From the NCBI RefSeq assembly GCF_001955695.1, contig NZ_CP019236.1, forward strand, positions 5,704,001 through 5,768,000: a stretch of DNA of 64,000 nt, in the 5' to 3' direction. The notes beneath the pieces were generated by a model, which searched no databases, was not told where the DNA came from, and saw only the letters and a program-made list of their open reading frames with translations. The translations under genes and the position numbers were made by a program. Shown here one piece after another: positions 1 to 64,000 of this stretch; the first letter of the stretch is position 1; every line of letters begins with the position of its first letter. The DNA comes from Rhodoferax koreense. GTDB lineage: Bacteria > Pseudomonadota > Gammaproteobacteria > Burkholderiales > Burkholderiaceae_C.

Positions 1-122
1 TCTGGTCGGCCTCCGGCCTGCTCGGCGGCTTCCACGTGCGCGGCTTCGGTGCCGCGCTGCTCGGCTCGCTGATGTATTCGGCCCTGGGCGTGCTGATCGA
101 GTCGGCGCTCGGTCGCAAGTAA
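1..122 (+). CDS. Phage-holin-family (Phage_holin_4_2-like) small membrane protein, C-terminal end only
   Basis: About 39 codons remain before the TAA at 120-122; the start lies outside the window. The visible end is glycine- and leucine-rich with the pattern GGFHVRGFGAALLGSL, followed by a last hydrophobic segment and a short basic end. This closely resembles the C-terminus of the small four-helix membrane family named after phage holins, which is chromosomal and widespread in proteobacteria; its role there is unknown. There is no phage gene nearby, so a prophage is not implied. The call rests on this short tail. Confidence 0.55.
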   Translation, partial: WSASGLLGGFHVRGFGAALLGSLMYSALGVLIESALGRK

Positions 123-146
123 CGAACCGCCGGTCGACGGCGGCCT

Positions 147-1733
147 CTACAGCGGCTTTTCCTTGGCCTGTTCCTTGACGATGGCCTCCACCTCGCGCGT
201 GCGGGTGTCGATGATCGAGGCCTCGATGTGGTCGATCGGCCCGGCGCCGGGCGGGGGCTTGCGCACCAGGTCCTGCGCGGCCTTGAAGCGGTCGAGCGCG
301 GCCTGGTAGTCGAGCCGCGCCACCTGCATCTCGGCCTCGGCATGCACCGAGCGCAACAGCAGGCCCTGCGCCGCGTAGGCACTGGCCAGCAGTTGCCAGG
401 CCGTGCCGTCGCGCGGGTTCAGCGACACCCAGGTCTGCAGCCGTGTGGCCGCCTGCCGCGCCTGGCCGGTGCGCACCCGCAGCTGCGAGCCCAGGATCAA
501 TTCCGGGCGGCCGGGCGCATTGGCGTCGATGAACCCCGCCGTGGCGGCGAGATCGCCCGCGTTCCACTCCACCTCGGCGGCCAGCAGCTTCGCCAGCCGC
601 TGGGCCGGCGCGTCGCCCGCGGTCAGTGCGGTCAGCCGCGCCGCGAGCGCGCGCGCGGCGACGAAGTCACGCTGCTGCAGGCCCGCGGTCGCACCGGCGT
701 ACAACACGCCGACGCTGCGCGCATCGACCGGCACGGTGCCGCGGGCCATGGCCTGCGCGTCGGCCAGCCACGACCGCAGCACGTCGATGCCGGGGCGCGT
801 CAACACGCGGGCGCGTGCCGCCATCATGGCGTGCACCAGACCGGTCGGGATGTTGGGTGGTGCGGCCGCGGGCCGGGCATCCAGCACCTGGCGCGACTGC
901 ATGTCGGCGATGCGCTCGGTGGTCAGCGGATGGCTGCGCAGGTACGGGAAGGCGCCGTTGTCGTTGAGCCGCGAAGCCTGCTGCAGCTTTTCGAACATGC
1001 TCACGAAACCCTGGGGCGCGAAGCCGGCCTGGGTCATCACGCCGAAGCCGACGCGGTCGGCCTCGCGCTCCATGTCGCGCGAGAAATTCAGCCCGTTCTG
1101 CGCCACCGCGGCCTGGCCGCCGACGATCATGGCGTTGCCCGCGTCCGGATTCTTGCTTGCGGCCAGCGCGCCCAGGATCATCGCGCCGATGAGCCAGGGC
1201 ATCTGCTTGCCTTGCTGGGCCATCAACCGGGAGATGTGCCGCTGCGTCACGTGGCTCAGCTCGTGGGCCAGCACCGAGGCCAGTTCGTCCGGGCTGGTGA
1301 CCACGCCCACCAGCCCCAGGTTCAGGCCCAGGTAGCCACCGGGCAGCGCAAACGCATTGATGGTGCGGTCGCGGCCCATCATGATCTCCCAGGCGAACCG
1401 CTGGTCGAGCTCGGCCGACAGCTCGCCGCGCGCACGCGCCGCGTCGAGCAGGGCCTGCCAGATGGTCTGCACGTACTCGACCAGCACCGGGTCGTCGATG
1501 TAGTCCGGATCGCGGTAGATCTCGCGCGCGATGCGTTCGCCCAGGCGGCGCTCCGCCGCGCTCGTCATGTCGCTGCCGTCGCCGAGGGTGGGGAGCTGGG
1601 AGACCGAGGCCGGGGGGGCGGACGTCTGCGCCCGCGACGGCGCGGACGGCAGCACGAGGCTTGCTATGGACAACATAGCAACCCCCGCCCGCCGGTATTG
1701 CGCAAATGCCCCTTTTGACTTGAAGTTTTTCAC
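147..1733 (-). CDS. BepA/YfgC-like M48 metalloprotease with C-terminal TPR region
   Basis: Periplasmic zinc protease of the BepA (YfgC) type, which in relatives degrades or helps assemble outer-membrane proteins such as LptD. The zinc motif HELSH followed by VTQRH lies near residue 160, and a downstream EADRVGF supplies the third ligand. The C-terminal 200 residues are alanine-rich helical repeats, matching the TPR part of BepA. I chose the GTG start at 1733 because it gives a basic n-region, a hydrophobic core and an AxA-like cleavage site (PSRAQ). An ATG at 1676 gives a shorter signal peptide and a TTG at 1760 a longer one. The usual client, lptD, is also in this window at 52732-55128. Confidence 0.88.
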
Positions 1734-1861
1734 GATGGATACAGCCGAATGAAATGCCAATCCTGTTGCTGGAGACCCGAACCGTCGGTGCCGGACGCCA
1801 TCACCCTGATCGTATGATCGCCGAAGCCCGTAAATGTTCTGTCATCCAAATACACACCCCG

Positions 1862-2341
1862 ATGAGCTCCCTGACGCATTTTGACGCCCAAGGCCAGGCC
1901 CACATGGTCGACGTGGCCGGCAAAGCCCATACCCACCGCGTGGCCACCGCCACCGGCCGCATCGACATGCGTCCCGAAACCTTGGCGCTGATCCAGAGCG
2001 GCACGGCCAAAAAGGGCGACGTGCTGGGCATCGCGCGCATCGCCGGCATCCAGGCTGCGAAGAAAACGAGTGACCTGATTCCGCTGTGCCATCCGCTGGC
2101 GCTGACGCGGGTGGCTTTGGATTTTGCGATCGAGGAAAGCGCGGCCGTGCCATCCGTCGTCTGTACGGCCACGGTGGAAACCGTCGGCCCGACCGGGGTG
2201 GAGATGGAGGCGCTCACGGCGGTGCAGATCGCCTTGCTGACCATCTACGACATGTGCAAGGCCGTGGACCGCGGGATGACGATCACCGGCGTGCGCGTCA
2301 CCGAGAAGCACGGCGGCAAATCGGGAAGTTTTATGGCCTAG
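1862..2341 (+). CDS. moaC: Cyclic pyranopterin monophosphate synthase MoaC
   Basis: Second step of molybdenum-cofactor synthesis: it converts the cyclic GTP intermediate made by MoaA to cyclic pyranopterin monophosphate. The protein has 159 residues, the normal length for MoaC. It carries the family motifs MVDVAGK near the N-terminus, LIPLCHPL in the middle and [10 protein letters not shown] near the end. The ATG at 1862 aligns with the usual MoaC start; the frame is open to 1754, but those extra residues are not family-like. Its TAG stop lies in the CTAG that was duplicated by the adjacent IS element, so the reading frame is intact. No other moa genes are present. Confidence 0.95.
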
Positions 2342-3288
2342 ATGTGAAGTGTCAAGAGGTTGTTTCGAGACATGGAGAGGCGAGAGATGGGTGCCACGAG
2401 ATCAATGCCGTGGTGCGGTCGGTGCCGGTTATAGAAATGAGTCCAAATTGGCAAGGCCGCACAGCGCTGTTGTGAGTTCTCGTACGTGTGGCCATAGGCC
2501 CACTCGCGCAGGGCAGATTGGATGAACCTCTCGGCCTTGCCGTTGGTCTGAGGGCGGTAGGCCCGTGTGAACTTCTGGGTGATGCCCAGTTCCAGGCACG
2601 CCTCAGCGAACAGCGCCGATCGGAACGACATGCCGTTGTCAGTGAGCACGCGTTGGATGGGTACGCGCAAGCCGGCGAAGTAGGCGACTGCGGCCCGCAG
2701 GAACGCCCCGGCACTGATCTTCGTCTCGTCGGGGTAGACCTGCGTGAAGGCCAGCCGGCCGTGGTCGTCCACGGCCACGAAGATGTATTCCCAGCCGACA
2801 TTGCGGGCGCGCTGGGTCCGGTCCCCGGTGATGCGGTGGCCGACCTGCTCGAAGCGCCCCAGCTTCTTGATGTCGATGTGCAGCAGCTCACCGGGGTTCT
2901 CGCGCTCGTACCGTTGCACAGGCTCGTTGAGCCGCAGATCGCTTAGCCGCGACAGCCCGGCTCGGCGCAGGACACGGCTGACCGTCGCCTTGGACACGCC
3001 CATGTACGAGGCGATATAGGCTTGCAGGCACAGCTTGCGGCGCAGCTTCACGATGGCCAGCGCGACATGCGGCTCGATGGCGCGCGGTGACTTCTCGGGA
3101 CGCGAGGACTTGTCCAGCAGACCATTGGCACTGTCTGCCAGGTAGCGAGCCAGCCATTTGCGTGCAGTCACGGCACTGACGCCATGCTTGGCGCCCGCAT
3201 CTGATGCGCTCATGCCACGTTTTGTGAGGTCTTGGACCATCTCCAAGCGACGCAGGTAGGTCAATCGGGCATTCTTATGAGTGTTCAT
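2338..3288 (-). CDS. IS481-family DDE transposase
   Basis: The protein has 316 residues. An N-terminal helix-turn-helix (about residues 10-60, with [20 protein letters not shown]) is followed by a second DNA-binding segment and an rve integrase core. The catalytic triad is visible as D139 (in LLHIDIKK), D217 (in LTDNG) and E253 (in GKAERF), giving the expected DD35E spacing. The frame runs through the terminal repeat and its TAG stop lies in the flanking target duplication rather than in the element. No frameshift or internal stop is seen. Confidence 0.95.
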
Positions 3289-3385
3289 TCGGTTTGGTAA
3301 TTTGAGTTGACTGGGGGTTTGGCGATTTCCAGTCTCTCAGAACCTCTCCGGGTGAACACCCGCAACAACCTATTGGAACTTCACA
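2343..3385. mobile_element. IS481-family insertion sequence, complete, with 6-bp target duplication CCTAGA
   Basis: The element is 1043 bp long. The left end begins TGTGAAGTGTCAAGAGGTTG and the right end, read inward on the other strand, begins TGTGAAGTTCCAATAGGTTG. About 20 of the first 25 positions match, including the outer TGTGAAGT and the internal AGGTTGTT. The direct repeat CCTAGA flanks it at 2337-2342 and 3386-3391. This fits IS481 itself as I know it: ends starting TGTGAAG, length near 1.05 kb and a 6-bp NCTAGN target. One transposase gene on the minus strand fills it and appears undamaged, so the copy may still be active. Confidence 0.93.
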
Positions 3386-3386
3386 C

Positions 3387-4919
3387 CTAGAACGGCAGCG
3401 GGTGCGTTGCCGCCCACCGGTCGTGCGCATCGGGAAATGCCGCGCGGAACCGCGCGAGGTTGATCCGGGCCTCGTCGTAGCGCTGCAGCAGCAGCGCGCT
3501 CTCGATCAGTTTCTCGACGACACGCGGTTCGGGCGAAAAGTGCAGCAGGTCTTCCGCCAGGGCATGCATGTGCTCGGCGTTCTGCGGGGTGAGCGGCGTG
3601 ATGGTGAGTTCGGCGAACTTCACCTGTTCGCTGAACAGCCAGGAATCGCGAATCTTCGCCAGCGTGTCGCCACGGTAGGCCTCGGCGCGGGATTCCGGCG
3701 GCAGGTAGATCTGGCTGATGCGGCGATAGTCCCAGCCGGTGTAGGCGCAGGCCGCTAGCAAAATTGAAGCAATCAGCGCACAGCTCCATTGCATCAAACG
3801 CCTCTTTTTCTCAGAAGCCGGCTCGGCGCTGCGCGGCCACAGCAGCACGATGCACAGGCCCACGGCCATCTGGAAAGGACCGTACCAAAGTGGGTATTCG
3901 AGCAGGCTGTGCAGGCCGATCAGCGCGAGCACCGCCCAGGCCAGCTGCCGCGTCGGATCGGTTTCCTGCCAAGGCCGCGCCCGCAGCACGAGCCAGGTCA
4001 ACAAGCCGCACACCGTCACCGCGACCGGAATCCCCAACTCCACGGCGAGGTGCAGCGGCAGGTTGTGCGCGTTGTCGAGGATGTCGCAGAAACGCGGGCC
4101 ATCGTATGGCGTGACGAAGTGGGCGTAATCGAGCTCGCCCCAGCCCCAGCCGAACCAGGGGCGCAGGCTGATGAGATGCAAGACGTTGCGCCAGAGCGTG
4201 ATTCGACTTGAGCAAATCGCGTCACCGGCCTGCATGCGAGCCCAGGCGCCGTGCGATAACGGGTCGAGCCCGATGGCCCACGGCAACACCCACAACGCAG
4301 CGGCGTAGGCCCCGCAGAACACCAGCAACAGGCGCCGCACCGCAGCCAGGCGCCAGCCGCCCCACCAGGCAACCAAGGCGATCAGCATCACAAGCTGCAG
4401 CAGCCCCGTGCGGGAGGATGAGGCCGCATTCCCCAGCGCCAGGACCACGGCCATCAACAAGGCCGCGCCGTAGGCATCGGCCTGCCGCGCCAGCGGGCGT
4501 GGCTGAACCGTCCACCACAACAGCGCCGCCAGTGCGATGTTGGTCAGCGTGGCGAACTGGTTGCGCTGGCGCAGGTTGGCGAAGGCTTCACCGGCTTCGG
4601 TGTAGTTGATCCAGGGGGCGAAAGCGGCGGAGGCCCCGGCGTATTGGATGAGGGCGATGAGGCTGCTGAGGAGGCCGGCGATGAGCCAGGCTTGGGCGGC
4701 ATATTCAGACGGACGGGAATATGCGCCACCATCGCCTTTGCTCGTGGCAAAAAGCGACGCGAAACGTACCAATAAAAGTCCGCTCGAGGCGAGTACTGCG
4801 ACGAGCCAAGGCAGCAAGGCGGAGGAGGGACCGGTGGTAAAAGGGAAGCACCAAGGCAGCACCACCAGCGCCCAAGCGACGCACAGGTGGGCCCTTGCAG
4901 TCGGAAAGCGTATGGACAT
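3387..4919 (-). CDS. Wzy/PglL-family O-antigen ligase-like membrane protein (second paralogue)
   Basis: A polytopic membrane protein of 510 residues with roughly ten hydrophobic segments, a large periplasmic loop and a soluble C-terminal part. It shows the Wzy_C signature SRTGLLQLVML and a conserved histidine (H285) in DNAHNLPLHLAVELG, as in O-oligosaccharyltransferases. It follows the pglL-like gene with a 17-bp gap and is probably co-transcribed. Its likely role is to transfer a lipid-linked glycan to pilin or another periplasmic acceptor. The N-terminus lacks the clear LPNHYLPW motif of its neighbour, so its substrate may differ. The TAG stop lies in the right-hand copy of the IS target duplication. 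Confidence 0.75.
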   Translation of the reverse strand: MSIRFPTARAHLCVAWALVVLPWCFPFTTGPSSALLPWLVAVLASSGLLLVRFASLFATSKGDGGAYSRPSEYAAQAWLIAGLLSSLIALIQYAGASAAFAPWINYTEAGEAFANLRQRNQFATLTNIALAALLWWTVQPRPLARQADAYGAALLMAVVLALGNAASSSRTGLLQLVMLIALVAWWGGWRLAAVRRLLLVFCGAYAAALWVLPWAIGLDPLSHGAWARMQAGDAICSSRITLWRNVLHLISLRPWFGWGWGELDYAHFVTPYDGPRFCDILDNAHNLPLHLAVELGIPVAVTVCGLLTWLVLRARPWQETDPTRQLAWAVLALIGLHSLLEYPLWYGPFQMAVGLCIVLLWPRSAEPASEKKRRLMQWSCALIASILLAACAYTGWDYRRISQIYLPPESRAEAYRGDTLAKIRDSWLFSEQVKFAELTITPLTPQNAEHMHALAEDLLHFSPEPRVVEKLIESALLLQRYDEARINLARFRAAFPDAHDRWAATHPLPF

Positions 4920-4936
4920 CGAAAGGGCGGAATCGT

Positions 4937-6706
4937 CTATTTAGAGGTCGGCCAAGGTACGGCGGCGATCAAAGGATTGTTGGCGGCATCCCGTGCCCAC
5001 ACCTGTTGGATCACCGCGCACTCCGCTGGGTCCGAAATTTTGCACACGGTCCGCAGCCATCTGGATGCGTCTGAGGCGCGGCCATTCAACGCCAGCGCTT
5101 TTGCAACTTTGTAAGAGCGGCCGCCCCCCGGATAAGCCGTGGCGACCTTGACCAATGCATCAAGCTGAGAGGTTGACATCCCCTCTTTAACGTCGTACCG
5201 CATGAAATTGATGTTTTCACTCAGTTGATCGAGCACGATCACATCGGGTGGTTGGCCGATTGGCAAGGTGCCAATACGAGCGTTTTCAAACCTGGCTTCA
5301 CGGTAACTGGATTCAACTCGAAAATAGTCGCGAATGACCACGGCGAGAAGCAAGGCTGCGATTGTCAATATGGCCAAAAAGCTCCAGCGCGGCGTTTCCC
5401 ACACACGCCCGCCCCCACGCTGGTTCAAAATGCCAGCCATTGCACCGGCCGGGAGCAGGAAATAGGCGTAATTCAACGGAAATTCGAGCATCGCGTGAAT
5501 ACCGACTGCACCCAGACACATCACCAGAATCGCGCTTCCTGCGTCTGAAACCTTGAGGAAGGTACGCACAGACCACCAAATCAGTGAAGCAGAAAAAAGA
5601 AGGCCAAGCGGCAAACCTAGCCACAGTGCAAAATCCAAAAATAGATTGTGGGAATGTCCAAATGTCGGATAAAGCGGAGGGAACGCCTCAGCCAGGCTCA
5701 ATTGCGCCCGCCCGACAGTCGTCCAGCCGTAGCCTAGCCAAGGATGCTCGGTCACTGCTCTGGAAAATAATTCCCAAGCGGCAAACCTGAGGTCGCCTTG
5801 GGGCCCTTGCCGAAAATACTCGCCTGAAGTTTCAAAACCTAAAAACTCTTGAAGCATGTGCAACAAGGGGTTGATGGTCCAGAAGCAAATAAACAGTCCG
5901 GTAGCGATCCATGGCAGACGCCTGCTGCGCCAAAGGTGCCTCCAGTACCAAGTACAGGCCACCAGAAAGCTCAGGCCGATCCAGGCGGTACGAGATTGCG
6001 TCAACGCAATGCCCATTAATAGAAACATGGCAAATGACAGAAAAGCGATGGCGCCAATGCGTCGTGTATGAACCGCCCATGCACCGCCGAGCAGACCCCA
6101 AAGCAGAAGCGTAGCCAACTGATTGGGCTGGCCAAGATTGGCATAAGGCCTGGCGCCGCTCAAACCCATCGTCCAGATATCGAAAATCCCGGTATCGATC
6201 AAACCGAGCCAGGTCTGGAGCTGTAAGGTGACCGAAACGATGGATGCGAGTCCGATGGCAAGGAGCAATCCATCGGCCAACTGGCCGGCTTGAGCCTGTT
6301 CCCAACGCTGCCCGAGCAGCAGCGCACCTAGCAAGCCAAGCAGATAGAGCGAAACGATCCAGGCCTGGCCCGCAAACAATACCAACCCTGCGAGGTGCTG
6401 AATTGCAGGGATGAAACAAGCCACAGCCACAACAACAGCACTTAGATGCCATTCCACAGGCTTCTTGAACCGCAGCAAAACGACTATTGCGGCCCCAAGG
6501 AATGCAAGGCCGCTCCACGCATCCGTGTGGAATGCTGTCCACGGCAGGTAGTGATTCGGCAGGAGCCAGGAGCAGGAAAGCGTCGTGGCCCATACAGTGA
6601 GCCAGAAACTCGACATCGGAGGCGTGGGCGACAGCGATCCGCGTGCTCGTAGGCCATGGATCGACTTGACGTCTGGCCCTGGCGCGTTAATCCTGAATGA
6701 CCGCAT
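4937..6706 (-). CDS. PglL-type O-oligosaccharyltransferase (pilin glycosylation ligase)
   Basis: A multi-spanning inner-membrane protein that in this family transfers preassembled lipid-linked oligosaccharides to serine or threonine of pilin in the periplasm. The PglL_A-type N-terminal motif LPNHYLPWTAFHTDAWSG is clear. The Wzy_C core has QSRTAWIGL, and GHSHNLFLDFALWLGLP carries the likely catalytic histidine (H353). The frame gives 589 residues from 6706; an ATG at 6616 gives 559 residues and starts nearer the PglL domain. Neither start has a good Shine-Dalgarno sequence. The gene lies directly downstream of pilA, past a hairpin terminator, so expression may come from read-through. Base composition is lower in GC than the flanks. 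Confidence 0.82.
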   Translation of the reverse strand: MRSFRINAPGPDVKSIHGLRARGSLSPTPPMSSFWLTVWATTLSCSWLLPNHYLPWTAFHTDAWSGLAFLGAAIVVLLRFKKPVEWHLSAVVVAVACFIPAIQHLAGLVLFAGQAWIVSLYLLGLLGALLLGQRWEQAQAGQLADGLLLAIGLASIVSVTLQLQTWLGLIDTGIFDIWTMGLSGARPYANLGQPNQLATLLLWGLLGGAWAVHTRRIGAIAFLSFAMFLLMGIALTQSRTAWIGLSFLVACTWYWRHLWRSRRLPWIATGLFICFWTINPLLHMLQEFLGFETSGEYFRQGPQGDLRFAAWELFSRAVTEHPWLGYGWTTVGRAQLSLAEAFPPLYPTFGHSHNLFLDFALWLGLPLGLLFSASLIWWSVRTFLKVSDAGSAILVMCLGAVGIHAMLEFPLNYAYFLLPAGAMAGILNQRGGGRVWETPRWSFLAILTIAALLLAVVIRDYFRVESSYREARFENARIGTLPIGQPPDVIVLDQLSENINFMRYDVKEGMSTSQLDALVKVATAYPGGGRSYKVAKALALNGRASDASRWLRTVCKISDPAECAVIQQVWARDAANNPLIAAVPWPTSK

Positions 6707-6743
6707 CGTTGATCAGTTAAAAATACAAACGCAGGGGAATAAA

Positions 6744-6765
6744 AAAAGGCCCATAAGGGCCTTTT
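6744..6765 (-). terminator. Rho-independent terminator after pilA
   Basis: A 9-bp stem (AAAAGGCCC / GGGCCTTTT) with a 4-base loop. Read on the minus strand it is followed by a run of T. It sits between the pilin stop and the pglL start, so it should make pilA mRNA far more abundant than the ligase mRNA. Confidence 0.85.
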
Positions 6766-6781
6766 CTCAAACTACAAAAAA

Positions 6782-7381
<600 letters not shown>

Positions 7382-8173
7382 TCACACGATAAAAATCTGC
7401 CCGGCATTCAGCCACCGAATGTCACGCGTGGCCAGGAGTTCTGCGGGCCGCGTCACATCGAATTCAGCGATCTCGGCCATGATGAGTTCGGTTTCCGACG
7501 GCTTGGTGTGCGTGATGTAGATCGGGAAGGATTTGCCGTCGGCGATGCCCTCGAGTTCGTCGGCCAGGACGCCGGGTGAAAGATGCAAGCTGCGGTGGGC
7601 AAGCTCTTTTTCGCGGTTGCTGAAGGCGGTTTCGATCACGAGCATGGCCACATCGAGCTGGTTGAAGCGGCTCCAGAACGCCGCGTTGCGTTCGGTGTCG
7701 CCGGTGAAGACCCAGCACGGGCCGCCGCCCGAGACGGCGTAGCCGAGCGCCGGCACGGTGTGCACCGCCGGCAAGGCTTCAACGCTTTTGCCGTTGATGT
7801 CAAGGATCTCCCCGCACGCGATTTCATTGAAACGAATGAAGGGCGCGGCGGGCGTGGGAATGACGCTGAAATCCGGCCAGATCACGTTGTTGAAGATGTG
7901 TTGCTTGAGCGCGGCGATCGTGCCGGCGAGGGCATAGATCTGCAGGGGGGTCTGGCGCTGCGCGGCGATGGCGTCCACCATCAGCGGGAGTGCGGCGACG
8001 TGGTCGAGGTGGGAATGGGTAAGAAAGACGTGGTCGATGTCGCGCATTTCTTCCAGCGTGAGATCCCCCACCCCGGTGCCTGCGTCGATCAGCATGTCGG
8101 CGTCCAGCAGGAACGAGGTGGTGCGGCAATCCTTGGCGATGGCGCCGGAACACCCCAACACGCGCACTTTCAT
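7382..8173 (-). CDS. Metallo-beta-lactamase-fold cyclic-nucleotide phosphodiesterase (class II-like)
   Basis: A cytoplasmic MBL-fold hydrolase of 263 residues. The metal motif THSHLDHV lies near residue 54; later ligands are H in AVHTVPALGY, D in VFTGDTE and H in YITHTKP. The fold and length match class II cyclic-nucleotide phosphodiesterases (CpdP/PDE1 type) and the RNase Z-like group. It starts 9 bp after the adenylate cyclase gene on the same strand, so a role in removing the cyclase product is the simplest reading. There is no signal peptide. Confidence 0.75.
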   Translation of the reverse strand: MKVRVLGCSGAIAKDCRTTSFLLDADMLIDAGTGVGDLTLEEMRDIDHVFLTHSHLDHVAALPLMVDAIAAQRQTPLQIYALAGTIAALKQHIFNNVIWPDFSVIPTPAAPFIRFNEIACGEILDINGKSVEALPAVHTVPALGYAVSGGGPCWVFTGDTERNAAFWSRFNQLDVAMLVIETAFSNREKELAHRSLHLSPGVLADELEGIADGKSFPIYITHTKPSETELIMAEIAEFDVTRPAELLATRDIRWLNAGQIFIV

Positions 8174-8182
8174 GGGCGTCCT

Positions 8183-10435
8183 TTATTTGGTTTCAAAACT
8201 GGTCGCCCCGTCCCAGGCAGAATCGAGAGGCAACATGCGCATAGAGGCTACACGGTCGGCATACATTTGGTAAAGGTATTTTGTCGCATGGAAGGCTTGT
8301 AAATTACGTAGCATTTCGTTGCAAACATCCCAGTCCTGACGCCGGTATGCCTTGAGGAATGCATTCCACTGAGTGAGTTCAGCAGCCTGGCGGGCTGTGA
8401 ATTGCGCCGCGGAAGCGATCGGCCAGAAGATCGTGACGGCCTGACCTTTTCCTTTTACCCGCACCTTGTCAAGCTCCTGCCAGATGAATTCGTCGGCCTG
8501 GCGCCGCGTGGTTTCACCCACCACGAGGTCGACGCCGTAAAAGCTGGTCAATCCTTCGAGCCTTGCGCCGAGATTGACCGCATCGCCGATGACGGTGTAG
8601 CTGCGCCGGATCTCCGAGCCCATGTCGCCGACACACATGGTGCCGGTATTGATGCCGATGCCGATGCCGATTTCGGGGAGCCCGGCCGTGCGACGCTCGG
8701 CGCCCCAGAGACGCACTTCATCGATCAATGCCAACGCGGTATGCACGGCCAGATTGGCATGGTTGGCCATTTCGACCGGCGCCCCCCAGAACGCCATGAT
8801 GCAGTCACCCATGTACTTGTCGATGGTGCCACGCTGCTCACGAATGCGAGCCGTCAATCGGGTGAAGACGCCATTCAAGAGCGACTGGAGTTGGCCCGGC
8901 CCCATTTGTTCGGCGATCTGCGTGAAGCCGCGCATGTCGCAGAACATGACGGTCAACTCCTTGTTGACAGCCTTCATGCTGTAGCTTTGCGGCTCCTGCA
9001 GCATTTCGTCGACGAGTTCGGGGGGTACGTACGAGCCGAACAGGCTGGCCAGTTTGCGCTTGGCACGGCTCTCGACGAAATAGCCATAACTCATGTTCAG
9101 CGCAAAGGCGGTGGCAGTCATCAAAAGCACCGAAGCCAGAGGCAGAACCAAGCCATGCGCCAGGTAAAGCCCAAAATTCAGCCCGACGACCGCGGCACCG
9201 ATGCCGATGCTGAACAGCACCGCGTGCAATGCGCCGAGCTGCGGCAGCAACAGCGCCAATGCGAGGCCGGTGATGCACAGCACGAGCACTTCGTAGCCAG
9301 CGGCATAACTCGGGCGCACGGCAATCCGGTTGTCCAGCATGCCCGTGAGCAGGTTTGCATGCATCTCGACGCCCGGATAGGTTTCACCAACCGGCGTGAC
9401 GCGCAGGTCCAACAAGCCGGGCGCCGTGGTGCCGATCAGCACGATCTTCCCGGTCAGGCTGGCCGGGGGCAGACGCCGATGCAGCACGTCGGCGGCCGAA
9501 ATGTACCGGTAGGCGCCGCCGCGTGCGCCGCCAGCGCCGCGAAACGGCAGCAGGGCGGCACCGCGCTCGTCGATTGGGATGTGCAGGGACTTCCCGTCTT
9601 TCTTGAGCTGAATGCTGTCGATCCCACTGAAGGCGCCGCGATCCGCCGAAAACCCGGCAGAGACCAGGGGTCCACCCGCCAGCATCCGGAACATGGCCAG
9701 CGAAAGCGCTTCGTAGTGACGGCCGCGGTAGTCGGCAATCAGCGGCACGGAGCGGGTCACACCGTCCGGGTCGGCGATGGCATTGAAAAACCCGGCCACG
9801 GGTGCCGCGGCGGCGATCTCGGGAATATTGGCGCCGAAACCGTTCCAGCGAGTGAAACCGGCAAACCCCGCTGGCAACGCCGCGGCTTGCATCACAGGCG
9901 CGGGAAGCACGCCCCCGGTGTGGCCGTCGCGGTCACTGGTGAAGTAGTAGCCGAGCACCACCGGCCGGTCCTGGAGCGCACGGGCGAAGACAGCGTCATG
10001 GTCGAGCGCAGACTTGAGGCGGCCGACCTTGGCGACGAAGCTTGGTTCATCGCGCAATTCCGTTGTCGCCAGTTGCTGCAGTCGCGCAAGGCCGGAACTC
10101 TCGTCGGGCTCGAGAAAAACGATGTCGAAGCCGGCGATGGCCACCTTCTGGCGCTCGAAAAGCTCATTGGTGAGCTCGGCGAGCTTTTTTCGGCTCCACG
10201 GCCAACCGAATTCCGCCTGACTCTTTTCGTCGAAATCGACAATCACGATGCGCTCGTCGAGGCTACTGTGCATCGTCGCGCGTAGCCGCGCGTCGTAGAT
10301 GATGTCGTCCAGACGCTGCAGCACTCCCATACGCACAGCTCCCACCGCGTACAGCAACGCGCACACCACGGGAACCATGGTCACCACGATACGCACGCCA
10401 TGCTGGCGTAGAAAAGGCCGAATGAAGGCCCTCAC
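8183..10435 (-). CDS. CHASE2-domain class III adenylate/guanylate cyclase
   Basis: A membrane sensor cyclase of 750 residues. One N-terminal helix (about 13-33) precedes a periplasmic CHASE2 domain (about 45-335, beginning ERIVIVDFDEKS). Three close membrane helices (about 350-430) follow, and then a cytoplasmic catalytic domain (about 490-680). Metal aspartates are D500 (VMFCDMRGF) and D544 (DKYMGD). The motif YTVIGDAVNLGARLEG suggests ATP as substrate. It probably turns an extracytoplasmic signal into cAMP. It follows the FHA gene by 69 bp and precedes the phosphodiesterase gene by 9 bp, so synthesis and breakdown are co-expressed. Confidence 0.9.
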   Translation of the reverse strand: MRAFIRPFLRQHGVRIVVTMVPVVCALLYAVGAVRMGVLQRLDDIIYDARLRATMHSSLDERIVIVDFDEKSQAEFGWPWSRKKLAELTNELFERQKVAIAGFDIVFLEPDESSGLARLQQLATTELRDEPSFVAKVGRLKSALDHDAVFARALQDRPVVLGYYFTSDRDGHTGGVLPAPVMQAAALPAGFAGFTRWNGFGANIPEIAAAAPVAGFFNAIADPDGVTRSVPLIADYRGRHYEALSLAMFRMLAGGPLVSAGFSADRGAFSGIDSIQLKKDGKSLHIPIDERGAALLPFRGAGGARGGAYRYISAADVLHRRLPPASLTGKIVLIGTTAPGLLDLRVTPVGETYPGVEMHANLLTGMLDNRIAVRPSYAAGYEVLVLCITGLALALLLPQLGALHAVLFSIGIGAAVVGLNFGLYLAHGLVLPLASVLLMTATAFALNMSYGYFVESRAKRKLASLFGSYVPPELVDEMLQEPQSYSMKAVNKELTVMFCDMRGFTQIAEQMGPGQLQSLLNGVFTRLTARIREQRGTIDKYMGDCIMAFWGAPVEMANHANLAVHTALALIDEVRLWGAERRTAGLPEIGIGIGINTGTMCVGDMGSEIRRSYTVIGDAVNLGARLEGLTSFYGVDLVVGETTRRQADEFIWQELDKVRVKGKGQAVTIFWPIASAAQFTARQAAELTQWNAFLKAYRRQDWDVCNEMLRNLQAFHATKYLYQMYADRVASMRMLPLDSAWDGATSFETK

Positions 10436-10504
10436 GCCCGCTCCGTCATGGAAATCTCAAAGCCCTGTCGACGAGGCAGCGACGGATGATGCAGCGATGC
10501 CCCG

Positions 10505-11203
10505 TCAGGGCTGGAGGAACTGCATTTCGGTGCCGGCCAGTTGCAGCACATCGCCGTTTTTGAGAGAAACGGGCGTGGCACCGATGGCCGACCCATTGAG
10601 CGTGGGCTGTTGCGCTCCCTCGACGTGCACGACCACGTAGCCATGGGGGCGGCGCGTGATGGCGGCCACAGCGATACCAGGTTTGCCGATGGTGGTCACG
10701 ACCTTGGTGAGCGTCACTTCGCGGCCGGCCGCCGCACCGGAAATCACCTTGATGGCCGCGTTGTTCTGTGGCTCGGCCTCTAGGCTGGCCAAAGGAATGG
10801 GCGCCGAATGGTCGGAGGAACGACGACCGTAGGCTGGCGTAGCGGGCGGCGTGGGCAAAAGCGCACCCGGAATGGACAAGCCGGCGTTGACGCTTTGGTC
10901 ACTGCCGTTGTCGGCGAGCTCGTTGATGAACCTGATCTTGTATTTGCCGATTTCAAGCAAGTCGTTGTGCTGCAGCATCTGCTTGCGCGCGGCCTTGCCG
11001 TTGATGTAAGAGCCGTTGGTGCTGTTCAGGTCTTCGAGTTGAACCTCGTGGCCGACCATCGACACCACCGCATGCTCGCCGCTGACCGCCAGGTTATCGA
11101 TGACCACGTCGTTGTAGGGCCTGCGGCCCAGGGTCGTGCGGTCTTTGGTCAACTGCACCTCCTTGATCACGACGCCGTCGATCGATACGATCAGTTTCGG
11201 CAT
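10505..11203 (-). CDS. FHA-domain protein with a second, degenerate FHA-like region
   Basis: A cytoplasmic protein of 232 residues. The N-terminal FHA domain (about 5-95) has the phosphothreonine-binding signature: GRRPYNDVVIDN, then SGEHAVV and NSTNGSYING. A proline-rich linker follows, and residues 150-232 look like a second FHA fold (PTLNGSAIG...LKNGDVLQLAG) without the arginine/serine/histidine set. FHA domains bind phosphothreonine, so it is a likely adaptor or substrate for the PP2C phosphatase encoded 42 bp upstream. No Ser/Thr kinase gene lies in this cluster. Confidence 0.88.
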   Translation of the reverse strand: MPKLIVSIDGVVIKEVQLTKDRTTLGRRPYNDVVIDNLAVSGEHAVVSMVGHEVQLEDLNSTNGSYINGKAARKQMLQHNDLLEIGKYKIRFINELADNGSDQSVNAGLSIPGALLPTPPATPAYGRRSSDHSAPIPLASLEAEPQNNAAIKVISGAAAGREVTLTKVVTTIGKPGIAVAAITRRPHGYVVVHVEGAQQPTLNGSAIGATPVSLKNGDVLQLAGTEMQFLQP

Positions 11204-11245
11204 GTTCGGCTCCTGTGTCTGTTCATTGGCTTCGTGTTTGGTAAA

Positions 11246-12031
11246 TCAACTTCCAATCAGCCTGGCCATCAGCCCGCGCTTTTTAGAGCCCGCATTCGCT
11301 TGCACCAGCAAGACCGTAATATTATCGCGCCCGCCGCAGGCATTCGCACTTCCGATCAATTGCTTGGCTTTTTGTTCAAGGGTGGCGTCGGTTTCCATCA
11401 CTTTGGCGATGAAGTCGTCGTCGACCATGTCGGACAGGCCATCCGAGCACATCAGATAGAGGTCACCCGGTTCTACCGCGTGGTCATGGATCTCCAGCTG
11501 CACGAATTCGTCGATGCCGAGCGCGCGGGTCACCAGGTTCCGGTTCGAGGAGATGGCGGCCTGTTCCGGGCTGATCAGGCCGGCGTCGAGCTGCTCTTGC
11601 AGCAGGGAGTGATCCTTGGTCAGTTGCACGAACTGCCTGTTTCGGCTGCGGTAACAGCGCGAGTCGCCGATATGGCCGAGCACCATCCGCGACTCTAAAA
11701 ATACGCCGGCCACCAGCGTCGTTCCCATGCCGGCATATTGAGCGTGTTCAGCGGCCGCTGTATACACCGCCAGATTGGCGTTGTGGACACAGATGTCCAT
11801 CGCCTTGCGGACTTCCTTGACGTTGGCCTGCCTGCCGACGTCGGACAACCAGCGGCCCAACTCTGCTGAGATGATCTTGGTGGCCATGTCGCTGGCGACC
11901 TCACCTGCGTTGTAACCTCCCATGCCATCGGCCAGCACGGCGATGGCATTGGCCTCGTCCGCGAGCGCGGCGTCTTCGTTGTTTTCGCGCAGCAAGCCGG
12001 TGTCGGTTTGCGTGCAGAACTCATAGATCAT
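11246..12031 (-). CDS. PP2C-family serine/threonine protein phosphatase (Stp-like)
   Basis: A metal-dependent phosphatase of 261 residues. It has the PP2C motifs TGLLRENNEDA at the start, VLADGMGGYNAGEVAS (metal aspartate in the first DG), GHIGDSRCYRSR, SDGLSDMVDD and GGRDNITVLLV near the end. The ATG at 12031 fits the usual PP2C start; the frame is open to 12217 with unrelated residues. It is the first gene of the PP2C-FHA-cyclase-phosphodiesterase operon. The 275-bp region upstream holds the terC terminator and presumably this operon's promoter, though I see no clear -35/-10 pair. Confidence 0.9.
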   Translation of the reverse strand: MIYEFCTQTDTGLLRENNEDAALADEANAIAVLADGMGGYNAGEVASDMATKIISAELGRWLSDVGRQANVKEVRKAMDICVHNANLAVYTAAAEHAQYAGMGTTLVAGVFLESRMVLGHIGDSRCYRSRNRQFVQLTKDHSLLQEQLDAGLISPEQAAISSNRNLVTRALGIDEFVQLEIHDHAVEPGDLYLMCSDGLSDMVDDDFIAKVMETDATLEQKAKQLIGSANACGGRDNITVLLVQANAGSKKRGLMARLIGS

Positions 12032-12240
12032 GTTGGCAGGGGCTTCTTCGATGTCAACGAACACAGTTGTTTCTTGATGGGCTTTGCCTCGTCGCCACAG
12101 GCGCGCAGCGTGGTTTGTCGATCGGCCACGTGCACTGCATGTACCCGCTGAACCGCGAGCCATGACCGTAACAGAGCGACCTTTTCGCAACAAGGTACTA
12201 AGGCTCACTTCGGTCATGATTTGTTACATCGAGCGCGAAA

Positions 12241-12264
12241 AAATGGCCCCGTCTGGGGCCATTT
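12241..12264 (-). terminator. Rho-independent terminator downstream of terC
   Basis: Inverted repeat AAATGGCCCC / GGGGCCATTT with a 4-base loop, followed on the minus strand by a run of T. It isolates terC from the signalling operon that starts beyond it. Confidence 0.85.
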
Positions 12265-12306
12265 GGAGGGAATGAGATAACGCTATATGGCGCCAACCTT
12301 GCAGGG

Positions 12307-13002
12307 TCAGGCGTGGGCCGCCTCGCGCCGCTTCTTCATCCAGGTACCCAGTGCGACGACCAGGATGGCACCGATTACACCGGCAATGGACACAATGTGT
12401 TCATGGACCACCCCGAACTGCGCCGTGACCGCAGGATCGGTCAGCAGCATTTCGCCGGCCAGGAAACCGAGCAGTGCCGCACCGATGGTAATGATGATCG
12501 GAAACCGTTCCATCACCTTGGTGAGCAGTGTCGCGCCGAACACGATCAGCGGAATGCTGACCAGCAGGCCCAACACCAGCAATGGCACGTCGCCCTTGGC
12601 AGCCGCCGCGACCGCCAGCACGTTGTCCAGGCTCATCACCAAGTCGGCGATCAGGATGGTGCGCACTGCGGCGAACATGCCGTTGATTTGCTTGCCATCG
12701 TCGTCGCCCCCATCTTCGTCACCGTTGAGCAGATCGACGCCGATGTAGACCAGCAGCAACGCGCCGACGATCTTGAGAAACGGAAGGGTCAACAGGCGAA
12801 TCGCCAGCACCGTCAGCACGATCCGCATGACGATGGCTGCCGCGCTACCCCAGACGATGGCCTTCTTCTGCTGGTCGGGCCGCAGTGTGCGGGCCGCCAT
12901 GGCGATCACGACCGCATTGTCGCCAGAGAGCACGATGTTCGCCAATACGATGGAGCCGAAGGCGCTCCAGAAGATGGGCGAAGTGAAATCGAGTCCGAAC
13001 AT
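12307..13002 (-). CDS. TerC-family integral membrane protein
   Basis: A 231-residue protein with about seven hydrophobic segments. The two family motifs LSGDNAVVIAMAAR (near 27) and DLVMSLDNVLAVAAAA (near 120) carry the paired aspartate-asparagine residues implicated in metal handling. TerC proteins (YkoY/Alx group) are associated with tellurite resistance and, more recently, with manganese export and metalation of exported proteins. An acidic stretch, GDEDGGDDDGK, lies in the central loop. The upstream gap is only 89 bp and shows no manganese (yybP-ykoY) riboswitch. Confidence 0.85.
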   Translation of the reverse strand: MFGLDFTSPIFWSAFGSIVLANIVLSGDNAVVIAMAARTLRPDQQKKAIVWGSAAAIVMRIVLTVLAIRLLTLPFLKIVGALLLVYIGVDLLNGDEDGGDDDGKQINGMFAAVRTILIADLVMSLDNVLAVAAAAKGDVPLLVLGLLVSIPLIVFGATLLTKVMERFPIIITIGAALLGFLAGEMLLTDPAVTAQFGVVHEHIVSIAGVIGAILVVALGTWMKKRREAAHA

Positions 13003-13091
13003 GCTGTCTCCTGCGTAATACGATCCAAAAGTCTAACGGGCCAAACCGCGGCCCAAGACCGTAGAAATGCGTATACGCGGAGACAGGATGC

Positions 13092-13985
13092 TTACAGCAG
13101 GCCCTTGAGCAGCTTGGCCATTTCGGACGGATTGCGCGTGACGGTGAAGCCACACTCTTCCATCACCGCCAGCTTGGCGTCCGCCGTGTCGGCACCGCCG
13201 GAGATCAGCGCACCGGCATGGCCCATGCGCTTGCCGGGAGGTGCTGTCACGCCGGCGATGAAACCGACGATCGGCTTCTTCATGTTGAGCTTGCACCAGC
13301 GCGCGGCTTCAGCTTCGTCCGGGCCGCCGATTTCACCGATCATGATGACGGCGTCGGTGTCCGGATCGTCGTTGAAAGCCTTCATCACGTCGATGTGCTT
13401 CAGGCCGTTGATCGGGTCGCCACCGATGCCGACGGCGCTGGACTGGCCCAGGCCGATTTCGGTGAGCTGGGCCACGGCTTCATAGGTCAGCGTGCCGGAG
13501 CGCGAAACCACGCCGATGCGGCCCTTGCGGTGGATGTGACCGGGCATGATGCCGATCTTGATTTCGTCGGGCGTGATCAGGCCGGGGCAGTTCGGACCGA
13601 GCAGCAGCGTCTTCTTGCCGCCGGCTGCTTCCTTGGCCTTCATCTTGTTGCGCACTTCGAGCATGTCCTTGACCGGAATGCCTTCGGTAATGCAGATCGC
13701 CAAATCCAGATCGGCTTCCACAGCTTCCCAGATGGCCGCAGCAGCGCCCGCGGGCGGCACATAGATCACCGACACGGTGGCGCCGGTTTCCGAGGCCGCT
13801 TCCTTCACGGAGGCGTAAATCGGGATGTTGAAGATCGACTCGCCGGCCTTCTTGGGGTTCACGCCCGCGACGAAGGCGTTTTTGCCGTTCGCGTATTCCT
13901 GGCACTTTTCCGTGTGGAACTGGCCGGTCTTGCCGGTGATGCCTTGGGTGATGACTTTGGTGTCTTTGTTGATAAAGATCGACAT
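13092..13985 (-). CDS. sucD: Succinate-CoA ligase, alpha subunit
   Basis: The subunit (297 residues) that binds CoA and carries the phosphorylated histidine in the TCA-cycle step succinyl-CoA to succinate with ATP or GTP formation. The CoA-binding Rossmann part is at the N-terminus (TQGITGKTGQFH). The phosphohistidine is H256 in MGHAGALISGG. The gene follows sucC by 9 bp and must be translated from the same mRNA to give equal subunits. Confidence 0.97.
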   Translation of the reverse strand: MSIFINKDTKVITQGITGKTGQFHTEKCQEYANGKNAFVAGVNPKKAGESIFNIPIYASVKEAASETGATVSVIYVPPAGAAAAIWEAVEADLDLAICITEGIPVKDMLEVRNKMKAKEAAGGKKTLLLGPNCPGLITPDEIKIGIMPGHIHRKGRIGVVSRSGTLTYEAVAQLTEIGLGQSSAVGIGGDPINGLKHIDVMKAFNDDPDTDAVIMIGEIGGPDEAEAARWCKLNMKKPIVGFIAGVTAPPGKRMGHAGALISGGADTADAKLAVMEECGFTVTRNPSEMAKLLKGLL

Positions 13986-13994
13986 GTTTTTTCC

Positions 13995-15158
<1,164 letters not shown>

Positions 15159-15318
15159 GAGGACTCTCTCAGGAATGGATGATCTTCGCCCGCGGGAAAT
15201 GTTGGACGCTCCGCGGCGGGCGCTCGGGTGTCAACCCGTGAATGTATCATGGTGAACCTGAACCAGACCTGACGCAGGCTGACCATACTGATTTACCCGA
15301 AACTGGCTGGAATCCGAT

Positions 15319-16230
15319 ATGCCCAAAGTTTTTATCGACGGTGAAGCCGGTACCACCGGCCTGCAAATCCGCGAGCGCCTGCAGCTGATGCCGCAGATCG
15401 AGCTGGTCAGCATTGCGCCCGAACTGCGCAAGGACCCGGCCGCCAAACGTGCGTTGATGGGTGAAGTCGACCTCGTGATCCTGTGCCTGCACGACGATGC
15501 GGCCATCGAATCCGTGGCCATGATCGACTCGCTGCCCGGCAAGAAGCCCAAGATCATCGACGCCTCCACGGCGCACCGCACGGCGCCCGGCTGGGTCTTC
15601 GGCTTTCCCGAACTGGTGCCAGGGCAGAAGCAGGCCGTGGCTCGCGCGGAACGTGTCGGCAACCCGGGCTGCTACGCCACCGGCGCGATCGCGCTGATCC
15701 GGCCGCTGGTGGACGCCGGCCTGCTCGACAAGGACGCGCCGCTGGCACTGCCGTCGGTGAGCGGCTATTCAGGCGGGGGGCGCGGCATGATCGAGGCCTA
15801 CGAACGCAACGAGGCGCCGCTGTTCGAGGTCTATGCCCTGGGCCTGAAGCACAAGCACCTGCCCGAGATCATGAAGTACACCGGCCTCACGCGTCGGCCC
15901 ATCTTCGTGCCGTCGGTCGGCAATTTCAAGCAGGGCATGCTGGTCCAGTTGCCGCTGCACCTGGACCTGTTGCCCGGCCAGCCGACCGCGGCCGACCTGC
16001 ATGAAGCCCTGGTTCAGCATTACGAAGGCAGCGAATGGGTCACGGTGGAGCCGCCAACGGACACCGGCAAGCTCGACGCACTGGCGCTGAACGACACCAA
16101 CAAGATGGAGTTGCGCGTCTTCGCCAACGAGGAGTTTCGTCACGCCGTGCTGATCGCGCGGCTGGACAACCTGGGCAAGGGCGCGAGCGGCGCGGCGGTG
16201 CAAAACCTCAAGCTGATGCTGGGCCTGTAA
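15319..16230 (+). CDS. argC: N-acetyl-gamma-glutamyl-phosphate reductase (short type)
   Basis: Third step of arginine synthesis: NADPH-dependent reduction of N-acetylglutamyl phosphate to the semialdehyde. The protein has 303 residues, the length of the short ArgC class found in many proteobacteria. The nucleotide-binding end reads [13 protein letters not shown], and the catalytic cysteine is C118 in [10 protein letters not shown]. The C-terminus retains the dimerisation sheet. No other arg genes are adjacent, as is common for argC in this group. Confidence 0.95.
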
Positions 16231-16238
16231 GGCGCCGC

Positions 16239-16694
16239 TCAATCATCCTGCGGTGCACGCAGCAGCTTGCCGACCACCGCACCGGAAAAACCCCGCGCCA
16301 TCAGAAAACGTGCCTGCCTGGCATGCTCTTTCGGGTCTTGCGGCAATGCGCCAAAGCGCCGCCGCCAGACCTCGCTGGCACGTGCGAACTCGGTGTCCCG
16401 CAGGCTGTCCACCGCTTCGGAAATAACCTCCGGCGCAACGCCTTTGTGCTGCAGTTCCTGACGCACCCGTGCCGCACCCATGCGCGGTGCGCGCTGGTGC
16501 AGGACCGACTCGACCACGCGCGCTTCGCTGATGAAATCCTTGGCCTGCAGTTCGTCGAGCACACGCTGCAACTCACCCGGCTCTTCCTCGAATTTCACAA
16601 GCTTGCGTTCCAGCTCGGCGCGCGAATGCTCGCGGCCGGCAAGGTAGCGCAGGGCGCGGCCCTTGAGCGAAGGCTGGCGCGGATCGAAGGCCAT
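16239..16694 (-). CDS. recX: Recombination regulatory protein RecX
   Basis: A modulator of RecA that caps or inhibits growing RecA filaments. It has 151 residues of all-helical tandem repeats: LKGRALRYLAGREHSRAELERKL, then a second and third three-helix repeat ending ARFLMARGFSGAVVGKLL. The ATG at 16694 is the family start; a longer frame upstream overlaps recA and is a shadow of it. It lies 25 bp downstream of recA on the same strand, the usual recA-recX arrangement, and is probably induced with recA. Confidence 0.93.
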   Translation of the reverse strand: MAFDPRQPSLKGRALRYLAGREHSRAELERKLVKFEEEPGELQRVLDELQAKDFISEARVVESVLHQRAPRMGAARVRQELQHKGVAPEVISEAVDSLRDTEFARASEVWRRRFGALPQDPKEHARQARFLMARGFSGAVVGKLLRAPQDD

Positions 16695-16719
16695 CGGCGA
16701 ATCCTGGTGTGCGTGAGGC

Positions 16720-17817
16720 CTACGCCAGTTCCGCGTCCTTGTCCTTCTTGCCCTTGGCCTTGGCCTCGGGCGCACTGCCCTCGAGCGCGGGCAGCAGCGG
16801 GATGCCCAGCGATTCGCGCACCTTGTTCTCGATCTCATGCGAAAGATCGTGGTTCTCCCGCAGGAATTCACGTGCGTTGTCGCGGCCCTGGCCGATCTTT
16901 TCGCCGTTGTAGGCGTACCAGGCACCCGACTTGTCGATGATCTTGGCCTCGACGCCCATGTCGATGATCTCACCGTGGCGGCTGATGCCTTCACCGAACA
17001 GGATGTCGAATTCGGCCATCTTGAACGGCGGCGCCACCTTGTTCTTCACCACCTTGACCTTGGTTTCGTTGCCGATGGAATCGTCGCCCTTCTTGATGGT
17101 GCCGGTGCGGCGGATGTCCAGGCGCACCGAGGCGTAGAACTTCAGCGCATTGCCGCCGGTGGTGGTTTCGGGGGAGCCGAACATCACGCCGATCTTCATG
17201 CGGATCTGGTTGATGAAGATGACCATGCAATTGGCCTTCTTGATGTGCGCGGTGAGTTTGCGCAGCGCCTGGCTCATCAGACGCGCTTGCAGACCGGGCA
17301 GGCTGTCGCCCATTTCGCCTTCCAGTTCGGCCTTGGGCGTGAGCGCGGCCACCGAGTCGACCACGATCAGGTCGACCGCGCCAGATCGCGTCAGCGAATC
17401 GACGATTTCCAGCGCTTGCTCGCCGGTGTCGGGCTGGCTGATCAGCAGATCCTGCAGGTTGACACCGAGGTTCTGCGCGTACTGCGTGTCGAGGGCGTGT
17501 TCGGCATCGACGAAGGCACAGGTGCCGCCGAGCTTCTGCATCTCGGCGATGACCTGCAGCGTGAGTGTGGTCTTGCCGCTGGATTCCGGGCCGTAGATCT
17601 CGATCACCCGGCCGCGCGGCAGGCCGCCGACGCCGAGCGCGATGTCCAGGCCGAGCGAACCCGTGGACACCACCTGGATGTCCTCGATGACCTCACCCTC
17701 GCCAAGCCGCATGATCGTGCCCTTGCCGAACTGCTTTTCGATTTGCGCGAGCGCGGCTTGCAGGGCCTTGGCTTTTTCGGGGTTGCCGGCGGTCAGGTTC
17801 TTGACGGGTGCGTCCAT
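16720..17817 (-). CDS. recA: Recombinase RecA
   Basis: ATP-dependent strand-exchange protein and SOS co-protease, 365 residues. The Walker A motif GPESSGKT starts at residue 76. Loop L2 (near 200) reads [27 protein letters not shown] across its length. The C-terminal tail is rich in lysine and acidic residues, as is usual. A perfect LexA-type box lies 44-59 bp upstream of the start, and recX follows, so it is SOS-controlled. Confidence 0.98.
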
Positions 17818-17860
17818 GAGAATTCCTTTTGAAAATCAATGAGTTGGCACATCTCATGAA

Positions 17861-17876
17861 CTGTGATTGAGCACAG
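17861..17876. promoter_or_regulatory. LexA (SOS) box upstream of recA
   Basis: The sequence CTGTGATTGAGCACAG is an exact CTGT-N8-ACAG palindrome, 44 bp before the recA start codon. This is the gamma/betaproteobacterial LexA consensus. It also lies 82 bp upstream of the divergent MarR-type gene and could influence it. Confidence 0.85.
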
Positions 17877-17957
17877 CCTGGATGCTTGAACAGTAGTTTA
17901 AGCCAGCTGTTGTATTTCACAATGGCTTTATTTGGTCAGTTTGCCTTATTATTTGCC

Positions 17958-18443
17958 ATGTCCTCCGCTTTGCGTGAAAACGTTCCGGAAAACCCCTGGC
18001 GCGATACCCATCTGGGCCGCCTCATGGGCGATGCGCTGCGCCGCTTCGACGCCCGGGTGCTGGCGCTGATGGCGCGCAACATCGAGGTGCCGCTGGCCTT
18101 GAGCAACCTGGCCGCGCGCGCCCAGGTCAGCGCCGCCCATGTGCACATCACCCGCCATCTTCCACCGCAAGGCGCACGGCTCACCGAGCTCGCCGCCAGC
18201 GCCGGCATGAGCAAACAGGCGATGGGCGACCTGGTGGACCAGTGCATGGCCTGGGGACTGGTCACGCGTGAACCGGATCCGCTGGACGCGCGCGCGCGCG
18301 TGGTGCGGTTCACGACCACCGGCCTGGCCTGGCTGCAGGCTTTCAGGGACGCCGTGGCGCAGGCCGAGGACGAGTTCCGCGGTGCGGTGGGCCCGGAAGT
18401 GGCCACCGTCGTGGCCTTGGGTCTGGAAGCCTATGCCAGTTGA
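17958..18443 (+). CDS. MarR-family transcriptional regulator
   Basis: A winged-helix DNA-binding protein of 161 residues. The recognition region reads LTELAASAGMSKQAMGDLVDQCMAWGLVTREPDPLDARARVV, covering helix, turn, helix and the basic wing (DARAR). MarR proteins usually repress a neighbouring gene and respond to small aromatic ligands. I chose the ATG at 17958; an ATG at 17922 and an upstream frame are also open, and no clear Shine-Dalgarno sequence decides. It is divergent from recA and no target gene is obvious. Confidence 0.82.
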   Translation: MSSALRENVPENPWRDTHLGRLMGDALRRFDARVLALMARNIEVPLALSNLAARAQVSAAHVHITRHLPPQGARLTELAASAGMSKQAMGDLVDQCMAWGLVTREPDPLDARARVVRFTTTGLAWLQAFRDAVAQAEDEFRGAVGPEVATVVALGLEAYAS

Positions 18444-18533
18444 GCCCGGTTGAGACTTGTCAAGCCGATCGAAGGTAGGCGACCTAGAATTTCAGGCGCA
18501 CACTGTGCCGGATAAAAAATCAAGGAGACAAGC

Positions 18534-19199
18534 ATGCGAATCCTCATTGCCGAAGATGACCAGGTCCTGGCCGACGGCCTGCTGCGGGCGCTGCGGGCTT
18601 CGGGCGCGGCGGTGGACCACGTGTCCAGCGGCACCGAGGCCGACGCCGCGCTCATGACCAACAGCGAGTTCGATCTGCTGATCCTCGACCTCGGCCTGCC
18701 CAAGATGCACGGCCTGGAGGTGCTGAAGAAGCTGCGCGGGCGAAGCTCCACCCTGCCGGTGCTGATCCTCACCGCCGCCGACAGCGTGGAAGAACGCGTG
18801 AAAGGCCTGGACTACGGCGCCGACGACTACATGGCCAAGCCGTTTTCGTTGCAGGAACTCGAAGCCCGCGTGCGTGCGCTTACCCGGCGCGGCACGGGTG
18901 GCAGCAGCAGCATCAAACACGGCCCGCTGAGCTACGACCAGGCCGGCCGCGTGGCCACCATCGACGGCAAGATGGTCGAGCTCTCGGCGCGCGAACTCGG
19001 CCTGCTCGAAGTGCTGCTGCAGCGCGCCGGCCGCCTGGTCAGCAAGGACCAGCTCGTCGAACGCCTGTGCGAATGGGGCGAAGAGGTCAGCAACAACGCC
19101 ATCGAGGTCTATATCCACCGGCTGCGCAAGAAGATCGAGAAGGGCCCGATCCGCATCGCCACGGTGCGCGGCCTGGGCTACTGCTTAGAGAAGATATAA
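18534..19199 (+). CDS. OmpR-family response regulator (TctD/QseB-like)
   Basis: A DNA-binding response regulator of 221 residues. The receiver domain has acidic E7, D8 and D9, the phosphoacceptor D52 (LILDLGLPK) and K102 (YMAKPF). The C-terminal winged helix (about 125-220) carries SARELGLLEVLLQRAGRLVSKDQL and the wing ending VRGLGYCLEKI. The partner kinase gene follows after 10 bp. The pair most resembles TctD/TctE, regulators of tricarboxylate uptake, but no transport genes are adjacent, so the signal is unknown. Confidence 0.92.
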   Translation: MRILIAEDDQVLADGLLRALRASGAAVDHVSSGTEADAALMTNSEFDLLILDLGLPKMHGLEVLKKLRGRSSTLPVLILTAADSVEERVKGLDYGADDYMAKPFSLQELEARVRALTRRGTGGSSSIKHGPLSYDQAGRVATIDGKMVELSARELGLLEVLLQRAGRLVSKDQLVERLCEWGEEVSNNAIEVYIHRLRKKIEKGPIRIATVRGLGYCLEKI

Positions 19200-19209
19200 C
19201 GCCGCCTGC

Positions 19210-20649
19210 ATGAAAATTTTCCAGCGCGAGCAACGGTCGCTTTTTGGAGAGATTCTCGACTGGATGCTCACGCCGCTCTTGCTGCTGTGGCCGGTCAGCC
19301 TGGCGCTGACCTGGCTCGTTGCGCAGAGCATTGCCGGCAAACCTTTCGACCGCGCGCTCGAATACAACGTGCAGGCACTGGCCCAGCTGGTGGTGGTGCC
19401 GCATAACCAGCGCGCCCAGTTCAACCTGCCGCAGCCCGCACGCGAAATCCTGCGCGCCGACGATTCCGACCAGGTCTACTACCAGGTGCTGGGCGGCAAA
19501 GGCGAGTTCCTGAGCGGCGAGCGCGACTTTCCCAAGCCGGCCGAGGACGAGAAGCCGATCGACGGCGTGGTGCAGCTGCGCGACGACGAGTTCCGCGGGC
19601 TGGACGTGCGTGTGGCCTACATCTGGGTGCGGCTCGACCTCGCAGGCACGCAGACCGCGTTGGTGCAGGTGGCCGAGACGCGCGAGAAACGCTCGGTGCT
19701 GGCCGCGGAAATCATCAAGGGCGTGATGCTGCCGCAGTTCGTGATCCTGCCGCTCGCCGTGCTGCTGGTGTGGCTGGCGCTGGCACGCGGCATCAAGCCG
19801 CTCTCCCAGCTTGAGGAGCGGATTCGCGCGCGCACGCCCGACGACCTGAGCCCGCTCGACGAAAAAGCCGTGCCGCTCGAAGTGGCGCCGCTGGTGTCCT
19901 CCGTGAATGACCTGCTGAACCGGCTCAAGGATTCCATCGCCACGCAAAAGCGCTTCCTGGCAGACGCCGCCCACCAGCTCAAGACACCGCTGGCCGGCTT
20001 GCGCATGCAGGCCGACCTGGCGCAGCGCGAGGGCGCCAACGCGCACGATCTCAAACTCTCGCTGCAGCAGATTGGCCGCTCCAGCATCCGCGCCACGCAC
20101 ACGGTGAACCAGCTGCTGGCGCTGGCGCGCGCCGAGAACAGCGGTGTGAGCCTGAGCCTGCAGAGCTGCGATCTGGCGCGCCTGACCATGGAAGTGGTCC
20201 GCGACTCGGTGCCGCGCGCGCTCGAGAAAAGCGTGGACCTGGGCTACGACGGCGCCAGCCCCGGCGCGCCAGGTGTGCTGCTCGAAGGCAATCCGACGCT
20301 GTTGAAGGAGATGATCCGCAACCTGGTGGACAACGCCATCAACTACACGCCGTCGAGCACGGAGCGGCCCGGTGTGGTGACGGCACGGGTGCTGGCCGAT
20401 CCCTTCGGCAAGGTGCTGTTGCTGCAGGTGGAGGACTCCGGCCCGGGCATCCCGGAAGCGGAACGCGAGTTGGTGTTCCAGCCGTTCTACCGCGCCCTCG
20501 GCACCGACGCCGACGGCTCTGGCCTGGGGCTGCCCATCGTGCAGGAGATCGCGCGCCAGCACCACGCCAGCATCACCCTCGAAGAAGCCCGGCCGGGCCT
20601 GGTGCCGCCCGGCGTGCGTTTCACGGTGCGCTTCAGCTCGCGCGGGTAA
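19210..20649 (+). CDS. Sensor histidine kinase (TctE/QseC-like)
   Basis: An inner-membrane kinase of 479 residues. A first helix (about 20-40), a periplasmic sensor region of the 2CSK_N type, and a second helix (about 175-195) precede the catalytic part. The phosphorylated histidine is H255 in DAAHQLKTPLAGLR. ATP-binding boxes are N in LVDNAINYTP, DSGPGIPE and GSGLGLPIV. It pairs with the response regulator immediately upstream. Its 3' end overlaps the 3' end of the next convergent gene by 17 bp. Confidence 0.92.
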   Translation: MKIFQREQRSLFGEILDWMLTPLLLLWPVSLALTWLVAQSIAGKPFDRALEYNVQALAQLVVVPHNQRAQFNLPQPAREILRADDSDQVYYQVLGGKGEFLSGERDFPKPAEDEKPIDGVVQLRDDEFRGLDVRVAYIWVRLDLAGTQTALVQVAETREKRSVLAAEIIKGVMLPQFVILPLAVLLVWLALARGIKPLSQLEERIRARTPDDLSPLDEKAVPLEVAPLVSSVNDLLNRLKDSIATQKRFLADAAHQLKTPLAGLRMQADLAQREGANAHDLKLSLQQIGRSSIRATHTVNQLLALARAENSGVSLSLQSCDLARLTMEVVRDSVPRALEKSVDLGYDGASPGAPGVLLEGNPTLLKEMIRNLVDNAINYTPSSTERPGVVTARVLADPFGKVLLLQVEDSGPGIPEAERELVFQPFYRALGTDADGSGLGLPIVQEIARQHHASITLEEARPGLVPPGVRFTVRFSSRG

Positions 20650-20887
20650 CCGCGCCGCGGTGCGCCACGTGCTGCAGGCCGCCCGCGTCCGCCGCAGGCG
20701 CCGAACTCGCGGGCGCGGAAGCCGGGTTCGCGCGCGGCAGCAATTGCAGCAGTTCGGGTTTGACCTGCTGCTGCAGCCGCTGCGGTTCGGTGGCCGGCGT
20801 CGGCCCCCAGCCGGCGAGCAGATTGTGCGCCCAGGCGAAATACAGGCCGTTGGCCAGCAGCAGCAACAGGACGGCCAGGCGCAGCAT
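20633..20887 (-). CDS. Short single-pass membrane protein, apparently a SPOR-domain protein lacking its SPOR domain
   Basis: The protein has 84 residues from the ATG at 20887. An N-terminal signal anchor (MLRLAVLLLLLANGLYFAWAHNLLAGWG) is followed by a proline/alanine-rich stretch. As I recall, Comamonadaceae relatives with this N-terminus next to birA continue for another hundred or more residues into a SPOR peptidoglycan-binding domain. Here the frame stops inside the end of the histidine kinase gene, so the SPOR part seems lost. It begins 2 bp after the birA stop. It may be non-functional. Confidence 0.5.
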   Translation of the reverse strand: MLRLAVLLLLLANGLYFAWAHNLLAGWGPTPATEPQRLQQQVKPELLQLLPRANPASAPASSAPAADAGGLQHVAHRGAVTRAS

Positions 20888-20889
20888 CT

Positions 20890-21663
20890 TCAATCGCCCG
20901 CCGGCCGCACGCTGACCTCGGCGCTGGTGATCGCTTGCAGGCCTTCGGAAGTCATCACCTGCAGAGCGCCACCGGCGTCCACGCCGCGGCCGATGCCCTC
21001 CACACCGTTGCTCAGCCGCAGCGGCCGGTTCAGCAACAGGTCGTGGCGGGCGAAACGCGTCTGGAACGCCGCGAAGCCGTGCTGTTCGAACAGCAACACG
21101 TTACGCACCAGCGGCTCGGCCAGTTGCAGCAGGGTGGTGGCGGCGTCGATGCCGGGCAGCCGTTCGCGCAGGCCGGCCGGCGGGGTGGACAGGCCCTGCG
21201 CCGCATCCGCGGACGGCACGGCGATGTTGATGCCGATGCCGATCACCACATGACGCCCGGTCGAGCCCGGACCCGCGGTTTCGATGAGGATGCCGCCGAG
21301 CTTGCGGCCCTCCAACCACACGTCGTTGGGCCACTTGAGCTGCAGGTCGGGATGCAGGCTCTCGGCCACGCTCACGCCGACCGCCAGCGACAGGCCGGAC
21401 CAGTCGGCCGGTGCCAACGGCAGGCTCAGTGAAAAGGTCAGCGAGTCGCCGACGGCGCTTTTCCAGTCGCGCCCCAGGCGGCCGCGGCCCGCGGTCTGGC
21501 GCTCGGCGACGAGCAGCGTGGGCTCCGGCTGCCCGGCGCGCAGGCGGCGCATGAGTTCGCTGCTGGTGGAATCGATCTCGGGCAGCACTTCCACCGTGAA
21601 GCCGGGCAGCAGCGGCGCCACGGCTTCCCAGATCGCCTCGGCGGGCCATTTGATCACGCTCAT
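20890..21663 (-). CDS. birA: Biotin-[acetyl-CoA-carboxylase] ligase
   Basis: Attaches biotin to the carrier protein AccB through biotinyl-AMP. The protein has 257 residues, with the biotin/ATP loop GRGRLGRDW and the core KWPNDVWLEGRKLGGILIE, then VIGIGINI. There is no N-terminal helix-turn-helix, so this is the monofunctional class that does not repress biotin genes. I chose the ATG at 21663 because family similarity begins there; the frame stays open upstream into the SET gene. It follows the SET-domain gene by 7 bp. Confidence 0.92.
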   Translation of the reverse strand: MSVIKWPAEAIWEAVAPLLPGFTVEVLPEIDSTSSELMRRLRAGQPEPTLLVAERQTAGRGRLGRDWKSAVGDSLTFSLSLPLAPADWSGLSLAVGVSVAESLHPDLQLKWPNDVWLEGRKLGGILIETAGPGSTGRHVVIGIGINIAVPSADAAQGLSTPPAGLRERLPGIDAATTLLQLAEPLVRNVLLFEQHGFAAFQTRFARHDLLLNRPLRLSNGVEGIGRGVDAGGALQVMTSEGLQAITSAEVSVRPAGD

Positions 21664-21670
21664 CTCCGGA

Positions 21671-22189
21671 TCAACGCCTGAAGCCGCGCTTGGGCGCGAG
21701 CAGGGTGCCGCGGCAGTTCTTGGCACCGCACCAGCAGGGGTACTCGGCCTTCAGCTTCTTGGTGTAGCGTTCCTCGATGATCAGGCCGTAGTCGTAGTTG
21801 AGTTCGGTGCCGGCCTTGATCGGTTTGAGCGCCTTGATGAAAATGCGGCCGTCCTGCTCGTCGGCCTCGCAGTTCGGGTCGCACGAATGGTTGATCCAGC
21901 GCGAGGAGTTGCCGCCGAACTTGGCGTCGATCACGCGGTCTTCGTCGATGTGGAAGTAGAAGGTGTGGTTCGGGTCGTTGGGGTCGTGCGGATGCCGGTC
22001 CTGCGCTTCCTGCCAGCTCACGATCTCGCCCACGTATTCCATGATGGTCTCGCCGGCGGCGATGTCCTGCACGGCGAAAACGCCTTTGCCATGCACGCCG
22101 GAGCGGCGGGTCTGGACGCGGCGACCAGGGGTGACGACGGGCTTGGCGGGGACCGCGGCGGCGGGCTTTTGGCTGGTTTTTGGAGGCAC
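21671..22189 (-). CDS. SET-domain protein-lysine methyltransferase
   Basis: About 172 residues. The SET domain spans about 25-150, with GVHGKGVFAVQDIAAGETIMEY written across strands, the AdoMet-binding knot NHSCDPNC and LNYDYG. It ends with a post-SET zinc motif, CWCGAKNCRG. These are the catalytic features of protein-lysine methyltransferases, best known from eukaryotic histones and from chlamydiae. The start is either GTG at 22189 or TTG at 22195. It is divergent from topB, whose product has a lysine-rich tail, and precedes birA. The substrate is unknown. Confidence 0.88.
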   Translation of the reverse strand: MPPKTSQKPAAAVPAKPVVTPGRRVQTRRSGVHGKGVFAVQDIAAGETIMEYVGEIVSWQEAQDRHPHDPNDPNHTFYFHIDEDRVIDAKFGGNSSRWINHSCDPNCEADEQDGRIFIKALKPIKAGTELNYDYGLIIEERYTKKLKAEYPCWCGAKNCRGTLLAPKRGFRR

Positions 22190-22357
22190 GGGCAAAACTC
22201 TGTTAACTTAAAAGGTGCACAGGTGCGCGCGTGTGCGTACATGCGCGAGAGCCAGATTGTAGGAGTCTCATGCCGATTTTTCGCCTGCGCCGCACAGACG
22301 GCCGCGCGGGCGCCTTGGCAAACGGCTCCACGGAATTCGAGAATCAACGAAAAGCTT

Positions 22358-25297
22358 ATGACCAAGACCCTGGTGATTGCAGAGAAACCGTCGGTGGCGC
22401 AGGACATCGTGCGCGCGCTCACGCCGACGGCCGGCAAGTTCGACAAACACGAAGACCATTTCGAGAACGAAAGCTACGTCGTGACCAGCGCCGTGGGCCA
22501 CCTGGTGGAAATCCAGGCCCCCGAGCAGTTCGACGTGAAGCGCGGCAAGTGGAGCTTCGCCAACCTGCCGGTGATCCCGCCGTTCTTCGACCTCAAGCCG
22601 GTGGACAAGACCAAGTCGCGCCTGAACGCGGTGGTGAAGCAGGCCAAGCGCAAGGATGTGACGAAGCTCATCAATGCCTGTGACGCGGGCCGCGAGGGTG
22701 AACTGATCTTCCGCCTGATCGAGCAGTACGCCGGCGGCGCCAAGCCGCTCGGCAAGCCCGTGCAGCGGCTGTGGCTGCAATCGATGACGCCGCAGGCCAT
22801 CCGCGACGGCTTCGGTCAGCTGCGCAACGAACAGCAGATGCAGGGCCTGGCCGACGCGGCGCGTTCGCGCTCCGAGGCCGACTGGCTGGTCGGCATCAAC
22901 GGCACCCGCGCCATGACCGCCTTCAACTCGCGCGACGGCGGCTTCTTCCTCACCACCGTCGGCCGGGTGCAGACGCCCACGCTGTCGGTGGTGGTAGAGC
23001 GCGAGGAGAAGATCCGCAAGTTCGTGAGCCGCGACTACTGGGAAGTGCACGGGACGTTCCAGGCTGAGGCCGGCCAGTACCCTGGCAAGTGGTTCGACCC
23101 GGCCTGGAAGAAGCCGCCGCCCGGCCCGGACGGCGTGCCCGATCCCGAGCAACGTGCCGACCGGGTGTGGAACGAGCGCGAGGCCCGCGCCATCGCCGAC
23201 GCGGCACGGGGCCAGCCCGCCACCGTCACCGAGGAAAGCAAGCCCACGACCTCGGCCTCGCCCGCGCTGTTCGACCTGACCTCGCTGCAGCGCGAGGCCA
23301 ACAGCCGCTTCGGCTTCAGCGCCAAGACCACGCTGGCACTGGCGCAAAGCCTGTACGAGCGGCACAAGGCGCTGACCTATCCGCGGACCGATTCGCGCGC
23401 CCTGCCCGAGGACTACCTGCCGGTCGTCAAGGACACGATGAAGATGCTCGCGGAAAGCGGCATGAAACACCTGGCGCCGTTCGCCAAGCAGGCCGTGGAC
23501 GGCAACTACGTGAAGCCGATCAAGCGCATCTTCGACAACGCCAAGGTGAGCGATCACTTTGCGATCATCCCCACGCTGCAGGCACCGAGTGGCCTGTCGG
23601 AGGCCGAGCAAAAGCTGTACGACTTCGTGGTGCGGCGTTTCCTTTCGGTGTTTTTCCCGAGTGCCGAGTACCAGGTCACGACACGCATCAGCACCGTCGT
23701 GCAAGGCGACAAGAAGTACCCGTTTCGCACCGACGGCAAGGTGCTGGTCAAGCCGGGCTGGCTGGCGATCTACGGCAAGGAAGCCGTGAACGACGAGGAC
23801 GAGAAGGACGGCAAGAACCTGGTGATCGTGAAGCCCGGCGAAGTGGTCCGCACCGAATCCGCCGAACTCAAGGGCCTGAAGACGCGGCCCCCCGCACGTT
23901 ATTCGGAAGCCACGCTGCTCGGCGCCATGGAAGGCGCGGGCAAGACCATCGACGACGACGAGCTGCGCGAAGCCATGCAGGAAAAAGGCCTGGGTACGCC
24001 AGCCACGCGCGCGGCCACCATCGAAGGGCTGATCGCCGAGAAATACATGCTGCGCGAGGGGCGCGAGCTGATCCCCACGGCCAAGGCCTTCCAGCTCATG
24101 ACGCTGCTGCGCGGCCTGGGCGTGGAGGAACTCTCCAAGGCCGAACTCACCGGCGACTGGGAATACAAGCTCGCGCAGATGGAAAAGGGCGCGCTGAGCC
24201 GCGAGACCTTCATGCGCGAAATCGCGCAGATGACGGAACATATCGTCAAGAAGGCCAAGGAATACGACCGCGACACCGTCCCCGGCGACTACGCCACCCT
24301 GTCCACGCCCTGCCCCAACTGCGGCGGCGTGGTGAAGGAAAATTACCGCCGCTACACGTGCACCGGCCTGCCCGGGCAACCCGAGGGGTGCGGCTTCTCG
24401 TTCGGCAAATCGCCGGCGGGCCGGACTTTCGAGCTGGCCGAGGCCGAGGCCCTGCTGCGCGACAAGCACGTCGGCCCATTGGACGGCTTCCGCTCCAAGG
24501 CCGGCTGGCCGTTCACCTCGGAGATCGTGTTGAAGTTCGACGAAGAGGCAAAGAACTTCAAGCTGGAATTCGACTTCGGGGACGACAAGAATGCCGAGTC
24601 GGGCGAGATCGTCGATTTCAGCCAGCAGGACACGCTCGGCCCCTGCCCGATCTGCGGCGCCAACGTGTTCGAGCACGGCAGCAACTACGTCTGCGAAAAG
24701 GCCGTGCCGACCCACGATCAGCCCACGCCGAGCTGCACCTTCAAGAGCGGCAAGATCATCCTGCAGCAGCCGGTGGAGCCTGCGCAGATGGAAAAGCTGC
24801 TCGCCACCGGCAAGACCGACCTGCTCGACAAATTCGTCAGCATGCGAACGCGCCGCGCGTTCAAGGCCTTCCTGGCCTGGGACGCGGAAGCCGGCAAGGT
24901 GAACTTCGAATTCGCGCCGAGCAAATTCCCGCCGCGCAAGACGGCCGCAGGGGCCGCGCCGGCACGTGCGGCCGCCGGCAAGACCGCCGCGAAAAAGGTG
25001 GCGGGCAAGAGCGCCGCTAAATCCGCGGCCAAGACCGCCGTGAAGAAAGCCCCGCGCAAGACGCCGGCCGGCGGCGGACTGAAGCCGAGCGACGCATTGG
25101 CTGCGGTGATCGGCGCCGAGCCGGTGGCGCGCACGGAGGTGGTCAAGAAGATGTGGGACTACATCAAGGCCAACAACCTGCAGGACGCGACCAACAAGCG
25201 CGCCATCAACGCGGATGCGAAACTGCTGCCGGTGTTCGGCAAGCCGCAGGCGACGATGTTCGAGCTGGCCGGCATCATCGGCAAGCACCTGAGCTGA
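22358..25297 (+). CDS. topB: DNA topoisomerase III with lysine/alanine-rich tail and C-terminal SWIB domain
   Basis: A type IA topoisomerase of 979 residues that relaxes and decatenates DNA. The Toprim domain starts TLVIAEKPSVAQDIV and has DAGREGELI. The active-site tyrosine is Y341 (LTYPRTDS). Two zinc-ribbon segments (CPNCGG and CPICGA) follow the core. Residues about 856-906 form a lysine/alanine/proline-rich tail like histone H1, and about 907-979 a SWIB/MDM2-like domain (GLKPSDALAAVIG to ELAGIIGKHL). I chose the ATG at 22358 as the family start; a longer open frame upstream is antisense to birA and the SET gene. Escherichia coli TopB has 653 residues. Confidence 0.95.
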   Translation: MTKTLVIAEKPSVAQDIVRALTPTAGKFDKHEDHFENESYVVTSAVGHLVEIQAPEQFDVKRGKWSFANLPVIPPFFDLKPVDKTKSRLNAVVKQAKRKDVTKLINACDAGREGELIFRLIEQYAGGAKPLGKPVQRLWLQSMTPQAIRDGFGQLRNEQQMQGLADAARSRSEADWLVGINGTRAMTAFNSRDGGFFLTTVGRVQTPTLSVVVEREEKIRKFVSRDYWEVHGTFQAEAGQYPGKWFDPAWKKPPPGPDGVPDPEQRADRVWNEREARAIADAARGQPATVTEESKPTTSASPALFDLTSLQREANSRFGFSAKTTLALAQSLYERHKALTYPRTDSRALPEDYLPVVKDTMKMLAESGMKHLAPFAKQAVDGNYVKPIKRIFDNAKVSDHFAIIPTLQAPSGLSEAEQKLYDFVVRRFLSVFFPSAEYQVTTRISTVVQGDKKYPFRTDGKVLVKPGWLAIYGKEAVNDEDEKDGKNLVIVKPGEVVRTESAELKGLKTRPPARYSEATLLGAMEGAGKTIDDDELREAMQEKGLGTPATRAATIEGLIAEKYMLREGRELIPTAKAFQLMTLLRGLGVEELSKAELTGDWEYKLAQMEKGALSRETFMREIAQMTEHIVKKAKEYDRDTVPGDYATLSTPCPNCGGVVKENYRRYTCTGLPGQPEGCGFSFGKSPAGRTFELAEAEALLRDKHVGPLDGFRSKAGWPFTSEIVLKFDEEAKNFKLEFDFGDDKNAESGEIVDFSQQDTLGPCPICGANVFEHGSNYVCEKAVPTHDQPTPSCTFKSGKIILQQPVEPAQMEKLLATGKTDLLDKFVSMRTRRAFKAFLAWDAEAGKVNFEFAPSKFPPRKTAAGAAPARAAAGKTAAKKVAGKSAAKSAAKTAVKKAPRKTPAGGGLKPSDALAAVIGAEPVARTEVVKKMWDYIKANNLQDATNKRAINADAKLLPVFGKPQATMFELAGIIGKHLS

Positions 25298-25299
25298 CT

Positions 25300-26049
25300 T
25301 CAGGCGCCGCGCGGCTTCTCGAAATAGGGCAGCAAGGCCCGGGCGGCCTCGATGCGCAGGTGCAGGTCGACGCTCGGGTCGGCCATGACGTCGAGCAGGA
25401 ACTGCTTCGGCGCCGACGGGCCTGCGGGCGATGTCGCCACCCGGCCGTCCTGTCCGGCGCTGGGCGTCTGGGGCGTCGGATGAGGTGTGACCGTGGACCC
25501 GATGGGCGCCAGAAGCGCGAGGGCGGCTCGAAATTCGCCCGGCTTGATGCTTTTCAGGCGTGACAGCACATCGGCCTGGGCCTCCGGGCTCGGGCATGCG
25601 TCGAGCCAGGGTTCGTCGGCGAACACCGCCGCCAAATCGCGCGCAATGAACGCCGACCACTGCCCACCTCCCGCCTTCGGTGCGGGCGGCATCTCGGAGG
25701 CGGGCTGCAGGGTGACGCGTGCGGCTGCGACATCGACGAGGTAGCGCAGCCGCAAGCGGTCGAGAAAAAGCGCTGCGTCGCCCGCAGGGACCGGCTCCGC
25801 CAGCGAAAACCACAGTTGGTAGCCGTCGACGCCATTCGCCACGATCGCTGGCGCGGGCAGCGCCAGATCATCCTGGACACCGTGCCACAGTAGCGCCAGG
25901 ACGCGCCAGTCGGCTGGACGCGCCAGTTCGAGCACCAACGCGCGCACCTGACCGTTCTCATCGACAACGCCGGGCTCGCCCTTGGTGCCGGCGCCGACTG
26001 CCTGGTCGACAAGGTAGAGGCGATGCAATTCGGTCTGCAGTCTGTTCAT
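25300..26049 (-). CDS. Conserved protein of unknown function
   Basis: A soluble protein of 249 residues without signal peptide or membrane segment. The N-terminal half has the pattern DGYQLWFSLAEPVP, faintly like RepB-type primase/polymerase folds. The last 40 residues (FLLDVMADPSVDLHLRIEAARALLPY in part) resemble the end of phage small terminases. Neither is enough for a function. The protein appears to be a Comamonadaceae-specific family. It is convergent with topB with a 2-bp gap between stops. Confidence 0.7.
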   Translation of the reverse strand: MNRLQTELHRLYLVDQAVGAGTKGEPGVVDENGQVRALVLELARPADWRVLALLWHGVQDDLALPAPAIVANGVDGYQLWFSLAEPVPAGDAALFLDRLRLRYLVDVAAARVTLQPASEMPPAPKAGGGQWSAFIARDLAAVFADEPWLDACPSPEAQADVLSRLKSIKPGEFRAALALLAPIGSTVTPHPTPQTPSAGQDGRVATSPAGPSAPKQFLLDVMADPSVDLHLRIEAARALLPYFEKPRGA

Positions 26050-26136
26050 GGCGGGACGGGCAAAGCGCAGACTGTACTTGACCCCGGTCCGGGCCTCCCT
26101 GCCCCCTGTCCGGCAAGGCTGGCCGCGATCAGCCCA

Positions 26137-27279
26137 TCAGAGGCGCTCCAGGATGGTCGCGATGCCCTGCCCGCCGCCGATGCACTGCGTGGCCAGCGCA
26201 TAGCGGCCGCCTTCACGCGCCAGCAATGACGCCGCCTTGCCGGTGATACGCGCGCCGGTGGCGCCCAGGGGATGGCCGATGGCGAGGCCGCCGCCGTCGA
26301 TGTTCACCGTTTCGTGCCGCAAGCCGAGGGCACGGATGCACGCCAACGCCTGCGAGCCGAAGGCTTCGTTGATCTCGACCACGTCGAGATCGGCCGGCGC
26401 CAGGCCCGCGCGGGCCAGCGCCTTCTGCGTCGCCGGGACCGGGCCGATGCCCATCAGCGCCGGGTCCACGCCGGCCGTGGCCATGGCGCGAATACGGGCC
26501 AGCGGCGCCAGGCCGTGGCGCGCGGCGTAGTCTTCGCTCGTGACCAGCACCACGGCCGCCCCATCGGTGAGCGGCGAAGACGTGCCGGCAGTGACCACGC
26601 CGCCGTCCTTGAACACGGGCCTGAGCTGGGCCAGCGCGTCGAGGGTGGTGCCCGGGCGGATACAACCGTCCTGCGTCACGTAATCACCCGAGGCCAGCTG
26701 CACGGGCACGATCTCGCCGGTCAGGTGACCCCATTCACGCGCATTGGCGGCCTTCTGGTGCGATGCGAAGGCGAACTGCTCCTGGTCGGCGCGGCTCACT
26801 TCGAAGCGTTGCGCCACGTTCTCGGCCGTGAGGCCCATCGCGATGTAGGCATCGCTGTGTTCGAGCAACTGTGGATTCGGCGAGAAGTTGAAGCCGCCCT
26901 GCGGCACCATGCTCATCGACTCCACGCCGAAGCACAGGTAGGCATCGCCCAGCCCGGCTTCGATGTTGGCCGCGGCGATGTGGACCGCCGACATCGACGA
27001 GCCGCAGAAGCGGTTCACCGTCATGCCGCCGAGCTCGAACGGCAGGCCGGCCAGCAGTGCCACGATGCGGGCGATGTTGTTGCCCTGCGCCGCCTCGGGG
27101 TAGGCGCAGCCGGCGATCACGTCGTCGAGTGTGGCCGGGTCGATGCCGCTCGCGCCGGTGCGGCGCAGCAGGCCAGTGACCGCCTGCGCGGCCAGGGTGT
27201 CGGGCCGCATCCCGACCAACGCGCCCTTGCGCGCGAAATGGAACGGGGTGCGCGCGTAGGCGGAAATCAGGGCTTTCAT
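26137..27279 (-). CDS. Acetyl-CoA C-acyltransferase (3-ketoacyl-CoA thiolase)
   Basis: A degradative thiolase of 380 residues that cleaves 3-ketoacyl-CoA with CoA. The nucleophile is C92 (NRFCGSSM). The catalytic histidine lies in GGGLAIGHPLGATG and the second cysteine in TQCIGGGQG. It follows an SDR-family dehydrogenase gene by 21 bp on the same strand; a ketoreductase-type enzyme and a thiolase together fit a fatty-acid or side-chain beta-oxidation step. Control is probably by the divergent TetR-family gene. Confidence 0.92.
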   Translation of the reverse strand: MKALISAYARTPFHFARKGALVGMRPDTLAAQAVTGLLRRTGASGIDPATLDDVIAGCAYPEAAQGNNIARIVALLAGLPFELGGMTVNRFCGSSMSAVHIAAANIEAGLGDAYLCFGVESMSMVPQGGFNFSPNPQLLEHSDAYIAMGLTAENVAQRFEVSRADQEQFAFASHQKAANAREWGHLTGEIVPVQLASGDYVTQDGCIRPGTTLDALAQLRPVFKDGGVVTAGTSSPLTDGAAVVLVTSEDYAARHGLAPLARIRAMATAGVDPALMGIGPVPATQKALARAGLAPADLDVVEINEAFGSQALACIRALGLRHETVNIDGGGLAIGHPLGATGARITGKAASLLAREGGRYALATQCIGGGQGIATILERL

Positions 27280-27300
27280 GGCGACCTCTCGCTCGCGGGG

Positions 27301-28116
27301 TCAGGCGGCTCGGCGGTACCGCGAGGCCGACCGGCTGGTCGACAGGTTCGGGCCGAGTGCCTTGCGCGCTGTCTCCATGGCCTGCCAGTCGGCCAGCGAC
27401 TCGAGCGCGGGGATGGTGATGGCTTCGCCGCTGTCCAGGCCTGCCAGGGCCGCATCGACCATTTCGCCGACTTCCATCACCATGCTTGCGGGCAGGTTGT
27501 CGACCGACAGGCCGCCACGCTCCCAGATCTCGGTGCGGGTGGCGCCGGGCAGCACGGCCTGCACACGCACGCCCTGCGGGCCGAACTCTTCCTGCATGGC
27601 CTGCGTGAAGTTCAGCGCGAAGGCCTTGGTGGCGCTGTAGCTGCCGCTCACGTTGCCCGGCGCATAGGCCACGACCGAGGCGATGTTGACGATGGTGCCG
27701 GTCTTGCGCGCGGCGAAATTGGCGGCCGCGGCTGCGGCCAGGCGGGTCGGCGCCACCACGTTGAGCTGCAGCATGGCTTCGACCTTGTCGATGTCGGCCG
27801 TGAGCAGCGGGCCGACGACGGCATTGCCGGCATTGTTCACCAGCAGGCTCAGGCTCGCGTCGCTGCGCAGGCGTTGCTCGATACGCAACAGATCGGCCTT
27901 GACGGTGAGATCGGCCTGCAGCACCTCGACCTTCACGCCTGCTTCGGTGGCCAGCTTGTCGGCCAGGGCGGCCAGGCGTTGCTGGTCGCGAGCGACCAGG
28001 ACCAGGTCGTAGCCGCGGCGCGCCAGGCGGTCTGCGTAGACGGCGCCGATGCCGGAAGAGGCGCCCGTGATCAATGCCGTGCCGTTGGCGGCGCTCGTGT
28101 TGGAGGTCATGTTCAT
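27301..28116 (-). CDS. Short-chain dehydrogenase/reductase (SDR)
   Basis: A classical SDR of 271 residues. NAD(P) binding is by TGASSGIGAVYA; the arginine in LVLVARD suggests NADP. NNAGNA and the catalytic YSATK complete the set. It is first in a two-gene operon with the thiolase, and its start is 161 bp from the regulator's start (29 bp from the nearer operator half). Substrate unknown; acyl or keto substrates are likely from context. Confidence 0.9.
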   Translation of the reverse strand: MNMTSNTSAANGTALITGASSGIGAVYADRLARRGYDLVLVARDQQRLAALADKLATEAGVKVEVLQADLTVKADLLRIEQRLRSDASLSLLVNNAGNAVVGPLLTADIDKVEAMLQLNVVAPTRLAAAAAANFAARKTGTIVNIASVVAYAPGNVSGSYSATKAFALNFTQAMQEEFGPQGVRVQAVLPGATRTEIWERGGLSVDNLPASMVMEVGEMVDAALAGLDSGEAITIPALESLADWQAMETARKALGPNLSTSRSASRYRRAA

Positions 28117-28135
28117 GGTGGATCCTTTGGTTGAC

Positions 28136-28186
28136 TTTTAAATGACGATCGTCATGTTTGAATTATATGACGACCGTCATTTAAAA
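28136..28186. promoter_or_regulatory. Tandem TetR-type operator between the SDR and tetR genes
   Basis: Two palindromes, ATGACGATCGTCAT (28142-28155, perfect) and ATGACGACCGTCAT (28167-28180), are centred 25 bp apart. The outer arms TTTTAAATGACG and CGTCATTTAAAA make the whole 51-bp block symmetric. Such double sites are typical of TetR-family self-repressing regulators. Confidence 0.85.
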
Positions 28187-28218
28187 TACAAGCTATCCAT
28201 CCGATAGGAGAACCCACC

Positions 28219-28815
28219 ATGAAAGTCAGCAAGGAGCAGATGGCGGAGAACCGCGAACGCATCCTCGACACGGCAGCGAAGCTGTTCCGCGAACGCGGCT
28301 TCGACGGCATCGGCGTGGCCGACCTGATGAAGGCCGCGGGCTTCACGCACGGCGGCTTCTACGGCCACTTCGCCTCGAAGGAAGATCTGATGGCGCAGTC
28401 CAGCGCGCGCGCACTGGCCAACGGCCTGGCGTACTGGGAAAACCTGGCGGAGCAGGTAAAGGACGAGCCGCTCGCTGCGCTGCAGGCCAGATATCTGTCG
28501 ACGAAGCACCGCGACCATCCCGGTGCGGGTTGCCTCATGGCGGCGCTGGGCGCCGAAACGGCGCGCCAGGGTGCGCCGGTGCGCCAGGCCGTCACCGAGG
28601 GCGTCCGGTCGATGGCCGGGCTGCTGGCGCGCCTGATGCCGGGGCGCAGCAAGGCCGTACGGCAGCAGAAGGCACTCGCGGCCTACGCGAGCATGGTGGG
28701 CGCGCTGGTGCTGGCGCGCGCGGTGGACGACCCGGCGCTCTCGGAGGAAATCCTGCAGGCCACGGCCGCTTCGCTGGGCGTGCCGCCGCCCGCTTCAGTG
28801 CCGTCAGCGCGTTAG
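28219..28815 (+). CDS. TetR/AcrR-family transcriptional repressor
   Basis: A regulator of 198 residues. The N-terminal helix-turn-helix reads FRERGFDGIGVADLMKAAG then THGGFYGHFASKEDLM, the standard TetR signature. The C-terminal ligand domain is divergent. A good Shine-Dalgarno sequence (TAGGAGAA) precedes the ATG. The symmetric operator upstream suggests it represses both itself and the SDR-thiolase operon, released by an acyl or aromatic ligand. The stop codon lies in the first unit of a tandem repeat. Confidence 0.92.
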   Translation: MKVSKEQMAENRERILDTAAKLFRERGFDGIGVADLMKAAGFTHGGFYGHFASKEDLMAQSSARALANGLAYWENLAEQVKDEPLAALQARYLSTKHRDHPGAGCLMAALGAETARQGAPVRQAVTEGVRSMAGLLARLMPGRSKAVRQQKALAAYASMVGALVLARAVDDPALSEEILQATAASLGVPPPASVPSAR

Positions 28816-28850
28816 CGTGTTAGCGTGTTAGCGTGTTAGCGTGTTAGCGC
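28811..28850. repeat. Tandem repeat, five units of GTTAGCGT
   Basis: Four exact 8-bp units and a fifth ending GC instead of GT. The array covers the stop codons of both convergent genes: TAG of tetR at 28813-28815 and TAA of the amidotransferase gene at 28846-28844. Because 8 is not a multiple of 3, the array has stops in all three frames on both strands. Confidence 0.95.
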
Positions 28851-29707
28851 AACAGCGCCTGGCGCAGGAGCCGCGCCGCACGGTCGCGGATGCGCCCGGG
28901 CAGATGGCCCGGCTGCGGCTTCACGCGGGCGGCGCGCGCGGCGCCGAGAAAGTCGTCGAGGATGGCCGTGTCGTTGAGCGTATCGGTCGCGCCTGCCTTG
29001 TGGAATTCCGGATGCCATTGGGTGGCGGCGATGTAGCCCTTGTTGAGGCCGCCGCGCCGGCGGATCGCCTCGGGCACGCGGTCGGGGCTGCTCCAGGCTT
29101 CCACGTCGAAGCCGGGCGCGAGATCCTTGATGCCCTGGTGGTGGATGCTGTTGACGCGCGCGCGCAGCACACCGGGGTACAGGTGGGCCAGGTGGCTGTT
29201 TTGCACGATGTCGATTTCGTGGAAATTCTGGTCGTAGGTGGTGGCGTCGCGGTGCCGCAGCGAGCCTTTGACCTGGGTTTCGATGTCCTGGTACAGCGTG
29301 CCGCCGAAGGCCACGTTGATGAGCTGCAGCCCACGGCATACGCCGAAGATGGGCTTGCCGGCCTGGGCGAAGGCCTCCACCACGGCGAGGTCGTACAGGT
29401 CGCGGATGCGGTCGCCGATCCACGCGTCCTTGAGCGGCTCCTCGCCGTAGCTGCCGGGCCAGACGTCGGCACCGCCGTGCATCACCACGCCGTCCAGCCA
29501 TTCCGCATAGTGCGACAGCGACACGTCGCCGCGTGCGGTCTCGCCCGTCGGGCAAGGCACCATGACCACCATCGCGCCGGCCGACATGATCCAGTGCGCA
29601 ATGGACTGCTCGACGTACTGCAACGTCTTGTTGGTGAACAGCGAACGCGCGGGGTCGGCATGGGAAAAGCAGGCCGAGAGGCCGATTTTCAGACGCTTGG
29701 CACTCAT
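28844..29707 (-). CDS. Gamma-glutamyl-gamma-aminobutyrate hydrolase-like class I glutamine amidotransferase (PuuD family)
   Basis: A peptidase C26 family hydrolase of 287 residues. The nucleophile cysteine is in GVCRGLQLIN and the His/Glu pair in QWHPEF. PuuD cleaves gamma-glutamyl-GABA in putrescine breakdown, but here no puu genes are adjacent, so the substrate is not proven. The C-terminus is unusually basic (RIRDRAARLLRQALLR) and ends in the tandem repeat. The ATG at 29707 fits the family start. Confidence 0.85.
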   Translation of the reverse strand: MSAKRLKIGLSACFSHADPARSLFTNKTLQYVEQSIAHWIMSAGAMVVMVPCPTGETARGDVSLSHYAEWLDGVVMHGGADVWPGSYGEEPLKDAWIGDRIRDLYDLAVVEAFAQAGKPIFGVCRGLQLINVAFGGTLYQDIETQVKGSLRHRDATTYDQNFHEIDIVQNSHLAHLYPGVLRARVNSIHHQGIKDLAPGFDVEAWSSPDRVPEAIRRRGGLNKGYIAATQWHPEFHKAGATDTLNDTAILDDFLGAARAARVKPQPGHLPGRIRDRAARLLRQALLR

Positions 29708-29805
29708 GGATTTCCTTTGTCGCGGTGCATTGGAGGCGAGCGTGCAGGCGCTCGGCCTTGGTTTTCATTCTGCGCCAAACAGGAAAATCGGCGTTGTTTT
29801 CGTCA

Positions 29806-31203
29806 CTAATCTGCAGCATTCACAAGGGTTTGCAGCGCGGCCGTGAGCTCTTCCATCACGGGCTGCCAGTCGCCGGGCCCGGTCTGGCGGAACAGCCGCA
29901 TCACGCCGGGGTACCAGGGCGAATCGGTGCGCTCTTCCAGCCAGCGCCAATCGGTCTGGTAGCGCGGCAGCAGCAGCCAGCACGGTTTTCCCAATGCACC
30001 GGCGAGATGCGCCATCGCCGTATCGACGGCAATCACCAGGTCGAGCCCGGCCATGATGGCCGCGGCGTCGGCGAAGTCGCGCATGCGCCCGCCCAGGTGC
30101 AGCAGCGGCTGGCCGGGCGGCGGGTTTTCCGCCTGGTCTTCGCCAGCGCCCTTCTGCAGACTGACGAAACACACACGCGGCACCTGCCACAGCGGTGCCA
30201 GCACCGCCAGCGAAGCGAGCGACCGGTCGGCGTCGTTCTCGAAGCGCGGATTACCCTTCCAGACCAGGCCGACGCGCAAGGACGGACGTGGCGGCAGTTC
30301 TGCCGCCCACCGCAGCGCGAGCGCGGGGTCGGTCTTCAGGTAAGGCAGCGATGCGGGAATCGTGTCGAGCCGGGTTTCGAAGTAGTAAGGCAGACTCATC
30401 AGGGGCGTCCAGACGTCCCACTGCGCCTCGGGCCAGGGCTCGTCGAAACCAAGCACGTGGTCCACGCCCGCAAGCGTGGCGAACAGCCGCTTCAGCGCCG
30501 GATGGCACAACAGGCTGACCGGCCCCGCACCTCGTGCCTTCAGCTGCGCCGCGTACCGGCCGAACTGCACCATGTCGCCATGGCCGACCTCGTAGCCCAC
30601 CAGCACCGAGCGGCCGGCCAGCGGCTCGCCTTGCCAGCGCGGACAACGCAGCTGCTTTTTCAGCCCCGCGTACCAGTCGCGCGCCTCCAGCCCCGCCCAG
30701 CCTTCTTCGAGCCGGCCCTGGCGCAGCCGCATCACGCCCAGGTTGAAGCGGGCGCGGGGCAGGTCCGGGGCCAGGGCCAAGGCTTTTTCAAAGCAGGCTT
30801 CGGCCTCGTCGTCCAACCGCATGCTGGCGTACAACACGCCGAGGTTGGACCAGGTGCCGGGCTGGTCCGGTGCGAGTCGCAGGGCCTGGGCATAGGCGGC
30901 CTCGGCCTCGTCCAGGCGCTTGTGCCGGGCCAGCAGGCCGCCCAGATTGACATGGGTTTCGGCGATCTCGGGCCGCAAGGCGAGCGCACGGCGGTAGCAG
31001 GCTTCGGCTTCGCCGTCCTGCTCGCGCTGTTCCAGCACGAGGCCCAGGTTGACCCAGGCTTCGGCCAGGTCGGGTGCCGCCGCCAAGGCGCCGCGAAAGA
31101 GCCGTTCGGCTTCGGCCGGCAACTCGGCCGCCATCTGGCGCGCCCCTTCGAAGAACAGCTTTTCGGCCAGGGTACGGGGGGAAATTTGCGGTTTTTCCGG
31201 CAT
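29806..31203 (-). CDS. TPR-repeat protein with C-terminal glycosyltransferase-like domain
   Basis: A protein of 465 residues. About four tetratricopeptide repeats (25-175) show the pattern AEAWVNLGLVLEQ and GTWSNLGVLYAS. The C-terminal 250 residues resemble GT-B/GT9-type glycosyltransferases: the segment GLDLVIAVDTAMAHLAGALG matches the conserved loop seen in ADP-heptose-type enzymes and in TPR proteins of flagellar or O-GlcNAc-like context. The ATG at 31203 starts the family-like sequence. No glycan operon is adjacent, so its acceptor is unknown. Confidence 0.8.
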   Translation of the reverse strand: MPEKPQISPRTLAEKLFFEGARQMAAELPAEAERLFRGALAAAPDLAEAWVNLGLVLEQREQDGEAEACYRRALALRPEIAETHVNLGGLLARHKRLDEAEAAYAQALRLAPDQPGTWSNLGVLYASMRLDDEAEACFEKALALAPDLPRARFNLGVMRLRQGRLEEGWAGLEARDWYAGLKKQLRCPRWQGEPLAGRSVLVGYEVGHGDMVQFGRYAAQLKARGAGPVSLLCHPALKRLFATLAGVDHVLGFDEPWPEAQWDVWTPLMSLPYYFETRLDTIPASLPYLKTDPALALRWAAELPPRPSLRVGLVWKGNPRFENDADRSLASLAVLAPLWQVPRVCFVSLQKGAGEDQAENPPPGQPLLHLGGRMRDFADAAAIMAGLDLVIAVDTAMAHLAGALGKPCWLLLPRYQTDWRWLEERTDSPWYPGVMRLFRQTGPGDWQPVMEELTAALQTLVNAAD

Positions 31204-31343
31204 GCCCCCTAGCTTACGCGGCCGGGCAGGAGCCTGTCCTACACCCGAACGCGGCGTGCGCGGAGGCACGGGCTGCTGCCTATCCCGCGAGCGGCAGCAT
31301 CACCCATTTCTAAACTGGACGCATGGAAACCAAGGAGTTCACC

Positions 31344-31817
31344 ATGTCCAAGACATCCGAATCAAACACCACCGGCCTGCGCCAGGGCATCATGTACTGG
31401 GGCCTGGCCGCCACATTGGCCTGCGCTGCGGCTTACGCCCAGCCAACGGCCGGCACGACTGGCATCGACGCCTCGGGCAGCACCACGGCCGAGCGCGCGG
31501 CCTGCATGAACGGCCGCACGCAGCAGGACGAGGCCACCTGCCTGCGGGAAGCCAACAATGCCGCCGCCGACAAGAAGAAGGGCGAACTCACCACCCAAGG
31601 TCCGGTGGCCGTCAATGCGCTGACGCGTTGCGAACCCCTGGCCGGCGAGGACCGCGCGGCCTGTGAAGCGCGCATCCTGGGCTACGGCAGCACCAGCGGC
31701 AGCGTGGCCGGTGGCGGCGTCATCCGCGAGGTGGAAACCGTCGTCCTGCCAAAGGACAAGGCCAATGTGATCGTCGAGCCCAAGACGGCGGCACCGGTGA
31801 TTTTGGTGCCGCAATAA
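31344..31817 (+). CDS. Small secreted protein of unknown function
   Basis: The protein has 157 residues. The ATG at 31344 has a clean AAGGAG. A signal peptide with hydrophobic core and AYAQP cleavage site is followed by a four-cysteine region (CMNGRTQQDEATC and CEPLAGEDRAACEA), likely two disulfides, and a hydrophobic C-terminus (VIVEPKTAAPVILVPQ). Conserved hypotheticals with this layout occur in Burkholderiales; the function is not known. It is convergent with gapA. Confidence 0.72.
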   Translation: MSKTSESNTTGLRQGIMYWGLAATLACAAAYAQPTAGTTGIDASGSTTAERAACMNGRTQQDEATCLREANNAAADKKKGELTTQGPVAVNALTRCEPLAGEDRAACEARILGYGSTSGSVAGGGVIREVETVVLPKDKANVIVEPKTAAPVILVPQ

Positions 31818-31840
31818 AAAAGGCCAGTCCGGCCCATCAA

Positions 31841-31872
31841 AAAAGCCCATGTCCTCGCGGACATGGGCTTTT
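31841..31872. terminator. Bidirectional rho-independent terminator
   Basis: A perfect 14-bp stem (AAAAGCCCATGTCC and its complement) with loop TCGC, bordered by A and T runs, lies between the convergent small secreted-protein gene and gapA and can serve both. Confidence 0.92.
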
Positions 31873-31891
31873 GCCTTGAGGGAAGGACCGC

Positions 31892-32944
<1,053 letters not shown>

Positions 32945-35107
32945 TTACTTGTTCCGCAAAGCCTGTTCGACGGTGTCGGCCACATTTTCAGGCGTGAAGC
33001 CGAAGTGCTTGAACAGTTCGGGCGCCGGGGCGGATTCGCCATAGGTGTCGATGCCGACCACGGCCGCGCAACCGTATTTCCACCAGCCGCCGGTGCAGCC
33101 CATTTCCACGGCGATGCGCGGCACGCCGGCCGGCAACACGGTGGTCTTGTAGTCGGCCGACTGGCGGTCGAAGGTGGTGGTGCTGGGCATGGAGACCACG
33201 CGCACGGCGATCCTGCGCTGGGCCAGCAGGGCTTGCGCCTTGATGGCCAACTGCACCTCGGAGCCGGTGGCGATGATCACCGCCTGGGCCTTCTTCTTCA
33301 GGCCCACGTCGGCGGGCTCGGCGAGCACATAGGCGCCCTTGTCGATCGCGTCCAGGCCCGAAGCGTCGGGCGCGGCGGCGGAGTCGGCCTTGGGGATGTA
33401 GGCGATGTTCTGGCGGCTCAGCAGCAGCGCGGTGGGGCGGTCCTTGTTTTGCAGCGCGACCGTCCAGGCCACGGCGGTCTCGGCCGTGTCGCCCGGGCGC
33501 CAGACGTCCAGGTTGGGGATCAGGCGCAGGCTGGCCGCGTGTTCGATCGACTGGTGGGTCGGGCCGTCTTCGCCCAGACCGATGGAATCGTGCGTGAACA
33601 CGTGCACCACGCGCAGCTTCATCAGCGCGGCCATGCGGATGGCGTTGCGGCTGTAGTCGCTGAAGGTGAGGAAGGTGCCGCCGTAGGGGATGTAGCCGCC
33701 ATGCAGCGCCACGCCGTTCATGATGGCGGCCATGCCGAACTCGCGCACACCGTAGTTGATGTGGCGGCCGATGATCACCGGCGGCTGGCTGTTCGCCGCG
33801 CTGCTGCCGGCGCTGGCCTTGGGCTCGTCTTCCGCGCCCTGCTTGGCATGTTCCACCGGCGTGCCGAGCACCACGTCGCCATTGGCTTCGAAGCGCAGCG
33901 CGGGTGTGGCCTTGGTATTGGTGAGGTTGGAGCCGGTCAGGTCGGCGCTGCCACCGAGCATCTCGGGCAGCGCGGCCGTGAACGATTCGAGCGCCAGCTG
34001 CGAAGCCTTGCGCGAGGCCACGGTCTCGGCCTTGGCATGGGCGCCGAGCACGGTGTCGACGGCGGTCTGCACGAAGTTGCGCGGCAGGTCGCCCTTCATG
34101 CGGCGCAGCAGTTCCTTGGCGAGGGCCGGGTGTGCGGCCTTGTAGGCGGCGAAGCGCACGTCCCAGGCTGTCTCGGCGGCCAGGCCGTTGGCGCGGGCGT
34201 CCCAGGCCTCGGCCACTTCCTTCGGGATGACGAACGGCGGGTACGGCCATTCGATGGCTTCGCGCGTGAGCTTGATCTCTTCGGCGCCGAGCGCTTCGCC
34301 ATGGGCCTTGGCCGTGCCGCCGCGGTTGGGCGAACCCTTGCCGATCACCGTCTTGCAGACGATCAGCGTGGGCTTGTCGGCGGACTTCTTGGCTTCGGTG
34401 ATGGCTGCGGACACCACGTCGGCGTCGTTGCCTTCGATCGGGCCGATCACGTGCCAGCCGTAGGCGCGGAAACGCTCGGGCGTGTTGTCGATGAACCAGG
34501 GCGCGACCTTGCCGTCGATGGAGATGCCGTTGTCGTCGTACAGCGCGATGAGCTTGTTCAGCTTCCAGGCGCCGGCCAGCGCGCAGGCTTCGTGGCTGAT
34601 GCCTTCCATCAGGCAGCCGTCGCCGAGGAAGGCATAGGTGTGGTGGTCGATGATGTTGTGCACCACTTCGCCGCCCGGAGCGGCATCCACGCGGTTGAAC
34701 TCCTTGGCCAGCAGCTTCTCCGCGAGCGCGAAGCCCACGGCATTGGTGATGCCCTGGCCCAGCGGGCCGGTGGTGGTCTCGACGCCGGGCGTGAGGCCGT
34801 GCTCGGGGTGGCCAGGCGTCTTGCTGCCCAGTTGGCGGAAGTTCTTGAGCTCGCTCATCGGCAGCTTGTAACCGGTGAGATGCAGCACCGCGTACAGCAG
34901 CATCGAGGCGTGGCCGTTGGAGAGCACGAAGCGGTCGCGGTCGATCCACTGCGGATTGCGCGGGCTGTGCTTGAGATGGCGGCCCCACAGCGCGACAGCC
35001 ATGTCGGCCATGCCCATCGGCGCGCCGGGATGGCCCGAGTTGGCTTGTTGTACCGCGTCCATTGCGAGTGCGCGGATCGCATTCGCCATCAATTGATTGT
35101 TCGCCAT
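32945..35107 (-). CDS. tkt: Transketolase
   Basis: A thiamine-diphosphate enzyme of the pentose phosphate pathway. The TPP motif GDGCLMEGISHEAC, the substrate histidine in SGHPGAPMGMA and the catalytic histidine region THDSIGLGEDGPTHQ are present. It has 720 residues, longer than the usual 660-670, partly because of an alanine/serine/proline-rich insert at about residues 410-443, before GRHINYGVREFGM. The ATG at 35107 is the family start. It is first of a tkt-gapA operon. Confidence 0.95.
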   Translation of the reverse strand: MANNQLMANAIRALAMDAVQQANSGHPGAPMGMADMAVALWGRHLKHSPRNPQWIDRDRFVLSNGHASMLLYAVLHLTGYKLPMSELKNFRQLGSKTPGHPEHGLTPGVETTTGPLGQGITNAVGFALAEKLLAKEFNRVDAAPGGEVVHNIIDHHTYAFLGDGCLMEGISHEACALAGAWKLNKLIALYDDNGISIDGKVAPWFIDNTPERFRAYGWHVIGPIEGNDADVVSAAITEAKKSADKPTLIVCKTVIGKGSPNRGGTAKAHGEALGAEEIKLTREAIEWPYPPFVIPKEVAEAWDARANGLAAETAWDVRFAAYKAAHPALAKELLRRMKGDLPRNFVQTAVDTVLGAHAKAETVASRKASQLALESFTAALPEMLGGSADLTGSNLTNTKATPALRFEANGDVVLGTPVEHAKQGAEDEPKASAGSSAANSQPPVIIGRHINYGVREFGMAAIMNGVALHGGYIPYGGTFLTFSDYSRNAIRMAALMKLRVVHVFTHDSIGLGEDGPTHQSIEHAASLRLIPNLDVWRPGDTAETAVAWTVALQNKDRPTALLLSRQNIAYIPKADSAAAPDASGLDAIDKGAYVLAEPADVGLKKKAQAVIIATGSEVQLAIKAQALLAQRRIAVRVVSMPSTTTFDRQSADYKTTVLPAGVPRIAVEMGCTGGWWKYGCAAVVGIDTYGESAPAPELFKHFGFTPENVADTVEQALRNK

Positions 35108-35209
35108 CAGGGCTGCTCCGGGGAAGGTTCCGAGGGATCGGGGGAAACCCCGCATTTTACCGGGCGCCGCACGGCGGGCTGATACGCTACGCTCCAACAC
35201 CGAACCTCT

Positions 35210-35632
35210 ATGCAAGGCCTGCACCTCACCGCCGATCTGTACCAATGCCGCTGCGCACCCGAGTGGCTGACCGACGCGGCTCGGCTCGGCGCCCGTTGCC
35301 GCCAGGCCGTGGCGCAGGCCGGCCTGCAGGCGGTCGGCGAACTGTTTCACACCTTTACGCCCGCAGGAAGCGACGCCGGTGGCCCGGGCGGGGTCACCGC
35401 CACCATCCTGCTCGCCGAATCCCACTTGTGCGTGCACACCTGGCCCGAGCTCGGTGCGGTCACGCTCGACGTGTACGTGTGCAACTTCAGTGGCGACCAC
35501 TCGGCGCGCGCGCAGGCCCTGATGCAGACCCTGATCACCCTTTTCGAGCCCGCGCAGACCCGGCAGAACCAGCTGGTGCGCGGCATGCCGAGCCCTCCGA
35601 TTCCCGACAGCGTTTCCTCCCTGACTTCATGA
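35210..35632 (+). CDS. speD: S-adenosylmethionine decarboxylase proenzyme (SpeD/SpeH, prokaryotic class 1b)
   Basis: Supplies decarboxylated AdoMet, the aminopropyl donor for spermidine synthesis. It is a proenzyme of 140 residues; self-cleavage between E70 and S71 in LLAESHLCVHTWPE would make the pyruvoyl group. The conserved cysteine in VYVCNFSG is present. Its stop overlaps the start of murU (ATGA). A membrane-fused spermidine synthase gene is 7 kb away at 42221-43771. Confidence 0.93.
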   Translation: MQGLHLTADLYQCRCAPEWLTDAARLGARCRQAVAQAGLQAVGELFHTFTPAGSDAGGPGGVTATILLAESHLCVHTWPELGAVTLDVYVCNFSGDHSARAQALMQTLITLFEPAQTRQNQLVRGMPSPPIPDSVSSLTS

Positions 35633-36327
35633 TCCTCCCTGCCCTGATCCTGGCCGCCGGCCGCGGCGAACGCATGCGCCCGCTGACCGACACCATCCCC
35701 AAACCCCTGCTGCCCGTGCACGGCAAACCACTGATCGAATGGCACCTGGAGGCGCTGGCGCGGGATGGCGTGCGGCAGGTCGTCATCAACACCGCGTGGC
35801 TGGAAGCGCAGATTCCCGCCGCACTCGGCGACGGCGCGCGCTGGGGCCTCTCCATCCACTACTCGATGGAAGGCCGCGACCACGGCGGCGCGCTGGAGAC
35901 GGCCGGCGGCATTGCCAAGGCGCTGCCGCTGCTGGGCGACAACTTCTGGCTCGTTTCCGGCGACATCCATGCGCCGCAATTCCGCTTCGACCCGCTGGCC
36001 GCGGCCGCTTTCGAGGCCGGCGACCGGCTCGCTCACCTATGGCTGGTGCCGAATCCGCCGTACCACCCGCAGGGCGACTTCGGCATCGGACCCGACGGCC
36101 TGGGCCTGGCCGACAGCCCCGGGCCGGACGGTGTGCGCTGGACCTACAGCAACCTCGCCCTGGTGCGCGGTGCGCTCTGCGAGCACGTGCCGGTGGGCGA
36201 AAAAGTCCCCCTCGGGCCGCTGCTCTTTGCAGGCATGCGCCAGCAACGCATCGGCGTGGAGGCTTATAAAGGGCCCTGGCACAACGTTGGCACACCTGAA
36301 CAACTCCACCACCTGAACGCACCATGA
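35629..36327 (+). CDS. murU: N-acetylmuramate alpha-1-phosphate uridylyltransferase-like nucleotidyltransferase
   Basis: A sugar-phosphate nucleotidyltransferase of 232 residues with the signature LILAAGRGERMRPLTDTIPKPLLPV and the metal aspartate in VSGDIHAP. The length and these motifs match MurU, which makes UDP-MurNAc in cell-wall recycling. Its partner kinase gene amgK, usually adjacent, is about 19 kb away at 55223-56344. It overlaps speD upstream and pepP downstream by ATGA, so translation is coupled. A longer open frame upstream is a shadow of speD. Confidence 0.87.
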   Translation: MILPALILAAGRGERMRPLTDTIPKPLLPVHGKPLIEWHLEALARDGVRQVVINTAWLEAQIPAALGDGARWGLSIHYSMEGRDHGGALETAGGIAKALPLLGDNFWLVSGDIHAPQFRFDPLAAAAFEAGDRLAHLWLVPNPPYHPQGDFGIGPDGLGLADSPGPDGVRWTYSNLALVRGALCEHVPVGEKVPLGPLLFAGMRQQRIGVEAYKGPWHNVGTPEQLHHLNAP

Positions 36328-37718
36328 CCACCGACCTCAAGAACCTCTACGCCGACCGCCGTGCCCAGGTCGCCCGCCGGCTCGGCGCCGGCGGCATCGC
36401 CATCATCCCCACGGCGCCCGAGCAGCAGCGCAACCGCGACAGCGACTTCCAGTTCCGCGCCGACAGCTACTTCTACTACCTCACCGGCTTCAACGAACCC
36501 AACGCCTGGCTGGTGCTGACCGGCGAGGGCCATGCCACGCTGTTCTGCGCGCCGAAGGACCTGGAGCGCGAAATCTGGGATGGCTTTCGCCTCGGCCCCG
36601 ACGCCGCGCCACCTACGCTCGGCGTGCAGTCGGCGCACCCGGTGGCCGAACTCGGCACCCGCCTGCCGCGGCTGCTGGAAAACCGCAGCACCGTCTGGTA
36701 CCCGTTCGCCACGCACAAGGGCCTGGAAGCCAAGATCGATGGCTGGCTCTCCAGCGTGCGGGCACGCGTGCGCTACGGTGCGCTGTGCCCCGAAACCCAG
36801 CGCGACCTGTGCGTGGTGCTCGACGAGATGCGCCTGATCAAGGACGAACACGAGAAGGAAGTGATGCGCCGCGCCTCGGCCATCAGCGCCGGCGCCCATG
36901 TGCGCGCGATGCAGCTCTCCGCCCGCATGCTGCGCGCCGGCGAAGAAGTGCGCGAATACCACCTGGACGCCGAACTGCTGCACGAATTCCGCCGCCATGG
37001 CTCTCAGTACCCGGCCTACGGCTCCATCGTCGCCGCCGGTGCCAACGCCTGCGTGCTGCACTACCGTGCCGATGCCGCGCCGGTGCGCAGCGGCGAGCTG
37101 GTGCTGATCGACGCCGGCTGCGAACTCGACGGCTACGCCAGCGACATCACCCGCACCTTCCCGGCCAACGGCAAGTTCACCGGCCCGCAGCGCGCGCTGT
37201 ACGACCTCGTGCTGGCCAGCCAGGACGCCGCCATCGCCGCCACCAAGGCCGGCGCCCGCTTCACCGACCCGCACGAGGCCACCGTCAAGGTGCTGGCGCA
37301 GGGCATGCTCGACGTCGGCCTGCTCGACAAAAACAAGGTCGGCACGGTGGACGACGTGATCGAATCGCGCGCCTACTTCGCCTACTACATGCACCGCACC
37401 GGCCACTGGCTCGGCATGGACGTGCACGACTGCGGCAGCTACGTGGAAGCGTCGGAACTCGGCAACAGCAGCGAACGCAAGGACCCGCTGTCCGGTGAAA
37501 CCATCACCAACCGCCCCAGCCGCATCCTGCGCCCGGGCATGGTGTTGACCATCGAACCCGGCCTCTACGTGCGCCCCGGCGAGGGTGTGCCGGAGGCCTT
37601 CCACAACATCGGCATCCGCATCGAGGACGACGCCATCGTGACCGAAACCGGCTGCGAGCTGATCACGCGCGGCGTACCGGTGAAGGCCGACGAGATCGAA
37701 GCCCTGATGCGCGGTTGA
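36324..37718 (+). CDS. pepP: Xaa-Pro aminopeptidase (aminopeptidase P)
   Basis: A dinuclear-metal peptidase of 464 residues that removes an N-terminal residue before proline. The N-terminal creatinase-like domain starts near YADRRAQVARRL. The pita-bread domain carries the ligands in VLIDAGCELDGYASDITRTF, HRTGHWLGMDVHD, LTIEPGLYV and GIRIEDD. It is in one transcription unit with speD, murU and the MOSC gene. Confidence 0.95.
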   Translation: MTTDLKNLYADRRAQVARRLGAGGIAIIPTAPEQQRNRDSDFQFRADSYFYYLTGFNEPNAWLVLTGEGHATLFCAPKDLEREIWDGFRLGPDAAPPTLGVQSAHPVAELGTRLPRLLENRSTVWYPFATHKGLEAKIDGWLSSVRARVRYGALCPETQRDLCVVLDEMRLIKDEHEKEVMRRASAISAGAHVRAMQLSARMLRAGEEVREYHLDAELLHEFRRHGSQYPAYGSIVAAGANACVLHYRADAAPVRSGELVLIDAGCELDGYASDITRTFPANGKFTGPQRALYDLVLASQDAAIAATKAGARFTDPHEATVKVLAQGMLDVGLLDKNKVGTVDDVIESRAYFAYYMHRTGHWLGMDVHDCGSYVEASELGNSSERKDPLSGETITNRPSRILRPGMVLTIEPGLYVRPGEGVPEAFHNIGIRIEDDAIVTETGCELITRGVPVKADEIEALMRG

Positions 37719-37732
37719 ACGCGGCGCCGGCC

Positions 37733-38317
37733 ATGCCCGACATCCAGCTCCTGGGCATCCAGGTCGGCACGGCACGGCCGCTGCGCGCCGGCCACCGCAA
37801 GGTGTCGTCGGCCATCGGCAAGACCGCCGTCGATGGCCCGCTGCTGGCCGGACCGCTCGGGCTGGCGGGCGACATGCAGGCCGACCTCGCCGTGCACGGG
37901 GGACCGGACAAGGCGGTGTACGCCTATCCGGCCGCGCACTACGCTTTCTGGCGGCAGCAGCGGCTCGACCATGGCGCAAGCCTTTTCGACGAAACACTGC
38001 CCCATGGCTTCGTCGGCGAAAACCTCAGCATCGACGGTCTGCTGGAGGACGCCGCCTTCATCGGCGACGAACTGCATTTCCCGCAATGCACGTTGCGCAT
38101 CACCGCGCCGCGCGAACCCTGCTTCAAATTCAACGCCGTGATGGGGTTCTCGCAGGCGGCGAAGGCGATGGTGCAATCCGGCCGCTGCGGCTTCTACCTG
38201 GCGGTGACGCGACCGGGGCCGATCGCCGCTGGCGAAACGGCGCGGCTCGTGACGGGACCACGCCGGACCTCGGTGGCACTGGCCTTCGCCGCCAGCATGG
38301 CCCGCCGCAGCCTTTGA
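37733..38317 (+). CDS. MOSC-domain protein (YiiM-like)
   Basis: A MOSC-domain protein of 194 residues. The patterns HGGPDKAVYAYP, GFVGENLSIDG and the conserved cysteine in APREPCFKFN match YiiM-type molybdenum-cofactor sulfurase C-terminal domains, which in E. coli reduce N-hydroxylated compounds. The ATG at 37733 is preferred; a TTG at 37715 overlaps the pepP stop. It lies 14 bp after pepP in the same operon. Confidence 0.85.
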   Translation: MPDIQLLGIQVGTARPLRAGHRKVSSAIGKTAVDGPLLAGPLGLAGDMQADLAVHGGPDKAVYAYPAAHYAFWRQQRLDHGASLFDETLPHGFVGENLSIDGLLEDAAFIGDELHFPQCTLRITAPREPCFKFNAVMGFSQAAKAMVQSGRCGFYLAVTRPGPIAAGETARLVTGPRRTSVALAFAASMARRSL

Positions 38318-38521
38318 ACGGGCCGGGCATTCGATCCCGGCCGCACGCGCTCCTCGGAAAAAGTGACTTCCCAGTCTATTTTGTGACGGAGTTGTGGCGA
38401 AATAGTCAAGAACTGCGCACAGTGCTGTGCACGGTTGCGAACACCACGGGATAATTCCGCCTTCCCACGCCGTGCCCGCGGCGATGTCGACCACCCCACC
38501 CCGCGTTCGCGTCCGCCGACC

Positions 38522-40642
38522 ATGGCCCAGCTTTTCATTGCCGTTCACTACAACCTCTGGGTCGTCGGCCTGTCGTTCCTGATCGCCAGTTTCGCGTCCT
38601 ATGTGGCGCTGGACCTGGCCAAACGTGTGCGCACGCCCGACCGGATGCTGGCGCGCGGCTGGTGGATCGGCGGCTCGGCGGCCATGGGCACCGGCATCTG
38701 GTCCATGCATTTCGTCGGCATGCAGGCGGCCGCCTTCCCGTTCGCCGTGGGCTTCGGTTATGCGGTCACCGGGCTGTCGTGGGTGGCAGCCGTGGCGGTT
38801 TCGGCGGTGGCGCTGTTCATTGCCAGCCGGGCCCGGCTGACACGGTTCCGGCTGGCCGTGGGAGCGCTGTCGATGGGTGCGGGCATCTGTGTGATGCACT
38901 ACACCGGCATGGCGGCCATGGACATGGCGCCGGGGATCCGCTGGTCGGCCGGCTGGGTGGCGGCCTCCATCTTCATCGCCGTGGCCGCCTCCGCCGTGGC
39001 CCTGATGATCTTCTTCGGGCTGCGTAGGCTGAGCGGCAACGCCGCACGCTGGGGCCAACTGGCGGCCGCGCTGGTGATGGGCACGGCGATCTGCGGCATG
39101 CACTACACCGGCATGGCCGCGGCCGGATTCGCCGAGGGCTCGGTCTGCCTCAGCGCCAATGAACTGCGCGGCGACAGCCTCGGGCTGCTGGTGTCGGTGG
39201 CGACCATCGTGCTGCTCACGCTCACCATGTTCACCTCGGCCATCGACGCGCGCATGCAGGGCAAGGCGGCCGATCTGGCGGCCTCGCTGCAGACCGCCAA
39301 CACCGAACTGCAGCAGCTCGCCTTCCGGGACGCGCTCACCGGCCTGCCCAACCGCCTGCTGTTCGACGACCGCGTGACGCTGGCCGTGGAACGCTGCGCG
39401 CGCGATGGCTCGGGCCTGGCCGTGATGTTCGTCGATCTGGACGGGTTCAAGCCGGTGAACGACTCCTTCGGGCACCGCTTCGGCGACGAGGTCCTGCGCG
39501 AGATGGCGCGGCGCGTTGCCGCACAGGCGCGCAGCACCGACACCGTGGCGCGCGTCGGCGGCGACGAATTCGTGCTGCTGCTCGAAGGCAACCCCGACAC
39601 CACCGCCACGGCGCAGATCGCGCAGCGCATCATCGACGCGATCACCATGCCGGTAACCGGCGCCGAACACGAGGTGCGGCTGTCGTGCTCGATCGGCGTG
39701 GCCATGTACCCGTCCGACGGCCCGCGCGAGCAGCTCATGGCCCATGCGGACGCCGCCATGTACGCCGCCAAGCGCGGCGGCGGTACGGCCTATGCGTTCT
39801 TCGAGCCGCACATGAATGCCGGCGTACGCGAGCAGATCGAACTGCAGCGCGACCTGCGCCAGGCCATCGAGCGCGGCGAACTCGAGCTGCACTACCAGCC
39901 CAAGGTGAGCTCCGGGCGCAACGTGATCACCGGCGTGGAGGCACTTGCGCGCTGGAAACATCCGGTGCGCGGCATGCTGAGCCCCGGCGTGTTCATCCCG
40001 ATTGCCGAACGCTTCGGCCTGATCAACGCGCTGGGCAACTGGGTGATCGAAGAAGCCTGCCATCAGGTCAGCCGATGGCGCGACCAGGGCCTGCGCATCC
40101 GCGTGGCGATCAACCTGTCGGTCCACCAGTTGCGCCAGGACGACCTCGTGCCGCGTGTGGAAAAGGCGCTGCGTACCCACCATCTCGACCCGGCCCTGGT
40201 GATCTTCGAGGTCACGGAGTCGGTGGCCATGGAGGACGCGGCCGGCACGCTGGCGACCTTCGAGCGGCTCGGCGGCATCGGCGTGAAGCTGTCGATCGAC
40301 GACTTCGGCACCGGCTATTCCAGCCTGTCCTACCTGCGCCAGCTGCAGGTGAGCCAGCTGAAGATCGACCAGTCCTTCGTGCGCGACCTGGAAACCAGCG
40401 CCGACGCCCGCGCCATCGTCAAGGCCGTGGTCGGCCTGGCCCATGCGCTGAACCTCAGCGTGGTGGCCGAGGGCGTGGAAACCGAAGCCCAGCGCGACGT
40501 GTTGACCGCGCTGAAATGCGACGAGCTGCAGGGCTACCTGTACGCCAAGCCGATGACGGCGGCGCTCATGGGCCAGTGGGCGCTGGACATCGACCCGCCC
40601 ACCGACATGAAGTTCGCGAATTCGACTTTCGTCGACCTCTGA
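38522..40642 (+). CDS. MHYT-GGDEF-EAL membrane c-di-GMP turnover protein
   Basis: The protein has 706 residues. Seven N-terminal membrane helices carry three MHYT-type motifs (MHFVGM, MHYTGM, MHYTGM), thought to bind copper and sense a gas such as oxygen, CO or NO. The cyclase motif GGDEF is intact at 346-350, and the phosphodiesterase motif EAL is intact at 473-475, followed by NLSVHQL and DDFGTGYSS. Both activities are therefore possible. The ATG at 38522 begins the MHYT part. The 204-bp gap before it shows no clear promoter. Confidence 0.94.
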   Translation: MAQLFIAVHYNLWVVGLSFLIASFASYVALDLAKRVRTPDRMLARGWWIGGSAAMGTGIWSMHFVGMQAAAFPFAVGFGYAVTGLSWVAAVAVSAVALFIASRARLTRFRLAVGALSMGAGICVMHYTGMAAMDMAPGIRWSAGWVAASIFIAVAASAVALMIFFGLRRLSGNAARWGQLAAALVMGTAICGMHYTGMAAAGFAEGSVCLSANELRGDSLGLLVSVATIVLLTLTMFTSAIDARMQGKAADLAASLQTANTELQQLAFRDALTGLPNRLLFDDRVTLAVERCARDGSGLAVMFVDLDGFKPVNDSFGHRFGDEVLREMARRVAAQARSTDTVARVGGDEFVLLLEGNPDTTATAQIAQRIIDAITMPVTGAEHEVRLSCSIGVAMYPSDGPREQLMAHADAAMYAAKRGGGTAYAFFEPHMNAGVREQIELQRDLRQAIERGELELHYQPKVSSGRNVITGVEALARWKHPVRGMLSPGVFIPIAERFGLINALGNWVIEEACHQVSRWRDQGLRIRVAINLSVHQLRQDDLVPRVEKALRTHHLDPALVIFEVTESVAMEDAAGTLATFERLGGIGVKLSIDDFGTGYSSLSYLRQLQVSQLKIDQSFVRDLETSADARAIVKAVVGLAHALNLSVVAEGVETEAQRDVLTALKCDELQGYLYAKPMTAALMGQWALDIDPPTDMKFANSTFVDL

Positions 40643-40652
40643 ACCACGCGGC

Positions 40653-42224
40653 TCAGCCGACCCGGCTGCCCACGCGGTGGCCGTGCGTCAAGGCCTCCTC
40701 GAAAATCGAATAACCCGACAGGTCGCTGTGCGCGAACCACAGTCGCTGCCCGGCCGCACGCGACTGCAAGGCCGCCAGCGCCGCGCTGCGGCGGATGCCC
40801 GGCACCGGCGTGCTCATCGCATGGCCGTAGCGCGTGATGTCGATCCGCGTGGCCTTGGCGGGCAGGTCGGGGTGCGGCGCGGCGAACTCGGCCCACAGCA
40901 CATCGCGCCAATGGGTCCACGGCTCGTCAAACAGCACCTGCCTGCGCGCCGGCGCCAGCCCCAGGGCGCGGTAGCAGGTGAGCACGGTCGCGCCGGGCAC
41001 CGGCAGCAGGCTCTGGTGCATGGCATCGACATAACCCAGGCCTTCCGCACCCGGGCGGCTGTCGTAGACCACGTTGTCCCAGCTCGGCGCGGCACCGGGC
41101 CGGTCGTCCAGCGGCGCGCGCAGGTGCACGTTGGCCACGAGCCACGGCGCATAACGCAGTTGGGCGGCGGCCTCGCGCAGCGCGGGCGGCGGGTTCTCGA
41201 CCAGGCGCGCGGCAACGAACAGTGGCAGCGCCACGATGCAGTGGTCAGCCTGCCAGCGGCGCAGGGTCGATGTGGCCGCATCGAAGGCATCGACCTCCAC
41301 GCCGTGCCGGCCCACCGCGATGCGCGCCACCACCTGGCCGGTGTGCTGGCGCCCGCCGAGCGGCGCGGCCAGGCGCCGGGTGAGCCAGGCATTGCCTTCG
41401 GGCCAGGTCAACACGCCTTCGCTCTCGGCCACACCGTCGCCCGGCGCATGGAAGCCATGCCGGCTCGCGAAGTAGTGCAGGCCGGCCCAGGCCGAAACCG
41501 TGGCGATGCCGGCGCCGTAATCGTCGCGGCAGCAGTAGTCGAGGTACCAGCGCAGGTGCGGGTCGGTCAGTTGCTGCAAGTCCAGCCACGCTCCGAATGT
41601 CATAGCATCCAACGCAGGATCCACCTGCGCCAACGACACTTTTGACACAGGAATTGCGAACCAACCCGCGCGCGCCACGCCTTGGGCGAACCGCCGGTAT
41701 TGCGCCAGCGTCTCGGGCTCCACGCCCTGCAGCGGCAACAGGCCGTCCTGCCAGGCGCCGTTGAAGAACAGCCGCTCCTGCGGGCTGTGGCACAGGTGGC
41801 GCTCGTCGTATCGCCACCGCCCGGCCACCCGTTGGCGCAGGCCGAATTCCTCGAGCAGATCCTGCACCTCGCGCGCGTCGTCGCCGGGCACGGGCAGGTA
41901 ATGCGCGCCCAGCGGACAAGGGACGCCGTTCACCGCGCCGCCACGGCTGTTGCCGCCGGCCTGGTCTTCGAGTTCGAGCAAGGCGAAATCCTCGATGCCG
42001 CGCTGGCGCAGCGCACGCGCGGCGGCCAGCCCCGCCACGCCGCCACCGGCGATCACGACCCCCGTGCGCTGCGTGCTCGCGGGCGCGGGCCAGCTGCGGC
42101 GGTCGCGCAGCAGGTGGCCGCGTTCGAAGTTGATGCCGGTGAAGCCGCCTGCGATTTCGGCCGGCGCCTCGCAACCCGTCAAAACCGGCAAGGCCGCGGC
42201 GGCCAGGAAGTCACGGCGTTTCAA
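40653..42224 (-). CDS. FAD-dependent amine oxidase-like protein, Tat-exported lipoprotein
   Basis: The protein has 523 residues. The N-terminus MKRRDFLAAAALPVLTGC combines a twin-arginine (RRDFL) with a lipobox (LTGC, cysteine 18), so it should be exported folded with FAD and lipid-anchored. The FAD site is VVIAGGGVAGLAAARALRQRG then ELEDQAGGN, as in monoamine/polyamine oxidases. It starts with TTG, and that codon overlaps the stop of the upstream spermidine-synthase gene (TTGA), so the two are coupled. A larger open frame upstream lies in the previous gene. The most likely job is oxidation of an amine or polyamine product. Confidence 0.82.
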   Translation of the reverse strand: MKRRDFLAAAALPVLTGCEAPAEIAGGFTGINFERGHLLRDRRSWPAPASTQRTGVVIAGGGVAGLAAARALRQRGIEDFALLELEDQAGGNSRGGAVNGVPCPLGAHYLPVPGDDAREVQDLLEEFGLRQRVAGRWRYDERHLCHSPQERLFFNGAWQDGLLPLQGVEPETLAQYRRFAQGVARAGWFAIPVSKVSLAQVDPALDAMTFGAWLDLQQLTDPHLRWYLDYCCRDDYGAGIATVSAWAGLHYFASRHGFHAPGDGVAESEGVLTWPEGNAWLTRRLAAPLGGRQHTGQVVARIAVGRHGVEVDAFDAATSTLRRWQADHCIVALPLFVAARLVENPPPALREAAAQLRYAPWLVANVHLRAPLDDRPGAAPSWDNVVYDSRPGAEGLGYVDAMHQSLLPVPGATVLTCYRALGLAPARRQVLFDEPWTHWRDVLWAEFAAPHPDLPAKATRIDITRYGHAMSTPVPGIRRSAALAALQSRAAGQRLWFAHSDLSGYSIFEEALTHGHRVGSRVG

Positions 42225-43771
42225 TGCGCCACCACCTTGCCCCACTCCTGCTCGTAGGTCGTCACCAGGATCTGGTTCGATAAACGGTTGACCTCCGCCG
42301 GCACCCGCGCCATGTCGAGCGGAAAGTCGAACAGCAACGGCAGGCTGTTGAGATCGAGGAAACGCAGTCCGGCGGGCAGCGCGGGCGGCAGGCGCCAGGG
42401 CCGGCGGCTGGCCAGCACATAGCCCCACTCGCCGAAACTCGGCACGTGGGCGTGGTAGGGCGTGGCCGTCAGCCCGACGGTTTCGATGGTGCGCACCACG
42501 GTCCAGAAACTCTGGCGCGCCACGAGCGGCGAGGTGGTCTGCACCACGGCGTAGCCGCTGGCCGACAGGTGGCGGTCCAGCAGGGCATAGAAGCTGTTGG
42601 TGTAGAGCTTGCCGATGGCAAAGTTGGTCGGATCGGGGAAGTCGACGACGATCACGTCAAAGGTCTCGTCGGTCTTGTCCAGCCACTGGAACGCATCGGT
42701 GTTGACGATCTTCAACTTCGGTGACGACAGCGAATGGCCATTCAGCCGCGCCAGCGTCGGTTGCTCGCTGAACAGCTTCGTCATGGCCGGATCGAGCTCG
42801 ACCAGCGTGATGCGCTCGACGCTCGGGTACTTCAGGATCTCGCGCACCGCCATGCCGTCGCCGCCACCGAGCACGGCCACCTTCTTCGGCGCACCGTGGG
42901 CCGCCATCGCCGGGTGCACCAGGGCCTCGTGGTAGCGGTATTCGTCGCGTTCGGCGAACTGCAGGTTGCCGTTCAGGAACAGCCGATGACCGGCCTTGCC
43001 GTTCGTCACCACGATGCGCTGGTAGGGCGAGGTGGTGCTGAAGACGATGCCGTCCTGGTAGAACTTGTCTTCGGCCGCCTTGGTGATGTGGTCCGCGCCG
43101 ATGAAACCTCCCGCCAGCGCCAGCAGTACCGCTGCACACGCCGCCGCATGGGCGCCCAGGCGTGGCAACTCGTGCCGGAACAGCCACAGCGCCCACAGCG
43201 CCACGGCCGCATTCATCAGGCCGAACAGCAGGCCGGTGCGGATCAGCCCGAGCTGCGGCACCAGCACCAGCGGGAACGCCACCGACACCGCCAGCGCGCC
43301 GAGGTAGTCGAAGGTCAGCACCTGCGACACCAGGTCCTTCAGCGCCACATTGCGCTTCAGGATGCGCATGACCAGCGGAATCTCCAGCCCCACGAGGATG
43401 CCCACCAGCAACACCAGGCCGTACAGCAGCACACGAAAGCTGCCGGGCAGGTAGGCATTGGCCAGGAACAGCACCGCCGGCAAGGCGCCGCCGGCCAACG
43501 CCACGAGCAACTCGATGCGCAGGAAATGCGCGGGCAATTGCCGCTCGAAGAACCGCGACAGGTAGGAGCCCACGCCCATCGCGAACAGGTAGGTGCCGAT
43601 GATGGTCGAGAACTGCAGCACCGAGTCTCCGAGCAGATAGGAAGCCAGGGCACCCGCCGCCAGCTCGTAAACCAGGCCGCAGGCGGCCACGACGAAGACG
43701 CTGGCGAGCAGCGCGACTTCCATCGGGCGGGGGGCCGCGACCGCGGGGCGCAAGGGCGGCGCCGAAGTCAT
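42221..43771 (-). CDS. Membrane-fused polyamine aminopropyltransferase (spermidine synthase-like)
   Basis: The protein has 516 residues. About seven or eight membrane helices (1-230) precede a spermidine-synthase domain (about 235-495). The AdoMet-type site is VAVLGGGDGMAVREIL followed by TLVELDP; the catalytic region reads VVDFPDPTNFAIGKLY instead of the soluble SpeE's DSSDPVGPA. The enzyme should transfer aminopropyl groups at the membrane. It overlaps the DUF350 gene upstream (ATGA) and the amine-oxidase gene downstream (TTGA). The variant active-site loop leaves the acceptor open; it may not be free putrescine. Confidence 0.87.
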   Translation of the reverse strand: MTSAPPLRPAVAAPRPMEVALLASVFVVAACGLVYELAAGALASYLLGDSVLQFSTIIGTYLFAMGVGSYLSRFFERQLPAHFLRIELLVALAGGALPAVLFLANAYLPGSFRVLLYGLVLLVGILVGLEIPLVMRILKRNVALKDLVSQVLTFDYLGALAVSVAFPLVLVPQLGLIRTGLLFGLMNAAVALWALWLFRHELPRLGAHAAACAAVLLALAGGFIGADHITKAAEDKFYQDGIVFSTTSPYQRIVVTNGKAGHRLFLNGNLQFAERDEYRYHEALVHPAMAAHGAPKKVAVLGGGDGMAVREILKYPSVERITLVELDPAMTKLFSEQPTLARLNGHSLSSPKLKIVNTDAFQWLDKTDETFDVIVVDFPDPTNFAIGKLYTNSFYALLDRHLSASGYAVVQTTSPLVARQSFWTVVRTIETVGLTATPYHAHVPSFGEWGYVLASRRPWRLPPALPAGLRFLDLNSLPLLFDFPLDMARVPAEVNRLSNQILVTTYEQEWGKVVAH

Positions 43772-43992
43772 CACCCGTGGATCGCCGCCGCCACGATGAT
43801 CGAAATCCCGAGGCTCATCGCCGCCACCACCAGGCCGAGCGCCACGTTCTGTTTCTCCACGATTTCGGCCCAGAGGTCGTAAGGCGTGAGTTTGTCGATG
43901 AGCACGAAACACAGCCAGAAAATGACCACGCCGATCAGCGCGAACAGGATGGAGCCGAGGAAGGCCGCGGGCCGGAGCCATTCAAGTGCCAT
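43771..43992 (-). CDS. DUF350 small membrane protein
   Basis: A protein of 73 residues with two membrane helices: FLGSILFALIGVVIFWLCFVLI and, after an acidic loop, LGLVVAAMSLGISIIVAAAI (both quoted in part). The loop TPYDLWAEIVEKQN is typical of DUF350 (YjfL-type) proteins. In other genomes these occur beside spermidine/glutathionylspermidine-synthase-like genes and PspA or SPFH proteins. Its stop overlaps the next start. Confidence 0.9.
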   Translation of the reverse strand: MALEWLRPAAFLGSILFALIGVVIFWLCFVLIDKLTPYDLWAEIVEKQNVALGLVVAAMSLGISIIVAAAIHG

Positions 43993-44043
43993 GGGAATCT
44001 CCTGGTGAAAAACGATGTCGTTGAAGGGCGGCGGGACGGCTTT

Positions 44044-45561
44044 TCATTTGTGCCCGCCGCCGCTGGAAAAACCGCCGAAAGAGCCGCCCGAGCTGCGCGA
44101 TGAGGAGGAAGTGCTGCAATTCTCCACCCGCGGATCGCAGGAAGTGCAGCGGCTCATGAGCGCCAGCAGCACCAGGATCACCACCACCACGAGGATCACG
44201 GTGATGCAGCCCACGCCGCCGCTGCGGCTCACGGGGGAGGCATCGCTGCGCTGGAACAAATCCTTCTTGCCTTCGATCTTGAAGGCGGCGGCGACCGCGT
44301 CGCTGGCGATCAGGCTGCCGGCGGACCAGGTCAGCTCGTTCGCCGACTGCTCCGACGACAGCAGGTTGCGCCCGCTCGCGAAGTCGCGGTTGCTGGTCTT
44401 CTGCCCGCGCGTGACCTGCCAGTAGAACTCGCCAGCCACATAGGCCGTCTCGGCGTAGTAGCTCTCCTTGAGCTGGTAGCGCGTGCCGAGGTAGGTGGCC
44501 TGCTGCGTATTGCCCGGGCTCATCTTCGGCGCCCCCGTGGTGGGCTTGACGAGGCTCCAGCCTTCCTCGGAATCGACCAGGAAGGCAAAGCCGCGCTGGC
44601 GATTGTAGAGCAGGTATTCGCTCCAGCCGAAGTGTTCGTCCGGGTCTTGTGGCGTATAGCCCATGCGGTGCTGGAAGCCCACCACCTGCCACGACACGCC
44701 CTGCAGTTGGCCCAGGCTGCCGAGCGCGATGAGCGGCGCCACCGGCTCGTCCTGTAGGGCATGCGCGAGTTCGCCGCCGATGCCCTGGGAGAGGTCGATC
44801 AGGCTGTGGCAGGCCGGGCAGGCGATGCTCTTGCTGCTGCCGAGCTGCACCGTCACGGGCGCGCCGCAGTTCGGGCAGTTGAACTGCCGGCCGGTGTCTT
44901 GCTTGGTGCTGGTGTCGCGCAGGCCGCTGAGCTTCAGTTCTTCGAGCGACACGGCACGGCCCGTGGATGCAGCCGGTACCGCTGCGCCGTAGTCGATGCT
45001 CAGCACCTCGCCGTCGTCGCTGCGCAGTTCCACCATGGCGAACGGTGTGCCGAGCGCAGGCAGATGCCCGAGTTCGCCCTGCGCCGAGCACAGCGACACC
45101 GTCTGGTTGGAGGTGACGGTGTAGGCCTTGCCGCCCACCGCAGTGGTGGCGCCGACGCGGAAGTGTTCGGCCGCGGGCAGTGCTGCAGCGGCCACAGAAG
45201 CGTCGGCCGGGCGGCTGAACACGTAGGCGCCGTTGTCCTCGCTGAGCACCGCCACGGTGCCGTCGTCGAGCGCGGCGTTCCATTCGGTCCAGCGGCCTTC
45301 GGGGTACTGGTATTGCAGCCGTCCCACCAGCGTGAAGCGGCGCTGCCCGAACAGGCCCGAGGCCATCAGCTGCAACGGGCTGAAGTCGTCGAACAGCTCG
45401 GCCATCTTGCCGATGCGGGTCAGGGTTTCGCCCTGGCGCACCACCGTGCTCTGGCAATAGGCGCAGACCGCATGGGTGGACTGCGCGCTGCGGAATTCCA
45501 CCGGCGCGCCGCAACCCGGGCAGGGCACGCTGTACAGGCGCTGGATCGCGCCCTCAGCCAT
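44044..45561 (-). CDS. DUF4178 protein with two zinc ribbons and C-terminal membrane anchor
   Basis: The protein has 505 residues. A first zinc ribbon (CPGCGAPVEF...CAYC) begins the chain, then a DUF4178 unit, then a second ribbon (CPNCGAPVTV...CPAC near 230) and another DUF4178 unit. One hydrophobic helix (about 455-475) is followed by a cysteine-containing and serine/glycine-rich tail. The function is unknown. DUF4178 proteins accompany SPFH proteins, DUF350 and AdoMet-decarboxylase/spermidine-synthase genes in many bacteria, as here. It precedes the DUF350 gene by 51 bp. Confidence 0.88.
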   Translation of the reverse strand: MAEGAIQRLYSVPCPGCGAPVEFRSAQSTHAVCAYCQSTVVRQGETLTRIGKMAELFDDFSPLQLMASGLFGQRRFTLVGRLQYQYPEGRWTEWNAALDDGTVAVLSEDNGAYVFSRPADASVAAAALPAAEHFRVGATTAVGGKAYTVTSNQTVSLCSAQGELGHLPALGTPFAMVELRSDDGEVLSIDYGAAVPAASTGRAVSLEELKLSGLRDTSTKQDTGRQFNCPNCGAPVTVQLGSSKSIACPACHSLIDLSQGIGGELAHALQDEPVAPLIALGSLGQLQGVSWQVVGFQHRMGYTPQDPDEHFGWSEYLLYNRQRGFAFLVDSEEGWSLVKPTTGAPKMSPGNTQQATYLGTRYQLKESYYAETAYVAGEFYWQVTRGQKTSNRDFASGRNLLSSEQSANELTWSAGSLIASDAVAAAFKIEGKKDLFQRSDASPVSRSGGVGCITVILVVVVILVLLALMSRCTSCDPRVENCSTSSSSRSSGGSFGGFSSGGGHK

Positions 45562-45604
45562 GGGGTGCGCGGCTTGGCTTCAAGTCTTTGATGCCTTCAC
45601 CGCT

Positions 45605-45644
45605 GATGGATATTGCGCGTGCAGCTCCGGAAAACATAGCAAAA
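45605..45644. repeat. Dispersed 40-bp repeat, copy 1
   Basis: Shares 32 of 40 positions with the copy at 56366-56405. Shared blocks include GATGGAT, TGCGC, AGCT and AAAACATAGCAAAA. It lies between two genes of the same operon, directly against the SPFH gene stop. Confidence 0.7.
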
Positions 45645-45646
45645 AG

Positions 45647-46678
45647 TCAGACGAGCTTCTTCAGCAGTTCGGCTTTCTTGCTGTCGAATTCTTCCTGCGT
45701 GAGGATGCCCTTGGCCTTGAGTTCGCCGAGTTTCTCCAGCGTGGCCATCACCTCCTCGGGCTTGACCCCCACCGCCGCAACCGCCGGCGCGGCGGCCTGG
45801 GGCTGCAGGCCGGCCTGCAGGTTCTGCGCGAGCACCTGGCCCAGCGCCACGCCGGCACCCAGGCCCATGGCGTCCCCGGCCACGCCGCCGCCGCCACCCG
45901 CGCCTTCGGCGAATTTCGGGATCGCCTGCGCGGTCTGGTATTGCATGAACTTGCCCATGTCGTTGCCGACCATGCCCATGCCGATCTTCTGATCGAGAAT
46001 CTTCTGCAGTTCCTCGGGCAGCGACACGCTCTGCACCGTGAGGCCGTCGAGTTGGATGCCGATCTTGGCGAATTCGGGCGCGAGCTGCGTCGACAGGGCC
46101 TGCGCGAACATGATCTGGTTGGCCGCCAGGTCCAGAAACGGAATGCCGCTGGCGGCGATGGCGTTGCTGATGTTCTGCATCACCAGGCCGCGCAGTTGGC
46201 CGTCGAGGTCGGCCACGCCGTACACGTCGCGCGTGCCCGAGATCTCGGTGTGGAACAGCTTGGGGTCGGCCACGCGGAAGCTGTAGTTGCCGAAGGCGCG
46301 CAGCCGCACCGCGCCGAAGTCCTGGTCGCGAATCGTGATGGGCTGCGGCGTGCCCCACTTCTGGTCGATCTGCTGGCGCGTGCTGAAGAAGTAGACGTCG
46401 CTCTTGAACGGCGACTCGAAGAGCTTGTCCCAGTTCTTGAGGTAGGTGAGCACCGGCAGCGTCTGCGTCGTCAGCTTGTAGGTGCCGGGGCCGAACACAT
46501 CAGCCACCTGGCCTTCGTTGACGAACACGGCCATCTGCGATGCACGCACGGTGAGCGAGGCGCCGTTCTGGATTTCCATGTCGGCCATGGGGAAGCGCCA
46601 GGCCAGCGTGCCATCGCCGGACTCCGTCCACTGGATGATGTCAATGAACTGTTTGCGGATGAAGTCCATCAAGGCCAT
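45647..46678 (-). CDS. SPFH-domain protein with C-terminal SHOCT motif (YdjI/virion-core-like)
   Basis: The protein has 343 residues. An N-terminal SPFH/Band-7-like region (about 1-240, with DIIQWTESGDGTLAWRFP and SLTVRASQMAVFV) is followed by a glycine/alanine-rich linker and a SHOCT helix pair (EKLGELKAKGILTQEEF). SPFH proteins assemble scaffolds at membranes; this subgroup is not transmembrane. The ATG at 46678 begins the family sequence. It is first in the operon that continues with DUF4178, DUF350, aminopropyltransferase and amine oxidase, so it may provide the platform for them. Confidence 0.88.
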   Translation of the reverse strand: MALMDFIRKQFIDIIQWTESGDGTLAWRFPMADMEIQNGASLTVRASQMAVFVNEGQVADVFGPGTYKLTTQTLPVLTYLKNWDKLFESPFKSDVYFFSTRQQIDQKWGTPQPITIRDQDFGAVRLRAFGNYSFRVADPKLFHTEISGTRDVYGVADLDGQLRGLVMQNISNAIAASGIPFLDLAANQIMFAQALSTQLAPEFAKIGIQLDGLTVQSVSLPEELQKILDQKIGMGMVGNDMGKFMQYQTAQAIPKFAEGAGGGGGVAGDAMGLGAGVALGQVLAQNLQAGLQPQAAAPAVAAVGVKPEEVMATLEKLGELKAKGILTQEEFDSKKAELLKKLV

Positions 46679-46862
46679 GAGAGTCTCCTGTGGGGATGGG
46701 CAATGGTCGCGGAATGATACCCGCGGGCGCATGCTGAATTCGCATGCCATCTGCGTACAAACCGCATGAAATTCGTCGATTGCAGAGGTCTACAATCCCA
46801 TGACTTACGATGCTGACGGCTGCCCGCGTGGTGCAAGTCCGGTTTCGGCGGGGAGACTTTTG

Positions 46863-49193
46863 ATGACCGACAAGACGGTGAACACCGAAGAAAAACGCGC
46901 AGAACTGCGCCGCGCCGCGCTCGAATACCACGAGTTTCCCACTCCGGGCAAGATTGCCGTCGCAGCCACCAAGCAACTGGTGAACCAGCGTGACCTGGCA
47001 CTCGCCTACTCGCCCGGCGTGGCCGCGCCCTGCGAGGAAATCGTCAAGGACCCGAACGCCGCGTTCAAGTACACCAGCCGCGGCAACCTGGTGGCGGTGA
47101 TCACCAACGGCACGGCCGTGCTCGGCCTGGGCGACATCGGCGCGCTGGCGTCCAAGCCGGTGATGGAAGGCAAGGGCGTGCTGTTCAAGAAGTTCGCCGG
47201 GGTGGACGTGTTCGACATCGAGATCGATGAAAAGGACCCGGCCAAGCTGGTCGACATCATCGCCTCGCTCGAGCCCACCTTCGGCGCCGTCAACCTCGAA
47301 GACATCAAGGCGCCCGACTGCTTCTACGTGGAGCGCGAGTTGCGCAAGCGCATGAAGATCCCGGTGTTTCACGACGACCAGCACGGCACGGCCATCACCG
47401 TGGCGGCGGCCATGCTCAACGGCCTGAAGGTCGTCGGCAAGAACATCGGCGAAGTCAAGCTCGTCACCTCGGGCGCCGGCGCCGCGGCACTGGCCTGCCT
47501 GAACCTGCTGCTCAAGGTCGGCCTCAAGCGCGAGAACGTCTACGTGACCGACCTGGCCGGCGTGGTCTATGAGGGCCGCACCGAGCTGATGGACGACGAC
47601 AAGCGCCAGTACATGCAGAACACGACGGCGCGCACGCTGTCCGACGTGATCGAAGGCGCCGACGTGTTCCTCGGCCTGTCGGCGGGGGGGGTGCTCAAGC
47701 CGGCCATGGTGTCGAAGATGGCGGCGAACCCGGTGATCTTCGCGCTGGCCAACCCGAATCCCGAAATTTCGCCGGAAGACGCACATGCCGTGCGCGGTGA
47801 CGTGGTGATGGCCACGGGCCGCACCGATTACCCGAACCAGGTCAACAACGTCCTGTGTTTCCCGTACATCTTCCGCGGCGCGCTCGATTCGGGCGCCACC
47901 ACCATCACCGACGAGATGGAAATCGCGGCGGTACACGCCATCGCCGACCTCGCACAGGCGGAGCAGAGCGAAGTCGTGGCCGCGGCCTACGCCGGTGAAA
48001 AGCTGGCCTTCGGCCCCGAATACCTGATCCCCAAGCCCTTCGATCCGCGGCTGATGATGAAGATCGCGCCGGCCGTGGCCAAGGCCGCCGAAGAGAGTGG
48101 CGTGGCGCTGCGTCCGATCAAGGACATGGACGCCTACCGCGACCGCCTGCAGAGCTTCGTCTATGCCTCGGGCACGATGATGAAGCCGATCTACGACGCG
48201 GCCAAGAAGGCGACCCGCAAACGCGTGGCCTATGCCGAAGGCGAAGAGGAACGCGTGTTGCGCGCGGCGCAGATCGTCGTCGACGAAGGCATCGCCCGGC
48301 CGACGCTGATCGGCCGGCCCACCGTCATCGCCGAGCGCATCGCCAAGTTCGGCCTGCGCCTGCGCGAGGAACTCGACTACGACATCGTCAACGTCGAGCA
48401 GGACCATCGCTACCGCGACTTCTGGCAGACCTACCACCGCATGACCGAGCGCAAGGGCGTCACGGTGCAGGTGGCCAAGATCGAAATGCGCCGGCGCCTC
48501 ACGCTCATCGGCAGCATGCTGCTTCAAAAGGGCGAGGTCGACGGCATGATCTGCGGCACCTGGGGCACGACGCACAACCACCTGCAATACATCGACCAGG
48601 TGATCGGCAAGCGGCCTGGCGGCAGCCCGAGCACGCCGCAGGACGTGCAGATCTACGCCTGCATGAACGGCTTGATGCTGCCGGGCCGGCAGGTGTTCCT
48701 GGTCGACACCCATGTCAACTACGATCCGACCGCCGAGGAACTGACCGAGATCACCGTGATGGCAGCCGAGGAGATGATGCGCTTCGGCCTCAAGCCCAAG
48801 GCGGCGTTGCTCTCGCACAGCAACTTCGGCCAGAGCAACCAGCCGAGCGCGATCAAGATGCGCCGCGTGCTCGGGCTGCTGCAGACCCAGGCCCCATGGC
48901 TCGAGGTCGATGGTGAAATGCACGGCGACGCGGCGCTCGACGGTGCCGCGCGCGCGGCGACCATGCCGCACAGCACGCTCGCCGGCGATGCGAACCTGCT
49001 GGTCATGCCCAACATCGATGCCGCCAACATTTCCTACAACCTGCTCAAGACGGCGGCGGGCGGCAACATCGCCATCGGGCCCGTGTTGCTCGGCGCCGCA
49101 AAACCTGTACACATCCTGACGGCCAGCACCACGGTTCGCCGGATTGTGAACATGACAGCCTTGACGGTAGCGGACGCCAATGTGGTGCGTTAA
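46863..49193 (+). CDS. maeB: NADP-dependent malic enzyme with C-terminal phosphotransacetylase-like domain (MaeB type)
   Basis: The protein has 776 residues. Residues about 1-430 are the malic enzyme: catalytic [11 protein letters not shown], the metal region [12 protein letters not shown] and the NADP site [10 protein letters not shown]. Residues 440-776 form a PTA/PTB-like domain ([18 protein letters not shown]...) that in MaeB is regulatory, probably sensing acetyl-CoA. It decarboxylates malate to pyruvate with NADPH formation. I chose the ATG at 46863, preceded by GGGGAGAC. A -10-like TACAAT lies at 46791-46796, giving a leader near 60 nt. Confidence 0.95.
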
Positions 49194-49243
49194 CCGCCCG
49201 CAATGAGATAGCAAGTACTAACTCAGGTCGATATTGACCCCTG

Positions 49244-49270
49244 GGGGCTGCCCAATATTTGGGCAGCCCC
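49244..49270 (+). terminator. Rho-independent terminator of maeB
   Basis: A 12-bp stem (GGGGCTGCCCAA / TTGGGCAGCCCC) with a 3-base loop, followed by TTGCTTTTT. Confidence 0.92.
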
Positions 49271-49369
49271 TTGCTTTTTGGGGGCGCATGCGTCACACTA
49301 GCGCCTTGAAATTTCGGGGTAAACCCGAGGTCGCCAAGAAGCATCGGAAGGTTCTAAAGGTTGGAACGC

Positions 49370-49783
49370 ATGGCGCAGAAAGAGAAAAAGAAGATAGCCA
49401 AGCATCTTCTGGCGGTAGTTTCCGGGATTGCGCTGGTTTTTTGCACTGGTTTGGTGCAAGCCCGTTCCCCCCGTTCTCCTTCACCTGATGTGTCGATTGC
49501 CACCATTTCGGTGGTCGAGTTGCCACCGCAGGGCCGTGAAACTTACAAGTTGATCCGGCAGGGAGGACCGTTCCGCTATAGCAAAGACGGTGTGGTTTTC
49601 GGTAATCGCGAACGCATCCTGCCCCGGCAGCCGCGTGGTTATTACCGTGAATACACCGTGGAGACTTCGGGTTTGAGCCATCGTGGCGCGCGCCGCATCG
49701 TCTGCGGCGGCGAGCCCCGCACGCCGGACGGTTGTTATTACACGAGCGACCACTATGCGAGTTTTCGCAAGATCGTCGAATGA
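49370..49783 (+). CDS. Secreted guanyl-specific ribonuclease (RNase Sa/barnase family)
   Basis: The protein has 137 residues, with a basic start and signal peptide (LLAVVSGIALVFCTGLVQARS). The mature domain follows RNase Sa closely: VVFGNRERILP, YYREYTVET with general base E94, HRGARRIV with R105 and R109, and SDHYASF with general acid H128. All catalytic residues are present. C112 and C122 could form a disulfide. The inhibitor gene follows 18 bp later. The ATG at 49370 is preferred over a TTG at 49361. Confidence 0.9.
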   Translation: MAQKEKKKIAKHLLAVVSGIALVFCTGLVQARSPRSPSPDVSIATISVVELPPQGRETYKLIRQGGPFRYSKDGVVFGNRERILPRQPRGYYREYTVETSGLSHRGARRIVCGGEPRTPDGCYYTSDHYASFRKIVE

Positions 49784-49801
49784 GAGATTGTCGAGTTAAT
49801 C

Positions 49802-50278
49802 ATGCTAAGCAATGCGTCGCAGACGCCCAATAGATCAGAAGCCGGGGTACCTTTGATGAATGAGAAAAAGGCGGAGACGGATTTGCCGCTCCGCAATGTC
49901 AGAACCAACATCGTGCAGTCGATCCGCGCATTCCGTGTGCAGGATCTGCAGGACGCGGCGCTCGGGCTCGGCCAGCACTTTCTGTATGCCAACCTGGCCA
50001 ACGCCCAGAGCAAGCAGGACGTCCTGGACATGATCGCCCAGCAGTTCACCTTCCCGACGCATTTCGGCAAGAACTTCGATGCGCTGTACGACTGCATGAC
50101 GGATCCCTTGCACAAATCGGGCCCGCAGCCGGGCTTCATCGTGGTGCTGGAACAGATCCCGGCGCACGCGAAGTTCGACAAGGAAGCCCGCGAACAATTG
50201 CTGGACATCTTCCGTGATGCCGCTGACTACTGGGGGGACCGGAAGATTCCGTTCCGGTGCTTCTATTCTTTTCTGTAG
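49802..50278 (+). CDS. Barstar-family ribonuclease inhibitor
   Basis: The protein has 158 residues. The barstar fold is visible in DVLDMIAQQFTFPTHFGKNFDALYDCMTD (quoted in parts), with the conserved aspartate and the helix that plugs the nuclease site, and a C-terminal strand IPFRCFYSF. It should stay in the cytoplasm and block the RNase encoded just upstream before export. The start may instead be the ATG at 49856, which gives a more typical length. The gene is followed by a hairpin. Confidence 0.88.
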   Translation: MLSNASQTPNRSEAGVPLMNEKKAETDLPLRNVRTNIVQSIRAFRVQDLQDAALGLGQHFLYANLANAQSKQDVLDMIAQQFTFPTHFGKNFDALYDCMTDPLHKSGPQPGFIVVLEQIPAHAKFDKEAREQLLDIFRDAADYWGDRKIPFRCFYSFL

Positions 50279-50469
50279 CCCGTTCTGCACAAAACAGCCA
50301 AGCAGAACGGGCGAACGAGGCAGACAGCAACGTCGTCTCGGGCATCGAGTTGAACAACACCACCGAGTCCGGCGAAAAGATGCCGACGGACAAGCTGGTC
50401 GATGTTTCACCGCTGGCGCTGCGCATGAGCAGCCCTTTCAACGCGGGGTACTGGCTGGCGGCAGCGTAA
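50257..50469 (+). CDS. Possible small protein of unknown function overlapping the barstar end
   Basis: An open frame of 70 codons with a GTG start inside the barstar 3' end, in another reading frame. Part of it runs through the inverted repeat CCCGTTCTGC (50279-50288) / GCAGAACGGG (50302-50311). The C-terminal part (VDVSPLALRMSSPFNAGYWLA) looks like coding sequence and may be the remnant of an older gene. There is no Shine-Dalgarno sequence, so it may not be translated. Confidence 0.3.
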   Translation: MLLFFSVARSAQNSQAERANEADSNVVSGIELNNTTESGEKMPTDKLVDVSPLALRMSSPFNAGYWLAAA

Positions 50470-50489
50470 GCAACGCACCGCGTCGTCAG

Positions 50490-50533
50490 AATTGAAAAAG
50501 CCCGTCAGCGCAAGCTGACGGGCTTTTTCAATT
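50490..50533. terminator. Strong bidirectional terminator
   Basis: A perfect 20-bp inverted repeat with loop GCAA; the stem core is AAAAAGCCCGTCAGC and its complement. It lies between the barnase/barstar region and rsmA, which converge here, and serves both strands. Confidence 0.95.
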
Positions 50534-50541
50534 GGCGTTGT

Positions 50542-51333
50542 TCACGCCGTGAGCGCCAGATCCACGTATTCCTGCACGGGGACTTCCTCAGCGCGGCGCT
50601 GCACGTCGAACGCCCCCGCGAAATGACGCGCCTCGAGCCAGCGGCCCAGGGTGTGGCGCAAGATCTTGCGGCGCTGGCTGAACGCGACCTGCACCAGTTC
50701 GCTCAGCAACCCCACATCGACCGCCGGCGGCGCGGAGAGCGGCACCATGCGCACCACGGCGCTGTCGACCCGCGGCGGCGGATCGAAGGACTCGGGCGGC
50801 ACGAACAACACGTTTTCCATGGCGTAGCGCCACTGCAGCATCACGCTGAGCCGGCCGTAGTCGCTGGTGGCCGGCCGCGCCACCATGCGGTCGATGACTT
50901 CCTTCTGCAGCATGAAATGCTGGTCCTGCACCACGTCCACCTGGGCCAGCAGATGGAACAGGATGGGCGTCGAGATGTTGTAGGGCAGGTTGCCGACGAC
51001 ACGCAGCTTTGGCTTCACGACCGCTCCTGAATCAGGAGCAACCAACGCAGCAGCGATCTGCGTGAAGTCGACTTTCAATACATCGGATTCAATCACCGTC
51101 AACTGCCCGTGGGCGCGCAGCCGTACCGCCAGGTCGCGGTCGAGCTCGATCACCGTCAGGTGGCCCAGGCGTTCGACCAGAGGCTGGGTCAGCGCGGCCA
51201 GGCCGGGGCCGATCTCGACCATGGGCTGGCCGGGCTCGGGCGCGATGGCGTCGACGATGGCGCCGATGATGCCCTGGTCGGACAGGAAGTGCTGGCCGAA
51301 ACGCTTGCGCGGGATGTGGGAACTGGATTTCAA
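50542..51333 (-). CDS. rsmA: 16S rRNA (adenine1518-N6/adenine1519-N6)-dimethyltransferase
   Basis: KsgA/RsmA, 263 residues, adds four methyl groups to the two adenines near the 3' end of 16S rRNA. It has [14 protein letters not shown], the AdoMet motif [11 protein letters not shown] and the catalytic NLPYNISTP. It follows surA by 18 bp in an lptD-surA-rsmA operon. The pdxA gene often found between surA and rsmA in other proteobacteria is absent here. Confidence 0.96.
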
Positions 51334-51351
51334 AACGCCGGTGGCACCCCG

Positions 51352-52719
51352 TTACTGGGGCGGCTCCCGATATTCCACGTAGGCCCGCGCGCGCAGTTCC
51401 TGCGCCCAGTTGGCATAGGCCTCGTCGAGCTTCTTCTCGCGCACGATGTTGCGCACCACTTCGCGCTGCTCGCGCGGCGATAGTGCGCGCTCGCGGGTTT
51501 CGAGCAGCTGGATCAGGTGCATGCCGAAGCGGGAGACCACCGGGTCGGAAATCTGGCCTGGCTTGAGCGAATCGAGCACTTCCTCGAATTCGGGCACGAA
51601 CTGCCCCGGGCTGGCCCAGCCGAGATCGCCGCCTTCCTTGGCGCTGCCGTCCTGCGAGTTCTCACGGGCCAGCGCGGCGAAGTCGGCCGTGCCGGCTTCG
51701 ACGCGTTTCTTGAAATCGAGCAGCTTGTCGCGCGCCGCGGCTTCGCTGAGCTGCGGGCTCGGGCGCAGCAGGATGTGCCGCGCATGGGTTTGCGGCACGG
51801 CGGCCGGCACCCCGCCCTGGCGCTTGTCCAGCAGCTTCAGGATGTGGAAACCCGCGGCCGACCGCAGCAGGGGGCTCACTCCGCCGACAGGGAGATCCTG
51901 CACGCCATCCACGAACAGTTGCGGATAGCGTTCGGCACTGCGCATGCCGAGCACGCCGCCGCCCTTCTGGTCGGGGCCATCGGTGTACTGGCGCACCAGT
52001 GCTGCGAAATCCTCGCCGGCCTTGGCCCGGTCGAGCAGGCCCTGGGCCTTGGCCTGCAGTTCCTTGACGCGTTCGGCGCTCGCGTTTTCCGGCACGGCGA
52101 CCAGCAGCATGGCCAGGTTGATTTCCTGCGGCGCCTGCGCGCCCTCGCTCTGCTGTTCACGCAGGTAGGTGTCGATGTCCTGGTCGCTCACCTTGACGCG
52201 CCCGTCCACCTCGCGTTCGCGCAGCCGCGACACGATGAGCTGGTTGCGCAACTCTTCGCGGAACTGCGCGAGGGTCAGGCCGTCCTGCGCCAGGCGCCGG
52301 CGCAACTCGGGCACGTCGATCCGGTTCTGCCGCGCCACGTTCTGCTCGGCCAGGTCCACCGCGGTGTCCTCGACTTTGATGCCGCCCTCGCGCGCCGCCT
52401 GCAATTGCGCCTTTTCGAGCACCAGCCGCTCCAGCACCTGCCGAGTGAGTTCGGCCTCGCTGGGCATGGCGTTGGCGCCCTGCTGGGCCATCTGCTGCGC
52501 CACGCGCACGACACGCGCGCGGACCTCGTTGTTGGTGATCGGCTCGGAGTTGACCACGGCCACGATGTAGTCGGCCTGGCGCGGCCCTGCGGGGCGAGCC
52601 AGGCCTGGGGACAGCGAGATGCCGGACGGGAGCGAAGGCCGCAGGCCCTGGGCCTGCGCGGGCCAGGTCGCGAGCGTGGCCAGGCCGGCCAGCGTCACAG
52701 CGAAGAAACGATGCATCAT
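51352..52719 (-). CDS. surA: Periplasmic chaperone and peptidyl-prolyl isomerase SurA
   Basis: The protein has 455 residues, with a signal peptide ending AQAQG. An N-terminal chaperone domain (about 45-180, with IVAVVNSEPITNNEV) precedes two parvulin domains (about 190-300 and 310-415; the second has ARHILLRPSPQLSEAAA) and a C-terminal helix. It escorts unfolded outer-membrane proteins, including LptD, to the BAM complex. It starts 12 bp after lptD, so chaperone and client are made together. Confidence 0.96.
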   Translation of the reverse strand: MMHRFFAVTLAGLATLATWPAQAQGLRPSLPSGISLSPGLARPAGPRQADYIVAVVNSEPITNNEVRARVVRVAQQMAQQGANAMPSEAELTRQVLERLVLEKAQLQAAREGGIKVEDTAVDLAEQNVARQNRIDVPELRRRLAQDGLTLAQFREELRNQLIVSRLREREVDGRVKVSDQDIDTYLREQQSEGAQAPQEINLAMLLVAVPENASAERVKELQAKAQGLLDRAKAGEDFAALVRQYTDGPDQKGGGVLGMRSAERYPQLFVDGVQDLPVGGVSPLLRSAAGFHILKLLDKRQGGVPAAVPQTHARHILLRPSPQLSEAAARDKLLDFKKRVEAGTADFAALARENSQDGSAKEGGDLGWASPGQFVPEFEEVLDSLKPGQISDPVVSRFGMHLIQLLETRERALSPREQREVVRNIVREKKLDEAYANWAQELRARAYVEYREPPQ

Positions 52720-52731
52720 GTTGTGAGGGTT

Positions 52732-55128
52732 CTAGTCGTATTGCCCGAAGCGGCTCGGGGTGGTGATGGTTTCCCGCAGGTACTGGTAACGCGGGATGTT
52801 TTCCTTGAGGGTCCTGAGCGGACTCGAACCCAGGCGCGTGAAGCCGACGAATTCAAGCTGGAACAGGATCTTCGAGTTCGTCGAATTGGAACTGGTCTGC
52901 AGCCGCTCCAGCACGATGCGGCCGAGCCAGCAACCCGCATCGTACTCAAACCCGAGGACCGAATCGACGAGCTTGCGGTCGTACATGCTGTAGTTGAGCC
53001 GGCCCACGCTGTACCAGCGGCCTTCGCCCAGACCTGCTCCCGGGCCGAGATCCTTGCCCTTGTCGCCCCACAGGTCGTTGATCGGCCATTGCCAGCCGAC
53101 GTCGATCTGCTCGCTCAGGCCGCGTTGGTACCGGTAGGCGGCGCTGATCACCCGGTAGTTGCCCGGGCTCCAGCGCCCGCTGATCGAGGCGCGCTCGGAA
53201 CGGTTGGTCTTCTGGTTGTACTGCACCGTGCCGTCGAAGGTCCAGCGCGGGTCCCAGTTGATGGAGGCCCCGGCCAGGAAGTCGCTGATGCGGTCCGTCA
53301 CCACGGGCTGGCCGGGCAGCACGACGCGCTGGTCCTTGAAACGCAGGCGCTGGGCCACGCCCACGTTGAGGAGTTCGGCGCCCGTGTCGGGCTCGAACAA
53401 ACGCGAGTTCACGCCCAGCGTGAGCAGGTTGTTGTCGGCGATGCGGTCGTTGCCCGAAAACGAATTCTCGGTATAGATGGTCGCCAGGTTGAAGTCGTTC
53501 TGCGCCGTGTCGTAGATCGGCAGCGCGCTCTGGTCGCGGTACGGCGTGTTCACGTAGAACGCGCGCGGCTCCAGGGTCTGGCGCAGGGCGCGCCCGAAGA
53601 AGTTGGCATCGCGCTCGAAGATCAGCCCGCTGTCCAGGCTGAAGGTCGGCACCGTGCGGTTGGCGCTGGTGGCGGCGTTGGCCGCCAGCGGCGCGTCGAA
53701 CTGGTAGTTGGTGGTGTTGAGCATCACCTTGGGCGTGACGAACCAGCCCGGCCGCACCCAGGGCCGGCTGATCTGGCCCAGCGCATAGCTGCGTTTCGCA
53801 TTGGGCTGCAGCGTCAGGCTGCGGTCGGCGCGGAAATCGGAGTAGTCGCCGTCCAGCGAGAAATCGAATCCGCCCACGTTGTAGCGCGCGTAACGGGCCT
53901 GAGCCTGCGGCATGCGGTCGTACGGCGGCACGATCGGCGCCGTCACGTCCTGCAGCGTCTGGTACTTGAGCGCCCGAATGCTCGTCGAAAAATTGCCCTT
54001 GCCCCAGGACAGCCCCGCCTCGCTGGTCAGCAGCCGCTGGGTCAGCGAGGTGCCTTCGCGGCCGAAATCGCTCCAGTAGTTGTCATCGCTGACGCGGTTC
54101 AGGTTGAGGTTCAGCCCCAGCGCGCCGATCGGCGCCAGACCGGTCTGGATCGTGCCCGAATGCAGCAGGCCGTAGCTCCAGCGCGAGCGGTCGCGCAGCG
54201 AATCGGTAGGCATGTAGTCGAGGCGGACCTGGCCTCTGTACGAGGGCTCGAGGTAGCGGAACTCACCGCCGAGATCGACACCGCGGCGGGCCATCACCGT
54301 GGGGAAGAAGGTCGCGTCGCGGTTCGGCGCGATGTTCCAGTAGTAGGGCACGGTGAGTTCGGCGCCGTTGACGCTGTCCACCGCGATGGTCGGCGGCAGG
54401 AAACCCGACTTGCGCTTGTTGGACAGCGGAAAGCTCATCTCCGGCAGCGCCAGGATCGGCACGTCCTGGAAGCGCAGCACACCGCCTTCGGCAATGCCGA
54501 CCTCTTCGTCGTTGTCGATGCGCAGCGTGGTCGCGCGCAGGATCCAGGCCGGCATCCAGCTCGGGCCGCCCTCGCGCCGGCAGGTGCTGTAGGTGGCGTT
54601 GTGCATCACCATGCGCTTGTCGTCGATGAAGTCGGCCCGGTCCGCATTGCCGTAGGCGCCGTTGGCGAGGAACTGGTAGCTCGGCTTCTGGAAAAACCCC
54701 TCGAAGGCCTCGACCTTGAGTTCCAGCGTTTCACCTTCATAGATGTTGCCGGCCTGGTTGATGTGCACGTTGCCGCGCGCCTTGGCCAGATCGTCCGGCT
54801 GGTAGTACTCCATGCGGTCGGCCTTGATGACGAGGTCGCCCTTGCGCATCACCGCATTGCCCTCGATGACCGTGTCCAGATCCGGCCGGCCGGTGGTGCT
54901 GTCACCCGAGAAAAAGATCGGCACCTGGTCGCGCGCGGTGCGCGGGAGCTGCTCCTGCAGTTGCGCCGAGGGCTTGAGCACCAGGCCGTCGTCCGTCTGC
55001 GCGTGTACGCCGACCGCTGGCAGCCATGCGCACACCGCCGCGGCGACCATGGCAACGGGAGTCAGGACAAAACGGCCGCGGCTCGGAGGGCGGGGGAGAC
55101 GCAGGCGGTCAGGCATCGGGGCGGGCAT
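52732..55128 (-). CDS. lptD: LPS-assembly protein LptD
   Basis: An outer-membrane protein of 798 residues that inserts lipopolysaccharide with LptE. A signal peptide (ending GVHAQ) precedes the periplasmic OstA/LptA-like jellyroll (about 65-200, with VIEGNAVMRKGDLVIKADRMEYY in parts). A C-terminal beta-barrel (about 250-798) alternates polar and aromatic residues. ATGs at 55128 and 55116 are both possible. It heads the lptD-surA-rsmA operon and is divergent from amgK. Confidence 0.95.
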   Translation of the reverse strand: MPAPMPDRLRLPRPPSRGRFVLTPVAMVAAAVCAWLPAVGVHAQTDDGLVLKPSAQLQEQLPRTARDQVPIFFSGDSTTGRPDLDTVIEGNAVMRKGDLVIKADRMEYYQPDDLAKARGNVHINQAGNIYEGETLELKVEAFEGFFQKPSYQFLANGAYGNADRADFIDDKRMVMHNATYSTCRREGGPSWMPAWILRATTLRIDNDEEVGIAEGGVLRFQDVPILALPEMSFPLSNKRKSGFLPPTIAVDSVNGAELTVPYYWNIAPNRDATFFPTVMARRGVDLGGEFRYLEPSYRGQVRLDYMPTDSLRDRSRWSYGLLHSGTIQTGLAPIGALGLNLNLNRVSDDNYWSDFGREGTSLTQRLLTSEAGLSWGKGNFSTSIRALKYQTLQDVTAPIVPPYDRMPQAQARYARYNVGGFDFSLDGDYSDFRADRSLTLQPNAKRSYALGQISRPWVRPGWFVTPKVMLNTTNYQFDAPLAANAATSANRTVPTFSLDSGLIFERDANFFGRALRQTLEPRAFYVNTPYRDQSALPIYDTAQNDFNLATIYTENSFSGNDRIADNNLLTLGVNSRLFEPDTGAELLNVGVAQRLRFKDQRVVLPGQPVVTDRISDFLAGASINWDPRWTFDGTVQYNQKTNRSERASISGRWSPGNYRVISAAYRYQRGLSEQIDVGWQWPINDLWGDKGKDLGPGAGLGEGRWYSVGRLNYSMYDRKLVDSVLGFEYDAGCWLGRIVLERLQTSSNSTNSKILFQLEFVGFTRLGSSPLRTLKENIPRYQYLRETITTPSRFGQYD

Positions 55129-55222
55129 CGGTCAGGTGGATCGAAGGGTTCAACGGTTCTGGCGGTCCATCGGGGCGGCACGGCACCGTCCGCAGGAACC
55201 GGATTTGTAGAATGGATTATCC

Positions 55223-56344
55223 ATGAGCCCTATTACTCCCTCCCCAAGTCAGGCAACCGCCGCCGATACGGCCACCGATCCAGTGCCTTCGCCGGCGGCC
55301 GGCGGCCCTGTCGCCTGGGCCGATGCGGCACGCGAGGCCGCGTTCGGGGCCTGGCTGGCCGCGACCGCGCCCGCTTTCCAGCTCCGGGTGCCATCCCTGC
55401 GCAGCGCCTCGGCCGATGCGAGTTTTCGCCGCTACTTCCGCATCGACGCCGCCCAGGGCAGTTGCATCGTCATGGACGCGCCGCCGGCCAAGGAAAACAG
55501 CGAACCCTTCGTGCGCATCGCACGGTTGATGGCCGACGCCGGCCTGCGCGTGCCCGAGGTGCTGGCCTGGGACGAGGCCAACGGGTTCATGCTGCTCAGC
55601 GACCTCGGTGCGAAAACCATGATGGAGGTCATCGATCCCGAGGTGCCGCAGGCCAGCCACGCCATGTACATGGCGGCGGTGGACACGCTGATCCGCCTGC
55701 AAGTCGCCTCCAGGCCCGGCGTGCTGCCACCCTACGACGAGGCGCTGCTGCGGCGCGAACTGGCGCTGTTTCCCGACTGGTACCTTGTCCAGCACAAAGG
55801 CGTGGTGCTGGACGCCGCGCAAACGGCCACGCTGAACACGGCCTTCGACAAGATCGTCGCCCACAACCTGGCCGCTCCCAGCGTCTACGTGCACCGCGAC
55901 TACATGCCCCGGAACCTGATGCTCGCCGACCAGGGCCTGGGCGTGCTCGACTTCCAGGACGCCGTCTACGGCCCGATCACCTACGACATCGCGAGCCTGA
56001 TGCGCGACGCCTTCCTGAGCTGGGAAGAGAACTTCGTGCTCGACATCACCATCCGTTATTGGGAGCGCGCGCGCAAGGCCGGCCTGCCGGTGGGCGACGA
56101 CTTCGGCGAGTTCTACCGCGGCGTCGAATGGATGGGCCTGCAGCGCCACCTGAAGGTGGCCGGCATCTTCGCCCGACTGACCCTGCGCGACGGCAAACCC
56201 CGTTACCTGGCCGATACCCCCCGCTTCATCGCCTATATCCGCGCCACGACGGGCCGCTACAACGAATTGCGCCCGCTGATGCGCCTGATCGACGACATCG
56301 AAGGCACGACGCCGGTGACCGGCTTCGCCTACGGCCGGATGTGA
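55223..56344 (+). CDS. amgK: N-acetylmuramate/N-acetylglucosamine kinase (AmgK)
   Basis: An APH-fold kinase of 373 residues that phosphorylates the anomeric position of MurNAc or GlcNAc in the cell-wall recycling route that feeds MurU. The catalytic loop is VYVHRDYMPRNLM, and the metal motif VLDFQDAVYGP follows. The first 45 residues are a proline/alanine-rich extension. Its divergent placement from lptD is conserved in this group. A -10-like TAGAAT lies at 55208-55213. murU is not next to it but at 35629-36327. Confidence 0.92.
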   Translation: MSPITPSPSQATAADTATDPVPSPAAGGPVAWADAAREAAFGAWLAATAPAFQLRVPSLRSASADASFRRYFRIDAAQGSCIVMDAPPAKENSEPFVRIARLMADAGLRVPEVLAWDEANGFMLLSDLGAKTMMEVIDPEVPQASHAMYMAAVDTLIRLQVASRPGVLPPYDEALLRRELALFPDWYLVQHKGVVLDAAQTATLNTAFDKIVAHNLAAPSVYVHRDYMPRNLMLADQGLGVLDFQDAVYGPITYDIASLMRDAFLSWEENFVLDITIRYWERARKAGLPVGDDFGEFYRGVEWMGLQRHLKVAGIFARLTLRDGKPRYLADTPRFIAYIRATTGRYNELRPLMRLIDDIEGTTPVTGFAYGRM

Positions 56345-56365
56345 ACCAAATCAGCCGCTGACGCA

Positions 56366-56405
56366 GATGGATGCTGCGCCAGTAGCTTCCAAAAACATAG
56401 CAAAA
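56366..56405. repeat. Dispersed 40-bp repeat, copy 2
   Basis: Second copy of the element at 45605-45644 (32 of 40 identical). It fills most of the 60-bp gap between amgK and rsmE and ends on the A of the rsmE start codon. Confidence 0.7.
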
Positions 56406-57130
56406 TGCCCCGTTTCCATTGCGCCGCGCCGCTGGCCACCGGCACACGCGTCGAACTGCCACCCGGCCCGGCGCGCCACGTGCAGGTGCTGCGCATGCAA
56501 CCCGGCCAGACGCTGACCCTGTTCGGCGACGACGCCGCGGGTGGCAGCTTCGAGGCCAGCATCGAAAGCATGGGCCGCAGCGACGTGGTGGTGCGCATCG
56601 GCGCCTACCAGCCCGACGATCCCCGCGCGGCCCAGCGCCCGGTGCACCTGGCCCTGGGCATGCCGGCCAACGACCGCATGGACTGGCTCGTCGAGAAGGC
56701 CACCGAACTCGGCATGGCCAGCCTGCAGCCGCTGATCACCGAACGCAGCGTGCTGCGCCTGGCCGGCGAGCGCGCGGAAAAGAAGATCGCCCATTGGCGG
56801 GGCGTGGCCGTGGCCGCCTGCGAACAGTCGGGCCGCAACCACGTCCCCCAGGTGTTCGAAGTCAAGAGCCTGGCCGAATGGCTGCGCGGCCTGCCGCCCG
56901 CCCAGGGACAGGCGCGTGGCCTGCTGTCGCTGCGCCCCGGGACACGGCAGCTGTCGTCGTTCGAGGGCGACGACGGCGCCGTCCAGTTCCTGAGCGGGCC
57001 CGAAGGCGGCCTCAGCCCTGCGGAAGAGGACGCCGCCATTGCCTGCGGCTTCACGCCGGTGACCCTGGGGCCGCGCACCCTGCGCGCCGAAACCGCGCCG
57101 CTGGCGGTGCTGGCCCGCCTGCTGTGCTGA
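56405..57130 (+). CDS. rsmE: 16S rRNA (uracil1498-N3)-methyltransferase
   Basis: A SPOUT-class methyltransferase of 241 residues. The N-terminal PUA-like part starts PRFHCAAPL and reads ARHVQVLRMQPG. The trefoil-knot AdoMet site is GPEGGLSPAEEDAA with LGPRTLRAETAPLAVLARL at the end. It methylates U1498 of 16S rRNA in the decoding centre. It lies 60 bp after amgK and is probably co-transcribed. Confidence 0.95.
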   Translation: MPRFHCAAPLATGTRVELPPGPARHVQVLRMQPGQTLTLFGDDAAGGSFEASIESMGRSDVVVRIGAYQPDDPRAAQRPVHLALGMPANDRMDWLVEKATELGMASLQPLITERSVLRLAGERAEKKIAHWRGVAVAACEQSGRNHVPQVFEVKSLAEWLRGLPPAQGQARGLLSLRPGTRQLSSFEGDDGAVQFLSGPEGGLSPAEEDAAIACGFTPVTLGPRTLRAETAPLAVLARLLC

Positions 57131-57244
57131 AACCGCTGGTCACAATGAGGCGAAGTGGTTGACAATGATCGGTCAACGCGATTTTTGTACACGCGTTGCA
57201 TGCTGCCCGCACAGCGGATTTTTGCCACCACCAAAGGAAACACC

Positions 57245-57718
57245 ATGGGCTTACTCGATTCCGTACTCGGCGCCGTCCTGAACAACGGCCAACAGCAACC
57301 GTCACAGCCGGGCGAGGCGGGTGGCCTGGGCGGCTTGCTCGGCGTGCTCGCCAGCAATCCGCAACTGCTGCAGGTGATCACCGGCATGTTGAGCAATGGC
57401 AGCGCCCAGGGCGGGCTGGGCGGCCTGGTGGAAAAATTCCAGCAGGCCGGCATGGGCGACGTGATCGGCTCCTGGATCGGTGCGGGCCACAACCAACCGA
57501 TTTCCGGCGATCAGCTCGGCCAGGTGCTGGGTTCGGACACCTTGTCCAACATCGCGTCCCAACTCGGCGTGCAGCCGAATGAAGCCGCCAGCCAGCTGTC
57601 GCACGTGCTGCCCGGCCTGATCGACAAGCTCACGCCGCAGGGCCAAGCCCCTGCGCAGGGCCTGGGCAACGAAGGCGATCTGTTCGGCATGCTCGGCGGG
57701 CTGCTGCAGCAGAAATAG
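57245..57718 (+). CDS. YidB-family protein
   Basis: A protein of 157 residues, rich in glycine, glutamine and leucine, starting MGLLDSVLGAVLNNG and ending GMLGGLLQQK. Homologues of YidB (DUF937-like) are common in proteobacteria; the structure is helical and the role is unclear. A good Shine-Dalgarno sequence (AAAGGAAA) selects the ATG at 57245; the open frame upstream lacks similarity. Confidence 0.85.
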   Translation: MGLLDSVLGAVLNNGQQQPSQPGEAGGLGGLLGVLASNPQLLQVITGMLSNGSAQGGLGGLVEKFQQAGMGDVIGSWIGAGHNQPISGDQLGQVLGSDTLSNIASQLGVQPNEAASQLSHVLPGLIDKLTPQGQAPAQGLGNEGDLFGMLGGLLQQK

Positions 57719-57767
57719 CAGGGTGGGCGCCGTGCGCATGGCGCCCTGAGACGCGGTGGCCGGTTGC

Positions 57768-58316
57768 TCAGCCGCTGTTGGCCAGCGCCGCGTCGATCGC
57801 ATCGCGCAGATGGGCCAGGCCCATCGACACGTCGACGAACACGCCGTTCACATAGAAGGTGGGCGTGGCGCGCACACGCAACTGCTCGGCCACGGCGATC
57901 TGTTCCTGCACACGCTGCAGGTAGACGTGGTCGCGCATTTCGTTCTCGAAGCGGACGACGTCCAGGCCGAGATCCCTGGCATGGCCGAGGAAATGGCCGG
58001 CGTCCAGATGGCGCTGGTGCTCGAACAGCAGATCGTGCATGGGCCAGAACTTGCCTTGCGCACCAGCGGCCTCGGCCGCCTCTGCGGCCAGTTCCGCATG
58101 CGGATGCACTTCCCGCAACGGGAAATGGCGAAAGACGAAGGCCACCCGGTCGTGGAAATGCTCGCGCAAAATCTTCACCGCCGCATGGGCCTGGCCGCAG
58201 GACGGACATTCGAAGTCGCCATATTCGACAAGACTGACCCGCGCGTCGGGCGAGCCCAGCACGTGGTCGGTGGCGCGGTCGATGGCGAGCAGGGGATTGG
58301 GGGCTGGCTTGGACAT
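57768..58316 (-). CDS. DsbA-like thioredoxin-fold oxidoreductase
   Basis: The protein has 182 residues. The active site CPSC (C37, C40) sits in EYGDFECPSCGQAH, and the cis-proline loop is RATPTFYVNG, both typical of the DsbA/FrnE or NhaA-fused thioredoxin group. No signal peptide is seen at the ATG 58316, so it may act in the cytoplasm. A longer upstream frame overlaps the neighbouring gene and is not family-like. Confidence 0.85.
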   Translation of the reverse strand: MSKPAPNPLLAIDRATDHVLGSPDARVSLVEYGDFECPSCGQAHAAVKILREHFHDRVAFVFRHFPLREVHPHAELAAEAAEAAGAQGKFWPMHDLLFEHQRHLDAGHFLGHARDLGLDVVRFENEMRDHVYLQRVQEQIAVAEQLRVRATPTFYVNGVFVDVSMGLAHLRDAIDAALANSG

Positions 58317-58380
58317 GCTGGCATTGTGACGCGGCCCGGTCTTTTTGACAGCCGGGCCACAATTTCTTACCCCGCTTGCC

Positions 58381-59247
58381 CTAGGCTGCGGTATCGCGGC
58401 CCATGGGAAAACGCCGGTCGAGCCATTGCCGCAGCAGGGCGAACACCGGCTCGCTGTCGAGCTCGTTGAAGAGATCGTGGTACAGGCCCTCGAAACAATG
58501 GGCCGTGACGATGCGCGGCGGCGCGGCGCTGGCGAAGGCGCGGCTGCCATCGGGTGGCACGAGTTTGTCGCCGCCCGCATACAGCAGCAGGGTCGGCACC
58601 GCCCAGGTCGCCGCGCGCGCGAGCAGGATCGGCCCGCTGTCGGTGATGAAGCGCGCCATGCGCGCGGACATGCGGTTGTGGCAGTACCGGTCGGCGCGGT
58701 AAGCCTGCACCACGGCCGGGTCGTGCGACAGGAAGGCCGGGTCGAGCCCGTTGTGCAGCCGCAGATGCGGCGCGATGGCGGGCACGGTGGCCAGGGCCAG
58801 CCGCTGCACCGCGTTCAGGCCGTGGTCCAGCCCCGGGGAAGACAGCACCAATCCTTCGATCGGGCGTCGCCCCATGGCGGCGAAGCGCGCGGCCACCAGC
58901 GCCCCCAGGCTGTGGCCGAGCACCACCAGCGGCATGCCGCGCGGCATGCGGGCGCGGGTGCTCTCGAGCACGTCATCGAGATCGTCGATCAGCCGCGTGG
59001 CGCTGGGCAGCCGCCCACGGGACCCGCCGGATTCGCCGTGGCCGTATTGGTCGTAGCCGCGCACGGCGAAACCCCAGGCATTGAGCCGCTGGGCGACGTG
59101 GTCGTAACGCGCGGCGTGTTCACCCAGGCCGTGCACCAGCACGACCACGCCACGCATCGGCCGGTCTTCGCCCAGCGGCCAGTCTTGCACCGCCAGGTTT
59201 TCGCCGTCGCCGGCGGTGAAGGTGGACAGCGTGGATTCGACGTTCAT
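58381..59247 (-). CDS. Alpha/beta hydrolase, monoacylglycerol-lipase/lysophospholipase-like
   Basis: A serine hydrolase of 288 residues. The nucleophile is S113 in VLGHSLGALVA; the oxyanion strand VVLVHGLGEHAARYD and the region GYDQYGHGESGG are characteristic of monoacylglycerol lipases and PldB. The catalytic histidine is probably in CFEGLYHDLFNE. No export signal is seen. It follows the M20 peptidase gene by 26 bp. Confidence 0.88.
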   Translation of the reverse strand: MNVESTLSTFTAGDGENLAVQDWPLGEDRPMRGVVVLVHGLGEHAARYDHVAQRLNAWGFAVRGYDQYGHGESGGSRGRLPSATRLIDDLDDVLESTRARMPRGMPLVVLGHSLGALVAARFAAMGRRPIEGLVLSSPGLDHGLNAVQRLALATVPAIAPHLRLHNGLDPAFLSHDPAVVQAYRADRYCHNRMSARMARFITDSGPILLARAATWAVPTLLLYAGGDKLVPPDGSRAFASAAPPRIVTAHCFEGLYHDLFNELDSEPVFALLRQWLDRRFPMGRDTAA

Positions 59248-59273
59248 CCGGATGCCGTCGTCGGAACGTGATT

Positions 59274-60755
59274 TCAGGAGCCGCTGGCACCGCCCTGGCC
59301 GAAGCGCGAAATCACCTGCGCCACCGCGGCGGTGAGCTTCTTCGCATACGGCACGTGCAGGAATTCATTCGGGCCATGGGCATTGCTCTTGGGGCCGAGC
59401 ACGCCGCAGACCATCATCTGGGCCTTCGGGAATCCTTGCGACAACATGTTCATCAGCGGGATCGTGCCGCCCTGGCCGATGTAGCCGCAAGGTGCGCCGA
59501 AGTGCGCGGAGGAGGCCTCGTTCAGCGCCTGTTCGAACCAGGGTGCGGTGCTCGGCGCGTTCCAGCCGGTGGCCGCGCCTTCGGGGTGGAAGGTGACCTT
59601 GGCCTGGTAGGGCGCGTTGTCCTCGAGCAGGGCCTTGAGCTTTTGCACGGCCTCGGGCGCATCCACCAGGGGCGGCAGGCGCAGCGACAGCTTGAACGCG
59701 GTGTAGGGGCGCAGGACGTTGCCGGCGTTCTTGAGCTCGGGGAAGCCATCGGCGCCGGTCACGCTCAGCGTGGGACTCCAGGTGCGGTTGAGCAGCGCCT
59801 GAACCGGCTCGGTGGTGGTGGGCAGCGCAAAGGCGGTGGCGCCGTCGCAATCGTAGTGCGCCCATGGAAACCGCTTGTAGATTTCGTCGCCCAGGATGGC
59901 GGCCGTGGCGCGCGCCTGGGCCAGCCGGTCGGCCGGCACCTCGCAGTGGAAGCTGGCCGGCAGCAGGCGGCCGGTGGCGCTGTCTTCCAGCCGGTCGAGC
60001 ACCTGGCGCATGATGCGAAAACTCGACGGCACCAGGCCGCTGGCGTCACCGGAATGCACGCCTTCGGTCAACACCTCGACCTTGAGCACACCGCTGGCCA
60101 TGCCGCGCAGGCTGCTGGTGAGCCAGAGCTGGTCGTAGTTGCCCGCGCCCGAATCCAGGCAGATCACCAGCGCCACCTCGCCCAGGCGCGGCCGCAGCGC
60201 GTCCACGTAGGGCAGCAGGTCGTAGGAGCCGCTTTCCTCGCAGGTCTCGATCAGGCCGACGATGCGCGGATGCGGTGCGTTCTGCGCCTTCAGCGCCTGG
60301 ATCGCGGTGATGCTGGCGTAGACCGCATAACCGTCGTCTGCGCCGCCGCGGCCGAACAGCTTGCCGTCCTCGTACTTCGGCGTCCATGGGCCGAGGTCGT
60401 TGCGCCAACCGTTGAACTCGGGCTGCTTGTCGAGGTGGCCGTACATCAGCACCGTCTCCACCGTCTGCGTGCCGCTGGCCGCGACTTCGAAGAACAACAC
60501 CGGCGTACGGCCTTCCAGGCGCACGATCTCGAGCTTCAGGCCTTCGACCTTCTGCGACTCCACCCAGGCCGCGGCATTGCGCATCACCGTTTCCAGGTAG
60601 CCATGGGCCGCCCATTCCTTGTCGAAGGACGGCGATTTGGCGGGAATCTCGATGTACCTGGTGAGCTCGGGTACGAGCGTTTCGTCCCAGGCGCGGCTGA
60701 CCTGGGACAAGGCTTCGGTCGCGTTCAACACGGCGGCGGGGACACGGGCGTTCAT
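59274..60755 (-). CDS. M20-family metallopeptidase (dipeptidase-like)
   Basis: A zinc peptidase of 493 residues. Metal ligands are visible in MYGHLDKQPEF (His), GRGGADDGYA (bridging Asp) and ETCEESGS (general base and ligand Glu), plus a late His. A dimerisation domain is inserted in the middle. The length and motifs match M20 dipeptidases of the CNDP/PepV-like group. It is upstream of the lipase-like gene and possibly in one unit with it. Confidence 0.9.
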   Translation of the reverse strand: MNARVPAAVLNATEALSQVSRAWDETLVPELTRYIEIPAKSPSFDKEWAAHGYLETVMRNAAAWVESQKVEGLKLEIVRLEGRTPVLFFEVAASGTQTVETVLMYGHLDKQPEFNGWRNDLGPWTPKYEDGKLFGRGGADDGYAVYASITAIQALKAQNAPHPRIVGLIETCEESGSYDLLPYVDALRPRLGEVALVICLDSGAGNYDQLWLTSSLRGMASGVLKVEVLTEGVHSGDASGLVPSSFRIMRQVLDRLEDSATGRLLPASFHCEVPADRLAQARATAAILGDEIYKRFPWAHYDCDGATAFALPTTTEPVQALLNRTWSPTLSVTGADGFPELKNAGNVLRPYTAFKLSLRLPPLVDAPEAVQKLKALLEDNAPYQAKVTFHPEGAATGWNAPSTAPWFEQALNEASSAHFGAPCGYIGQGGTIPLMNMLSQGFPKAQMMVCGVLGPKSNAHGPNEFLHVPYAKKLTAAVAQVISRFGQGGASGS

Positions 60756-60864
60756 GGTGGGCTCCTGCAGGTTGGGTTGGGTTTTCCAGGCCGGAAACCG
60801 TATGCCTTATTGCACCACAAGCCCGCCCCGCCGTGCCATTCGCCGGGGCTTCGGTAACGCGGTG

Positions 60865-62856
60865 TTACTTCAACCGGGGATGGGCGTTGGCCGGCGGTGG
60901 AGCGATCCGAGCGGTCGGGTCCGCGGCGTGGCCGAGATGGAACACCTTCACCGCCTCCGACAGCCGCTCGGCCTGCTCCTTCAGGCTCTCCGAGGCGGCG
61001 GCAAACTCCTCGACCAGGGCCGCGTTCTGCTGCGTCATCTGGTCCAGCTGGGTGACGGCGGTGTTGACCTGCGCGATGCCCTGCGACTGCTCGGAGGCGG
61101 CCGCCGTGATCTCCGCCAGCATCGCGCCGACCCGCTGCACCGAGGCGACGATCTCGTCCATGGTGCTGCCAGCCTGGCGCACCAGGCGCTCGCCGTTGTC
61201 CACCTTCTCCACCGAGCTGCCGATCAGCGCCTTGATCTCACGCGCGGCCGTGGCCGAGCGCTGCGCCAGGCTGCGCACTTCGCTCGCCACCACCGCAAAA
61301 CCCCGGCCCTGTTCGCCGGCGCGCGCGGCTTCGACCGCGGCATTGAGCGCCAGGATATTGGTCTGGAAGGCGATGCCGTCGATCACGCCGATGATGTCGC
61401 CGATGCGCCGCGAACTGTCGTTGATGTCGCTCATCGTCGCCACCACCTGCCCGACGACCTCGCCGCCGCGCGCGGCCACCTCGGAAGCCGAAGCCGCCAG
61501 CCGGTTGGCCTGCTGCGAGGCATCGGCCGACTGGCGCACGGTGCTGGTGAGCTGCTCCATGCTGGCCGCCGTCTGCTGCAGGCTGCTGGCCGTCTGCTCG
61601 GTGCGTGCCGAGAGGTCCTGTGCGCCGCCCGCGATTTCGGCGCTGGCCGCATGGATGCGCTGCGCCGACGATTGCACCTGGCGCAGGGTGTCGAGGTAGC
61701 GCCGCCGCATGCCCTCGACCTCGCGCACCAGGGTGCCGATCTCGTCCGTGCGGTCGCTGTGGAAGGCCTGGGTCAGGTCGCCCTGCCCGACCGCTGTCAC
61801 GGCCGTGGTCAGGCCCGCCAGCGGCTGGCTCACCATCCGGCGGATCGTCAGGTACAGGCCGAGGCCCAGCAATGCGGTGGCCAAGGCCAGCAAGCCCCAG
61901 ATCACCCGCATGGCCTCGCGTGGCGCGCGCATGGCCTCGGCGTCCGACACCTCGGCCACCACCCACCATTTGCTCGCCTGTGCCTTGCGCAGCAGCGACC
62001 ATTCGTCGTCAGCCGGCGGGCCGACGAGGTTGGGCGCGGCCTCGGCGTAACCGTCGGGCGCGGCGGCCAGTGCGGCGAGGAATTTCTCGGCCTGCGGGAA
62101 AGCCTCGAGGACCTTCTTGCCCTTGGCCTGCGGATGCACCAGGAACACCGCCTCCGACAGGCCCGAGCGCGGGTCGACCACATACAGGCCGCCGGTCTCG
62201 AAGAAGCGCACTTCGGCCACCTGCTTGGCCACGGACGCATCGAAAGCCGAGACATCGGTGCCGACGAACAGGATGCCGACCACCTGCCCGGCCGCATCCA
62301 GCGCCGGTTCGTAATGGGTCATGTAGGGTTTGCCGAACAGCACGGCGCGGCCGGTGTAGGTCTGGCCGGCGAGCATCAAGGCGTAGGCCGGATGCGCGCG
62401 GTCGAGCAGCGTGCCCATGGCGCGTTCGCCGTCCTGCTTCTTCAGCGACGTGGTGACGCGCAGGAAATCGTCGCCCTTGCGCGCGAACACCGTGGCCACG
62501 CTGCCCGTGTCCCGGGTGAACTTGTCGACGGTGCTGAAATCGTTGTTGATGGGCTTGCCGCCGCTCAGGAGTTCGCCGCTGGACGGCTCCAGCACCAGCT
62601 TCGCATCGAAATACGCCTTGAATCCGCCGAAGGCCCGCAACAGGATGTCGCGGCTCATCTGGTCGGCCGAATCCACCACGGTCACGATGCTCTGCACCTT
62701 GTCGGCGACATTGCGGCGCACGTCGGCGCGCGCGTTGCGTTCTTCGATGACGCTGAGGGCCATGCTGATGGCGAACAGGACGATGGCCAGCAGCGCGATG
62801 GCGCGCCATGCAAGCTGGCGGGCGACGGAGCGGGAGCCGGTCGAGGTGGGTTTCAT
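60865..62856 (-). CDS. Methyl-accepting chemotaxis protein with periplasmic Cache domain
   Basis: The protein has 663 residues. A first membrane helix (about 15-38) precedes a periplasmic Cache_3-Cache_2-like sensor (about 40-310, with [27 protein letters not shown] in parts). A second helix (about 320-342), a HAMP domain and the signalling domain follow. The conserved hairpin is [26 protein letters not shown] (quoted in parts). There is no C-terminal NWETF-type pentapeptide for CheR tethering. The sensed ligand is unknown; it is an orphan receptor with no che genes nearby. Confidence 0.93.
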
Positions 62857-62973
62857 GGCTTCCTTCCAGGTTGAATCGTGGGCGGTGCAAGACGCCGCAC
62901 GGCGCAGTGAGCGCGCATGCTATACGGCCGTACCGTCCTGACCAGAAGCAATTCCTGCGCCGGCCCGCCCTGG

Positions 62974-63786
62974 CTACAGACCGTAGGCGACCCGCGCCGT
63001 TGCGCCGAAGACCTGCTCCCGCGCCTCGGGCGGCACCAGCGCCTGCGCCAGCCCGAACCACTCGGCGTAGCCGCCGGCGAGTTCCAGCACCGGCCAATCG
63101 CTGCCCCAGAGTGTGCGCGCGGGCCCGAAACATTCGAGCACGAAGCCGGCATGGCGCCGCAGTGCCTGTCCGCTCGCGCCGGGACCGGCCTCGTTCCACA
63201 GGCCCGAAAGCTTGCAGAAGGCCGAGGTGTCGCCGGCCAGCCGACGCAGGCCTTCGGCCCAGTCGTCCCACTGGCCCGCGGCGATGTCGGGCTTGGCGCC
63301 ATGGTCGATCACGATGCGCAGGTCGGGATGGCGCATGGCCAGCGCGAGGATGCGCGGCAGGTGCACCGGCTTGACCAGCGCGTCGAAGACGAGGCCGGCC
63401 GCCGCCATGGCGTGCAGCGCCGGCTGCACGCCCGGCTGTAGGATCCAGTCGGGGTCGGCGATGTCCTGCAGCATCGGCCGCAGGCCCTTGAGCTTGGGCC
63501 GGCGCGCCAGCATCTCGATACGCCGCGGCGCATCGGCCGCGAGCATGTCGACCCAGCCCACGACACCGAGCACGTCGGGCGCCGCATCGGCCTGCTCGAG
63601 CAGGAAGGCCGTCTCTGCCTCGGTCGGCGCGGCCTGGACCACGATGCCGGCGCGGAAGCCGCAGGGCCGGCTCACGGCGCGCCAGTCGTCGAACGCCACG
63701 TCGCGGTAGATCGGTGCGAGTGCCGGTGTGAGCCAGCCGTAGTCGGCGCGCGCGAGTCGCCAGATGTGGAAATGCGCGTCGATCAT
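62974..63786 (-). CDS. Amidohydrolase-family lactonase (L-fucono-1,5-lactonase-like)
   Basis: A TIM-barrel hydrolase of 270 residues of the amidohydrolase-2 group. The metal or substrate motif HFHIWRLARADYGWL begins the chain; VIDHGAKPD and LWGSDWPVLE mark later strands. It overlaps the end of an aldo/keto-reductase gene (ATGA). A sugar dehydrogenase followed by a lactonase fits oxidative L-fucose-type catabolism, though the exact sugar is not proven. Confidence 0.85.
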   Translation of the reverse strand: MIDAHFHIWRLARADYGWLTPALAPIYRDVAFDDWRAVSRPCGFRAGIVVQAAPTEAETAFLLEQADAAPDVLGVVGWVDMLAADAPRRIEMLARRPKLKGLRPMLQDIADPDWILQPGVQPALHAMAAAGLVFDALVKPVHLPRILALAMRHPDLRIVIDHGAKPDIAAGQWDDWAEGLRRLAGDTSAFCKLSGLWNEAGPGASGQALRRHAGFVLECFGPARTLWGSDWPVLELAGGYAEWFGLAQALVPPEAREQVFGATARVAYGL

Positions 63787-63998
63787 GGCAGCGGCGCCTC
63801 GGCAGGCATCAGCGCTTCGTCGCGCAGGGCTTGCCAGAAGGCCGGCGCAATGGCGTGGCCCATCATCGTCACCGCGTCCTGCCAGTGCGCGATGGTCTGC
63901 GGACCGGCCATGACGATCTCCACCGCGGGATGCGCCAACGGAAACCGCAGCGCCGCGGCACGCAGCGGAACCTGAAAGCGATCACAAACGGCCTCGAT
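63783..63998 (-). CDS. Aldo/keto reductase (D-threo-aldose 1-dehydrogenase-like), C-terminal end only
   Basis: Only about 71 codons lie in the window; the gene continues beyond its end. The visible part reads VPLRAAALRFPLAHPAVEIVMAG, as in the C-terminal half of sugar-oxidising aldo/keto reductases such as L-fucose dehydrogenase, then a helix with TIAHWQDAV. Its TGA overlaps the ATG of the lactonase gene, so dehydrogenase and lactonase are translationally coupled. Confidence 0.75.
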   Translation of the reverse strand: MEAVCDRFQVPLRAAALRFPLAHPAVEIVMAGPQTIAHWQDAVTMMGHAIAPAFWQALRDEALMPAEAPLP

Positions 63999-64000
63999 CG

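Follow-up and report, generated by a model that had tools for sequence, protein, structure and literature searches.

The DNA analysed here (the window) is a stretch of 64,000 nucleotides from the genome of Rhodoferax koreense, whose interval 40653..46678 holds five genes, all on the minus strand and either overlapping or separated by short gaps. The series begins with an ATG at 46678, from which an SPFH protein of 343 residues with a C-terminal SHOCT domain is encoded (45647..46678; Band_7_1, PF13421, 1.1e-76; SHOCT, PF09851, 2.9e-09). After a gap of 85 bases it is followed by the gene for a 505-residue DUF4178 protein (44044..45561; profile match 2.7e-29) and, after another 51 bases, by that for a DUF350 protein of 73 residues (43771..43992; PF03994, 2.4e-14). 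The latter overlaps, within the letters TGATG, a gene whose 516-residue product consists of a seven-helix membrane domain fused to an aminopropyltransferase of the NF002956/PRK03612 type (42221..43771), and the stop codon of this gene in turn overlaps (TTGA) the TTG start, at 42224, of the gene for a 523-residue FAD protein of the PF01593 superfamily (40653..42224; 9.3e-22). Coordinates, strands and profile matches agree with a preliminary description of this DNA as five one-strand genes with overlaps or short gaps. A promoter scan of the locus found no promoter-like site, and terminators scored near chance level. A malic enzyme-phosphotransacetylase gene of the maeB type (window 46800-49193, plus strand) lies divergent from the SPFH gene, and a homologue is found upstream and divergent in 38 of the 170 loci compared below; on the other side, an MHYT-GGDEF-EAL signalling gene (window 38435-40642, plus strand) converges with the end of the FAD gene.

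A further gene of the same window, left out of the preliminary description, is speD (35210..35632, plus strand; PF02675 match), which encodes a member of the S-adenosylmethionine decarboxylase proenzyme family. It is the sole PF02675 match of the genome, lies some 5 kb past the end of the FAD gene, on the opposite strand and outside the five-gene interval, and is regarded as a probable partner of the cluster. The residues S71 and C91 were present in all 58 SpeD sequences recovered from loci, the window included, and H76 in 54 of them. According to the available text of one report, SpeD homologues can carry other decarboxylase activities (PMC10407285). The gene overlaps a following nucleotidyltransferase gene (window 35629-36327, plus strand; PF00483, 1e-19), and a transketolase gene (window 32945-35500, minus strand) lies on its other side.

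The three upstream proteins were characterized from their sequences and from homologues. In the SPFH protein, simple hydropathy revealed no strongly hydrophobic stretch (maximum 1.36 over 19 residues), and a search of the PDB gave no sequence relatives. The DUF4178 protein, which had been described as a membrane protein, can be specified further: its single reading frame carries two DUF4178 matches, each preceded by a set of four cysteines (C14, C17, C33 and C36, then C229, C232, C248 and C251), and it ends with one C-terminal hydrophobic stretch and a Ser/Gly tail. All eight cysteines were invariant in 35/35 DUF4178 proteins. An AlphaFold2 model of this protein had a mean pLDDT of 78.1; the fold search made with it was uninformative, and the PDB sequence search returned only weak, chance-level rows, several of them zinc-ribbon proteins. 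The DUF350 protein, described before as a tiny membrane protein, has two hydrophobic stretches in its 73 residues and aligns to the first half only of the Pfam model; N49 is kept in 150/150 homologues and E43 in 137/150.

The fused enzyme scored 684.9 bits against NF002956 (cut-off 472), a family that NCBIfam names polyamine aminopropyltransferase, and 43.2 bits against the profile of the fused MFS/spermidine synthase family (cut-off 40); TIGR00417, the SpeE equivalog profile, gave 153.6 bits, under its cut-off of 249.55. The predicted model consists of seven long helices, modelled moderately (ten-residue means mostly 48-78), followed by a synthase domain mostly above 80 pLDDT, with the acceptor loop at residues 379-387 and the last 32 residues below 50. 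By sequence and by Foldseek, the nearest solved relatives are the Thermus triamine/agmatine aminopropyltransferase and the plant thermospermine synthase. A reading of the acceptor from the overall fold was rejected because VIA-align gives ordinary spermidine synthases and thermospermine synthase equal scores. The fused enzymes, 171 in number, were also aligned with 20 soluble SpeE proteins from the same class of bacteria. Residues D305, D359, D377 and Y280 are invariant in 171/171 fused enzymes, and the three aspartates are those which we take, from spermidine synthase structures, to be the acidic residues binding decarboxylated AdoMet (dcAdoMet) and serving catalysis. The intact catalytic residues and the seven predicted helices bear out the notion of a synthase fused to a multi-helix membrane domain. 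The altered active-site loop that had been noticed is also real, but belongs to the whole family and is not particular to this protein. On the acceptor side, P379 and F446 are found in every one of the 171 fused enzymes, whereas 18 of the 20 soluble SpeE proteins have Thr at the former position and 18 of 20 have Tyr at the latter; position 388, also on this side, is Lys or Arg in 168/171 fused enzymes. The membrane domain keeps four acidic residues, namely E36 (167/171), E87 (168/171), E130 (171/171) and D155 (171/171).

The last gene had been interpreted as encoding an exported FAD amine oxidase, and of this interpretation the export part is supported while the enzymatic part is weakened. The N-terminus of the FAD protein carries a twin-arginine (Tat-like RR) stretch and a lipobox cysteine, which is invariant in 34/34 aligned Comamonadaceae proteins; in the wider alignment of 125 homologues, C18 is present in 118, R3 in 116 and R4 in 117. 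When 128 oxidase-like frames were scanned mechanically for signals, the RR pattern turned up in 108 and one resembling a lipobox likewise in 108; the aligned counts are to be preferred because the misses shown came from ill-placed scan windows. The PF01593 match is clear (78.3 bits against a gathering score of 19.8, covering residues 75-384 of the stretch that was translated), and positions 56-373 of the family profile align with the putrescine oxidase 2yg6. In MAO, PAO and LSD1, a lysine stands next to the flavin N5. Mapping through the profile alignment places Asn365 of the FAD protein opposite a Lys of 2yg6 that is presumably this lysine near the flavin, and among the 125 homologues position 365 is Asn in 120, Ser in 3, Ala in 1 and His in 1, with Lys in none. 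Since the expected lysine position of the family is occupied by Asn, "amine oxidase" would here be better taken as a superfamily label than as an activity, and the suggestion that an amine oxidase acts on the exported product is weakened likewise.

The conservation of the gene order was evaluated in 170 loci, 80 from named genomes (the best 80 of at least 564 confirmed) and 90 from further genome stretches, of which 89 surround matches over the cut-off and one a split match below it. The proposal that the genes form one module gained from this comparison: all five occur in order and on one strand in 95 of the 114 Comamonadaceae loci, which are not fully independent, some species being present twice (e.g., L055 and L088). 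For seven of the 19 exceptions (L041, L044, L052, L057, L059, L063 and L068) the contig stops no more than 320 bases away on a side with missing genes, and L057 is, besides, devoid of the three upstream genes across 9.9 kb. Four (L067, L082, L087 and L101) have no FAD gene nearby, three (L104, L133 and L135) no SPFH gene nearby, and four (L047, L072, L089 and L107) none of the three upstream genes in the available stretch, although two of this last group have DUF4178 elsewhere in the same genome (G020 and G012). In the remaining one, L095, the gene order is altered. In 65 of the 95 ordered loci the cluster fits within 7.5 kb, and the widest covers 17.5 kb. More than 1 kb lies between the fused gene and the start of the FAD gene in 19/104 loci; in many of these 19, including L017, L018, L021, L026, L036, L045, L046, L071 and L086, about 4-5 kb of other DNA separates the two genes. 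A speD gene lies within the flank covered in 58/170 loci.

Outside the family the arrangement changes. Among the 23 loci of the order sample (L125-L147), 12 are split, with the DUF4178, SPFH and DUF350 genes divergent from the fused gene; in these split loci speD often lies beside the DUF4178 and SPFH genes. In distant proteobacteria the neighbours differ, with PspA matches in L122 and L164 and a CesT_Tir match in L164. One PspA-type locus encodes a short single-domain protein (L119:12113-12748) that matches DUF4178 with 24.6 bits against a cut-off of 25; this locus is one of 12 of its kind. Given this near-cut-off match, DUF4178 may also accompany the PspA versions of the module, and the neighbours of the distant loci (PspA, CesT_Tir and the near-cut-off DUF4178) are those that Ravi et al. 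describe for their second group. A ribbon-helix-helix identity considered for a 99-residue neighbour in distant loci was dropped, there being no Pfam match.

The relation between the genes was also followed genome-wide, in 60 genomes of the family and 150 of the order, the R. koreense genome being in both, which makes 209 distinct genomes. The fused enzyme exceeded the cut-off in 32/60 family genomes, and DUF4178 was found in the identical 32; in the order sample both were found in the same 24/150. Counted over distinct genomes, 55/209 have both and 154 neither, with no genome carrying just one of the two (Fisher's exact test 7.8e-52, a value that ignores shared descent and is not to be read as a probability). 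Family-wide order conservation, together with this exact co-occurrence in two samples, ruled out a chance neighbourhood or a mis-assembly.

Of the 55 genomes with the fused enzyme, 52 also carry speD, the three without it being G008, G009 and G040 (65, 89 and 74% complete, respectively). A soluble SpeE was found in 7/55 of these genomes and was not found in 48/55, yet 45 of the latter 48 keep speD. Conversely, speD occurs in 30 of the 154 genomes without the fused enzyme; the 2 from the family sample both carry a soluble SpeE, as do 27 of the 28 from the order sample, the other having a low-scoring, stop-containing piece. It follows from this distribution that in 45 genomes no strong partner for speD was found other than the fused enzyme, and the retention of speD in 45/48 genomes in which no soluble SpeE was found indicates that the fused enzyme probably uses dcAdoMet as donor. 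The sampled genomes commonly hold weaker, distant spermidine-synthase-like proteins as well, which may be other users of dcAdoMet. In R. koreense itself, a genome search found no soluble spermidine synthase at full score, and the only other PF01564 match, at 23.2 bits, barely passes the cut-off of 22.9. The genome also has a match to the ornithine/lysine/arginine decarboxylase family, on the basis of which the organism probably makes a diamine.

The preliminary description had stated that genomic surveys repeatedly meet similar gene sets to which no function is assigned. This is confirmed by the operons that Ravi et al. described in 2024 (PMC11237479), and the operon type is already published. 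As far as the available text of that paper goes, the shared components are the 7-TM spermine-synthase fusion, DUF350, DUF4178 and a band-7 protein with SHOCT, with speD and the FAD gene as candidate counterparts of an AdoMet decarboxylase and a polyamine-oxidase gene, and a variant is described in which band-7/SHOCT replaces a CesT/Tir-PspA dyad. The R. koreense locus, with its band-7 protein and C-terminal SHOCT in a genome in which a PspA profile search gave no match, corresponds to this dyad-less variant. It differs in that the DUF4178, band-7 and oxidase-like genes share one cluster (as judged from the text of Ravi et al., whose tables may list an exact match) and in that its DUF350 protein is a 73-residue half. 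Moreover, the same text places two TM segments between band-7 and SHOCT, whereas none is clear here by simple hydropathy; an AdoMet decarboxylase within the operon, whereas speD lies 5 kb off on the other strand; and a polyamine oxidase where R. koreense has a PF01593 protein with Asn at the lysine position.

The E. coli yjfIJKL operon offers another comparison in the available text of its report (PMC12492005), since there too a DUF350 membrane protein is encoded next to a membrane-remodelling scaffold gene. The scaffold is PspA and not SPFH, and a glutathionylspermidine-synthetase-like ligase (as given in the text of Ravi et al.) takes the place of the aminopropyltransferase. The same passages describe the DUF350 protein YjfL as modelled in a hexameric channel-like assembly, and the operon as raised in heat-evolved E. 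coli strains. Soluble spermidine and thermospermine synthases (1uir, 3anx and 6bq2) have the fold and the catalytic residues in common with the fused enzyme, but not its membrane domain. Clusters studied by Li et al. in 2019 reportedly encode a membrane protein fused to a SpdSyn-like domain, together with AdoMetDC and DUF350, and made no spermidine; in these three components they would resemble the present locus. A search of the open-access literature yielded no experimental acceptor for the fused enzyme. Four points are added by the present analysis and were not found in the open-access text searched: the strict pairing with DUF4178 in Burkholderiales, the pattern of speD occurrence, the signature on the acceptor side and the absence of the lysine.

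The best explanation of these observations is that the cluster is the Burkholderiales version of a published module, one that transfers aminopropyl groups at the membrane for a purpose other than making spermidine. Taken jointly, a module of the published type and a transfer of aminopropyl groups from dcAdoMet to an acceptor other than putrescine are reasonably likely. Judged from sequence, the transfer from dcAdoMet is by itself highly probable, and an acceptor other than putrescine, as already proposed by earlier authors, is likely. In this model, SpeD would produce decarboxylated AdoMet, as its family and its co-occurrence with the fused enzyme suggest, and a cytoplasmic aminopropyltransferase domain with invariant catalytic residues, held at the membrane by the seven helices, would transfer the aminopropyl group. 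The acceptor would not be free putrescine; most likely it would be presented by the membrane domain, with the four acidic residues retained in its helices, or from close by. The replacement of genes suggests that the SPFH-SHOCT protein and the cysteine-rich DUF4178 protein stand in for PspA and CesT/Tir and would assemble the module at the membrane, where the DUF350 protein may form an oligomer. In the weakest step, the exported FAD lipoprotein would modify or remove the product or a related compound outside; that it acts on the module's product is doubtful. A membrane-bound acceptor is plausible, and a membrane-associated one falls somewhat short of probable. Identifying the acceptor would uncover a new membrane-level use of decarboxylated AdoMet.

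In an alternative view, the fused protein is simply the organism's membrane-tethered spermidine synthase, with neighbours that adapt the polyamine supply to the state of the envelope. Such a role would suit a genome with a decarboxylase family match and no full-score soluble SpeE, the intact catalytic residues, the NCBIfam name and the reports of spermidine in two Comamonadaceae species, which may or may not carry the module; these reports are not decisive. Nevertheless, the acceptor-side signature is unlike that of the 20 soluble SpeE proteins, and 7/55 genomes have a soluble SpeE in addition to the fused enzyme. Further, PMC12803844 cites Li et al. 2019 for experiments in which bacterial membrane-aminopropyltransferase fusions had no part in making spermidine or spermine, and itself reports that the domain of a fungal relative made neither, expression problems being allowed for. 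A spermidine synthase is thus considered unlikely. Vectorial synthesis, in which the membrane domain transports the amine or the aminopropylated product, synthesis is thereby coupled to export and the polyamine that has been exported is the substrate of the FAD protein, would account for the similarity to the fused MFS/spermidine synthase family, the four conserved acidic residues and the export signals; it is quite improbable, with a membrane domain modelled only moderately and an FAD protein devoid of the amine-oxidase lysine.

Finally, the fusion could be mainly a sensor of dcAdoMet or polyamines that reports to an SPFH-DUF4178 complex with little catalysis. That it is coupled time and again with PspA, band-7 and zinc-ribbon proteins would fit, and Ravi et al. 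propose a monitoring of polyamine concentration or aminopropylation (PMC11237479). Invariance of the catalytic residues in 171/171 enzymes favours turnover, though, and a whole decarboxylase is co-retained, so that a sensor is very improbable. A more specific form of the aminopropyl-transfer model, in which the product is an aminopropylated membrane lipid (e.g., modified on the amine of phosphatidylethanolamine) or protein that adds positive charge at the inner membrane under envelope stress, a mark that the FAD lipoprotein would reverse or mature, is speculative and rather unlikely; if true, it would take the use of dcAdoMet outside polyamine synthesis and into membrane biology.

The strict DUF4178 partnership (55/55 against 0/154) delimits a small, testable gene set open to study in harmless soil bacteria, and it is in 45 genomes that AdoMet decarboxylase is kept with, as the only strong partner found, an enzyme named polyamine aminopropyltransferase by NCBIfam. 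One genome without DUF4178 or speD matches contains a 126-residue, 166-bit piece resembling the fused aminopropyltransferase (G016:C79:13086-13463), possibly a remnant of the module.
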